64,000 bases of DNA. Origin: Chrysoperla carnea (taxonomy: Eukaryota; Arthropoda; Insecta; Neuroptera; Chrysopidae). Position 1 is the first letter of the stretch. Each line of letters starts with the position of its first letter. Shown here piece after piece: positions 1 through 64,000 of the stretch. Location of the stretch: positions 14,088,935 to 14,152,934 of the forward strand of contig NC_058338.1 of the NCBI RefSeq assembly GCF_905475395.1. Reading direction: 5' to 3'. The notes below the pieces were generated by a model. That model was not told the origin of the DNA, searched no databases, and saw only the letters and a list, made by a program, of their open reading frames with translations. The position numbers and the translations under genes were made by a program.

Positions 1-914
1 TTTTTCCTTTTTAAATTATACATTCATATCAAAATTTGATGACTGACATTTAAATAAAAAAAGAATATTTATGAATTGTACGTATTAGATATATATATAT
101 TTTTTTTTACAAATTATAATTTTATTATTTGTAAAGTATTTAGTTTCAATAATATTTTATTTGTATAAATTTAAAATTCACGTTTTCGATTTAATAAATA
201 TTTATTAATATTGTCGAGTAATGAATAGATCTATTGATTAGTAGGTATGAACAGGGACATTGACCGTGAAGAACTGCTATCTTACAGTCTGGCGAAAAGT
301 GGTTTTTAGGTGAAGAAATTTTGATCTTAATTCTGCCAGTTGTGGTATAACCAGCATGAAATAGTAAATCACTTTTTGATTAAATTAACGTCTTTGTGAA
401 TGTTGGCAATAAAAGTTCTTATAAAAGTTAAAACTCAAAGAAGGACGTTGAATTGATTACCGTTCTTTGATTTCAGTTATAGGTCTTTTCAAATTCTACA
501 AACAGCTACGAAAACAATATGAATCTGAGGTAGAAAAAAAATAAAACAACCAACTTGACCTTGCTGAAAACAATTTTAATGAATTAAGCCAATTCGATTA
601 AAGATTATTTTTTATCTTGACCAACTTATAATTTGAATGCAGGAAGGATTTCATTCAGAACTATTATAAATATTATGATGAAGATTTTCGACGATATTTT
701 TATCTGACCTTTTAATACCACAAAAAACATATAAAATATTATATTTATATGTAATTCGTAGTGTAAAATTAAATAAAAAGTAAATTATTTAACTTAAGGT
801 TGTCATATTTTTCACTGACAACTAAATAATCGCAAATATAATTTTCTTGAATATCCTATCCTATATACCCACCTTATTCAATAATCTTTTTTAAATTTCT
901 GACAAATGTTTTTC
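1..914. other. Non-coding, no feature recognised
   Basis: AT-rich sequence with stops in all frames and no exon-like stretch flanked by good splice sites. I see no gene, RNA or repeat that I can name here. Confidence 0.5.
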
Positions 915-1545
915 GAGAACAAGTGAAATTTACAAAATTTAAAAAAACCCCGACAAGTCCGATTAATTCCTTGTAAACCGATTTTTGGAAACTTAGCTAT
1001 AAAATGTTCTTAATCAAGTCGATTCGACCGTTTTGAAGTTTCGATTCCACTGAGAAACACACAGATAAACACTTTAAACTTATAACCCTCCTTCTATAAT
1101 CAATATCAAAGTGATGGTCAAGGACATCAGATGAGATGAAAAGGATACTTAGGGAGCTATCATTTTTTTGGGACAAATTTTTGGAAATATTTTAATTGAA
1201 ATTGAAATATTTGAGTTGACTTTGTTTTTTTGAATTACTTATTTTACCATTTCACTTTTCGAAATGAATGGAGCCAGGTTTATTTGACCATTCATTTCCA
1301 TAGTAATTATTTATATGTTAAAATTATATGTCATGCCTTTTCCAAACTTAATAAATTTTGAAGATCATCGCCAATTTTTTAGTTTTTTCGGGTACGGAAC
1401 ACTAATCTCACACTTACAACATAGCTAAGAACACTCTCCGTTAATTTACCTTTCGAATGAAACCAAAAAAATTAAAATCGATTCATCCGTTTAGGCACTA
1501 CGATGCCACAGACAGACAAAGGGTCAAGTCATAGGGAAAACATGC
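915..1545 (-). repeat. Dispersed repeat family B, copy 1
   Basis: The reverse complement of this stretch aligns over most of its length with 56040-56720. Shared landmarks are a 'GTGTTATAAGTTT' start, a short GT-rich run, 'GGCATCGTAG', 'AACCGAT', and the later 'AGCTCTCTAAGTATCC' and 'CATCACTTTGATATTGAT' blocks. No coding capacity is seen. The family may be a non-autonomous transposon or a dispersed satellite; its class is not known to me. Confidence 0.75.
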
Positions 1546-2194
1546 TTATCACCCCAAAAAAATATATGATTTCTCTTTGCCTTTTTCTACTGCTTTACGC
1601 ATAGCATAAAAGTATCGTTACTTTACAGACACAATTGGTCGAATTTCGCATACAAGCAACTTAGTTACTTGTTTTAATAAAAAGGTGTAAGGGACTGTTA
1701 ATTTTTTACAGGATGTTAATAAAACAATGATTATAATATCGTTGTTTTTTCAATGGGTTTTATTTAAAATTTAAGATAATTTCTGATGATTAAAACTCAT
1801 TTAAGTGTATGTATTCAATTGTGGTTTCCCCACAATTGTTGTTGCTATTTAATATTTCAAGTGCGATAATTAATTATTTAAGATATTATACTTTTCGTAG
1901 GTAGTTCATAAGAATCTTTAAAATTTTTAATTTTATTACTAATTATAAATTATAATTTTTTGTGACTTTTAATCTTTTACGTTTATAAAAATTTTCTCCT
2001 TGAGTATTTTTACAATTAATAAGATTCGTTATCTAAATTAAATAAGTTTAAAATTTTGTTTATACATAATGTATATTGTCTCATTCAAATTTACAAAATG
2101 TTAAAAAATAATAAAAATTTTATCAGGTTGCAGGTGCGGATTTAGAAGAATTTTATCAGGTTGCAGGTCAATTTTCCCATTCACAATAAGAAGA
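1546..2194. other. Non-coding, no feature recognised
   Basis: AT-rich spacer. A short 'TTTATCAGGTTGCAGGT' direct repeat occurs near 2120 and 2152. Nothing else can be supported. Confidence 0.45.
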
Positions 2195-2660
2195 CCATTT
2201 TTAACTTCCCAATATAGGAAGTTATTGTAATGGGTTCGATTTTCGTAATCGAAATTTTCAACATATCTTTACGTTTCATAGTTAGGATAAGGCATTAACA
2301 CTAATTTAGAGAAGTATGTGTGTGTGTGTGTGTGTGTGTGTGTACGTTCGTCCTTAAACATTTTTTTCGTCGCCGGTATCGCGTGGACAAAAAGTGATAT
2401 CGACTTCGCTGAAGTGTCGATCGAAGCGTATTAACAGAAATCTGATCCAAAAAGAATTTCATAAAGTCGAGTCGGGCGAATTTTTTTAAAAAATTATTTC
2501 CTGATCGCTATTGCGCGAACAAAAAATGATGTCGATTTCGTTGAGGTGTCTCGAAGTATTAACGGCAATATGATCCGAAAAGAATTTCATAACATTCGAT
2601 CGAGTCATTTCGAATTAGGCGAGTTTTTTTAAAAATTCTTTCCTCATCGATATCGCGCGA
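2195..2660 (+). repeat. Dispersed repeat family C, copy 1, with TG microsatellite
   Basis: This begins with 'AACTTCC...AGGAAGT', followed by 'GTAATGGG(G/T)TCGATTTT'. A TG dinucleotide run at 2317-2342 and 'TATCGCGCGA' motifs follow. The same layout occurs at 41725-42175: AGGAAGTGAATGTAATGGGG, then a GT-rich run, then 'TATCTCGCGAACCAG'. Inside this copy the 'TATCGCG..GA/CAAAAA.TGAT.TCGA' block is repeated about every 130-150 bp. There is no ORF. Confidence 0.65.
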
Positions 2661-3369
2661 TTTACACACATTTTGGTATTAAATTTTTTATATTTTTTTT
2701 TCGATATTAATGGTGAATTATTCGACTTTGTGAACTAGAAATGAAAGTCACGAAATTGCAATATTTCTTTATGAGTAACCCGGAACGGGTATATTTTTAT
2801 TAAACTAATTAAAAAATGAATTGTTTAATAAAAGGTTATTTTAAATAATTTTTTTTAATTAATTATTAATTTGTGCGTGTGTTTTTAAATATTTGTAACT
2901 TATTATTATTTATTTGTAACAGTCATAAAAAAATATTTTGTGGTTTTTGAAGTTGTTTTTAATAAAAGTAATAAATTTAACATCGACTTTTTAAATGAAT
3001 TTAATTAAATAGTTAATTATTTAAAAAGACTTCTTGAATCTTTTAGAAGGTTATTATTACTTAGTACCCATATCAAGAGTTAAATATTTGAAATCAAATA
3101 AAATAGCAGTTAACCAGGAATCATGTAGAAAAAGATGATACTATATGTAAAGAAACAATTGACCCCATCAATTTTGCGCGGTACAGGGTAAGTACAGGTG
3201 AGAATTGAATATCACACCCTTTGTATCCCACCCTTGCACCAGAAAATATGTACGGCGTTGCGGGATACTTACTCTGCATAAGTATTCGAACCGAATTACA
3301 TAAATCACGTATGGCTTCGGAAATTGACGGGAGATCAAGAATTTTTTAACTTCCAGTACCAAAAACAAA
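2661..3369. other. Non-coding, no feature recognised
   Basis: AT-rich spacer with no recognisable exon, RNA or repeat. A 66-codon minus-strand open frame at 3168-3368 has no family resemblance and no conserved splice context. Confidence 0.45.
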
Positions 3370-3600
3370 AAAAGATATCAAGCTGAAATTTTTATATCGT
3401 GTTCGGGACATAAAAAGTGAGGCAAAGTTCGTAAAAGAGTAACATAGGTCAATTGGGTCTCGGTTCCGTAAAAAATGTTCCATATAAGAAAATTAAAAAC
3501 TTTTGTTTGAAACATTTTTTTGTTTTTGTAAACATCACTGTTTACTTACGAGGGCGCAAATAAGGTGCAAATTTTATAGTATGTATTATATGAGAATATC
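3370..3600 (+). repeat. Dispersed repeat family A, 5'-truncated copy
   Basis: Shares the landmarks of family A: 'GATATCAAGCTGAAATTT', 'AACATAGGTCAATTGGGTC', and 'AACATCACTGTTTAC' followed by 'GAGGGCGCAAAT'. It lacks the hairpin end seen in fuller copies. It faces the copy at 4100-4655, so the two form a loose inverted pair about 500 bp apart. Confidence 0.7.
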
Positions 3601-4099
3601 GAGGAATACGAGGACCCAAAATGTCTTATTTTGCCACTGAATCTGAATACATTTAAATAACACAAAATGCTGTATCTCTTTTTAAAAAAATTTAAAAAAT
3701 AGCATTCTTAAATAATTCAAATTCATATATTCATTTAGTTTAAATACCTATTTTAATAGGCTCGTAAAAAGTGATAAAACTAAACCGAAAAAAGTGATAA
3801 TGATCCAGAATATAATAGCATTTTGATGTTTTTTAATCGGCAATTTAAAAATTAAGTATTGGTATTTTGATAAACAAAAATGTGTTTCACTAATATTTTA
3901 AAATACATTTTGCAAATGCTTGATTACTAAGCTATTTTTCGCACTAAACAAAATGACGATAAGAGACAAAAAAAGGATTCTTTATTTTTAACTGCTTGAT
4001 TTCTTGTGTATAGTTAAATGGCGCCAACAATATATAGCTTTTAAAATACTTATCCTGTACATTTAATTAAGTATGTTCGAGTAGTCTACTGCAATTTTA

Positions 4100-4655
4100 T
4101 TTATATTCTAGCCACATGTGAAAACAAACAATTGACTGAAATAATTGTTGAAATACTATGTATAGACAGTGTTGCTTACTCTATCACATTGTTCATACAT
4201 ACATGTCAAACACATATAGGTAACGGATATACCCATATAATACAAAGTAAAGAATTTGCGCATAATTTGCGCTCTTACGGGTAAACAGTGATGTTTACGA
4301 AAAAATGTTTCAATTTTTTTATAAGAAACATTTTTATGTTCTATCTCTAACGGTTTACAAGATGAGTCCTACGGATCCAAGACCCAATTGACCTATGTTG
4401 CTCATTTACGAACTCGACCTTACTTTTTACGTCCTAAGCACGCTATAAAAATTTCAGCTAAATATCTCTTTTCCTTTTTAAGTTATCGTGCTTACGGACA
4501 GACAGACGCGCAGACAACTGGAAATGGACTAATTTGGTGATTCTATGAACACCTATACCAAAATTTTTTTCGTAGCATCAATATTTTTTAGCGTTACAAA
4601 CTTGGGACTAAACTTAATATACCATGTATATTTCATATATACATGGTATAAAAAG
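4100..4655 (-). repeat. Dispersed repeat family A, near-full copy with terminal hairpin
   Basis: This is the fullest copy of family A in the window. Read on the minus strand it starts with a perfect-looking hairpin built on 'TATACCATGTATA' (about 4618-4651). It then runs through 'TTTAGTCCCAAGTTTGTAACG', a TCTGTC-rich stretch, 'AACATAGGTCAATTGGGTC' and 'AACATCACTGTTTACCCGT', and ends near 'TTGTTTTCACATGTGG'. Other copies are at 3370, 27020, 57431 and 59391, with fragments near 44560, 58330 and 62770. The hairpin end and lack of coding sequence fit a non-autonomous mobile element, but I cannot name the superfamily. Confidence 0.75.
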
Positions 4656-6639
4656 TATTTTAAGTAGGTATAAAAAAATAACATCGCTTAAAAGCTTTGG
4701 TTGTTTTTGGTAGTTTTAAACCGAAATACTACAATTTTACCTCTATAATGCCCGCAAATGTTAATAATGGAATGTGTCCTATAATGATCAACTAAGAAAA
4801 AATGTATTTTATAGCCAAACTATTCGAGATATGTAAAACGTCGAAATATTTTTGATTTCTTTATTCAAGTGTTGCAATACTAGCATACCAATTTCTTTTC
4901 TTAAAATTTTTAGAACTGTTCAATATTTCTCAAAAGAGATCGTTTGGGTAAACTGACCCCATTGCTTTTTTTACCAAACAAATAACCTCCCTCCCCCAAT
5001 TCAAAATTTCTTATTCGTATTTACACCGTACTTGTACTGAAATTTAATTAGGTTACTGTTAAAAAATCAGAAATATCCTAAATATAATTAGCATATCTAT
5101 GCTATTAAGATTTTAAAAATTTTGCATTTTCTGAGTCCTCTGTATCTTACCCATTTCATACGTACGTATGAAAGTCATTTGAGGATTTCATCACTAAGCA
5201 AAATTTTAAACAAAAAAATTATTACAATTAAATTAATATTATATATAATTAAATTAATAAAAAGTATAAAATTACAAATTGCATATAAAGAAGAAAATAT
5301 CAAGTCAATTTAGATTCAAAAAACAAAATATGGTTTTTTTTAGATACAAATAAGATTTCTTAAAATTTCAAAAATAAAAACAAAAAAGATACAACATTCA
5401 AGATACCTACATAAAATAATTATTATAGTAATTATTTTGTAACATCCGTTAATAATAGATTATAGACAGACGAAAGAACAAGTTAAAAGAATTAAAATTA
5501 ATAAGTGTATGAAATAATAAGATGTGTGCTATTAAAATACTTCTTATATACGAGTAAATACATTTTATCGATCTTCAGCAAATTCATCAGGTAAATGAGA
5601 GAAAGATATACCTACATTTGCTTGTTGTTAATTCTAGCTTAGGAACTAATAATGGTTCGGAAGCTGGTGACACTGAATAAGCAACTAATACTAATTAATA
5701 AAACAGCAATTTAAATTTATACGGACGAAATTAGCGTAAATTTCATTAAGGAAGTTCCCAAAACAATGTGTTGTCTAACGTTTCAAATTTTGAGAGCGAA
5801 TTCTGTTAGAACATTGGGAAATTAGACTAAAATTAAGAGCAAAATTGTTCGATATATACCATAGTTTTTGAAATATTGATGCCTAGAGATTTAGAGAAAA
5901 TCACCTTTAGAAGAAATAACACCCAAATGCTATTCATTTCATCACTTTAAATCTATTTTATGGAAAAACTAGTGCCTCTTGTTATAATTTTCTTTAAAGG
6001 AAAATATTTATCATGCTTTAACTAATGAATATTAGTATTTCCAAATTAATCTTATGAAAATAGGCCTTGTTATATAATAAAGCATACCTTTAAAAACACT
6101 TCAATATAGGACTTCCCAGTCAGTACATTTTTAAAAGGAAGAAACACAGTCCAGTTTTTGAGTCTTTGATGTAGTTAAATAAATTATTATAGATATGCAA
6201 TTGTTACTACAAATATATGAAATATTTTGCATAAGTATCTAACAATAATATCTACAATCACAGTCTAATACACTTATATGATTGTGACTACAATCGATTG
6301 GCTTATTCGTCTTAAAAGGCGCATCATAAAAGGACGAATGTCTTTCTCTAAATCGGGCAACCTCACACATTATCTATCTCATTTTATGCCGAATAAAACA
6401 AACCTATTTTAAATAGTCTATTCAACAAATTGAAAGACATAGAGAATGGACTAAGTGTTCCCTATTCAGCCGTCTAGTTTTTTACAGGTCTCGATTGGCA
6501 TCAATTGCAAAAAAGCAATTGGATTCAAGCAAAAAATTCATTGATTTAAGTATGGAGTAAATGCGTTTTTATGATTGAAAATCAGAATCTTGGCGAAAGA
6601 AGATAAAACGATTTTGATTGAAAGAAGATAAAACGCTTG
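4656..6639. other. Non-coding, no feature recognised
   Basis: About 2 kb of AT-rich sequence. The frames at 5122-5313 and 6538-6726 are low-complexity or antisense to the hAT remnant. I find no supported exon, RNA gene or element. Confidence 0.4.
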
Positions 6640-7015
6640 GGAAGAGTTCTGAGCTTCATACAACATGGAATTGCGGAAACAAATATTCGCGACAGATCCA
6701 ACGCTCGAATGTACAGACTGATTCAATTGAAGATTCTTTCTAGATTAAAATCTACATACCGTACATCGATTCGATTCGATCGAATTCTTTCGAAAATTTG
6801 CTTACCTCTTTCCCAAAAAGATGAAAAATTTTGATAGACTCTTGCACTCAACTTTTTAAGACACTCTCTTCAATTTTGTAATGACTTCCGTGACGTGTGG
6901 GTCGACAAAGTTATTAAGCAAGAAGGTATTGCCGGACAGGACGTCAAAAATTTCGACGAAGCACTCGATATTTGCAGTGAAAATGCGTTTATTGATAATC
7001 TAAAATAAAATAAAT
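6640..7015 (+). mobile_element. Degenerate hAT (ZMYM1-like) transposase remnant 1
   Basis: Conceptual translation gives broken segments that match the remnant at 51640-52290. Both share 'SNA(R)xYRLI/YLVED'-like and 'LSKxCLxLSQ' segments. Near 6940-7000 the reading 'NFDEALDICSENAF' matches '[12 protein letters not shown]' in the second copy. The second copy continues into the characteristic hAT C-terminal dimerisation block; this one stops before it. Frameshifts and stops show that it is not functional. It is a fossil fragment with no intact ends visible. Confidence 0.6.
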
Positions 7016-7248
7016 GAACTAAGAAGGAATTTAATTTTCAAAACACAGAAATCAAATAGAACAATGATTTATTTTCATTTAAAAACAAAAATTATTGCTG
7101 AATAAGTTAAAAAAATTTTCTTTTTTTTTAAATAAATCGAAAAAAATACAATTATTTATATTTTTTAAAAGTCTATTGCACAATTACACTTTTGGAAAAG
7201 GGAAAATTTTTAAAAAACAAAAAACTATTAATACATCTATGTGGAAAT

Positions 7249-7345
7249 CATAAGGGTCTAATTTCCCTTCTCTTTGGATTAAAATCAAAGTACGGAAGGA
7301 TTACTAAAAATATACAAAAAGGATTGAAATTAGACCCATATGGGT
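7249..7345. repeat. Short imperfect inverted repeat
   Basis: 'ATAAGGGTCTAATTTCCCTT' near 7249 is mirrored by 'AAGGATTGAAATTAGACCC' near 7318. It could fold into an imperfect stem of about 18 bp around a 55-nt loop. An 85-codon open frame (7192-7449) over it is low-complexity and is not taken as a gene. Confidence 0.4.
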
Positions 7346-8658
7346 CGTTTATAAAGTATATAAAAAAAATTAAAATATATCGTTGGGAATATCTTCTTTT
7401 TTGCCAAATTTGTGACAAATCATTTTTGGCAACCTTTCTTCATTTTTAACAAATATTTTCAATATATTTTTATAGACCTTGAACTATTTCCGAACTCGTT
7501 TATTTACATAATTTTTTTCATTAATTATTTTACAACAGGGATATATTATAGAGTGTCTATTAAAAAAACATTCAAATTTAAGTTTATTAGTTATTGATGG
7601 TTTAGAAGGTGAACGAATATTTTAGAAACAAATGATATCTTATGAACAGCACTTTGTAAATGTTAAGCTTTCCCAAAAATTAGTAATTAATAACTTTGTA
7701 TTGTAAACTATAAAATGTTTAAAAAAATTGCATCCCTAATTTTATTTCGAAGTTTTGGCACGCCTAAAATAATTGTATTGGTGAAGCTACTTTTCTGCGT
7801 GCCAAATAGAATATGAATAAATTAAGGTACAGCGTGACCAGGGCATCAAGATGAACCTCGAGTATGAAAATCGAGTTACTGAGTTTGCGTCACGTCCAAA
7901 TCGCTAGTCTAAGGTATGGGAATTTTCTTGGGGTCTACTTAACATCTTTTATGAAAATCTGACGCGCTCGAGTTATTTTTTTTTCTTCTATTTTTAATTC
8001 TTCCACATGACCACCCTCACCGTCCAAACTGTCAGATTAAAATATTTCTGTTATCAGAAATACGTGGCAGTATAAGTGCTTCCCCCATCGCTAAATTGAA
8101 AAGATTTATGGGACCTTTTTTTCTTAAAATCATCTAAGCAACAAAATCCAATAGGTCTTGACGAGGCTCGAGTTCCTACACATTTAGCATCTTGAGCTCT
8201 CCTACCATAAGAGTCATAATATGACTCAAGCATATCAAAATTGGAGAAGCCCTGTTATTTGACGGATAGGTTTATTATGAACTCGTATATTCATGGAAGT
8301 GTATAAATTTTTCTTTGCACCTTTATTAGAAATATTTCTAATAAATTTTATTAAATAATACTCATATTCGAGACTATTTTATATTAAAAGGCGTTCGTTT
8401 TATAAAACTCAAAATATGATACGAAATTTGTTTAAGTTTTTTCTTGAAATACACATTATATACAAATTTTACTCATGACTTAATAACCGCAACAAGTCAA
8501 AGTAGATTGCGTTATCGTTAATAATTTGATTAACTCTTTCCTGAAGAATTAAAATTATTGAATAATGGCGTTGACATTTCAATTTGGACGAATTAATTTC
8601 TTATATATGTCGCATTTAACTAGCTTAATCAACCTTTCAATTAACATTCTATTCTTCT
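7346..8658. other. Non-coding, no feature recognised
   Basis: AT-rich spacer. No exon, RNA gene or named repeat can be supported here. Confidence 0.4.
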
Positions 8659-8660
8659 TA

Positions 8661-8901
8661 CTAAAGGGCACTGTTCAACTAGCGTCCTCAATACTATTCA
8701 GTCATTCAATCAAACATCTATCTGTGACTAGTCTAGCCTAGTCATTTAAATTTAGTTGTAGTCTGTCACCTGGCGTTGAAATCCACACCCTGTCAACATA
8801 GCGACAGCAAGTCACAATATTGTTGATGTATCTCAAAGATTGATTACGTTTACGCAAAAGAAAAAAAATTATCAAGCCGCTAGTTGAACGGCGTCGTTTA
8901 G
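8661..8901. mobile_element. MITE with 24-bp terminal inverted repeats and TA target site
   Basis: The left end reads 'CTAAAGGGCACTGTTCAACT' then AGCG. The reverse complement of the right end reads 'CTAAACGACGCCGTTCAACT' then AGCG, so 19 of 24 positions match. TA dinucleotides flank both ends (8659-8660 and 8902-8903), as expected for a TA target-site duplication. The element is 241 bp and has no ORF. It fits a non-autonomous element of a TA-targeting superfamily (Tc1/mariner or PIF-like); which one is inference. Confidence 0.75.
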
Positions 8902-8903
8902 TA

Positions 8904-9691
8904 AAAAGGTTAGGCTGTTAACTGAACAGCTAATAAAGCTAATTGGCTACAACATACACATAATAGAGATTTGAAAAAGAACAAAAAAAATTCAATTAAA
9001 AAAACTAAACAAATATTTTTTTCTAGAATATAAATAAAAGATACATGTATTTATAAACACCGAAATTTAACAAAGGTAGGAACTCTGATCTAGAAGCCAC
9101 TCATAAATCATTGAAATTCCTTTAAACAATAATTCTGGTTTATTCCGATAATTTTTATTCACGTTCAATTTTTTATATTAGGATGAGATACATTTTTAAA
9201 CAAAATTTATTCTATATTCTCCCTTCTCCTGTTTGCGTACCGTATTTGATGAATAATCCAGCTTTATAGTCATATTAATAACGATGCAAATTAAAATAAA
9301 ATAAAAAATTAAATGAATGAAAATTATCGGAATACTTATATTTTTTGAGCTGAATATCGTTTTTTTTTTTGACAATTCATATACTTTTAATAAATTTCTT
9401 TATTAATTAGATATTCAATTAATTTTTTATAATACACCAATCTTAAGGTTAATTGAAGACACCATTATTTTCAGGAAAAAATTCATTCGCTTTTCTTTTA
9501 AATGCGAAATTTCATCACTGGAATAACACAAATATTTCAAACACTGTGTATTTTCAATTTTAAAAGAACAAAAAAAAAAATTAATATTAACAATAATTTT
9601 TTAATTAAACTATTTTTAATTACACTAATGAAGTAGTAGTAACGTCTCTCCCTCTAAAAACAACAAAACAAATGATTTTCATTTGTTAAAA
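8904..9691. other. Rabaptin-like gene downstream flank
   Basis: AT-rich sequence just past the stop codon of the minus-strand rabaptin-like gene. It presumably contains that gene's 3' UTR. I do not see a single convincing polyadenylation signal to choose among the many A/T-rich hexamers. Confidence 0.4.
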
Positions 9692-12600
9692 TTAATCAGG
9701 TAAATGTGGAGCTTCTGTACTAAAATATGGTGCTGTATTACGATTTAATAACGTATGACAAACACCACAAACTTTTGATGGTCTCCGATTTGGACCACTT
9801 AATACCGTATGTGATAAACAATTTATACAAAATATTTGCCCACAATGACGACAATGTATCTGGAAAAAAACAAAACAAAATTAATAACGGAAGTTTACAT
9901 TTTTTTAAATTAAATGTACGTTAGTACGAGCGCCAAGGCAATTTTAGACACAGGGTTGAAATTATTTGTACCTTATTTTCAACTTTGATGATGAATTTTC
10001 TTATAACTTCATGAAGTTTTTTTGTTTGGGAAAAAAAACATTGAGAGTAATTTAAAAAGAGCATTTTATAGGCTTAAAAGTTTTCAACCATTTTCTATAT
10101 TTATAAATCCACATTATTACTTACTTTTTTACGTTGTCCTACAAAGGGATTACGGCATCCAGGACATTCTTCAATATCTTCTTCATATTGCCACCGAACT
10201 TGTGTATCAGATGCACGTATTTTTTCTAATTCAACTTGTAATGATTGTGATAATCGTACAAAATCCTTTTGCACTTGTTCACTATTATCTAGTTCTTGTT
10301 GTAATGCACTAACACGAGATTTTAATTCACTATTATGTTCTTCTAATATTTTCTGGATACAAACGAAAAATAATTAAATAAAAATATGGGAATATTAAAA
10401 TTAATTAGTAAAAAATTCTACTGAAAGCTCAGATTTACTGTCAAAACTACTTACTTTAATTCTTAAAGCTTCTACTAAATTTCTTTGTAATTCAAGTGTT
10501 GACGCCGAATCTTTAGTGATTCGATGTAATTCTTGTCTATGGAATTAAGAAAATGCAAAGTTAATGATAAAAAAATAATTAAAAATATAGCGACTTAATA
10601 ATAACTAGAGCTCGATAGTAAAAATTGGCGCAAGTAAGCTGTTCTAGATGATTGAAATATCAAACCATGTTTTAATTCCAATTCAATAATCTGAAAAGCC
10701 TGGTTAAATTAGTTGTTGATATTTACTCTATCAATACTAAACTGTGAGCTGAAATTGTAGAAAATCTGTAGAAAAATGTTTCGAACAAAGTTTATCTTTT
10801 GAAATTTAAATAATTTTTGGGCGTCACATAGCTTTATAGTCATCATTCTGCTTTCCTAGTTCACGAACTTGAAGTCAATTTAGGAGTGGACCATGCTGTC
10901 AAAATTTAATTTCCCCATCTCTTTTCGTTTGAGTTGTATTGTTAGGCCAGACAGGCAGACTGACAGAAGTGAGTTGATTAAGTGTTTTACGAGCATATTT
11001 CTTGACGTTATAAACTGAATTTAATATATCTCTAAACATATGTGAGAGGCCGTTATTGTTCTATGTAAAGTTCTCAATATAGTAAATTTAGATTACAAGC
11101 TTTGCTAGAAAATTCTAGTTTAGAAAAAATTAATTGCATTTAGCTCTACAGGTACTATATAAATTTTCTATTCTATTGACGAAGTGTAATATCGAATAAC
11201 GTGTTATCGGTCTATATTTAACAAAGTCTATGATTATATTAAGTTTAAAATGAACGAATAAAACATGACTGGTAAACTTTGGAAAATGTTTTACGAAAGT
11301 TTGAATTGAGAATGAATATATAATATATATTATTGAATACAAACTTTAAAGAATCATTTTCAGCAACCAATGTATTTTCCAATTCTTGTCGTGTTTGCTG
11401 CTCTATAATCATTTGATCACGCATTAATTGTATCTCACATCGTAATGATTCCTGTTGTTCTAATGCCACCTCTTTCGCAACACTTGCTGTTATTAAATCT
11501 TCATGGGATTTTAATAACACTAACTGAAGTTCATCAACATCACTTGGAAGATTAATCATTTCGCTTTGCAACTGTTGCGAATGAATACTATGCTTACCAA
11601 TCAAATTATCATTCTCTTGTTGAACTCTGTGAATAAACAAATGTAAAATAATTTTATTTAGGAAGAAAAATCTAAGAAAACGATCATTTGTGAATATGGT
11701 TTTTAGAATCTACACTACAATACCACACTTTGATAAGTGAGATTCGCCCAGCAAAGTGGGTAGGTTGAAAGAATTAGGTTATTAAAGTTGAACGAAATTG
11801 CACTTACTTATTTAAATGTTCACGCACTTGTTCTCGTTCTTTCGTTAATCTTGTTAATTGTTCTGTGATCTCCATTTGTGTTTGTTCAAATGTCTGTCGT
11901 AATTCTTGAAGATCTTGTTCAGCGCATAATGTTTTTTTATTTAATTCAGCAACCTTCGAAAAAAATTAAAATTCAAGTAATTGATACCAAGAAATAATAT
12001 TACGTATACCTTTTCTTTATGTTCTTCTTTTTTCTCGTTCCATTTTTCTTCCATATCTTTACGAAAACTAATTTCTTTTGTTAAATCCTCTTTTTGTCGT
12101 TCTAATATTTTCTCAGCAGCTACCAATTTTTTTCTAAGTTCATTCACATTTTGTTGTTCTTGTACAAGCTGAGTTTCATAATTGTTACACATATCACAGG
12201 TGGGTATAGGAGATGATGACTTTTTATCATCATCTTCATAATTTTGACTAGACGTTGATGTATTTAGTTGTGTTGTTAGAGTACCTGGTGGATATTTAAT
12301 AATATTGAAGAAAATTAGAAATATTGTATGGAATCCAACAGTAAGTTGGAATTATTTTGGAAGATTTTCATATTAAAGAGAAGATTTTGAAATTTATAAA
12401 ATATCTTGGGAGATTAAGCAAAAATTAAAATCGGTTCATCCATTTAACAGCTACGATGTCACAGATAGACACAAGTTTATAATATAAAATCACCCTTTTG
12501 CGTCGGGGAGTTTAAAAATAGTCGTACACGAATTATAAAAATTTTTTTACAAAATATTTTACTAAAAAATGAAATTCATATAAATTAGGGGTCATTCATA

Positions 12601-15600
12601 AATTATGTAACGTTATTTTCTATAATTTTTAATAAAATCAAACTTACTATTAACAGAAGGAGATGTTGCCTCCGCATTAGAAATATCTACTAATTTATTA
12701 GATGTTGATTTAGCATCCTTAATTGGTGATGTTTCTGTACTACTGCCCGTACGCCCTATACTCTTGTTATCAGCATTGTGGCCACATAAACGACACTGTT
12801 GTAATTGTTCATCCGTTGAGCGTAATTTATCTTTAAGTGCATGAATCTCCTCTTCTAACGGCACAACCAATGATCTTAAGACTTCTGCATCTTCTTGAGC
12901 CTTTAAAAAAAAAGTTTTTAGAGATAAAATAAGAGTTAATGTTTATCTATTATAATTTTATAGCTATCACTGTTGATAAATGCAATAAGTTTTAAAAGCT
13001 CGAAAAATATAATGCCGATCAAAAAAATTAATATATTTTGATAGAAGTTCGAAAGAAGAAAGAATATTATTATATTATATTTTCAAAATTCAGTACATAT
13101 AGAATATCTAAACAATTGTATATCTTATTTTTTATATTTCTTATCTATTAAAATTTTCTTTTATTTCTTCGTCGTTTTTCAGCAATTGTAATTCTATTTT
13201 TTTTTCAATTCTCAAGATATTTGGAATTTTATCGAGAAAAATTTATAATGAAAATTTCAAGGGCAGATATATTTACAATAAAAAAAGATAGGAATATGTA
13301 GGTGTTTACTACTTAGTATTATAAGAAATAATTTATAATAAATAGAAAAGGTTAAATACATGGTTTTCCCAATACCGTTCATGAAAGTAAATAAATATCA
13401 TTTTTATAAAGAATTTTTATAATTTTGGTACGCTTCCAAACTTCATATAAAATTTTAGGATAGCATTTCTCATGCTTTTAACCTTGACTGGAGTGGTATG
13501 CCTTCGATACAGACATACTACCATAAGTTATGTATATAATTAGAGTCGGATGTCTACCACCAAAAAAATTCAGACACGTAAACTTACCCGTCTCATACTT
13601 TCTTCTAAATTTTCTTGATTTGAATGTGCATCAGCTCCTAATTTTCGTGCCAGAGTTTTTGTAACCGCACTTAACATGATACTTGGCGCTAAACTCGTTG
13701 ATTCCTGAAGAATAATTACAAACAAAAATGTTATAATTTATTTTATCAACGTGTAAACAATATCTGACCATAATGAAATTAAAATTTTGTTAAAAAAAAA
13801 ACTAGTTTTTAAATAATTTTTAAATGTTCACTCGTTAAATGGATAAATAAAAATGATTTTATCGCCGTCAGCATGTTTTGTGTTATCAATGAGAATGTTA
13901 ATTTGAATATAATTATGGCAGGCGGCAATATCGACCCTCGGTGATAACGCATTGTTGATTAAATTATCAACAAATATTACTGGTTACGTATACTGGGAAT
14001 AGAAAATTGACCGGTAATAAAAGTTAACCATTTATATTTTATACTACTGACCTTGGAAATAATTTTTTTTAATTCGTTCGTGTAAACAAGGAAGTACTTT
14101 CTGTTTCGAAAATTCAGTAATAACATACAGGGTTAGCCAGATAATTCAAGCTTCGAAATAAATTCAAAATGTTTTTTATTAAAAACGGGTACCTCGTGAT
14201 TAATTGTGCCTTCTCTTAAAAAACGAACGTTTTGGTGATTTATTGTTAAATGTTCCATTTACCAATAGATGGAGCTACAGATTCGATTTTCAATGAATTT
14301 CCTCTTTTATAAGGAAATGGAGCTGTGTTAAAAACCACAAAAATACTGATAAAAAATTGAAAATACTACAAAATACTGAAATGCCCATTTGGGTGGAATT
14401 TACCCAGTGTGATTAAATAGAGTGAAATTTGTATAAACCAAAATATTCATATTTACAAAGAGTGGTCGAAGTAAATTAGTAAAAATTCATAATTTTTAAG
14501 CTTGTACGTGGTTTTTGTGCAAAGCTGTCAAAGTAAGGCTAAATAAGGCCAATACTTTTTATTTAAAAAATATGGGAATATACAATTTTTTCGTTCAATT
14601 ATAGAAATAAGGAGATCGTGGGGCTTTTAAACTAAAAATAGTTTAAAATTCATACCGAAGACGTATGGTGTGGTGAATTCTGCTGCATCAACGATCGTAA
14701 TTCACTATTTTCAGTTTGCAATTGTTGTGTGAATAACTTCAATTTTTTCAATTCCGTGTCATACATTGAACGTGAACATGTTGATTCCTCCATAGTTTCT
14801 AAAAAAATAATGTTCGATTTTTATCTACAGATTGTCTAATAAAAAAAATTTTAATGATAATATTAAATGAAAAATACCTTGAAATAATTGTTGTAATGTT
14901 GCAATTTCCTCTTGTGCCTTACGTTTTTCCACTTCCAAATCTGATTCTAAACGTAAATCGGCCACACATAATTGACTACGAGTCTCATTCAATTCCGTTT
15001 GAATTTTTTTCACTTCTTCGCGTAATGCTAACTTCTCTGCGGCATTTTGTTTTAATTCAGCTAGTACAGAAAATCACAGGTAAATATTTTTAGAAATATG
15101 ATACTCAAATCAAAATCCATGTACTATTTTGCGCTTAATTAATGAGCAGGAAGATTTCCTGGGATAATTTTCGGTGTACGCATATGATCAACCAGTATGG
15201 ATTCAAAAAAATCAATACATCAACAAAACTTTAAATAATTTGTTACAGCAAAATTAAGGTAAGTACAGCGTTCAATATTAGTGTTGTTATTATAGTAGGG
15301 ATGGCGCAGCAATGGCACGCTACACAATATTTTTGGCACGCCACCGATCACAAAATTTACTATAAAGTATTATAATAAAAACACGCGCCTGTTATTGTAG
15401 TTTCATCGTGGACTACAATAGGGAATATTCATGAAATTTAAATTTGGTTCAAATATTTTTCTTCCGTAATTTTAATGACTGGACATTTCAACTAAACCAT
15501 TATTTTAGTAATTAATATCTTTTTATTTACTTAAAATTAGTTAATAAAAGTACAAATTCAGTGAGGGCATTTAAAAATTTCTAGAACGGAAATTCAAATT

Positions 15601-16613
15601 TTTATACGGGCGTGACATCGAAGTACGGGCTTGTCAAATTTGTTGACATACTGTATGATATTAATTACTTACATTTTATATCGTATTTCATTAAATTATA
15701 CTATTATACGGCTTTTTATTAGAAAACTTAATACTAATGAGTGTAAATTCTGTGTTGTAAATTCATTTTTTAAAGTGTAAATTATACATCGAACTGTCAC
15801 CAATTGACAGATCACGTACTTATACGTCATCAACAGAGAGCGCCAAAAAAATGCGTTTAAATATCTCAAAATTAGAATGTATTTTAAATATATTTATACT
15901 TAAATACAGCATTTTTAAGCAGTATTTATATTTTTTACTTTGTTATAACGGTGTAAGCAATGAATTAAAAATATAAAAAAAATACATAAATATTCCCTAT
16001 TGGTATTTTGAAACAAATCAAAAATCCGTTATTCAAAAAAGCGAGCCAGAACTACATTAATTAATTGTAAGTGCAATGAAGGACAGAAATAAGCAGTCGA
16101 CGTCCATGATTAAATATGTATTCCCAATCAAAGCAGTATCCGATTTGTAAGAAGATGACCTACAGTTTTTAAAAACAGATTATGAGTTGTTACTGTTTAA
16201 GTTTTCAACATATATAATTACGACATTGCAGTAAAATCCTCAAAAACCGTTTAATCGATCAAACATATGTATATTAAGAACAGAGTTTGGAGTTCAATCA
16301 ATGATAGGTTGGGACATTGCAACAACTTAAACTAACCTTCTTTTTGTAGAAAAAGTTCTTTCATTTTAGCTCGTTGAACATTAAATTCCTCGCTAATAGT
16401 TTTCTTTTCATTTTCTAATTGATGAATTTGTTCCGTTAGCATATTTATCTTTTGGGTATAATCTATATAAAAGAAAAAAGCAAAATTTCAATAAATTAAT
16501 GTAACATATTTCATATTTAATATATAAACGGCGTAAAAAGTTTTTTTTTTTTTTTTAAATATTTATATTATGGTATACTAACCCACTTCGTTTTCTTGAA
16601 TATTATTTTCCAT
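9692..16613 (-). CDS. RABEP1: Rabaptin-5-like Rab GTPase-binding effector with C-terminal FYVE-type finger
   Basis: Rabaptin-5 family coiled-coil protein that bridges active Rab GTPases on early endosomes. Twelve exons, in gene order: 16613-16583, 16462-16337, 15060-14878, 14798-14656, 13704-13588, 12900-12648, 12284-12010, 11953-11808, 11626-11345, 10536-10455, 10352-10125, 9859-9692. The phases join to 2034 nt, 677 aa. Family blocks seen are 'QRAKMKELFLQKE' near the start, 'LVVPLEEEIHALKDKL', 'CDMCNNYETQL', 'NDNLIGKHS', and the Rab5-binding segment 'SEQVQKDFVRLSQSLQVELE'. The vertebrate tail is replaced by a zinc finger: C609/C612, C625/C628, C633/C636, C653/C656, with 'KKIHCRHCG' resembling the FYVE R(R/K)HHCR signature. 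The shortness (human protein about 860 aa) reflects a reduced middle region. The first exon is the least certain part. Confidence 0.9.
10800..11045 (-). repeat. Diverged family-A-like repeat fragment in a rabaptin intron
   Basis: Inside the intron between exons 9 and 10. It carries 'GACAGGCAGACTGACAG' and 'ATAAACTGAATTTAATATA', in the same order as the CAGACAGAC and 'CTAAACTTAATATA' segments of the minus-strand family A copy at 4100-4655. The rest is too diverged to align by eye. Confidence 0.4.
12425..12500 (-). repeat. Family B fragment in a rabaptin intron
   Basis: 'AAAATCGGTTCATCCATTTA' and 'GCTACGATGTCACAGATAGAC' match the corresponding part of the family B copy at about 1475-1520. It is truncated on both sides and lies in the intron between exons 6 and 7. 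Confidence 0.5.
12901..13587. other. Rabaptin-like gene intron 5
   Basis: An intron of 687 bp with GT-AG ends on the minus strand. The content is AT-rich with no recognised element. Confidence 0.6.
13705..14655. other. Rabaptin-like gene intron 4
   Basis: An intron of 951 bp. Near 14130 'TACAGGGTTAGCCAGAT' looks like a transposon end of the 'CAGGGTGxxxCA' type, but I find no matching second end. Nothing else is supported. Confidence 0.45.
15417..16003. mobile_element. Possible MITE in rabaptin intron 2
   Basis: 'CAATAGGGAATATTCATG' at 15417-15434 is inverted at the right end as 'CATAAATATTCCCTATTG' (15986-16003), about 570 bp apart. It lies within the intron between exons 2 and 3. No clear target-site duplication and no ORF. 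The short arms make this tentative. Confidence 0.45.
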
Positions 16614-17149
16614 TGTAGTCACTACCACTTGTCACTTATTTATATAAAATCACTTTGAATAAATTAATTGAAATGATATTTGTAATTAAAATTATTAATT
16701 GTATTCATAATTAGTGGTTAGATGTTTTATAGAAATGCAACTTAATTTTTTTTATATATTTTTTTCTCAGAACAGTATGTATCATCTGTCAAATTGAATA
16801 ACTTCTTTGGCTTCAGATTGTCATTGTAGTGATATCTATTTTTTATTAATAGAACTACAAACTTTGAATGAAAAGATACTAATGCAAAAATTTTTAATTT
16901 AAAATAAAAAGATAACTTTTTTCAATTATTTTTCTAAAATTTTATTATTATTGGGACGCTTAAGAATGTTTAAAAAAAATATTTATGCATCGGTTAAAAT
17001 ACTTCAGTAAAAATGTTTTCCATAAATAAATAGGTAAGAAAACGTGTTTTTATTATTAATTTGATTATCTTTATTAATTGCGGCAAGGACAAATTAATAA
17101 CGAGTCTGTAATACAGAGCTGTAACCGATGGGACATTCACATCTATAAT
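16614..17149. other. Upstream flank of the rabaptin-like gene
   Basis: AT-rich sequence holding the presumed promoter and 5' UTR of the minus-strand rabaptin-like gene. No confident TATA box or initiator was picked out. Confidence 0.4.
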
Positions 17150-17520
17150 AGATTTCAGATTTTAATCATCTCTAGTAAAGATTCTCTACTTGGATGTTTG
17201 TTTGTTTGTTACGCTTTCACGCTAAAACTATCGAACGAATTTGCATGAAACTGTACAACAATATAACTCATATATCAGAATAACACATGAGCTATAACTT
17301 ATAAAGATACACTTAAAAAAAATTAAATTTAATCTGACATTTTACTACTCCATCTATAATCATCACTTTGAACCATAAATTAAAGAATTCTGCAAAAATT
17401 TAAAACAGTAAATGTCAAATAATTCACGGCCATCTTTTCTGATATACTGTGTATATATTTTAACTGTGTAAAACAATCCCTGCGAGTGTTATGGAATGAG
17501 GATAAGTGAGTCTATGGATT
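17150..17520 (+). repeat. Dispersed repeat family E, copy 1
   Basis: Contains 'TTTGTTTGTTTGTTACGCT' followed by a block ending 'AACACATGAGCTATAACTTA'. After that comes 'TTTTAACTGTGTAAAACAA' and 'GAGTGTTATGGAATGAGG'. Both blocks occur at 28255-28620 on the opposite strand but in swapped order, as expected for two samples of a tandemly repeated unit. No ORF. Confidence 0.65.
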
Positions 17521-18283
17521 GTTTCTGGGGAGGGGGGTAGATATACAAAATTGGACCAATAGAGTTTCTGGCAACTATAAGCTTTTCTGGACAAGAAGCA
17601 ACTGACAAAATGCGGTCCTCAGATTTTTCAAACTGAACTTTATTTAGCGCCTATTCTAACATTACAAGATAGCCATTTTCGTGTTATCAAAAGGTAACAA
17701 CTCAAATATTCTGATATACCACTTTCTACATTTATTTATTTATTTTCTAAGGCTAAAATACCTACTCCCTTATTGTGCGAAGTTAAGCCTACGCACATGG
17801 TTTTCTGAATAATAAAAAAATTTTATCAATGTAAATATAAATAAATTATATTTGCATAACAGCATGCTGAGAATAATCGTAGCCTGTTACAAAACGAAGT
17901 AAAACAAAAATTTATAATAATATTTATATTAATTTTGATTTTAAACTAAACAAAAACTTTATTGCACTTCTAGAATCTTATAAAATTGCTTAGATTTGAA
18001 GGGTTGGAATAGACTTCAGTCGTGCGGGTACTCCATATTTTCATTTCAATTTCACTTTTTACCCTGCCTTTTTGGTGAATTTTGTTTGTGTGTTTAAGGA
18101 AAAATGCGCAGTGGTTCTTTTGATGAAATTTGGTGTGTGTCTATGAGTGGGTCCCTATAAATGGTTTAGATTCACAATTGGACATGATTGGTGGCGCTAT
18201 GATTGAGTTTTAAGCCTTAACCCTCCCGAGCCACGGCCCTTCAAAGGTTGTGCCTACATGAAGGGCTCGGTACAATAAATTTT
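17521..18283. other. Non-coding spacer, IFT22 downstream flank
   Basis: No exon or named element found. It follows the stop codon of the minus-strand IFT22 gene and so includes its 3' UTR. Confidence 0.4.
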
Positions 18284-19322
18284 TTACTCTTTACGATGAT
18301 TTTTTAATGTTGAAAGTAATGAAGTAACATATACACGAAAATCATTCTTTAATTTCAATGAGTTTTCACTCAAATTCACCTTAATTTGAGATAGTTTTGC
18401 AAATGTTGGAGCTGCAACAAAGAAAAAAATTAGTTAAAATTTTAATCTTGTCAATTTGCATTTAAGCGTACATAATTTAACAATATCCATTTCAATATCA
18501 CTTTCATTATTTGGTAAAATATGATTAATTACAAAACATTGTCGTGCACTCAATTTTGGTTGGGTTACAAAATAATTGTAAAAAATTTCCAATTTACGAT
18601 TTGTTTCTGTGGAATTTCTGGAGTACACAAAAATTACACCATGTGTTTCATGACGTAGCGCAGGCCATGTTAATTTATATCTGTAAATATAAACGTAAAT
18701 TGAATTTCAGATTCAGTCAGAATTTGATTGAAAATATTTTTTTTTTCGCCTTTGATCTCATCTGTATAATAAATATTTTATATTGTCATGTGCATCGTTC
18801 TTTGGAACGTGGAAAGCCGGGGTGGGGACCTCCTTTTTTCTTTATGAACCTGAACCCTTCTAGGGGCTTCGAGGGGTTTTTTTCTATGAATCGAGCTAGT
18901 TCACAATTATTCATGTAGATTATATAAATTGTGTATTTGTGAGAGGCATATGTGTTTACGATTCAGGCAAATAAAAGTCGAAATACTTTGGAGTTGTTTT
19001 TGAATTCAAAAACTTATACTAACTGATCGTCACCGCTGGTGTCCCATAATTCAATTTCAGCCGTAATATGTTCATTATTTACATTCAAATCTGGATAATC
19101 AAATTCAACAATTCGTAGTGCTTTGGTGGGACCTAATTTAAATGAACCATCTGCTTTCCATTTTGGACCATTGTCTGATAATGTATTTGCAATGGAAGTT
19201 TTACCCGTCTATATATGATTCGAAAAATAAAATAAGATATTTTTGAAAAATACATATTTTTAATAATTTATTCTTACCCCACACGGTCCAATTAATAAAA
19301 TTTTTAGCTTTTGTTTTTTCAT
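18284..19322 (-). CDS. IFT22: Intraflagellar transport protein 22 (Rab-like 5 GTPase)
   Basis: Small Rab-like GTPase of the intraflagellar transport B complex, which builds cilia. Four exons: 19322-19278, 19208-19024, 18680-18472, 18411-18284. They join to 567 nt, 188 aa; the human protein is about 185 aa. The P-loop 'GPCGTGKT' sits at residues 12-19 and is split by the first intron. 'ELWDTSGD' is the G3/DxxG region, followed by 'WPALRHETHGVIFVYSR'. The third exon ends at the weak donor TTAT|GTACGC. This choice gives 'LSPTFAKL' across the junction, matching 'LSPPLNKL' of the vertebrate protein. Reading through instead would give a foreign tail and an early stop. The last exon encodes the helical C-terminus ending 'TLKNHRKE'. 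In this insect the gene would matter mainly for sensory cilia and perhaps sperm, which is inference from family knowledge. Confidence 0.92.
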
Positions 19323-21262
19323 TACTATTTTGTTTTGGTTTTTTGTTTGGATGGTTGCTACGGAAACATATCTTTACATATATACAGGTATAATACATGA
19401 AGTAGCACTTCGCTATCTGTATTTTTCTATAGGCAATATTATTACAGTTTTGTCATGCATATAGAGTAGAGTTTAATAGTTTCACTTAGCAAATAATCGT
19501 ATCAGTTATGAGTTTAGTCAAAGAGTTTATATCTATAGGGGAACTTCAATGACTTCAACAATGCGTAGCAGAAATTTTGGGTTAATTACTCTTATACCAC
19601 CCGTCTCGTCCATTGTTTTATTTTTATTTAATACCGGTTTTCCACTAAACGGAAAAACAAACAAACAAAAACAATACAGAAACTCGTGTCACTACTCCAA
19701 ATTACATTTTGAGCTGTTTAAGAACAGCAGGAGTGTTTTGGCGTCAACGAACTTGAAGTCAGAGAGGTGTCGTCAAAGTGAGGCCAGCTCAAATAAGCAC
19801 ATCTCCTCAGGACAAGAGCTTGACAATAATGAAGGATTCACCTTTTTTCCTTACGTGTATATCATGGAAATAATTTAATTTTTGTATGAATTTTTTATAT
19901 GGTATTATTAAAATATTACTATTTCTGATGTAACGTGAGAAGAATGGTCAAAAATGAAATATAAGTTTGAATGTAATTCACCAAGATGACATAAGCAACT
20001 TTCCTGCTTCGTATAAAAGCTTAATCGAGATAAATTGAAATTAACTAGTTGCAGGTCACCAACCGTGTTGAAGAGGCCACAAACTACATGAATAAATACA
20101 GTAAGAGTGCTTCGGGCTAAGTAAGAATGCTCATACGAGTTTAAAGTGTATAGGAAAAATCACTAACACATTTTTAAGTTGTTTGAGTGCACATAGTGTA
20201 GAGATTAATAAGTTTAGAATTAGTGGAAAAACCAAAACATTGAACTCAATAATATTATAGACTGGGGGCTAGAAGAAGTTGAGTATGAAAATATGAGGAA
20301 ACGTATAGCTTTGCTTGTATTCTGGTATTTTCTTCGAATTCCTTAAAGATGGTAAAAACGTAAGAGCGGCGTTAAATTACAAAATAAGCGTGTTTATAAG
20401 TGCAACAGCTCTTTATGTTATTATCCTTTGTCTCGAATTTTTTGATTATTAAATATAAAAAAGAAGTCTATGCGTTTAATACCAATTGCAAGTGAACAAA
20501 TGAACTTAGCGAATTCAATTGAAAACTTTTTAGAGAATTTATTCAGAAACAATAACTTTAGTAGGTATTTATGGACCAAAATGTATCTGAGAGAACAGGT
20601 AAAATATTAAAACAAGTTTTAGTGTACGAAGTTACGGACAATAAAATATCATTGGTCGATTTTGTGCTATATACAGATTTTAAGGACGCTGACCTGACCT
20701 TCCATAAAGAAAAGTTCAATCATTGCTATCGGTTCTCATATTTTACATACCAAACTCTTTCTAGCGCCTGCTTTATTTAGCAAATAATTCAATATCATAT
20801 TCATAGATAAATAAATAGTATTTATAGATCATATCATTTCCTTTCAAAGTAAAATAAAAGTTTTTTAAATTTAATATTTTCCTTATAGCAAAATGTTTAT
20901 TGGGTGTCTTTTTAGTATAGACCTAATGAAAATAAATAGCATTGACAAAAAAATTAATTGGAGCGCTTCTTCACAACTCATCACTACCTTTTACTTAGGC
21001 ACCCTTTTTCGATATTATGGTCTTGAAGGCTATCCAACCACCTGTATAAATTTGACATTTTCTATTGGGATGTCTTTAATTGGTGTGAGTTTTTGATTCA
21101 AAAAAATTCTAAAAAGACGCATGCAACTTGCAATGCACCTTGTCTCAAATCTTATTGGAACTTCTGGAAAAAATCAATTTTTCAATTAATCCTTATACCT
21201 ATGAACTTACATCCATGTCACACTCAATAGCTTAAATGGGATAAAAGCCTTCAATAAAAAAG
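19323..21262. other. Intergenic between IFT22 and esterase cluster
   Basis: The two genes diverge from this spacer. A 109-codon frame (19549-19878) and a 69-codon frame (20571-20780) match no family I know. The stretch 20470-20780 could be decayed coding sequence: an open frame with 'SEQMNLANSIENFLENLF' precedes a GT-like site. I cannot assign it to anything. Confidence 0.4.
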
Positions 21263-21270
21263 TATATAAA
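21263..21270 (+). promoter_or_regulatory. Probable TATA box of the double esterase gene
   Basis: TATATAAA lies about 66-73 bp upstream of the proposed start codon. An initiator-like 'ATTTAGTTTT' follows at about 21293-21302, roughly 30 bp downstream of the TATA. Spacing and sequence fit a core promoter. Transcription start is inferred, not shown. Confidence 0.5.
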
Positions 21271-21335
21271 CAGTAATGAATCGTTGAAGAAGAATTTAGT
21301 TTTGCGAGTGAAGAGCCTACAATGACAACACAATG

Positions 21336-24300
21336 ATGTTAAAGGCAAGTAAATGCTAATAAACCTTGCAAAGTATACTCAACGCCAAAAAAATTTATCG
21401 CAATAAGAAAAATTAAGATTCGTCGTATAAATTATAAATTATTAGTTATTTTAATAAAGAGTGGTCAAAGTGAGTTATTCAGAATTTTTAAGGTTGTAAT
21501 ATTATTGTATTTTGAACAAAGTAGTTATTAGAATATCACTCTTTAAGTAGAAACACGATTTACATTTTTTTATTTCAAAATAATACGCGAATAAGTATTT
21601 TCAACTATATCAGAATATTATTGAAATTACATATTATAATATTTTAAAATTATGTATAAATCTACGTCAGTTGATCAACAGAAATGTAAGTTTTTAAAGT
21701 TTTTAACTATAATTTCCCCTGAGATTAGTTTTTATACCGATTAATAACATATAAAAATTCAAATATATCGTTATCATCAATAAATCATTATCATCAAGAA
21801 TATACAAGATGCTGTTGGTTGGTTCATATTTTTTGGCTTTGAGTGTACTTCCATATTTTTTGTTTGAAATCGTTTATCAAACAGGTTTCAGGTAATAAAA
21901 ATCAAGTGATATCCCAATGTCGTTAAACCTCAACCAAAACAAAAATTTAATATTTATGTATATTTTTTTTAGATTTTATTATTGTTAATTGTTGTGACAA
22001 CAATCGAATGTTATCGTGGACACCATCTTCCAACTGGTTATAAGCATCATAATCAGTTAAATTCTGGACCAAAAATTGTTCGATTACCGTTGGGAAAAAT
22101 TTTAGGTTCAACAGATTTTAAAACACGACTTGGTAAACAAATTTATGCATTTCGTGGAATCCGATTTGCAGAGCCGCCAACTGGTAGTCGTAGATTTCAG
22201 GTGGAGTATTTTTTAATAAATCCAAAAAATCTAGAGTACGATTCCAGAGGACCTATACATTTTGGTATAAGAAAGCTTTAATTTATGTAAAAAAATATTT
22301 TTAAAGGCACCTGAACCTGTGAAATCATGGGAAGAAGAATTCATTCTAGATGCCACAGAAGAAGGGCCAGCTTGCCCTCAACCCGTACATATAACACGAG
22401 AAGAATTTGGATGGAGTACATCCGAGGATTGTTTACGCCTGAATGTTTACACTACAATGGTAATTTTGAGATGTCTGTTTCTCTAGTTAATGATGAATTT
22501 CAAAAAGTATATTGATTAATAAAATTATTTTTCAGTTACCAAATGGCGAATCAAAAAATAACACATTACGCCCGGTTGTAATTTATTTCCATGCTGGAGA
22601 ATTTTATGGCAGTTCAGGAATTTCAAGTTATCATGGCCCACAATATTTATTAGATAAAGATATCGTTTTAGTCACTGTAAATTATCGTCTTGGAACATTG
22701 GGTATATTAAAATTTCCAAATTTTCTTACTTGAGAATTACTTTAAATAATAAATTATTTTCATAAGGTTTCATCAATACTGGTGATGAAAACGCACCTGG
22801 AAATTTAGGCTTGAAAGATCAAGTTATTGCTATGAGGTGGGTACAGCAAAATATTTTAAGTTTTGGAGGTAATCCAGAAGAAGTAACTATTATGGGCTAT
22901 AGTTCTGGCTCATGTAGTGTGGCGTTGCATTTAGTATCTCCAATGTCTAAAGGTAAATCCAAATTTCGATGACGACCATAAAATGTTTAACCGTCTAATT
23001 GATTATTTTTTAAGGTTTATTTCATCGAGCGATTGCTATGAGTGGCTCACCAACATCAGCCATTAAATATACAAATCAATTAGATTTAGCTAAGAAACAA
23101 GCGGAAATTTTAAATTGCCCAAGTAATACAAGCCAAGAAATTATAGATTGTTTAAGAACAAAAGATGCTGAAGATATTTCAAAAACTTTCTTTAGTTTTC
23201 GAGAGGTAGGTTCAGATCCATTGTTGATCTGGAGACCAGTTATTGAGCCAGATCATCCTGGTGAAAAATTCTTAACTGAAGATCCAGCTAAATTATTTCA
23301 TAATGGTAATTTTACGAAAGTACCTTTTATGATTGGTGTTAGTGAAAATGAATTTGCGGGAAATGCATATAGTAAGTAGTCATAAAAACTGAGAATCTGT
23401 TTTTAATTTGCTTAAGTTTTTGTTTTTAATAGATGTTGTAGCTGATGAAAATTTACGAAATGTTTGGAATAGTAATTTCGCATACGTAGCTCCAATTGCA
23501 TTTGGTTACGAACGAAACACATCAAAATCTTTGAACATTAGTAATAAATTAAGAGATTTTTACATAGGTGAAAAAGAAATCAATTTGGATTCCGTTGAAG
23601 GTCTTGGTAAACTTTATGCTGATAGTGTTGGATGGAGTATTAGTAGATTGGCTTATATGGTGGCTCAATCGAATGATTATCCAGTTTATTATTACAAATT
23701 TGCATACTCGGGACGCTTCAGTCATTTTTATTCGCCTTTCACAAACAAAACTATTGGTAACAATAAGACTTTCCAAAAATTTTCTTTTATTAATAAATTT
23801 TCACTTTTAGGTGCATCCCATCTTGATGAATTAATTTACTTGTTCTACATAAGAGCACATTATTTGTCATTTCCACTCTTTAAACCAAGTGATCCTGAAA
23901 CGAAAATGGTTGAGAAAATGACAACTTTGTGGTCAAATTTTATTAAAACAGGGTTTGTATCGATAATCCAGAACTACCAAAGTCATGGGTTAATAACTTA
24001 ATGTTTATATTTTTAGAAATCCAACACCTGAGGTACAAGAAGTTACAAATAATGTTACTTGGATACCTTTTACTACGAAAGAAGAAAATTACTTGAATAT
24101 TGATTCTAATTTAACAATGGAAAAAAATTTATTTGCAGATCGATATTCGGTTTGGGAACATTCGTTTCCATTTGTAGTAAAAAAAATACATAAAGTCACA
24201 ATTGTAAAAACAGTTTACATTGTACGCGTACACACACCCTTGGGAAAAATTCTAGGTTCAACAAATTTTGAAACACGCCTTGGTAAAAAAATTTATGCAT

Positions 24301-26846
24301 TTCGTGGTATAAGATACGCTGAATCGCCGACTGGCAGTCGCAGATTTCAGGTAAGTTTTGGTATGACCTAAACAATGCACAAGAAAAAATTCATTTTTTT
24401 TACAGCCACCTGAACCCGTGAAACCGTGGGGTGAAGAAACTTTAAATGCAACTGAAGATGGACCTGCATGCCCTCAACCAATACGTATAAACCCAGAGGA
24501 ATTTGGATGGAGCACATCCGAAGATTGTTTACGTTTAAATGTTTACACAACGGTGAGTTAACGAAAAAGTAAGATTTGATTAAATATAATTGAAAATCCA
24601 AAATTTCTTAGCTACTAAATCGCGGAAATGAAAAGAAACTACACCCTGTAGTAATATTTTTCCATGCTGGAGGATTTTATGGTGTTTCAGGAATTTCAAA
24701 TTATCATGGCCCTCAGTATTTATTGGATAAAGATGTGGTTTTAGTCACTGTAAATTATCGTCTAGGAACATTGGGTAAATTGAAAAAGAAAAACATTTTA
24801 TATCCTCTGTAGCTTCACGTTTATTTATATCTGTAGGTTTTATCAGTACTGGAGATGAAAATGCTCCCGGAAATTTAGGTTTGAAGGACCAAGTTCAAGC
24901 TATGAGATGGGTTCAACAAAACATTAAAAGTTTTGGTGGGAATCCAGATGAAGTAACTATCATGGGCTACAGTGCTGGATCCTACAGTGTGGCCCTACAT
25001 TTACTATCTCCAATGTCTAAGGGTATAATTTAATTTAATTATTACGTTTCCGATCATTCAACGATCATTTTTCCAGGATTGTTCCATCGTGGTATCGCCA
25101 TGAGTGGTTCACCAACTGCTACCTTCCCATTTACGGACCAATTAGATGTAGCCAGAAAACAAGCACAACTTTTAAATTGTCCCAGTAATACCAGTAAAGA
25201 AATTATTGATTGTTTAAGAACGAAAGATGCTGAAGAAATTTCTACCACATTCTTTGACTTTCAAGAAGTAGGTTCAGATCCAACACTAATCTGGCGACCA
25301 GTTATTGAACCAGATCATCCTGGTGAAAAATTCTTAACGGATGATCCAAACAAATTGTTTTACGAAGGAAAATTTACAAAAGTACCTTTTATGATTGGTG
25401 TTAATGAAATGGAATTTGCAGGAGGTGCTTATGGTAAGAAATCATAAAAGACCACGCACAAATTAGATGCAATCTGCATTTCGGTTAAACTTTTTCAAAT
25501 TTTGGGAAATGATAGTTTAAGTCATTATAAATAAAAGTTCCCATGGTTATAAGTCATGAAAATGACAGGATTTCAAGTTATCGCTAAATTAAAGTTGGAA
25601 AATGTATTCATTTGTATAAAAAATTATATGTAGCTGAAAATATTGATCTTAACGCTGGAATTCATATTATTAATCCACTGAACATTTATCACTAGTTCTT
25701 CTTCGAATTTCGTAACATTTCATTTCAAAAAAACAATAATTAAAAAACAACACTCTTGCATTAAAAAACACACGTATGCATGTAGTTATACATATCTGTA
25801 AATGTATTTGCCTATACACACATAGGCATATATTATACAAATGAGTACATTTTCCAATTTTAATTTAGCTATAACATAGAATCCTGTCATTTTCATAACT
25901 AGTGACCATGGGAACTTTTCTTTAGAATGACTTAAACTTTCATTTGCCAAAATTTGAAAAAGTTTGACCGAAATTCAGATTACTTAGATTGGAAAATTTT
26001 GCATATCTAATTTAAAATTATTCTCTACCTTAGATGTTGTAGCTAATGAAACTTTACGAGAAATTTGGAACAATAATTTTGAATATGTAGCTCCAATTGC
26101 TTTTGGTTATGAACGAAATACATCAAAATCATTGGTCATTAGTAAATCATTGAGAAATTTTTACCTAGGTAGTCGAGAAATAGATTTTGAATCCATTGAT
26201 GATTTTAGTAAACTTTATGCTGATGGTATTGGATGGAGTGTAAATCGATTGGCTTGTTTACTTGCAAAATCAAATGATTTTCCAGTTTATTTCTATAAAT
26301 TTGCATATAAGGGTCGATTCAGTCATTTTTATTCACCATTTACAAATGAAACTATTGGTAAAAAATGAATAATATTTTGTAAAATTTACTGGTATTTTTA
26401 AAAATATTTCCTCTTCTAGGTGCGTCTCATCATGATGAATTAATGTACTTGTTCTACATAAGTGTACATTATTTATCTTTCCCATTTTTCGAACCTACTG
26501 ATCCAGAAATTGAAATGGTAGAGAAAATGACAACTTTGTGGTCAAATTTTATTAAATCGGGGTAAATATTAATATTAAGTCATATTGCAATTCGATAAAT
26601 TATTATAATTTTATGTTTAATTACAGTAATCCAACACCCGAGAAGGAAGAAGTTACAAATAATGTAATTTGGAGACCGTTTACTTTGAATGAAGAGACTT
26701 ATATGAATATTGATTCAAATTTAACAATGGAAAAAGATTTATTTGATGATCGATATGCGCTTTGGGAAAATTTGTTTCCATTTACTATACGACAAGTTCT
26801 AGTAACCCAAGTGAATAGACATAAAGTTGTGCACAATTTTGAATAG
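21336..26846 (+). CDS. Secreted carboxylesterase with two fused esterase domains
   Basis: Type-B carboxylesterase (alpha/beta hydrolase) carrying two full domains in one frame. Exons: 21336-21344, 21973-22200, 22307-22459, 22536-22701, 22767-22952, 23015-23371, 23433-23756, 23811-23952, 24017-24350, 24406-24552, 24612-24774, 24837-25022, 25077-25433, 26034-26357, 26420-26561, 26627-26846. They sum to 3438 nt, 1145 aa. A hydrophobic signal peptide '[16 protein letters not shown]' leads. Domain 1 triad: S231 (GYSSG), E360 (GVSENEF), H478 (GASHLDEL). Domain 2 triad: S782 (GYSAG), E911, H1029. The linker is about residues 577-592. Domain 1 has 'HAGEF' where domain 2 and the neighbour have 'HAGGF', so an oxyanion-hole glycine is lost. 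Exon 2 has no in-frame Met and a stop just upstream, so a 5' exon is required; the proposed one uses a GC donor. Substrate unknown. A merged pair of transcripts is unlikely, given the shared exon. Confidence 0.85.
24017..24350 (+). other. Fusion exon joining the two esterase domains
   Basis: A single exon that begins with the last-exon sequence of domain 1 ('NPTPE..EVTNNV', '[13 protein letters not shown]'). It runs through a linker at about 24180-24227 and continues as the second exon of a standard esterase ('TPLGKILGS', '[13 protein letters not shown]'), ending at RRFQ|GTAAGT. In the neighbouring single-domain gene these two parts lie in separate exons at opposite ends of the gene. The frame is open throughout. 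Confidence 0.88.
25469..25983. mobile_element. Fold-back element in double-esterase intron 13
   Basis: Two long inverted arms (about 25470-25625 and 25830-25982, roughly 150 bp each) share 'AAAGTTCCCATGGT', 'ATGAAAATGACAGGAT' and 'AAATTTTGG.AAATGA'. Terminal sequences are G(C/T)AATCTG(C/A)ATTTCGG. The 6-bp direct repeat TTAGAT flanks the element at 25463-25468 and 25984-25989. The host intron is 600 bp, while the equivalent introns of domain 1 and of the neighbouring gene are 61 and 65 bp. The element is therefore a later insertion. No ORF. Confidence 0.8.
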
Positions 26847-26875
26847 AATTTATTTTATATTTCTAGTGCCTATGT

Positions 26876-26881
26876 AATAAA
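26876..26881 (+). terminator. Polyadenylation signal AATAAA of the double esterase gene
   Basis: AATAAA 30 bp past the stop codon, followed by A/T-rich then T/G-rich sequence. It is the first canonical hexamer after the stop; a second AATAAA-like run follows within 15 bp. Confidence 0.6.
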
Positions 26882-27019
26882 AATTTTAAAATAAAAATAA
26901 TATTATTGTTTATTCTCTACCCATCCAGAATTTTTTTTGAACCACTAAAAGTAAATAAGATGTGTTAGTCGAAAAGACGGTATAAGGTCGACTTCAACCA
27001 TCTGATAACTAGATGAGAA
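26882..27019. other. Esterase intergenic spacer
   Basis: Short non-coding spacer after the double esterase gene and before a family A repeat. Confidence 0.4.
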
Positions 27020-27480
27020 ATATTTTTATACTCTGTATATATGAAATATAAATCAAAGTATACTAAATTTAGTCCCGAGTTTGTAAGGCTTAAAAATATT
27101 GATGGTACGAACAAAATTTTGGTATTGGTGTTCATTAAATCACCTAATTAGTCCAATTCCGATTGTCTGTCCGCCTGCCCGTCTGTCTGAATGACATGGA
27201 CATAATAACTCAAAAACGAAAAAAAATTTCTAGCTGAAATTTTTATAACGTCCTATACGGACGTAAAAAGTGAGTTGGAGTTTGTAAATGAGTAACATAG
27301 ATCAATTGCGTCTTGGGTCTGTAGGATCTATTTTTATACCGTTAGAAATAGAACAATAGTTTAAATGAAAAAAATGTTCCTTATACAACAATAAACAACT
27401 TTTGTTAGTAACATTTTTTGTAAACTTCAGTGTTTACCCGAGAGGGTGTAAATTAGGACAAAATTTTGGTGTCCATTCCC
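27020..27480 (+). repeat. Dispersed repeat family A, copy between the esterase genes
   Basis: Carries a decayed hairpin end ('CTGTATATATGAAATATA'), then 'TTTAGTCCCGAGTTTGTAAG', a CTGTC-rich run, 'AACATAGATCAATTGCGTC' and 'GTTTACCCGAGAGGGTGTAA'. It has the same order and orientation as the copies at 57431 and 59391. Confidence 0.72.
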
Positions 27481-27799
27481 TCAAAAGCTATAAAAGAAAG
27501 GGAGCTGAAGGACCACACACAGGCATAAAATAGTAAGAAAGATAAAGCAGGTATTTTCTGCAACAGCTTTTGTAATAAATTTATTTTTGAAAGTCGACAA
27601 GTCTTTAAAATTCTAGCTGTGAATATCTTCTCTTCAAAAGTAAAATAGTTATTTGTTTGACATTGAAAAGTTTTAATTCTAAGAAGTCGTTACAAATTTA
27701 TTAGCGAAATTTACATAAATGTAGTGGAGCTTCATTAAAATAAAATAAAATGACTTCGAATGTTTTCTTATCAATATGTAATTATATGTAGTACAATTT

Positions 27800-27960
27800 A
27801 AAGAACTTGCACTGGGTAATACCTTAATACAAATAATGGGAATTCCAATATATGTAAATAGATATACATTACTGCGGTCACTATATTCTGTCAATAAATA
27901 ATAGCGATTAATATATTTTGTTTTTAATTTTTCCTTATAGACACTTTTATAGAGTGTACG
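27800..27960 (+). repeat. Segment shared between the flanks of the two esterase genes
   Basis: 'CTGGGTAATACCTT', then 'ATAATGGGAATTCC', and later 'TTTTTCCTTATAGACAC', recur in the same order at 32858-32990, downstream of the single-domain esterase. This suggests that intergenic DNA was copied along with an esterase unit. Confidence 0.5.
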
Positions 27961-28254
27961 AAAAGTTCAATAAAGAAGAAATTTTGGTCGGACTTTCATT
28001 ATACTAGGGTTGATTTCGACCAAAAATATTTCAAAACTTTATTTAGGAGCGTTTTTTTTGCACTGAAATCAATGAATCCAGCCAAGCAAAAAATGTTCAA
28101 CAAATATAATATTAAAAATAACAGAGATTTTGTAGATTTAAGGTCTCGAATGAAGTTCTAATCAAACAAAATTAAGCTTTACACGAAAATATCAAAATTT
28201 TGGCAAATTTTTACGGAAAAACGAATTATGGAGTATTAGCAGTTACCCGCCCGC

Positions 28255-28620
28255 TTTCCACATTTAACATTTTTTATGCGCAGATGAAATTTAGTATTTT
28301 TATTTTTATAGGCGAAGACGCGAGTGACCAAAAATTAAGATCGTATCCTTATAAAATATAGTCTACATGTGTTATTTTGATGTACGAGCTATATTATTGT
28401 AGAGTTTCATTTAAATTCATTCTGTAGTTTTTTCGTGAAAGTGTAACAAACAAACAAATACCCTTACTTTTTATAGCCTCCACCTCTCGTGACCTCACTT
28501 ATCCCCCTTCCATAACACTCGAAGGGGTTGTTTTACACCGTTAAAATATATGCAGTTTACAATTTTTTAAAGTGTAAAATAGTCATAATTCATTGAGTAT
28601 TTCAGAAAACATGGCCATGA
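28255..28620 (-). repeat. Dispersed repeat family E, copy 2 (permuted)
   Basis: On the minus strand, 'TTTTAACGGTGTAAAACAA' and 'GAGTGTTATGGAAGGGGG' come first, then 'TTTGTTTGTTTGTTACACT' and its following block. This is the reverse of the order in the copy at 17150-17520. Confidence 0.65.
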
Positions 28621-28916
28621 ATTGTTTACATTTATTTTTTTAAACTTTTATGATTCTGGGTTTTTTTTTTTCGTTTTGTTTGGGTTTTCTTGGATTCTTC
28701 TACTCGTTGTCATTGAGCGAAGAGTATTTAAGCAGTTCACCCGATATGTTGTATATTTTTTTAAATATTATGTTAACATATTAATAACATACTTCTTTTT
28801 TTTTTTATTTAAATAAAAAGGCTCCCAAATATGAAAATCAAATCAGTAACATTACAGTTCATTCAATGAAAAACATTGATGATAGCTACTTATAAATAAA
28901 TAGTGACTCATTCAAG

Positions 28917-31877
28917 ATGTTAAAGGCAAGCAAAACAAACTAATTTATTGTTGATTATGACCAAAAATATTTAATAACTACTGTAGTTTTTGATTATGTT
29001 TTTAAACCATTTTTACAGATTTTGATATTGCTAATTGTTGTAACAACAATTACATGTTACCATGGTCATCATCATGACATGGATCATGGACATTCACACC
29101 ATCCTCAAGCCAATGGTGATCCAAATGTCGTGCAAACACCATCAGGAAAAATTGCAGGCTCTACAAATTTTAAAACACGTCTTGGAAAACAAATTTATGC
29201 ATTTCGTGGGATACGATACGCAGAATCACCGACTGGCAATCGTAGATTTCAGGTAACAAGCTTGGAATTTCCTACCAAAAAAAAAATTTACCTTCTAAAA
29301 TTAATAGTAAAATTATTTTTATAGCCACCTGAACCTGTAAAATCATGGGGTGAAGAAGTATTAAATGCCACTGAAGAAGGCCCAGCATGTCCTCAACCTA
29401 TTCGTATACCACCAGAGGAATTCGGTTGGAGGACATCGGAGGATTGTTTGCGTTTGAATGTTTATACAACAGAGGTAATAAAAATAATTGAAATTCACGA
29501 AATTTAATACCTGACAAAATTACTTTCTTAATTTTTTAATTGTTATTAAAAATGATTATCTTTTTATTGTGAGAGCTCAGGATAGCAATGTATTGCAAAA
29601 CATATTTGCACCTTTTTGCACCCTGCAAAATGCTCAGACAGATATACAGAGAGAAAACTAAGTGGAATAAATTATAGATTTTCGGAAAAAAAACATTGGA
29701 ATATATGAGTATTATAAGAAACTTTTATTACATTAATCTGGATTAAAATTTTTTAGCTGCCAAATCAGAAATCTAAAAGTAATAAACTACGGCCTGTAGT
29801 AATATTTTTCCATGCTGGAGGATTTTATGGCGTCTCAGGAATTTCAAATATGCATGGTCCGCAATATCTATTAGATCAAGATGTAGTTTTGGTCACTGTA
29901 AATTATCGTCTAGCAACATTGGGTAAGTGGAAAAGAAAACAAATTATTACTGAAATTGGTAAATAACACATACCATTACTTTCTTTAAAAGGTTTTATTA
30001 GTACCGGAGATGAGAATGCTCCTGGAAATTTAGGCTTGAAAGATCAAGTTGTGGCTATGAGATGGGTAAAGAAAAATATTCGAGGATTTGGTGGCAATCC
30101 AGATGAAGTAACTATTATGGGCTACAGTGCCGGATCAATGAGCGTGGCTTTACATTTAGTCTCACCAATGTCTAAAGGTAAAATTGCATGAAGTATCAAT
30201 GAATTAGTTGTCAACAGAATTGCTTTCATTGTAGTGTCATTGAAGCAAGCGTAGCCAAGTCATAGGGCTGTAATAAAACTTACACTATATTTTTTGCTAT
30301 TTTTTTGCTGGCTTGAGACTGAAGTCAGCGTATCTACCGCTATATTTCTACATCCGTAATTTGGGTCTTTATTACTCAGTATAATGATAGAAGCCAAATA
30401 ATTAATTTATTGGCAAAAACTAGCAAATAATTAGCAAAAAAATATGGTGTAATTTTTATTATGGCCCTATGACTAGGCTACGCTAGCTTCATAGACACTT
30501 CGTTGTACATGATCGATCACATATTAATTAAACAAATTTATAGTATAGTATTAATTAAACACATTTTGAAGGATTATTCCATCGAGGCATATCTATGAGT
30601 GCTGCACCAACGAGTACATACACATTTACAAACCAACTTGACTTAGCGAAAAAACAAGCAGAGCTATTAAATTGTCCAAGTGATACTAGCAAACAAATTA
30701 TCGATTGTTTAAAAACGAAAGATGCTGAAGAAATTTCAACTACATTCTTCAGTTTTCAAGAGATAGGTCAAGATCCTACATTAATTTGGAGTCCCGTTAT
30801 TGAACCAGATCATTCAGGTGAAAAATTCTTAACCGAAGATCCAGCTAAATTATTCAATGAAGGTAGATTTATGAAAGTTCCATTTATGGCTGGTGTTTGT
30901 GAACATGAATTTGCAGGCGGTGCATATCGTAAGTACTCTAAAATTGATAAAAAATTTTGGGTTATTAATTTTTGTATGAAATTTTTTTCTTAGGTGTTGT
31001 AGCAAATGAAACACTACGGAATATTTGGAATAATAATTTTGACTACGCAGCCCCAATTGCATTTGTTTATGAACGAAATACGACAAAATCTTTAGCAATA
31101 AGTAAAGCGTTAAAAGATTTTTACATAGGCAATCAAGAAATTAGATTGGAAACAATTGATGGTTTGGCTAAACTTTATGCTGACGGAGTGGTCGGATGGG
31201 GTGTCCATCGGTTGGCGAATTTAGTAGCTAAATCTAACGACTTTCCAGTTTATTACTATAAATTTGCCTACAAAGGCCGTTACAGCCATTTTTATTCACC
31301 ATTCACAAATAAAACAATTGGTAAAAAAATTAATATGCTCAAAAAGTTTTCTCGATTTTAATAGGGATTTTTCGTTCATAGGCGCATCGCATCATGATGA
31401 ATTAATGTACTTATTCTACATAAGTGTAAATTATTTAAATTTCCCATTCTTTGAACCAAGTGATCCCGAAACAGCAATGGTTGAGAAAATGACAACATTA
31501 TGGTCAAATTTTATTAAAACAGGGTAAAAATTATCAACGCGAATTGAAAGGTGTCGATAAACAGAATAGTGGGCACTGGGCTAGGCTGGTGGTGTGTTTA
31601 CTACATATCTCCTTTAACTGGCGCTTAAAAGGAATACTTTACGTTTTGTTTATCTAGCTTTTGAAATTCTTTTCTCAAAAATTTAGCTAATATTTTTTCC
31701 TTTTTTTGCAGAAATCCGACTCCCGAAAAACAAAGTATAACAAATAATGTCATATGGGAACCCCTTACTGCGAAACAAAAGAATTATATGAATATAGATT
31801 CAACTCTGTCGATGAGGAAGAATTTATTCGCTGATCGCTATGCTTTATGGGAAAGTTTATTCCCAATTTCCAAATAA
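28917..31877 (+). CDS. Secreted carboxylesterase, single domain
   Basis: Type-B carboxylesterase, the intact paralogue of both domains of the upstream gene. Exons: 28917-28925, 29019-29252, 29325-29474, 29757-29922, 29992-30177, 30572-30928, 30994-31320, 31382-31523, 31712-31877. They sum to 1737 nt, 578 aa. Signal peptide '[16 protein letters not shown]' is followed by a histidine-rich stretch '[14 protein letters not shown]'. Oxyanion motif 'HAGGF'; triad S232 (GYSAGSM), E361 (GVCEHEF), H480 (GASHHDEL); also '[10 protein letters not shown]' and '[16 protein letters not shown]'. Exon phases match the upstream gene one for one. Exon 7 is one codon longer ('DGVVGWG'). The first exon encodes only Met-Leu-Lys and ends with a GC donor (AAG|GCAAGC). 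It hydrolyses esters in the secretory route or outside the cell; the physiological substrate (hormone, pheromone, xenobiotic) cannot be read from the sequence. Confidence 0.92.
30233..30499. mobile_element. MITE with ~80-bp inverted repeats in single-esterase intron 5
   Basis: The left end 'AGTGTCATTGAAGCAAGCGT' is mirrored at the right end as 'AGTGTCTATGAAGCTAGCGT' on the other strand. Both continue through 'AGTCATAGGG' and 'TTTTTTGCTA'. The element is 267 bp with no ORF. It fills most of a 394-bp intron whose counterparts in the fused gene are 62 and 54 bp. No clear target duplication was found. Confidence 0.75.
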
Positions 31878-31926
31878 ATATTTATTGTTACATTTAAAAT
31901 TTATAACTTTTTTTTGCGATAATTGT

Positions 31927-31932
31927 AATAAA
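31927..31932 (+). terminator. Polyadenylation signal AATAAA of the single-domain esterase
   Basis: AATAAA about 50 bp after the stop codon, in AT-rich DNA. It is a plausible 3' end signal and has not been tested. Confidence 0.55.
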
Positions 31933-33508
31933 CATTTTGATTAAAACTATAAGATTGTTTTGTTTAACCTTATCTGCGTATTTATTGATTGAAAAGTATC
32001 CTAATTGAGTAAAGGTCAGGGAACTAATGAAGTTGGAGTAATGAATATAATAGAAAAGACACTTGCTCTGGGAAATGGGGATATTTTCTGCTAAAGTCGG
32101 AGTTATTAAATCGGAGCCCTAATAATTAGGTACTGGTATTGAGTTATCGAGAGTCTTTAAGACGATTATGACGAAGGAAAAGTTGTTGACTTTTGAATCT
32201 GACAGATCAAGGAAGCTTTTTTCAAAGTAATCCAGACCTTTTCAAATTCATTTTGACCTTGTTCAATCATTTTTAGTCAAATTTGCATACACTGATTTGA
32301 TGGTGAAATAAAAGGATAGGAGTGTTATAAAACCTGTTTCATGACCCCTAGAACAGTAATGTGTTTTTGGAGATATATTATACATATATATATACATTTT
32401 TTTCCCCGATACTTTTGGGCATTTACAGCGATTTCCTTCGATTAAAATAAGCTGAAATTTAGTATGCATGGCTGTTTATTAGACCTGTCGGTGTTCAAAA
32501 GCTGGGAAAGAAATGCTTGTATTTTTATGGTATAAGAGAATCCTTATGGTATAAGGATTAAATGCTCATAACGCGAGTGGTGACAGGTTAATGCGACTTC
32601 AATTTCTGGAAAAATACTTAAAAGTGCTGTTTGTTTACAAGAAAGAATATCATTAAAAAATGATTCCAATTATTGTTGTGAAATGGTTTCTTTGACATTG
32701 AAATTTTGCTACGTATTCTAATCGTGTAATAAATGTTTACAACAAAACAATAACATGATGAATCCCAGTTGAGTAGTATTTAATAGAAAATGTAAACAAA
32801 TATATGTGTTAACATTTATTTGTATCTATATTTAGTTAAATTTTAAGAATTCATTGTGGGTAATGTCTTTGTTTATGATAATGGGAATTCCCAAAATAAT
32901 TGAATTATAAACTTATCACCTACGACGTTTATCAAATGTGGCAATTACATTTAATTAAGTTTTTCCTTATAGATACATAGTTTGCACACACACTCCATGT
33001 GTTTTTAAAGATAATTATTTACAGTTATTATTGAGATATCGGGTTTTCTTGGTTTGTTTTCTAGTAATGACCGAAGAAGATTGTGAAGAATCGTAGTTGT
33101 GGCTCATAAGAATTAGTATTAAACTGTTAAAAAGACATGTTAAAAACTTGTATTTCGCTTAAACAAAATATACATTATTGACTGATTATATCACATAACT
33201 TTGGATATACTTAAAATAATTCTAAACTATCACAAATGATATTTTAGAAACCATTCAATCCATGAAAATATTGATTTTTTATAGAACCTTTCTATCTGAA
33301 ATCGATATCTTTAAATTTTCACAAACATTGCTTGAACTACGTACATGTTTACATGTGAATGTTTTGCAGCTATTATATAGCACCTTAAATGTAGTTATGT
33401 AACAAATTTTCCATGTATATCTACGCGATATTATTGCTAAGTCCCTCACAAATACACATGTTTGTTTTTGTAGTAGCCGTGAAAATATGCAAAGTTATGT
33501 GAGTATAA
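31933..33508. other. Convergent spacer between esterase cluster and CEP131
   Basis: The genes on either side converge here, so this holds two 3' UTR regions. The part at 32858-32990 resembles 27800-27960. Otherwise nothing is recognised. Confidence 0.45.
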
Positions 33509-36500
33509 TTATTTAGCTTCTAATAAATAAGTTTTTCGTTGATTTTTTAATAATTGATCTAAATGTTCACATTTTTCTTCCAATAGAGTGTATTCTTGTT
33601 TCATTTTGGCAATTGTTCCGTCTTTCTTTGATATCACTGACTTTACCCTATAAAATAGAATTTCAAAAATATTTAATTTAAATAACAAATTTTATGGGAT
33701 ATAAAACTTTTTCTTATTTGTCTTCTGAAATTTAGAAGAAATAATTTAATATCCCCAGAAAACTGACGTGTTCTTAAAAAAATGGAATTTACCTTTCATA
33801 AACTTCTTCCATTTCTCGTTCACGCTCGGAACGTAAATTAAATAACTGTGTCTGCAATGATTTCATTTCCGATTCTAGCTCTTTGCGAATCACTTCTTGT
33901 ACGTGACCTCGTTCTTTTAATAGTTGAGAATTTTCCTTAAAATCAAAAATGTAGATTGTATTATAATCTCTTGTGATAGGATAGTTTTTACAAATAACTT
34001 AAGTATCAAAATTTTGTCTACGGTTCCTGTCCAAAATACCTTCTATGCTATTCATCCTTCAGACTTTCGCCATGCAATTCTGTAAATATTATACTTTTCA
34101 ATTTTCATATGTTCCAATTTTCGATGCATATATTTCGAGATAATAACAAAAACGAAAAACTGTAGGTAGAAAAACGACCCCCGTGACTCCCCCCACCCCT
34201 TGAATCCGCGCCTGAAGCTGGGACGAATATACTAACATGTAAAAAAATATTTTTAAAAAAATAGCACATACCTCCTCTAATTCATGTAATTTATTTTCCA
34301 TTTTCTTAATAACTCCACGCAAATAAATTAAATCATTTTCATTGTTTACTAATTTATTTTTCGCATCTAAATAACGCATTTGAGCTTGTTTTTCTGATTC
34401 TTCTAAATATTTAATTTCATTTAAATATTTCTCATTTAAACGTTTAATACGATTCTCAGCTGTGGTTTCAATTTGCTTTTTCAGTTCGATTGACTCATTT
34501 TCTAAACGTTCAATTACAAGCTCAATTTCATGATCACGTTCTTTTTTACACATGGCCATAATTTCTTTCTCTTTGGTTAATTTCCATTGTTCTTGTTCTT
34601 TACGGATATTAGCTTTCCATGTTTCTTGTTCAATATCATAATTTTCTTTTAATGTTTTTAATTCGTTCTTATGTTTTCGTATCATTGTATCAATATGATC
34701 CTCGTAGCCTGATTTAATCGCTTCAAAAGCACGTTCTTTCTCTTTGATGGCAGTTTCGAGACGGGTATCAAATTCACGTGATTTACTGGCGTATTCTTCT
34801 TGTAAATGTTGCTTTAAACGTTCTTGTTCGGATACTAGTCGACGCCGTTCTTCTTGATAATTTTTTTCTTCATTTTCAATTGTTTTTTGGACTTTTTGAT
34901 TAAGTGCTTCACGCTCTCTTTGCAATACATCGTCGTATTCTGATTTCAATTGCTCACGCAATGCTTCACATTGTTGATGAGTACGACGTGATGCACGTAG
35001 CTCCAATTCTTCAATTTCTTGTTTATGTAATGTACGAATGTCAGAGATTTCTTGTTCATGTCGTACTTTCATGTTGTGTAATTCTGGTTCCAATCCTTTT
35101 ACAGTCATTTCCTTAAAAATTAAAAATGCGATAAATCAAAAATGCAGTTCATACAAAATTTAAAGAGTTTTATGTGCGATCATGGGCGTCGTAAAGGGGG
35201 AGGGCCAGGAAAAAGTAAAATCCGACAAACACTCCAAGAATACTAATTTATTCATGCCTGTCTCTGTAATGCCCCAGTAACTTTGACAATTATTTGAGGT
35301 CACATTGAATGACCTGTTATGAGAGTTTTTCTTCCTACTTGTACGCGTAGTAATGATTTTAATAATAAAAGGCTTACTTTAATTTTTTCAGTTTTTCCAA
35401 GCAACCATTTTTCTCGACGTAATTTCTCAGCAATTGCTTGGCGTTCTTTTGATGCTTGCAGCTCTACATTAAAACGGTGTTCAGCGGCTTTCATTGCCGA
35501 AGCATGACGTTCGTCTTGTTGCTTTAACTGTTTGATTAAATTTTCACATTGTTCAGTCAATGATTTTTTTTCGTTTATTAACTATAAAAAGAAGAATAGT
35601 AAAATTAACTTCCAAGAAAATTTCCAAGACTGCCAGATTTCTTCCTGAGACATAATCCCTATCAACTTCCCCTAAGTTCCTCGAATTTTCGATTTTTCAA
35701 ATGATTTTTGCAAGCAAATCTGAGTTGATACGTTTTTTATTATGTGAAGAAGTTAAAGAATCTTTTGAATTTTTTTTGATGCAGATCTTTTATTAATATC
35801 GTATTTTAGAGCGATACAAAATGTAAACTCATACCTGATCAATAAACGTTTGATGACGCTTAATAGCTGTTTCGTATTCGCTCTTTTGTGATTTTAATTT
35901 TTTGCAATTTTCACTTTCCCAACTTTTTAACATTTTGTTTGTACTTTGGCGTTGTTCATTTAAAGTTTCTTGCAACAAGTGCACAGATGAAGTTTTCTCT
36001 TCAAGTTCCAAATATAATCCAATTAACTTTTGTGCTAAGTCTACTCGATTCATTTGTAATAAAGCTTCCATGCTGTAATGTAAATGTTCATTATTAGTGG
36101 TTTTGAGACTTCCTAGGTAAGAATTTCCAACTTGACGATGAAATTGAGGTTTGGGCGAATATTGGTTATACCAAGTCTTGGTGATTTGCCAGCACTTGTC
36201 CAAACCTTTTCCAAGGTTAATTAAGCAATAATTGATTTACCAACTCTTGCTCAAGGTTGGTCCAGCATTGTTTTTGGTCCAGTAAGTTTTTTATTTACAC
36301 TAAGACTTCTCATGGTGGCCTCCAAAATGATTATTTGGTGGGATTTCACGATAAAGATATATACATTTCATTTTAAAAGCTTTATTATAAAATAAACTTA
36401 CTTTGGTAAAGCTCCATTTATCAATTTTTCTGTACTCTTTTGAACACTATATGCTCGAATTTTGGCAGCATTCAAAATAACACTACAACTCTTATCAACT

Positions 36501-39500
36501 TCATCCAGAAATGTAAGAATTTCGCTGTAAACATGGTAAAAGAAAAATAAATTTTTTTTAAATTAGGCATAATTGCAATTTTTTACTTATAATTTTTGCT
36601 TGGTGTTATTCTCAAATTATTTGATAGTTCTTTGATCGGCATATCCATTGTCATATTTCGTTGATCATTATTTTGGTCTTGTTTTTCTGATATCCATAAT
36701 TTACTACCGCACTCACGTGGCGTGTTTAAGTTTGAATTATTATTATGGCTATTATTATTATTATCATTTTCCAAAATTTGTAATATTGTTGATATATCGT
36801 TATATGTACTTGGCAATGTGGATAACATACTTTGGACACTCTATGAAACGAAAAAAATACGAATTTTATAGTCCAAAAAGAAATGCTACTTTTGTATTTT
36901 ATTTCAATTCTATATCATAAATAATATTGTACTTCGCCAAGAAAACTATTTTTTTTAAAAATCGGTTGCATTTGATGACTAGTCGAATAGTTTTTGAGAT
37001 ACGGACTAAAATGGATCAAAATATTGCGATATCTCAGAAACTCTGCATCCAATCATTAAATTAAATTAATTTTTATACTTTTTGGATCAAAATTACCACC
37101 CCCCCTCCAAGTTTCATCAAATTCCAAAAAAAAAATTTTTTTTGCGATTTTCTCGATTTAATCAAAGGGTACGCCTTTTTTTGAAAGGGTAAAAATCGAG
37201 AAATTTTTGTTGTCTCCAATTTCGATAAAACTCAGTATAAAAGGTAATTTTTACCTTCAAAATTACCTTATAAACTGAGTTTTGGTAAAATTGGCTACAA
37301 AAAATTTTTCTCGATTTTTTCGATTTTTTTTGAAGGGGTGCCCCTTAAAAAAATTGCAAAAAATCGAAAAATTTTTGCTGTCTCCAATTTGTATAAAACT
37401 CAGTACCTAAGGTAATTTTGACTCAAAAAGTTCAAAAATCGTGTTTATTTTATGATTGAATGCGTAGTACCAGAAATATCAACCAAAATCGCAATCGAAC
37501 AGCGATTTTCTCCGAAATTTCGCATCCAATCATAATATAAATGCGATTTTTGTGTTTTTTGGGTCAAAATTACCTTATAAACTGAGTTTTGGTAAAATTG
37601 GCTACAAAAAATTTTTCTCGATTTTTTCGATTTTTTTTGAAGGGGTACCCCTTAAAAAAATTGTAAAAAATCGAAAAATTTTTGCTGTTTCCAATTTGGA
37701 TAAAACTCAGTATCTAAGGTAATTTTGACTCAAAAAGTTCAAAAATCGTGTTTATTTTATGATTGAATGCGTAGTACCAGAAATATCAACCAAAATCGCA
37801 ATCGAACAGCGATTTTCTCCGAAATTTCGCATCCAATCATAATATAAATGCGATTTTTGTGTTTTTTGGGTCAAAATTACCTTATAAACTGAGTTTTGTC
37901 AAAATTGGCTACAAAAAATTTTTCTCGATTTTTTCGATTTTTTTTGAAGGGGTACCCCTTAAAAAAATTGCAAAAAATCGAAAAATTTTTTTAACCTCCA
38001 ATTTCGATAAAACTCAGTATATAAGGTAATTTTGACCCAAAAAGTACAAAAATCGGGTACATTTGTTGACTGGCCGAATAGTTTTTGAGATACGGACTAA
38101 AATCGATACAAATATTGCGATATCTTAGAAACTCTGCATCCAATCATCAAATTAACCTGAAGGCAGAGTGATGAGTGGTAAAAGAAACAAATATTTTATA
38201 AAGATTTTTATACTATCGAGTAGAGTTTTGTTTTAAATCAGAAGTAAAATCTGCCAATAGACAATTTCACTCAAAAAAACGGCAAATATTCGATGAACGG
38301 TATAAAAACTGGAGTCTACGATAATGACAGACTAATTTTATGAGTTAATATTCTAAATAATGTCTTACCTCAGCTTTCTTTTTTTTAGTAGAAAAATCTC
38401 TTTCAGGCATCTCAGACAATTCTGATGTCCTTTCCATTAAATCAGATACTTTGTGTTCATTATTTTTCGTCTCAAATACACCATTATCAGCATTATCATT
38501 CATTTTACTATCACCAGTATCATCCAATTTTGATGATGAATTCAATAAAAATTCTTTGTCCTTTTGCAAACCTTTATCATACATATCTAGTGAAAATTGT
38601 AAATTTTCTTTACTTGTTTTCTTTGTAATATTATCAATTTGCATTTCATCTCCTTTCTTTTGATTGTTCATCTCAATAAAATCTTTTTTAATTAAATCAT
38701 TAATTTCATCGATAAATATTTCTGATTGATTATTAAATTTCATTGCTTGATTATCTAAATCATCAGTTTCATTGGGATCACAATGTGAACTGCTATCTGG
38801 ATTTATATCTAAATTTGCAGACGCAACAACTTCATTTTCGATAATTTCTGGTAATTTTTTACTAATTTCGTAATATTCGGTAAAGGCTTTTTGATGCGAA
38901 CGTAATTTTTTAAATAAATAATCCGTTTCTTGTTCGAATATTTCAATTTCTTTAATTTTAGTATCGTTACCACTTAATTGAAAGAACATATCAATTTTTG
39001 ATTCAATTGAGGATGTACCGACATTATCACACATCTCTTTTTGTTTAGAAAAATCAATTTTCTCGCTTGATGTTTCCTCTTCAATGGTAGATGTGATAAA
39101 ATTATCCCATTCTTTAGGTGTAGATTTCGAATGATATTTTTCTTGGTATTCCTTTGACATCGAAACACCAGGTGGTGGAGAAGAATCGGCCTTTTTGGGA
39201 GATAACGATCGATGTTTATTTTGTGGTAAAGGTGGTTTATGTTTAATACCTGGTTCTAGATTCATTGAACTATTTCTTTGCGCCAAATTTTGTATTTTTG
39301 TACCGAAACTCATTTCAGATTGTATACATTCGTCTTCTTCTTCATTTGTTTCGGTGGTGTCATCGGAATTTTCAATAACTTCTTCGTCAATCGTTGAATC
39401 TGATAAACTTGTACGTGATGTATCTTGAGAAGTGACAGTAACATGCCATGATCGCATTACTGGTTCTTTCATTAATTTATTTAACAGTTTTGTTGAATTT

Positions 39501-41093
39501 AATTTTGAGTGTGGGCCACATTCAAAAAAGTCTAGGGCACCTGCAAAAAAAGAAATTGGTGTTGCGGGAAAATGAATATTTCCATTTCGGTCAAAATGGG
39601 TATGTTTTAAAATAGGCAAAGCAATAAAGCACTAAAAATGGGATGCGTTTTATGGATTCGATTTAAGAGAGAGTCTACAATCTTGGTCAACAAAAGTTAC
39701 AAAAATGGCCCCTGAGGTACCTAGTGCCTAGGACGGGTACTATACATCTCGTCTCTTGGATTTTTACGAGAACAAGTAACCTATTTCGTCGAAACTCGTT
39801 ACTTTAGGATTTTCGGCGCTGCTGAACATGAATATCACTACAAAAATGGCCCCCGAGGTATCTGATGCCCAGAGCATATGAAAAGGGAGACGTCCAGGTC
39901 TTAAAAAAGGATTTTAACTTAATAAAGCTTATTTTTACAACGTGCTCATGTTTTTCACTGTGATCAAGCTCTGCTAAATTACGCACATCGCATAACATAG
40001 GAAGTGACACTACCTACCTGCATTTTTTTGTTTACCCGATGAAATATTATCAGCTGATTGTGGTCTTAACGTATTATTAATTTTAACAAATCGATTTTCA
40101 TCTTTTGTTTTATACGCATGCAATTCTGGAACAGCACTCATTGGGCGTTCTTTTAAAAATGTACAATTTGATGATGGTAAAAATAGAGCCCGACTTGTTG
40201 ACAAGGGCGTTAAATCACGACTTGTGGATACTCTATTTGCTAAATTAATCTAAAATTAAAAATTATTTATAAATCCATATTTATCTTTTTAATATTCCAA
40301 ACGTTTCCCCGTTATTTTATTTTACTGGATAATTTATTGAATAGATTTCAGGGAGAATTAAACGAAAAAATTTTACACTTGTCAATTTGATATTATTTGT
40401 GATTAATCAACAAATTTAAAAAATTTATTTTAATGGTTGCTAAGGCATCTTCAATTTGATATTTTAGAGGATATAAGTTTTTGAATCAATCGGACTTTTT
40501 AAAATAGTGCATTTCGTAAATAGCCACATTTGTTGTAATTAGCCCGACGACGGCGAAGGTTATGTGTTTTATCTTTATGTATGCATGTATGGATGTATGT
40601 ATGGTTATATGTCCCCTCATAATATCGTTGGAAAATTGCCCAAACTGAACTTTTACCCTTTTTTTAATCTGAGAAGTCCTCCGAGGGTCGCCAAGGTTTT
40701 AGTTTTTGAACTTTATTTTATTTGTAAGTATAGAGTAATGATCCGTCTCCTTTAGAGATCCTATGTACTAGCAGTTCTCCGCTCGATCGAAATTGGACAG
40801 GCGTGACTCTTATCAAATATATATTATCGTATAATTTAAATATATGTCGCGTATATAAAAACTTAAACATCCAAAAAAACAAAAAAATAATTAACGCACT
40901 TTTGAATCGAAGCAAATTATTAGTTTCGTCCTATTTAGTATCAAACTTTGGATAAACAAATTTTCACTGTTGAAAAAGATAAAAAGAAAAATATATTTAC
41001 CTGTGAACCATTCAGTGATAAATTCAATGAAATTTCCTCTTTGTAATTTTTCTTTGATTTCGATTTATTTTCAACATTATTACTTGGCGCCAT
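33509..41093 (-). CDS. CEP131: Centrosomal protein of 131 kDa (AZI1 / dilatory)
   Basis: Centriolar-satellite and transition-zone coiled-coil protein needed for cilium formation (dilatory in Drosophila). Ten exons: 41093-41001, 40249-40018, 39540-38369, 36840-36587, 36524-36402, 36072-35835, 35581-35378, 35111-34272, 33935-33793, 33647-33509. Joined they give 3438 nt, 1145 aa, with all phases agreeing. The N-terminal half is acidic and low-complexity, with Asn runs such as 'NDNNNNSHNNNSN'. The C-terminal half is continuous charged coiled coil. The family block 'TVKGLEPELHNMKVRHEQE' opens exon 8. The protein ends 'EKCEHLDQLLKNQRKT', which parallels the vertebrate 'ADHLEELLEQHRR' tail. Two open frames run past true donor sites (at 34272 and 38369) and should not be taken as coding. 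Introns 1 and 3 are long; intron 3 holds a tandem repeat array. Confidence 0.93.
36936..38160. repeat. ~307-bp tandem repeat array (family D) in CEP131 intron 3
   Basis: The phrase 'ACCTTATAAACTGAGTTTTG' recurs at about 37265, 37572 and 37879, a period of about 307 bp. Each unit holds a near-palindromic 'AAAAATTTTTCTCGATTTTT / AAAATCGAAAAATTTTT' stem around 'GGGGTACCCC'. Between stems lie blocks such as 'TCCGAAATTTCGCATCCAAT'. Outer units are diverged and carry 'GAGATACGGACTAAAAT' and 'GAAACTCTGCATCCAATCAT'. The same family is inverted at 63000-63740. No ORF. Confidence 0.8.
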
Positions 41094-41724
41094 GTTTTAA
41101 TAAATATCTATTGTTGCATTTTGCAAATTGTGTGTATACTTTAAGAAAAACTCAAAGAAAAACTTATTTATTTAACACTAACAATGTAAATAAAATTTGA
41201 TACAAATTCTTTTTAATATGCCATGATTTTTTTTATTTATGTATATATATTTTTTTTTTGAATGAGTTGTTTGTAAATTTTTAAGTGAATCCTAATCCTA
41301 AAAGTCTTGATTGTTTTTAAAAGCAACAGTATTTTGACCGTAATATTTTTCGTAGCAACCAGACTTATAAATATAAACAAAGGGGATTGAAGCGTTGCTA
41401 TGACGTACGGGCGCGACGGTTCAAAGTTAATAAGAATTGTATAATGTATAAATTATTCAGAAAATCAATAATGTATTAATAATGATAATAAATCAAAAAG
41501 CTCTAAGTAGTAATTATGTATTGGGTGCTTCTTAAAAACTATGTTTAACCTTTCCCTTTCTCGATAGAAAATGCCACCTCGAAAATCAAAATAAAAAAGT
41601 TCATATCATGTACCTATTACGTCTGCCAATTGGTAATTAAAATTTCGAGGTAAATAGAGTTTTGCTAAAATTGAAGCGCCAAAATTGGAAGTTGGAAGAA
41701 ATGAAAGAAGTTGATTTTTATTAA
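41094..41724. other. Upstream flank of CEP131
   Basis: Presumed promoter and 5' UTR region of the minus-strand CEP131 gene. No clear TATA box. Nothing else recognised. Confidence 0.4.
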
Positions 41725-42175
41725 CTTTCCAGAGGAAGTGAATGTAATGGGGTCGATTTTGTAAATCTCCAGTTTTACATATTTCCGCCGTTTCAAGGCC
41801 GCAATATCCAAATTAAACCTTTTTAATGTGATGCCTGTGTGTGTTTGCGTGTACGTATGTGCGTATGTTCGGATTTTTTCTCCTCGATTATCTCGCGAAC
41901 CAGTTATGACATTAATACGTGACTGGGCTTATTCGATGCAGATTCGCGTATTTAAGAACTAAAAGAGTTTCCAGCATAATTGGTTGGGCCGATTTTTAAT
42001 GGTAATAAAAAAACTGGAAAAAACTGAATAAACAGAATCTGAAAAGTGGATAAAACACATCATTTATCTATAGAGATAATGATCGTTCCAGCATAAGCAG
42101 CAGTAAATGTTCGAAGAATAATCTATGAAGGCTAAGAAGACCTTTTTTAATGTTTTTTCCCCCTCTGGGAAGTTA
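41725..42175 (+). repeat. Dispersed repeat family C, copy 2
   Basis: Starts 'AACTTTCCAGAGGAAGT' followed by 'GAATGTAATGGGGTCGATTT'. A GTGTGT/GTAC-rich run and 'TATCTCGCGAACCAG' follow, and it ends with 'CTCTGGGAAGTTA'. It has the same plan as 2195-2660. The closing 'GGGAAGTTA' inverts the opening 'TAACTTTCC', so short terminal inverted repeats are possible. Confidence 0.6.
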
Positions 42176-42661
42176 GTCGTGTGGACTATAGGGATCGCAC
42201 TTACACGACTTTAGTACCACACCGACTATGTACTGCCAATTTATTTCATTAAGAAATTATTCTCCTGGAGTCCTTGCTTATAATATGAGTGTAGCCTCTA
42301 CGGCTTGTTGAATGCAATTTATAAACAGCCTTCTACCTAATTGGTGAAAGAATGTGAAATAAAACAACTGTTCAATATTTGTTTTACATTTATTTCTACG
42401 AAAAACTGAGGGAAAATCTTTTGTGATTAAAACGTATACAGTGAATACAATGAATTATTTTGATTAATCAAAAGAATATTAACTGAAAATAGTTTACTAA
42501 CTCATATACTTTAATAAATACACACAAATAAAACACAAAATCATTTAGAAAAATGTGCCAATATGGTCCCGAATTCTTTGGTCCTTTACATATCATATCT
42601 AATCATTGTTTTTTTTTTTTTTTTTTAATTACATATTTTTATTGCTCTTATAGAAATTATA

Positions 42662-42703
42662 TTATAATTCGGTGCATTGACTGATTTCTTTAACAACACC
42701 GAT
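42662..42703 (-). other. Possible orphan terminal coding exon
   Basis: On the minus strand a good acceptor ('TTTATATTTCAG') is followed by 13 codons ('IGVVKEISQCTEL') and a stop. An AATAAA lies at 42643-42638, and an A-rich stretch (T18 on the plus strand) follows. This is the layout of a last exon. I do not recognise the peptide and could not find upstream exons between here and 50.6 kb. It could equally be an alternative 3' end of the calmodulin-like gene or a chance match. Confidence 0.3.
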
Positions 42704-44289
42704 CTGAAATATAAATTCAAATTTTTTTTTAATTTAAATTTTTTGAAAATAAACAAACAAATATTGTAATTTTGGCAATGAAATTATTAAGAAAAATTAT
42801 TTTCTTAGAATTAAAAAAATATTGATTAAAGTTTTTACTTTGAATTAATAAATTATTTTCAGTTTACAATAATATTATTATTTACAAATGTATTTAGGTC
42901 GGATACTTGGATATTAACATAAAAGACATCAATACCTACTTTAAGCTAGGCAACTTCATTGCCTTATATGTAAATTCAAATTTACGTTTTGCTTTTAAGA
43001 TTAATTAATCATTTTAGAAAAGGGACAGTTATGAAGATGGCTTCTTTGATTGGTGAAGACATATCTATCTATATCTTCCACAATGCTGTGAGAAAATAAT
43101 CCGTCGTATTTCATTAAGTTCGTATCTGATGAATAGAATGTCGTGTTAATTACCAACATTTCTAATATTCAAATCCGCTCACTTTTCTTGAAAAGAATCA
43201 ATAATATTGTGAAAATTTCAGTATTTTGGGTGGAGTAAAATCATGCGAAATTTATTTAATTCTATAAGAAATCGATTTCAGAATTTCAGTTACCACAACC
43301 TTGGGCGAGTTTCTTATAAATGGGCGATTTTCTAATTTTTATTTTTAAGTTTGTTAGTTTTTTAATGATTCAGTAGAAACAAATTAAAAATCACAATATT
43401 TCATTTTAGCGTTTAAAGGTATTTTTGCTAGTTATTATATTCGTAGTTATTTCGAAATCACTTTTTATCACTGTTAAGCTGATAAATAATATTACCGAAA
43501 CTATGAAAGTTTAAGATAGCTTTTCGTTTCAGGTTAAACATTTAGTTCTTTTAAAAATATCGAATCAGAGGATAAAATAATTATTATTTTGAAACTCATC
43601 CACAATTTCAACGTAAATTTTCTTTTTACAGGTAAAATGATCCCTTTCATATACGTTAAAATGATCCATATTTTGTGGGTAAAATTATAATAGGTAAAAT
43701 GTGATATTTTGTTAATTAGACAATACTTTTTCCTATGGATATTTTGCGGTGTAAATCAATAAATTTTTGCCCAATTTATTCTAATTTGTTAAAAAAACAT
43801 TGATGAATTTTAAAAATGAATGATAAATTCAAAAATGTATTCACTGTTTTATTAGTGGATCAGGTATTCACTATAATACTTATCAAACAGACAGAGAGAT
43901 AGGCGCGTGTGAATAAAGCAGAGTATTAAATATTAAAGATCTTTTCTTTTTCAATTGAATATTTGAAAAATAATGAGAAAAAAGGCGTGTGCAAAATGGG
44001 AACTCTAGGAAATATTTTAAGATGACTAAAATTTAAATGATTTTTTTTTTTGTCTGTTTACATAAAAAACGATTTTTAACAATTTTCAACGTAATTGTTT
44101 ATAAATATATTTCGTTTTTTTTTTCTTTAAATTTGTAGAATAATTTTACATAGTTTTATATATATAGTTTAAATATCCTGAATAATTATGAAAAATAAAA
44201 TGTTTTGATTAATGTTATAAGACTTTCTTTACAGTCACAACTTGCATTAACCGATAAAACTTCAAGAAACTTTGATACGCCACTCAAAT
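42704..44289. other. Non-coding, no feature recognised
   Basis: AT-rich spacer. No exon, RNA gene or repeat supported. Confidence 0.4.
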
Positions 44290-44930
44290 TCTACATTAAA
44301 ATCGCAAAACGCGATGTAAAGCTACTTTGTATGTTATTTGGACCCCTTATGGGAAGTCCAGTTTTTCAACATCAAAAAAGCAGCTTAACATCGCCTTTCG
44401 ATCGCCATTTGTACTAGTTATCGAAAGATTTCGAAAATTTTACGGTGTATTTTCTAGAAAACTGTTTTTCAAAAATTTTTCATGAGGGGCACTACAAGAT
44501 ACATTCAAATACACTTAAAGCTACTACAAATTTCCATCTCTCTATATTTTATATTTGTGGAGAAAATGAACACCAAAGTTTTGCCCTAATTTGTCCCCTC
44601 ATGAGAATACAATGATATTTACGAAAAATTGTTTCAAACAAAAGTCGTTAATTTTTTACACTTAAACTTTTGTTCTAATCTGTTCTGTGGCTTCAATTGT
44701 TTCACATTTAATATACTTTCAAATTGGTAGTAGCAACTAATATCAAAAGCTTATAGTTTTTGAATAGAAATGCAAAAATTGAAAAAGTCCGAAAATTTTG
44801 GACGGATACGCAAGAAGCACAAGTTTTTTATGCTTGCTTGTAGTTTCACACTACCCTTAGAAGTCCAAATTAAATGCCAAAAAAGCAGCTTTACATTGCG
44901 TTTTGCGATTTGGTTTTCTTTTAAGATTTT
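44290..44930. mobile_element. Inverted-repeat element around 'CGCAAAACGC' arms
   Basis: 'AAATCGCAAAACGCGATGTA' followed by AAGCTAC (about 44300-44327) is mirrored at about 44882-44928 by a copy reading 'AAATCGCAAAACGCAATGTA' then AAGCTGC on the minus strand. A third, shorter inverted copy lies at 44375-44410. A 70-codon frame over the left arm is not taken as a gene. A fragment of family A (about 44560-44700) sits in the middle, so the element may be nested. Confidence 0.5.
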
Positions 44931-47312
44931 ACTGACGTATGATTAATTTATTAAAAAAATTGTGAAATATTTAAAAATTAGTGGGAATTTTTTTTTTCTA
45001 ACTTTCGAATTTTTCGAGAATTGATCTTGGGAAATCACATCTAACTTTAAAGTTCATGAATGTCATTACCAGTACAATCCCCAACTTTTCCCTACCAACA
45101 TCGACTGTCAAAACACACACTAGAACGAATAAAAATTATTTGGAATATTTTCAAATTTATTTCCGATAAAAATGAGTAATGAGTAAAAGACCTATCGTTA
45201 TATAACTAAAATTATTTAAGTTTTATAAACATTTTTGGATATAAATACAAATTTAGGAGTATTTTTGGCCTGTCTATATAAGTTATTTTGTTCTAAATTG
45301 GCCTAATATTACCGTGTATGAAATTTAATAAATACACTGACTGATCTACATTCTATAAGTTCTAAAATGTATAAGTTTGGAAAATAAAAACCCGACTGCA
45401 TGTAAAAAATTTCTTCTTTAATAGGTCTCATTTAGAAAACATGCATATTTTACGAAATATTTGTCACTATCATTAAAAATGATCGACCCTGTATATCACG
45501 TACAAGTGCAGACACGTAGCTGGTATTCTAGTTAAATAACGGCCACAATGACACAAGTCTTAAATTTGCAAAAAAAATAAAGTTTATTTCCACGTGTCGC
45601 ATCGGGTAGAAAAATAATTTGCTAAAGATATTATAAAAAAATTTGCCTAAATAAGTTGTTTCACTTCGAATAAAATATCTTTTTTTTTTTTTAAATTCAA
45701 CTCTTATAAGAGAAATCAGTTGTAAATTTTCTAAAATAGGCTTCAAAATAAAAAGGTTTAAAATTTTTCATTTTGAGTATAAAAGTTAGAGAGCACTTAC
45801 ATTTGGTTTATTAATTTTTTTTTGAAATTTCGAATTTCTAAAAGAATTTTCATTATAATTCGGTTGAGTAAAGATACATTTTATTAATTTTTTTAAAAAC
45901 TTAAAAAATATTTTTTTATTTTCGAAGATAGTATGAAAAGCTAACTAATTTATAATAGAATTTTCTAGAGTTTTTAAAAATAAATAATATTTTAACTACA
46001 TATATACTATGTCAAGTAATTAAACCCTGTCGTTGGATTTCTTCTCATATGCAATGAAAGTAGATTTCATAAAGATTATTTTTATTTCGTAAATGAATTT
46101 CCGCTGAATTTTAACATTTTAGACATTAATCGATAATACTTGCATTCGAAAAAATGTTTTTATAACCACAAAACAAATTAATTTGTCAAGAAATCCAGTG
46201 GAAAGTGAAAGTTTTACAAATTAATTCATAGTTTTAGAAATTCAACGACAGAAATAAAGATAATTGATCTTTCTTTGGTAATGATGTAAATATCGAAATG
46301 TTAAACTATATTTTAAAAGGAAGACATTTCAGTTATCAATACCTCAACAATCTGAAAATTAAATAGATTTAGACTCTTCGCACATGGCATTAATTGATAA
46401 CCCAAGTTCATATTGAGAGCATCGATTGAGATTACTTTTGAAAATCCGTCTATTTTGAATGAGGTGGTCTGTAAGTAAAGTCGATATCAGAGAAAGTTAA
46501 TTTTTGCAACATATTACTACTACTTACCGCTTGTACTAGACAGATCAACCACGTACTAACCACTAAAACTTGGCTCTGGTTTAGTTACGGTTAAGATATT
46601 CGGATTTTCGATAGCGAACACTCAAACTTTTTACGCCATATACGAAGAGTGCTTATAAAACTTCACAATATAGTTATTTTATACGTGATGCCAAATAGAA
46701 ACAATTGTGCGCAAGTGTAGCGCCATGCGCAGTACATTAAAAACAATTGGGTGCCATCGCATAATTGTGACGTTATGACATCACAAAATACATTAAAATA
46801 CGAAAAAATTTTCAATTTTTTTTTTGAAATCAGAAAAATACTTTTTGATTAATAAATACTTATTTTGAAACTTCGTGAAACTTATTTTGAAAAAATATTC
46901 TTAAATTCTAAATTTACTTATTTTTTTCTCATCAAAAATTAAAACAATTAATATTTCAACATTTATTTTTATAATAAGTAAAACAATATGGTATTAAAAT
47001 GCCAGTTTATTGTCATAAATGCTTTTTAATATTGTTTAGGCTTTTGTTCTATATTGAAATTATAATGAAACTTAAAAAATTTGCCCAAACAGAAATAAAA
47101 TTTATTAAGTGAATAAATTAAACGTTAGCACATTTATCATCCAATCCAGTGCTAAAATTATTTCCATAATTTTTTTTTTTTTATTAGGTAATATCATTTT
47201 AATGAATTTTGTTTTAAAGTACCTAAAACAATTAAATTTTCTCAAATTTGAAATGGTACAGAATTAGTGAAAACTGAAAGTTGCTAACCATCCTGCAAGC
47301 GGAACTTAATAA

Positions 47313-47348
<36 letters not shown>

Positions 47349-47716
47349 ATATCCTTAACTCAAAAGGTTTATTACTGGGACATTTGAAGTTAATCGATAA
47401 TCAAAATTGTACTTGCAGGATTTTAGTAAATATCTGCGTAGTATTTTTGCCGAAAATTTAATATTCTTAGGTTTAATTTGTTTGATTTAATTATAACATT
47501 TATTCTTTAATTTCTTTAAATATATTTTGTTTTTTATTATAAAATATTCTTACTAATATCTTTAAATTTTATTCCATTTGTTTATAAACAAACATAGATT
47601 GGACTCTAAACAGAAGTTAATTTCAAAACTGGCGTTTGCACATTTCGTGGTATTTTGATCTGAGCTATTTTTTCGTTCTGGTTATTTGACTACAGTTAAT
47701 TGTGGCTGGATTTCTA
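44931..47716. other. Non-coding, no feature recognised
   Basis: Long AT-rich stretch. A poly-T run of about 30 nt lies at 47316-47345. No exon-like segment was found. Confidence 0.4.
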
Positions 47717-47939
47717 TAGTGGCGGATTTAAGGAAAAAATCCCAGTAGACAAAATCCCCTGGGCCCTGATAGTTTCTCCCACATCGATTTTTATTCTCTT
47801 CTCTTTAGTTTTTATCGAAAGTAATGGATTTAGTTAGAAAAAATTAATGCTCCATTTGTTTTTATACCAAGTATATTCACTTTTTTTTGAATCCTCTGTG
47901 GGAAAATGCTCCTTTGTCCACTTGTTAAATCCGCCACTG
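47717..47939. mobile_element. Non-autonomous hAT-like element
   Basis: The left end 'TAGTGGCGGATTTAA' and the inverted right end 'CAGTGGCGGATTTAA' match the 'CAGTGGCGGA' termini I associate with hAT transposons. The element is 223 bp, has no ORF and no clean 8-bp target duplication. Subterminal 'GTAGACAAA' and 'GTGGACAAA' also match. The hAT remnants at 6640 and 51640 could be from an autonomous relative; that link is inference. Confidence 0.55.
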
Positions 47940-50639
47940 TATAGTAGTTAGATATCTAAATCAAATTTCGAAATATTTAGCCACCCAAAAGCACTAGAGC
48001 CCAATTAAACTCAATACCGTATAGTCAAGAGAAATCAACCGGAAAATAATTGATTACTCTGCTTAGTAATCAATTTTGACTATGAAATAAACCGAGTGAC
48101 CAGTTTGCAAAATTTCGAAAAATAAATTTTACATATTTAATCACTTTTAATCCAGTATGCTTTAAGCGAAAAAAATTGATTTTTGGTCCATAAACTTAGG
48201 AGATACAGCATCAAACTTTTGATTTCGAAATTGACCACTTGTTTTTTTAAATAATCGTTTTAAGTTGAACTCCAACGAAGGTAGGAAAACATGGTCCAAT
48301 CCGACTTTTGAATTTATAGCAAATGGAATAACTTTTTTTGTCAAATACTTTTTAAGATACAGAGTAATACATAATTTTAAATTTTAAACATTTTTATTTT
48401 TATTTTAGCATAGAAAATTGTACTCTTAATAATTTTGTTATAATTTTACTTATTTTGAAAATAATATAAAATTATATCTAAATTTTTATTTTATAGGAGC
48501 GAGTTATTTTAAACATAGTAAAATATTTTTACAGGATGAAAAGAAATCAAGTTGCTGAAGTTACACCTTAGGACCTTGAATATTGCAACAAACAATACTA
48601 ATGGCGCACACAAAAGAAAGTATAAAAGATGTTCAGTAACTTTATTGGATTTCAGTTTAGTTTATTTCAGTATTTTTTTAAACATGCTGTACATTTCATA
48701 GAGCTTATAGTTTTCCGTTTCCTGGCAAATTTTTTGTAGGCAACTTGTGGTTCTCGAGATAAAAACTCATAACTTTCTGTTTTTATGGATAACTTTTTAT
48801 GGAGAAAATTAAGCGTTATTTATTCGAAAAAACAGTAGTTTCCATTTAAAATTGTCTAATAAACATAAATGTATTATCTCTGTTTTTTTTTTCTTCAAAA
48901 AAACAGACGAAACCTAGGAAAAATTTCGGAAAAATCAAGCTGTGATCAAATCTCATTGTTCTCTTCGATATTCGTGGTTCGAATCACCGTCAATACTATC
49001 GACGGGTCGGATTCATGATAGACGAAAATTTATGGATTTTTCATTACTTTTTTCAAGGTATCCGGCTTTAGTGGATCCTTAAAGCAGCCATATAATGCTT
49101 TGAACACTAAACACACGATATTGATGAAAATTTGTTATAACGTGCCGTTAAAATTTACCTTCTTTGAATTAAAAAAGAAAAAAATTCCGTGTAATTCAAT
49201 AATTCCTGGCTCTTCGTGGTAATTCAATCTTTAATAAGCAACATTTTGATTTTAACAACAATTTTTATTTCCGTTCATCCTGTAACCTACCTTATGATGT
49301 AAGTTCAATTTGATCGATGTTCAAATATCATCATTTGGCTTGATTTAGGCTATGTTTAACAAAATTTATTTTAAATAATCATTTTCTCTGATTTTCATCT
49401 ATGAATAGCTTTTTAAAAAAGAGTTAAAAATTAACAATTTTTTTTTTATTATATAAATTGTAGAATTTAAAAAAAAACTGAAGGCACACCAAATATTTTA
49501 AATATTATAAAATTGAAATTAAATTTGAGATTTTTCTTGGGAATATTTTGAAAAAAATAAAAAAATATATATAAATGAAAAACAGTTCCTAAACATTTAT
49601 TTTTTTTTGTTAATCATACACAACAAATACATCAAAACGGTCGAAAATCAAATTTTTGTATTTTGGATATGTTTTCATTTACACAAAGAGGAAAATATAT
49701 TCGTTGCTTTCAGTAGATAAAAGTAGTAACATCACAGAAATATTGCAAAAATTGAACAAAGTATTGAAAAAGTATTTTTATACTCTTGAAAATGATTTCT
49801 TAGAAATTACATAGTTTGATTTTTATTATTTGAGAAATATTTCAGCTCATTGTTCTTTGATTTGTTGAGAAAAATATTTCAGTTGTCCAAACTGAAAGAA
49901 TTTGTTGTCTCCAAATAATAGGAATCATCTGAATGAGACAAAGTTTTTTTCTAAACATTTCATCTTGTAATCAGAGCAAAAACAATCGATTTTGAGTTTT
50001 TTTTTTTAAGAAATAAATTAATAAGCTCCTAAAAGTTGATTTAAAAATAATAATTAATAAACAAATTTAATAACTAACAATAATTTTATTTTTTCAAAAG
50101 TTATTTTTTACTTAATAGTCGCATTTTATAAAGGCTCAAAATACAAAGTTTTGATTTTTATTTGATTTAATTTGAACACATTCAATTGTATTTTTTTAAA
50201 TATATTTTAAATTTGCTAGGTATATATTTATTTTTTTTTTAATATTTATTATTTAATTTATTTAATTCACATTAACAATATAATTTTTATACGTTTTACT
50301 TTTTTATTTTATTTATTTTTTGCCATTTCTTTTGTACATTCAATAAATTCTTTTTTTTTTTTGCACTTCGCCGATCACAACATCCATAATCGTTTGTTTA
50401 CAACTTTATTTGTTTTAACATTCAATAATTTTTATAATAATAATAATAATAATAATTATAAATTTTTTGAGCAATTATTAAAAACAAAAAATTCAATTAT
50501 TTGAATTATTGCTCGATTTTCATTTTCTTTATTATTTTATTAATTATTATTAAAATAATATAATTTTTTTGATATATTTTGAATTGAGAAATATATGCTT
50601 CTGCTCTTATGATGATGTTTCGTTATTTTTCTTTTTTTT
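47940..50639. other. Non-coding, downstream flank of the calmodulin-like gene
   Basis: AT-rich sequence with an (ATA)n run at about 50435-50456. It contains the 3' UTR of the minus-strand calmodulin-like gene. 'GGTTCGAATC' near 48978 resembles a tRNA B box but has no A box or cloverleaf. Confidence 0.4.
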
Positions 50640-53600
50640 TTAATTTTTTGCTGTTAAAATGGTGACAAATTCTGAAACAAAAAAATTATCGTTGTTTTAG
50701 AATTTTATTTACCAAACAATAGAAAAAAGACAAAAATATTGCCATTGCCAGATAATCAAGAATATTTATCGTCTTCTTCTTTCAGAATTTCCAAATTACA
50801 CGTGGAACATAGTAAATTGGAAGTTGTGCCTAGTATTGAATCCATGAGCACTTCCGCTATGAACATTTTGCTGACGCTCTACAATTTTTTTTTCGGAAAA
50901 TATGAGAATTTCTCTCATCACAAGATTAAAGATGTAAGCCAAAAAATATTACCTTCAGAAATATTTGGGCCTGTTCATGTAAGTAGTTTCGTCAGTTTAC
51001 AGATATTTCATTAGTCCGCACTAGGTTCGCTTGTTCAAGGCAAAATGAAAATTATATATTAAAAGAAACAAGATGATAATAATCCGCGAATAACTTGCAC
51101 AAAATAATGAGACAAATCGATACAGGATATTTGCTTTGTATATACATATTAGTATTTTCAATGTTCTTCCAGTAAAATAAAAGAACTTCAATCCTTAAGG
51201 AAATAATCCTGTCTATATATATTCAATAAAAAACATTTTTATTTTTCATGAAGGAAATTAAAAATATTTATCCATTGTTTAGTTCAGGAAGTAATCACAA
51301 AGATTACGAAAAAAACTCAAGCTGTTACGAAACGTACATACTTAAAATTTAAATGTATTAACATAAGAAAATTAAAAATTTATTTATATATTCAAAATGA
51401 GCATTTTTGTGAACTATTCCATTTATGGAGTTGAATAAAATATTAAACCGTTTTTTTACCTAATAAAAATATTTTTAGAAAAATCTTTGTTTACTTATAA
51501 ATAATAATAATTATATATAATTATTCTATAAATAAATTTAATCAGTTGAATATATTTAAGCCTCTAATTACAAAATATAAAAGGCTTTTATTATTCATAT
51601 ATATATAATTATTATTAAAGTAATAATGCCTATATATATCATTTATGGGTAGTTGTCTTTACCGTCCGATGTTCTTGTGCGATATACCCTCTGATATCTC
51701 AAAAAAACTATACGAATTAGAAAGCTGCTCTTTTATGCAATTAAATTTTATCTCAAAGGCTGAGATAAAGAAAACAAACGATAATTCAACAGAAAAAGCA
51801 AAAGCGTTTTTTTCTCTAAGAAACGTCTTTTTTTTTGCAAAACAAAAAACCTGGATCTTGACAAAGCTATCGAACTGGCTGATGTTTCACAACCATGACA
51901 GATATCTGCGATGAATACGACGTACAATTGCAGAATTCAAGATCATAACAGACTCAACGCTCGAATATACAGACTTATTTAGTTGAAGATTATAGATTGA
52001 CTTTTGAACCATCGCAATATTTTCTCAAATTTTGCTTGTCTCTTTCTCAACAAAATTTTAGTCTCACGAAGTTCAACTTTGGCGAAAACACATTGCCAGG
52101 CGGGGTGCCAAAAATTCATTCGAGGCACTCAATATTTGCAACAAAGATGCAATCCCGAATGTCTACCGAATGCGACGAGTTCTGACAGTTTTGCTTGTGA
52201 CATCAGCGACGAATGAACGCTTCTTTTCAACGGAGCGTCGTCTCAAAAGATACCTTAGATCATTTAAGCTCGCAGAGTTAACATTTTGACGTAATGAAAT
52301 GTTCTCTTTCACGAAAAAAGGATTTATTGTTCTTATTGACTTTGAACCCCTCCCTTAGATAATTCCTGCACACGGGCCTGAGTACAGTTGTTATTTTCAA
52401 CGGGTTTTTCGTCTCGTATTTAATAACAAGAATCATAATTAATGAATACTAATAAATTGGTATTATTAAATACAGTGAATTATAATTATAATATATTATG
52501 TATGACTGTCTCTATATTATTCAAACGTTATTTGATTTTGGTGATGAAATAATTACCAGTTTACTGTAGGTATGTGTATGTCAACCTAGTCATTAATTTC
52601 CATGCTATTTATAAATTTTCATATAACAGGGTTGGTTAATTTTTTTTTCTGATTCCTATTTTCTTTTATGGGGGGTGAGTTTTGTTCCCGAAATTGATGT
52701 TTTCATGAAAAATTGCTACTGCCTCCTTATGGAACTACTCTTAGACCATTAAGTACATAAACTGACCATCGCCTATCTTTCCGTAAAGTGAGAGGTATGC
52801 CAACATTTGTGGTAATTGCTTGGGTCAGCTATAGGGATATTTATCAAAAAGCATACATTGAATGTCAAATTTTCATATCACAAAATGTTTTACATAGAAC
52901 ATCGTGATTTCACTGAACTTTTTCGCTTCTTGACTTAAAAAAATACTTATCACTTATCATTTTACATTTTTTCTCACAAATCTACAATGGCAAGTAAAAC
53001 AACAAAACTTTGCTTTGACATTTCTACACAGCCGTCATGATGGATTTGACCCAAGCAATTACATCAAATGTTGGCACGCTTAAAATCCTTTGACGCGCCT
53101 CAGTCTATGTAACTTAAGGCTCTAAGGGACTACTTCATATTAGGTATATAAATTATAGATGAAATTGAGCTTCTGAGGTCTACTAAAAAAAGCTTAACTG
53201 CACCTAAGGTCTTAAAGAATCATTTGCACATTGAAAGCTACACATAATAATTTCACTTCCAATGGACATAAATCAACGTAAGAGCAACCATTCAGCAGAA
53301 TACCTATATTTGAAAATTGAAATTCAAAAAAGGAATATTTACCTTCGTAATTCACCATACCATCACCATCTAAATCAGCTTCACGAATCATATCGTCTAC
53401 TTCTTCTTCTGACAATTTTTCACCTAAATTTGTCATAACATGACGTAATTCATTCGATGATATTAGGCCATCGTTGTTTTTATCAAATACTCTGCAAAAA
53501 AGAATTTATGAATGAATTGTATCAATGGTAGGTTTAAATTCGATTTAATTCAAGTTTCTATCATTATATACAAAATAATATAGCAAGGTAATTTTTGGTC

Positions 53601-56600
53601 AATTTTTAATATTACAAGTTTAAGTCAGCCTTTTTTTAAAGTTATCTTAAATCAAAACCTGTTAAAGTTGTGAAAAGTACAGATTTAATTTAATTAACAA
53701 TATTGTATTGTATTGTCAAATTAGTATGAGGCCTAAAATGCTAGATTGCCAAAGATGTACAGGAAAGCATTCTTATGTACTTAAGGCTCCTCTACTGCCT
53801 TTTAGTACAGGGAGGCCCATTTGTATACATTGTCATTGATAAATACATCTCTAGAAATTGGCGCGTTTTATTCAAAGTTTTAAATCCTTCATTTTATAGC
53901 TACCATTTTTAATGTTCCTTCTTTTCACCGGACTGTCACTAGTTATGATTTCAAGATATCAACTCCAAACCATTCTGTTGATAATCCAGCTATAGAGAAA
54001 AGGGATTCAATAAACTCTCGTAACAAATAAAGTATTGCAAAACTACAAGATCTGAGAATAGCCCCATTTTTTACTGGTGCAAAAATGCAAAAAGTTTTAT
54101 TTAATTTCATTCGATAAGACAGGTATAAGATATTTCTACGTACATTCCCTTCTACTAAGAATAATTTGCACTGTTAAGTATTGGAATGTTTGAATTTCAT
54201 TTTTATTTTTACCTGAATGCTTCACGTAATTCATCTTCACCATCAGCACCTTTCATTTTTTTCGACATCATTTGTAAAAATTCATTAAATTCTATAGTAC
54301 CGTTACCATCTTGATCTACTTCATTTACCATATCTCTTAATTCAGTTTCTAAAAATGGTTCAATTTAATAACATGGTAACATCACTTGACCTGCACTAAA
54401 TCTGACATCACTTTATCACTAATAAAAATATATATAGGTATGATAAAAATAAATTTATATAGAAACCTGTTGGTCGTTGTCCTAAGGAGCGCATTACTAC
54501 ACCTAATTCAGCCATTGTAATGGTACCATCTTCATCTTTATCAAATAACATAAATGCCTCCTTAAATTCTGCTACTTGATCTTCTGTCAGGCCATATTCA
54601 GACTGAAACAAACAGAAACATTTTTATAAAAATAAGTGAAATATCAAAAATTTTCACTTGGATTAATTGACCAATCTCGAGTAAGGCGTGCGAACCTTTC
54701 AAAACTGATCAAAATATTTATATAATGGCAAGTATCAGCCCCACTGTTTTGGTCCAAAAGTCCAAACTGGTGTAAAGACTTGGTTGTACAGTGAAATCAT
54801 GTTCTGGATTGACATTTTTGGCCGACTCTCCTTCAGCCAGTACATCTTTCTGAATTTTAGAAGGCGTCCCTCCTTCTTTTTCTCTACAAAGGCTTTCCAC
54901 CGAAGCTTGGCATTAGGCATCATACCAAGATATTTTGCTTCATTGTCAGTATCAGGAATCACTTTGTCATTGAGATAAGCCGGTATGTAGTCAATCATTT
55001 TGTTGATGGAATCGATATGTACCGACTAAGACTCATTCATTTTCATAAGAAGTTTTCATTTTCATAATCAATAAAGCGTGATTGATGCAATATCGCCGTT
55101 GCTCATTGTGTGTTCTTAGAGCACCTACACCTAAGTACTACGCACCCACAATTTTTTTACTTGCTGTAAATAAGTCTAAAAAACGTATATAAGTTTTGTA
55201 CGTAAAATGTTATTTCATTTAAAACGAGTTAGTAAATAACAAAAAACTTTTATAATAATGTTCTCATGGAACGAGATTGGAATATACAATATTATGAAAC
55301 AATACAGATTTTTTTAGGTTTTAACATTTTATTTGAGGTAATGTTGCTAGATTTTCAGTGTTTCCATATAAAATGAGGGACAAGAATATCCGTTATTCAA
55401 TTTTTCTCATATGTTTTCTTAATATATCTCTATGCTCTTGTTGGATAATGTTTTATGGCAACTATTATTAGCAAAGTTTGTTAACATTTATTTAAATTTA
55501 TTTGAAAAAAAGTGTTATCAAGGGAGAATACGATATACCGTTTAAAACAGATCTTTTCACCAAAAACGTAAAGAATTATGGGTTATTTTTTCGAAGAAAC
55601 AGACAAATCCCATCACATTACATAAACAGAAAAAAATTTCAAAAATCAATTTTCAAACTTGAAGAATTTGCTGTATTCAAGTCAAAAACTGTTTCGTTTT
55701 CAAAAGTAACACTATAGCTAAACTAGTTCGAAGGAATATGGACTCCGCTACTGATAGAAATAAACATTTAACTATTAGTTCAATTAAAGCATAAACTATT
55801 TAATAATTTTCATGTTGAAATACATAATAAAATTGGCACAGGTGTTTCGAATTGTTTCGATTCGAGAAAGAAAATAGAAAAGCATTAATTATAAATTCGT
55901 TCATATGTACTTGTTGTACAAACGAAATGAATGAATAATCAATTTGTTATTTTATATATAGAAAATTCGAATAGTCGAAGATTCCGCTGCAAAATCAGTG
56001 CATTCATAGCATGGTTAATCAAACTCTTATTAACGCCCGAACAAAAAAAAGGGGTGTTATAAGTTTGACCGCTATGTGTGTGTGTGTGTCTGTGTGTTTG
56101 TCTGTCTGTGGCATCGTAGCGCCTGAACGTATGAACCGATTTTTTTTTGGTTTCATTTTAAAGGTAATTTAACGGAGAGTGTTCTTAGCTATGTTTCAAG
56201 TGCGAGCTTAGGTTTCCGTACCCGAAACAAACTAAAAAATTGGTGATGATCTTCAAATTCGATTCAGTTTGGAAAAGGCATGACATATGAATTTGAATGA
56301 ATGGTCAAATAAACCTGGTTCAATTCATTTGAAAAAGTGAAACGGTAAAATAATTCGGTAATTTAAAACAAATAATTCAAAAGAACAAAGTCAACTCAGA
56401 TATTTTAATTTCAATTAAAATATGTCCAAAAACTTGTCCGAAAAAGTGATAGCTCTCTAAGTATCCTTTTCATCTCATTTGATGTCCTAGACCATCACTT
56501 TGATATTGATTTAAGAAGGAGTGTTATAAGTTTAAAGTGTTTGTGTGTGCGTTCGTGTATTTCTCAGAGGCATCGTAGTTCCTAAGCGATCGAACCGATT

Positions 56601-57061
56601 TGATTGAGAATATTTTATAGCTAAGTTTCCAAAAATCGATTTACAGGGAATAAATCGAATTTGTCGGGGGTTTTTTAATTTTGTAAATTTCACTTGTAAT
56701 TAAAAGTTTTTCTGGACACTTTTAAATCGACACTTTGTTAAAAGTGTATTCCCCTATTCATAAACGTTAAAATAAGAGTTTGATTAACCACGTTATGAAT
56801 GAAATCAGTCTGCAGCGTGATCATAGACTATAAAATTATAATTGGAAAAATAAAATCGAAGAAACTAACTAATAATTAAAAAAATTATAATATAAACAAA
56901 ATTTGTTTATTAAGTACATAAAAAAAAAAAAAAAACAAATAAATAAAATAAATGTTCATAAAAATAAAACTTACAGATTGTATTCTAGTTTCTAAATTGG
57001 ACGTAAGCCTTCGTAGACGTGAATATTCTTTTCCATAACGTTCGTTATAATCAGTGGACAT
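50640..57061 (-). CDS. Calmodulin-like Ca2+ sensor with four EF-hands and N-terminal extension
   Basis: Calcium sensor of the calmodulin family. Exons: 57061-56975, 54602-54467, 54348-54213, 53491-53343, 50671-50640. They sum to 540 nt, 179 aa, against 149 for canonical calmodulin. A 29-residue basic N-terminus ('[19 protein letters not shown]') precedes '[20 protein letters not shown]'. The four loops are [36 protein letters not shown] and [12 protein letters not shown]. All keep the metal-ligating positions 1, 3, 5 and 12. The linker is '[18 protein letters not shown]' and the end is '[10 protein letters not shown]'. The last exon has only 10 codons and lies 2.7 kb away; it was found because phase and the calmodulin 'EFVTM(L/M)T' ending both fit. 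Divergence from ubiquitous calmodulin points to a specialised paralogue; its targets are unknown. Confidence 0.92.
51640..52290 (+). mobile_element. Degenerate hAT (ZMYM1-like) transposase remnant 2
   Basis: Lies in the last intron of the calmodulin-like gene, on the opposite strand. Near 52170-52280 the reading '[20 protein letters not shown]' followed by 'YLRS' matches the hAT dimerisation region, which typically reads (L/I)P(V/A)TSAxxERSFSxLRRLK(T)YLR. Upstream segments match remnant 1 at 6640-7015. Frames are broken, so it is a pseudogene fragment. Confidence 0.7.
52291..53342. other. Calmodulin-like gene, part of last intron
   Basis: Intron sequence between exons 4 and 5. No further exon. 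'TTGGCACGC' near 53071 resembles motifs near 7758 and 15343, possibly a scattered repeat. Confidence 0.4.
54715..55010 (-). mobile_element. Jockey-clade LINE reverse-transcriptase fragment
   Basis: The minus-strand frame contains '[15 protein letters not shown]', '[20 protein letters not shown]', 'KFRKMYWL' and '[10 protein letters not shown]'. These resemble the conserved 3' part of jockey-like ORF2 ('AKYLGxxLDxKLxWxxH', 'KxLYKxxLxPxWxYG'). Only about 90 codons remain and they change frame near the middle. It is in intron 1 of the calmodulin-like gene, in the same orientation as the gene. Confidence 0.75.
55011..56039. other. Calmodulin-like gene intron 1, unassigned part
   Basis: AT-rich intron sequence. 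A 71-codon plus-strand frame (55502-55717) has no recognisable family. Confidence 0.4.
56040..56720 (+). repeat. Dispersed repeat family B, copy 2
   Basis: Inverse match to 915-1545. Two internal starts, 'GGGTGTTATAAGTTT' near 56052 and 'GAGTGTTATAAGTTT' near 56520, are about 470 bp apart, so this is one full unit plus the beginning of a second. Each start is followed by a GT-rich run and 'GGCATCGTAG..CC..A.CG..(T/C)GAACCGATTT'. It lies in intron 1 of the calmodulin-like gene. Confidence 0.75.
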
Positions 57062-57430
57062 TTTTTAAATAACCTTAGCGTAAAAAATTAAAGATCATAA
57101 ATAATAATAAATAGAAATAATAAGAATTAAAATTAATCAATTAAAAAATAATTTTTGAAAAAAATTTAATTTTAATTTGAGTTTTTTATAGTTGATTTTT
57201 CATTTCTATTCAGAAATATTTTGTAATTTTTCTTTTTATAAAAAATTCATTCATATTTTTCTACAGATTTCTATGACAAATTATATACTCAATGATTTCA
57301 AATATCCAACCTTAAGGCGCAAACATGTGGAAATGAATTGCAATATTTTTTTCATTTTATAGTAGAATTATTTTGAATTAAAAAAGCAATCTGTACAATA
57401 TTAAAAATAAATGAGAAATGCGTGGTATTT
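57062..57430. other. Upstream flank of the calmodulin-like gene
   Basis: Presumed promoter region of the minus-strand gene. AT-rich, no confident core promoter element. Confidence 0.4.
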
Positions 57431-57755
57431 ATACCATGTGTATATGAAATATATCATAGTATATTAAGTTTAGTCCCAAGTCTCTAAAGCTTAAATATAT
57501 TGATGCTACGAACAAAATTTTGGTGTAGGTGTTTATAAAATCACCTAATTAGCCCATTTCCGGTTGTCTGTCTGTCTGTCGCCTGTGTGTCGTCTGTTTG
57601 TCGTCTGTCTGTCGTTTGTCTGTCGTCTGTCTGTCTGTCCGTCTTTCATCACGATAACTCAAAAACGAAAAAAGTTATCAATGTAAAATTTTTACAGCGT
57701 GCTCAGTACATAAAAAGTGAGGTCGAATTCGTAAATGGGCAACATAGGCCGTACG
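57431..57755 (+). repeat. Dispersed repeat family A, 3'-truncated copy with expanded TCTG run
   Basis: Starts with the hairpin 'TATACCATGTGTATATGAAA', then 'TTTAGTCCCAAGTCTCTAAA'. An enlarged run of TCTG/TCGTCTG repeats lies at 57563-57641. The match to other copies stops at about 57750, after 'GGGCAACATAGGCC'. Confidence 0.75.
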
Positions 57756-59390
57756 ATTCGAAGTCACCAGTATAGTTTTTATTATTTTAGTGATAACTAC
57801 TTAGAATTCGAATCCAGCAGCCGTCATCAATTTTTTTTCTTTTAAATTTATTAAATTACATCAAATTTTGGATTATTATCTGTACCTACAGGTAGGATGC
57901 ACACTACTAAACGCAACCGCTACGGCCAGCCAGACGGCCCAATTGCTAAAATTCTTTTTTTCGCGACGTTGCGAGCTCCTATACTATATGAACAAAACGC
58001 AGAATTATTATAGTATTGTGGCCAGAGTTAAAACTAATGAATGGTAGAAAAGGGATGAGGTTAAATGAGAAGAAAGTTATATAGTTACATTTTTGTGACG
58101 TCAGCATTTTTCTGTAGTTGTTTACAGTTATTACAGATATATGTCTGACAGCCATATAAACCATACATGAAGGAAAACTTATCACATAGAAAAACAAATA
58201 GTTATACAAACAGATAACTAGATAACTTGGATATTGCCTGTTATGTAACAGCGTAGCGCATGAGAATATGATTTCAGAGAAGTGTAATTTTGTTGATTAG
58301 TGACTAGAAATATAGCAAGGAACATTTTATACGTTTATACATCTATTCTATCCCTAACGGTTTAACAAAAGCAAAACTCAAAATTTTAACATTTCTGTAA
58401 AACATTTAAATTTTTTAAGCATCATAGCCCAAAAACTATAACGTACGGAGCTGTCGGTTGGCTTCAATTTTTTCAAATGTAATATACTTTCAAAATGATA
58501 GTAGCAATAAATGTCAAAGGCTCATAGTTTTAATTGAACTGCACAACGGAAAACGCAGGTAGCCTAGCTTTTTTTTGCATTCAATCTTAGTCCGGGACTA
58601 TTTCAGTTCTTCTTTCAGCTCTCTAATAGGATAAAAATCATTTAAATAAATTCATTAAAATACCACGGTAATTAGTACTGAATCTTATTTATTTATTAGA
58701 TATACATAAGAGCTGACTGACCAGCCCAGTTCTAACCCCTAACTGACTGACAATCGTAACTGTTATTTATATGCAATATACTGTATAAAAATTTTCAGAT
58801 TTAGTAAATTCATTTAAATACCACCGAAATCGCAACCGTTTCGATAGCATATACCTGACTCCTGTTCTATCGTTTGCTTGCCTGACCGCAGTATGTGTGT
58901 GTACACAACTACTATAACCAATATTCAAATGATCAGCATTAGTAAATTCAACGAATTTTTGTTGGCCTGGCTCTTAATCCATAACACATGTATTAAGTTT
59001 AGGACGATGTAAGATCATAATTGTATCGTAACTTTTTCAATTGGTTTCAACTGGCAATAGTAATAATCATAATAATAATCATGAAATTCACCAAGAATAA
59101 AATAATATCGTGTCATATAGAAGAAGTAAATAAACATAAGCAAAAGAGATATGTTGCCAACAGCAAAGTAATTTATACGAAATGTTTTATTATTAAAAAC
59201 TTAAACTTTGTTCCAAATTATAAATATTATTTTCCCTACAATTTAAATTAAGTGCTATTTACCATGTTTTTATTATGATCCGCTTTTTTTATTTACAAAA
59301 TTGAATGTTAATAATATTTTCTCTAACTTTTTATTAAAAAAATTTTCTCAATGTTATACAGCAAAAAAACTACTAGTTCTAAGAATTATT
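57756..59390. other. Non-coding, minor repeats
   Basis: A family A fragment (minus) lies near 58330-58380. 'AATTCATT(T/A)AAATACCAC' occurs at about 58650 and 58810 as a weak direct repeat of roughly 160 bp. No exon found. Confidence 0.4.
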
Positions 59391-59960
59391 ATACCATGTA
59401 TGTGGAATATAACAAGGTATACTAAGTTTAGTCTCAAGTTTGTAACGCTTTAAACTATTGATGCTATGAATAAAATTTTGGTATATAATTTTGTGTTCAT
59501 AAAATCACCTAAATAGTCCATTTCCGGTTGTCTGTCTGTCGTCTGCCCGTCTGTCATCACGATTACTCAAAAACGAAATGAGGTATCAAGTTGAAATTTT
59601 TATAGCGTGCTTAGGACGTAAAAAGTTAGATCGAGTTCGTAAATGAGCAACATAGGGCAATTGGGTGTTGGGTCCGTAGGACCCATCTTGTAAACCGTTA
59701 GAGATAGAACAAAAATTTAAAAGTAAAAAATGTTCCTTATCAAAAACTAAACAACTTTTGTTTGGAACATTTTTTCGTAAACATCACTGTTTACCCGTGA
59801 GAGCGCATATTATGCGCAAACTGTAGTATTATATGGGTATATCAGTTATATGTGTGTGACATGTATGTATGTGTAATGTGACAGAGTAATCAACACTGTC
59901 TATGGTATTTCAACAATTAACTCAGTCAGTTGTTAGTTTTCACTTGTTTTAATATGGTAA
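59391..59960 (+). repeat. Dispersed repeat family A, near-full copy
   Basis: Starts 'TATACCATGTATGTGGAATA', runs through 'TTTAGTCTCAAGTTTGTAAC', TCTGTC repeats, 'GCAACATAGGGCAATTGGGT' and 'AACATCACTGTTTACCCGTG'. It ends near 'CAGTTGTTAGTTTTCACTTG'. With 4100-4655 it defines the ~560-bp length of the family. Confidence 0.78.
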
Positions 59961-60929
59961 TAAGTAAAGATGTTCTCCGCTCAAGAAATTTTCTGTTCTA
60001 TACATGCTAGAAAGATTGGATTTTTTCTAATCAACTTAAACTAAAGCTAAATTAATAGAAAAGTTCGGGAAATTTCATTTTTCACAAATCAACCCCCCGG
60101 AAAATCGTTTTATTTTTATTTTCCGGCGAGGGGGGGTATTTGCGTTTCAGAAAAAAGTAATTTGAGACATGTTTCGATGCTTTTAACTCACTTTAAAAAT
60201 GGCATATACCAAAAATTATAATTTAGGTATAAAATGAAAATGTTATACACATTTGTGACAGAAAGTAAACCTTGATTAAATAAATTCCGGGAAATAAACG
60301 TCACATTAAAAAAAAATTACTTTTATAATAAAATTCTGTGTATGTGTACCAAAAATTTAAATTATATAATTAACCATACAAATAAATTGTTTTACTTTTT
60401 GTGAATGAAAATCATAATTAATTTTCAAAATAAATTTTAATTGAAATTTTGATTTAAAACAAAAACGTGTGTCATTTACACAAAATTTTCTGAATGAAAA
60501 TATACATACCTACCGACATAGGTATACAACGTACATAATAAAACAGTTATTCATTAAACGTATTATAATTAATTTCATTTCTTTACCTTCGAGAGTAAGG
60601 TATATATTACAGAAAGTTTATAAAATATTGAAGGTGATTATACAAATACTAATTCACCGTTTATTTACCTTTTTTAAAATACGTAGTTTAAAACATTATT
60701 TTCCTATTGTCTTTCTATTCTAAATAATTCCTTATCTCGCTTAGAAAAAATTAAAAAATGGTATTCTTTAATCTAAAAGTATAAATTATTTAAAAAAATT
60801 TGAAACGCCACATCCATCCACTTACAGATAGTGTGCGCTACTAATCTTTCGTGTTTGTATTGGGAAACCAAAGGCTATTAGTGTTGGTCCCGAATGGGTT
60901 TCGTATGCATTTAGAGGTCCCATCGAACA
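59961..60929. other. Non-coding, no feature recognised
   Basis: AT-rich spacer with a short G-run near 60128. No supported exon. Confidence 0.4.
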
Positions 60930-61640
60930 AGAAGTGTATTTCGACGTATTTTGACCTGTTGAATCTGAATTTTCAACTTGTTCATCGCTATTTTATTCTA
61001 CATAAAAAACAAACATTTATTGTTTTTATTCTTCTTGATAAGACCAATAGAATCGAAGATATGGCTCGGATGCAATAAATCAAATTTTAATAGATAATTA
61101 TGAAAAAATAAAAAAGGCTCTTCAACTAGAAAAAATTTGCAATTTTCCCATATATAATTATGTCGGGTTTTCTTTCGCTTAGAGCTCGCTTTCGACTTAT
61201 AAACTAATAGCGGGTCGGAAAAATCATAAAACTGAATACTTACAATCGTATTACCTTCGTTTCTATTGCATAAAACGTATTTTTATGTGTATAGCTTTAA
61301 AATATAGACACATACCTTTAAAATGAGTTCTTTAACGTACAAAAATATCAATTGGTTAATCTAGGGACGTTTCAAACCAAACGCCGCGCGATGACCTTGT
61401 GCGATATCATTTTTGTTAATAATTTTAACCATATCTCCGGTTATATTGGTCGTATTAAGACGAATAAAAAATATATATTTGTTTTTCAAGTAAAATAAAA
61501 TTGTTTACTAACTTTTCAATAGTTTAGGAGATATGGCCGTATAAACAATTAATTTGTTTATAACAAATTTGTCCCCACTCTGAGCGATGAGCAAGTTGAA
61601 AATTCGAATTAAGCGGATCAAAATACACTCCTTGCTCGGT
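60930..61640. repeat. Inverted repeat pair
   Basis: 'GAATTTTCAACTTGTTCATC' near 60967 on the plus strand and 'GAATTTTCAACTTGCTCATC' on the minus strand near 61603 are inverted copies. Both are preceded by 'GTGTATTT..GA', about 630 bp apart. Small frames over each arm share 'YFDxLNxNFQLxHR', which is a consequence of the DNA repeat rather than proof of a protein. Confidence 0.5.
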
Positions 61641-62999
61641 AAGACTTGTAAATCCATACGAAAACCAGTCAGCGCCTACACTATATCTTCCACTTAAGCT
61701 GTGAGTTGGGGCAGATGTTGTATAACACGTACAAACGTTTGGTTTTATTTTGTTGAACAAAGTATTGATTGCCAGATAATTGGATTATCTACTTTGAATA
61801 CTTTATAAACTCTATGTAAATATAGTTGAAATAATAATTTGTATCTATGCTATGACCTAAATGTTCATATTTTAATTAAGATTCGTCATTAATTTGTTTA
61901 AATAAACAATATAATTTATATTTTATAAGCAAATTGTTTAATTTTTTTTATGTAGATATTCAATTTCTTTTTAATTAGTTGGTAATTCATCACATACAAA
62001 CAGGTACAATATTATAATGAACAATAAATATGTATATATAAACAAGATGAGTCTGAACAAAATGATCAATACTCAATAATCAAAGGGGCAATCAGATACA
62101 AATACGAAATATGTCCTCGGAAACGTTCCTTTTCAGAGCTACGCCAGAAACTTTACACGTCATTTCCCATACATGCTCAAATCAAAGGATTTTTGAAAAA
62201 TATCTCAACAATTGTTAGTTTATGTTGAGTTAGTCCGGAAGCATTTCTGGCCACATATTTTTCACACCAAAATGCTTGATTCGCTGTTCGGCTTACTTGA
62301 TTATATTGACCGTTAGTTTAGATACACCCAATATCTGCATGAAGTATTTTATTATGAAATATTTAATTATTTCTTTTACAGTTAATTTAATTTTATTATT
62401 AAATTGTTATTCTCGCTTTTATTGATACAAAATATTAATAAACAAAAAATTTAATTAATAAGTTATTTCTTTTTTTTTTTTTAGTATTATTTAATTAATA
62501 TTCTAGAATATGATAATTAAATTTTGGACTAATTATAATATGTAGTCATAATACAACAACTGAAACATATTGATGTTTATGAAAATGGTTTTAATAAAAT
62601 AGTTTTTAGTAAACAAAAAATATCTTTGTTTTCCTTTTTTAAAATATTCTTAATACTGAGTGGACCATTTTAGTCGATGAGTTGAAAAATCTTCCAGGGT
62701 ACTTAAATAAAATTCATGAAACATGAAACTGAAAGTGTAATTTTTTGTTTGATCTCTAATACTAACAAGTGAAAACAAACATGGGCTGAGTAAATTGTTG
62801 AAAGATAACAATTGGGCTGAGTAAGTTGTGTAAAGAATGTGTTGAATATCAGTCCTTGCATTATTTTATTTTAAATTAGGCGAGAGTAAAAAACTAACAC
62901 AATTATGAGGGCCATTTATTTAGTTTCCGAAAATTTTATCGAATTTTTGTTTGTTTTTCGAGAATAATTTCCAACCCCACTAGTTAAAGCTACCTGTAA
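61641..62999. other. Non-coding, no feature recognised
   Basis: AT-rich spacer. A fragment resembling the 3' end of family A ('AAGTGAAAACAAACATGGGC' and 'CTGAGTAAATTGTTGAAA') lies near 62768-62850. Confidence 0.4.
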
Positions 63000-63740
63000 A
63001 TTTTCATTTTTCTCTTTGATAAAATCGAGAAAATCGCAAAAACAAATTTTGTTTTGGAATTTGATGAAACTCGTTGGATGGGGTAATTTTGATCCAAAAA
63101 GTATAAAAATCAGGTTAATTTAGTGATTGGATGCAGAGTTTTTGAGATATCGCAATATTTTGATCGATTTTAGTCCGTATCTCAAAAGCTAATCGACCAA
63201 TCGTCAAATGCACCCGATTTTTGTACTTTTTGGGTCAAAATTACCTTATATAATGAGTTTTGTCAAAATTGGAGGCTAAAAAAATTTTTCGATTTTTTAC
63301 AATTTTTTTAAGGGGTACGTACCCCTTTGATAAAATCGAGAAAATCGCAAAAAATATTTTTGTATTGGAATTTGATGAAACTCGGTGGATGGGGTAATTT
63401 TAATCCAAAAAGTATAAAAATCAGGTTAATTTAGTGATTGGATGCAGAGTTTCTGAGATATCGCAATATTTTGATCGATTTTAGTCCGTATCTCAAAAGC
63501 TATTCGACCAATCGTCAAATGCACCCGATTTTTGTACTTTTTGGTTCAAAATTACCTTATATAATGAGTTTTGTCAAAATTGGAGGCTAAAAAAATTTTT
63601 CGATTTTTACAATTTTTTTAAGGGGTACCCCTTTGAAAAAATCGAAAAAATCGCAAAAAATATTTTTGTATTGGAATTTGATGAAACTCGGTGGATGGGG
63701 TAATTTTGACCCAAAAAGTATAAAAATCAGGTTAATTTAA
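63000..63740. repeat. ~308-bp tandem repeat array (family D), second locus
   Basis: 'TTGATGAAACTCG.TGGATGG' recurs at 63061, 63372 and 63678, spacings of 311 and 306 bp. Units carry 'GAGATATCGCAATATTTTGA', 'AGTCCGTATCTCAAAAGCTA' and the AT-rich stem around 'GGGGTACCCCTTT'. They are the reverse complement of units in the CEP131 intron array. The array is cut at about 63740 by unrelated sequence. Confidence 0.8.
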
Positions 63741-64000
63741 TGATTGGACTTAACTAAGATTTGTTATAGCATAGCTGCCTCCAAAACTACAGAAACTAAA
63801 TTTCATCTAATATGATGGGAGTATACTTATTTAATAAAAGAATTTATTTTTAATCAGTGTCAATTTTTCGATTGCGTATGCTTAGTTAATAAACATTATT
63901 CCAAAAATAGTTGACGAAATTGATGCCAAAACAAATTTTTACCACAAACAATCATAATAGTTGTCATAGAATTTCTTTTTCATTTTAAAATATTAAAACT
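63741..64000. other. Non-coding window end
   Basis: AT-rich sequence with no recognised feature. Confidence 0.4.

Follow-up and report, generated by a model that had tools for sequence, protein, structure and literature searches.

A putative fused two-domain carboxylesterase gene in the lacewing Chrysoperla carnea, with an altered oxyanion hole in its first domain

Within the analyzed window, a stretch of 64,000 nucleotides of the Chrysoperla carnea genome (contig NC_058338.1), 16 phase-compatible exons at 21336-26846 were joined into a 3438-nt coding sequence for 1145 amino acids, with the stop codon at 26844-26846 and no internal stop. The encoded parts are, in order, a signal-like N-terminus, an esterase domain (D1), a 21-residue linker, a second esterase domain (D2), and the stop. 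With a probability of about 0.6, we consider that this gene arose by tandem duplication and fusion, and that it would yield one secreted protein with an active D2 and an impaired or altered D1. A sequence-only reading of this DNA had proposed sixteen exons with agreeing phases and a single fused open reading frame. Both proposals were confirmed by the uninterrupted frame, the in-phase exons and the two COesterase stretches described below.

All features are on the forward strand. The boundaries are GT-AG in 14 of the 15 introns of the fusion gene. Intron 1 (21345-21972, 628 bases) must be GC-AG, with the donor AAG/GCAAGT after exon 1 (21336-21344), which encodes MLK. The same layout is found in the neighboring gene G3 (28917-31877), a complete single-domain paralogue of 9 exons and 578 amino acids that was established by gene model and alignment and used as the comparison gene. 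The first exon of G3 (28917-28925) also reads ATG-TTA-AAG and is followed by GCAAG. This shared arrangement supports the GC-AG intron 1, a detail absent from the earlier reading. An alternative first exon with an ATG at 21809 was rejected by hand, since its GT donors near 21885 and 21892 are out of phase with exon 2. Exon 2 (21973-22200) encodes the remainder of the signal-like N-terminus, which was judged by eye, and the start of D1. Exons 3-8 (22307-22459, 22536-22701, 22767-22952, 23015-23371, 23433-23756, and 23811-23952) continue D1. Exon 9 (24017-24350) is the fusion exon. Exons 10-15 (24406-24552, 24612-24774, 24837-25022, 25077-25433, 26034-26357, and 26420-26561) encode D2, and exon 16 (26627-26846) encodes the D2 C-terminus, a 20-residue tail, and the stop. 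By motif scan, a TATA-like element at 21263-21269, 73 bases 5' of the start codon, is a candidate promoter, and two AATAAA signals (26876 and 26890, spanning 26876-26895) are located 30 and 44 bases 3' of the stop. A second TATA-like match was found at 21045.

The Pfam COesterase profile (PF00135) matches two stretches of the protein, with a whole-protein E value of 6.6e-283. The best stretch, residues 37-568 (D1), covers profile positions 3-515 of 515. D2 alone was aligned with a solved carboxylesterase over residues 23-547 of 571, with an E value of 2.8e-79. With most of the domain covered by the COesterase match, the protein falls among the type-B carboxylesterases; NCBIfam profiles gave only weak matches below the cut-off. 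The best PDB sequence match is 7mp4 ('Carboxylesterase-24'), which we take to be a moth antennal esterase, followed, for D2, by human CES1 and, for D1, by 2fj0. Of the 154 matched PDB sequences, the 60 listed have lengths of 523-870 residues, so no chain among these 60 contains two full esterase domains. Four cysteines in each domain, 102/121 and 282/293 in D1 and 655/674 and 833/844 in D2, are at places matching those of G3. These four cysteines form disulfide pairs in the type-B esterase family, so the presence of D2 alone in the cytosol is unlikely. The fusion protein is similar to the COesterase family in its domain, catalytic triad, cysteine pattern, and signal-like N-terminus, and the fusion gene shares intron positions with G3. 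However, it differs from the typical family member by its two full domains per chain and by the Glu in the D1 oxyanion hole.

Within exon 9, D1 ends at Phe574 (24171-24173), the linker occupies 24174-24236, and D2 starts from Pro596 (24237), all in one open frame. The earlier reading described this exon as joining two domains with no stop, intron, promoter, or second signal peptide. The description held, and in the motif scan the region 23900-24420 was free of AATAAA and TATA-like motifs. The 115-base junction stretch is present once in the genome. At the local composition, random joining would give an open in-frame 63-nt linker about 7% of the time (0.203 open x 1/3 frame), and therefore the open linker alone is weak evidence. 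Stronger evidence is provided by the absence of a first exon and signal peptide of D2's own, by the motif-free junction, and by the N-terminus of D2, the only one among 28 esterase N-terminal motifs inspected that continues from another esterase's C-terminus. A single ATTAAA is present at 23942, within exon 8. In an alignment of the linker with the D2 tail, an apparent 4-base difference near the end could have kept the frame open through an ancestral stop; the alignment covers only about 30 bases, and this is suggestive and not claimed. A bacterial promoter and terminator scan, which is inapplicable to an insect, gave one terminator-like site (24153-24170) versus a shuffle mean of 0.5 and was set aside.

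D1, D2, and G3 are mutually 76-78% identical. The local single-domain relatives G3, L019, and L020 stop 0-5 residues past the FP[IL] motif, where D1 continues into the linker. Each of them has a short separate first exon, which is absent in D2 (for L019 and L020, judged by eye in the upstream sequence). The identities, together with the stops and first exons of these relatives, support the earlier proposal of a tandem duplication that lost the first stop and the second 5' end. As a rival explanation, two genes might have been collapsed during assembly, with loss of the intervening stop, intergenic DNA, and first exon; tandem paralogues are generally open to mis-assembly. However, the C. carnea assembly was made from PacBio HiFi reads at 40-fold with a contig N50 of 67.8 Mb (PMC10116181). 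With about 24% of their residues different and a dS of 0.64, D1 and D2 are too diverged for HiFi reads to mix them up, and such an error is considered extremely improbable.

The branching order of D1, D2, and G3 was not resolved in the protein tree, in which L021, L022, L024, and L025 were used solely as outgroups; the automatic gene models of L021-L028 are rough, and some chain exons of neighboring copies. A grouping of D1 with D2 was weakly favored by nucleotides (SH-aLRT 53.8, bootstrap 61) and by codons (bootstrap 74). The last window of the D1-D2 alignment has a low synonymous divergence (pS 0.10), which might be gene conversion and is too short to claim. Purifying selection was found on both domains. 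The branch dN/dS was 0.166 for D2 versus 0.168 for G3. For D1 it was 0.265 (0.167-0.396), a range that overlaps D2 and G3, and D1 is therefore not clearly relaxed. That D2 is as constrained as G3, though without a first exon, fits its expression through the signal peptide of D1.

The frame that is continuous in the genome could still be divided at the mRNA level. Among the 23 donors of the two gene models, all but that of intron 8 (23953-24016), AGG/GTTTGT, have a purine at +3. If intron 8 were retained, translation would stop early, at 23999-24001. With frequent retention, D1 would be truncated, and D2 would come from an internal start or be absent. This explanation is judged quite unlikely, because the junction is free of AATAAA and TATA-like motifs, D2 alone would have no signal peptide, its constraint is not relaxed, and introns 2-9 (54-106 bases) offer little room in which a promoter and first exon could be hidden. 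A hidden promoter within D1 was rejected on the same short introns; the 628-base intron 1 is a possible place for regulatory DNA.

The catalytic triad is kept in both domains by alignment: Ser231, Glu360, and His478 in D1, and Ser782, Glu911, and His1029 in D2. D2 was aligned to human CES1 with a constant offset of 18, counted by hand, reaching the active-site residues Ser221, Glu354, His467, and Gly142-Gly143 as named in PMC12821581. D1 residues were mapped to CES1 via the D1-D2 alignment. The oxyanion hole of D2 is intact, with Gly702, Gly703, and Ala783 corresponding to CES1 Gly142-Gly143-Ala222; Ala701-Gly702-Gly703 is encoded at 24666-24674 and the nucleophile Ser782 with Ala783 at 24971-24976. 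The oxyanion hole of D1 (Gly151, Glu152, and Ser232) is changed at two of the three positions versus CES1. At the CES1 Gly143 position, the Glu152 codon is GAA (22599-22601), versus GGA in D2 and G3, and the nucleophile Ser231 is followed by Ser232 at the CES1 Ala222 position (22901-22906). In direct alignment, Glu152 is opposite Gly in chains 2fj0 and 9d1j and Ala in 7mp4. Counting against an impaired D1, this oxyanion position is variable in the genome, being neither Gly nor Ala in 8 of the 31 esterase copies inspected. The eight include both copies with Glu, D1 and L020. Given the weak trees, this Glu may be common to D1 and L020 by descent or may have arisen twice.

In the alpha-esterase-7 of Lucilia, G137D reportedly confers organophosphate resistance, and we take G137 to be the same oxyanion glycine as the position of D1 Glu152. 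On this assumed equivalence, both have an acidic residue at the oxyanion glycine. However, D1 has Glu instead of Asp and is fused, and the resemblance is by sequence only. The human CES1 G143E allele, described as loss of function in PMC12298093, is alike in its change from Gly to Glu at the aligned position. It differs in that the lacewing Glu, as seen in one assembly, lies in a duplicated domain that also has Ser at the Ala222 position.

The earlier reading proposed a covalent esterase dimer that may act as a built-in pair, which in its full form would have two fully active, equivalent sites. The triad residues and purifying selection of both domains agree with equivalent sites. The equivalence is doubtful: D1 carries the Glu and Ser substitutions while D2 is normal, and the halves are therefore probably not equivalent. 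Moreover, Glu is found in just 2 of the 31 copies, and L020 has also lost its nucleophile. Two equivalent sites are thus considered unlikely. By descent D1 belongs to the family, as a putative esterase only; its retained nucleophile and altered oxyanion hole are suggestive of a pseudoenzyme.

From the observed gene structure, domains, residues, and constraint, we infer a single mRNA, secretion, and activity by the following route. Within the lacewing lineage, a tandem duplication would have placed two genes for secreted type-B esterases head to tail. Through a deletion or an unequal crossover, the first gene may then have become linked at its 3' end, beyond the stop, to the second gene's exon 2. 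Judging by the anatomy of the gene, this join would have removed the promoter, exon 1, and signal peptide of the second gene. One promoter and one signal peptide would then drive one secreted protein of about 130 kDa, as estimated from its length. D2, with Ser-Glu-His and a normal oxyanion hole, should be the working esterase. D1 probably has little activity toward ordinary esters, because Glu replaces the oxyanion glycine and Ser replaces the alanine after the nucleophile, and it may serve as a covalent partner, a binding domain, or a site of altered specificity. It is conceivable, though very doubtful, that D1, covalently tethered to the fast D2, was repurposed by its acidic oxyanion residue rather than worn out, either hydrolysing phospho-esters or carbamates slowly or acting as a suicide-binding site. 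If so, the secreted protein would be an enzyme of detoxification or venom with two sites, one that captures and one that hydrolyses.

COesterase-COesterase architectures exist in protein databases, and the two-domain gene would be a variant within an established family. Phrase searches of open-licence PMC text found no two-domain or fused type-B carboxylesterase, which shows little, since wording varies and most journals are outside this set. 'Carboxylesterase type B' paralogues, of the same species and family as the fusion gene, are reported in the core and shared venom of C. carnea in the available sections of PMC12758981. However, those sections do not name the genes, and they mention double-domain serine proteases and not a double-domain esterase. 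A term search found the word esterase absent from the main text of PMC11319779. The host is a predatory insect in which venom, and insecticide tolerance according to PMC8939785, are of applied interest. If transcribed as modelled, the gene would show cleanly how, in nature, a secreted enzyme can be duplicated and become a covalent two-domain protein, one half with a textbook active site and the other with a substitution that is also found in a loss-of-function allele in humans. With it, one could test directly whether the two halves of a fused esterase pair diverge, one staying catalytic and the other not.

The fused gene (window 21336-26846, plus strand) was modelled as 16 exons with agreeing phases, and its coding sequence comprises 3438 nt and 1145 aa with no internal stop. 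Two Pfam COesterase matches were found in the protein. The first domain (D1) ends at Phe574, the linker covers residues 575-595, and the second domain (D2) starts at Pro596. This bears out the exon anatomy of the sequence-only reading, which had proposed two esterase domains within one open frame. GT-AG boundaries are present in 14 of the 15 introns, and intron 1 is GC-AG by necessity (AAG/GCAAGT). The first exon of G3, a single-domain paralogue of 578 aa (window 28917-31877), is identical and is also followed by a GC donor (AAG/GCAAGC). GC-AG first introns in an AAG/GCAAG context are common to both genes (21345-21346 and 28926-28927). In two further paralogues, L019 and L020, a short first exon and a phase-0 intron with a GT donor were identified by eye in the upstream DNA. 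The weak point of the gene model is the intron 8 donor of D1, GTTTGT, the only one without a purine at +3 among 23 donors of the fused gene and G3. Retention of intron 8 would lead to a translation stop at 23999-24001.

The open in-frame linker, taken alone, is little evidence for fusion. Of simulated 63-nt stretches with this composition, 20% stayed open in a specified frame, which puts an open and in-frame join by chance at about 7%. The N-terminal esterase motif was then searched by regular expression over the window and 21 fetched loci, only part of the genome's 117 COesterase match rows, and 28 of 29 rows remained after one spurious row was removed. D2 was the only one of these 28 N-termini with the C-terminal sequence of another esterase in its upstream open frame (residues judged by eye). 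An automatic C-terminal flag was negative in all rows, even for D2, because the sought signature sits one exon earlier. A motif scan placed a TATA-like element at 21263, and two copies of AATAAA lie past the final stop. Neither motif was found in the junction region (23900-24420), and its single ATTAAA (23942) is within exon 8. A junction stretch of 115 bases occurs once in the genome searched (559.49 Mb, 337 contigs). Assembly error was also considered. The available text on inChrCarn1.1 describes a PacBio HiFi assembly with a contig N50 of 67.8 Mb (PMC10116181). With such data, a mix-up of two copies as divergent as D1 and D2 is unlikely. The proposed origin by tandem duplication, in which the first stop and the 5' end of the second gene would have been lost, is well supported.

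The nearest relatives are G3, L019 (minus strand) and L020, the latter two about 172 and 185 kb downstream. D1, D2 and G3 clustered in the protein tree with support of 96/99, with the order within the trio not settled. Identity was 76% for D1-D2, 76% for D1-G3 and 78% for D2-G3; the corresponding NG86 dS values were 0.64, 0.80 and 0.82, and pairwise dN/dS was 0.23, 0.20 and 0.18. Changes were assigned to branches by two-against-one parsimony among the three, giving dN/dS of 0.265 for D1 (bootstrap 0.167-0.396), 0.166 for D2 (0.093-0.252) and 0.168 for G3 (0.103-0.249). The match between D2 and G3 indicates that D2 is constrained like a free-standing gene despite its lost first exon, in estimates that do not separate divergence before the fusion from divergence after it.

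Intron 13, within D2, holds a miniature inverted-repeat element (25471-25981) with arms of 154 nt that are 88% complementary. Similar sequence, covering about 430 or more of the 526 queried bases at 80-88% identity, is present at no fewer than 39 further sites, a lower bound from 40 scored of 377 candidates. Long coding-like open frames, partly coiled-coil-like, lie on the minus strand on either side of the esterase pair (11245-12351 and 34098-39631), and some presumably resemble rabaptin and a centrosomal protein. The same chromosome, C2, carries two more large tandem esterase arrays, at 4.63-4.68 Mb (sampled by one 7-kb piece, L039) and 21.06-21.16 Mb (sampled by ten, L029-L038).

Human CES1 has the triad Ser221-His467-Glu354 and the oxyanion hole Gly142-Gly143-Ala222, according to the available text of PMC12821581. 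Alignment to CES1 gave the D2 triad Ser782-Glu911-His1029 and oxyanion residues Gly702, Gly703 and Ala783; by hand count, the CES1 active-site residues are at a constant offset of 18 in this alignment. Alignment of D1 to D2 gave the triad Ser231-Glu360-His478 and oxyanion positions Gly151, Glu152 and Ser232. In direct alignments, Glu152 is opposite Gly in PDB chains 2fj0 and 9d1j and opposite Ala in 7mp4. The CES1 variant G143E is described as loss-of-function for remdesivir hydrolysis in the available text of PMC12298093. A survey of the window and 20 loci gave 35 rows, or 31 esterase copies after four spurious rows were removed. Of these 31, 23 carry Gly or Ala at the Gly143 position, two carry Glu (D1 and L020 only) and six have another residue. 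The acidic residue of D1 may resemble Lucilia G137D, and it may confer a new activity.

In the available text of the C. carnea venom study, paralogues of carboxylesterase type B are reported for both the core and the shared venom, and double-domain serine proteases are mentioned; neither a double-domain esterase nor a link between the fused-gene locus and venom was found in that text (PMC12758981).

The L020 gene (L020 1563-4299; C2:14301062-14303798) is single-domain, with Glu at the oxyanion glycine. At its nucleophile site five residues are missing, MG-----SS is left and the catalytic serine is gone; the frame is otherwise open. Its product is probably a non-catalytic esterase-like protein. 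The clade of D1 and L020 thus includes at least one probable non-enzyme, and impairment of D1 is plausible on that account. The sequence-only reading of the fused protein as a built-in pair is probably too simple, as the two halves look unequal.
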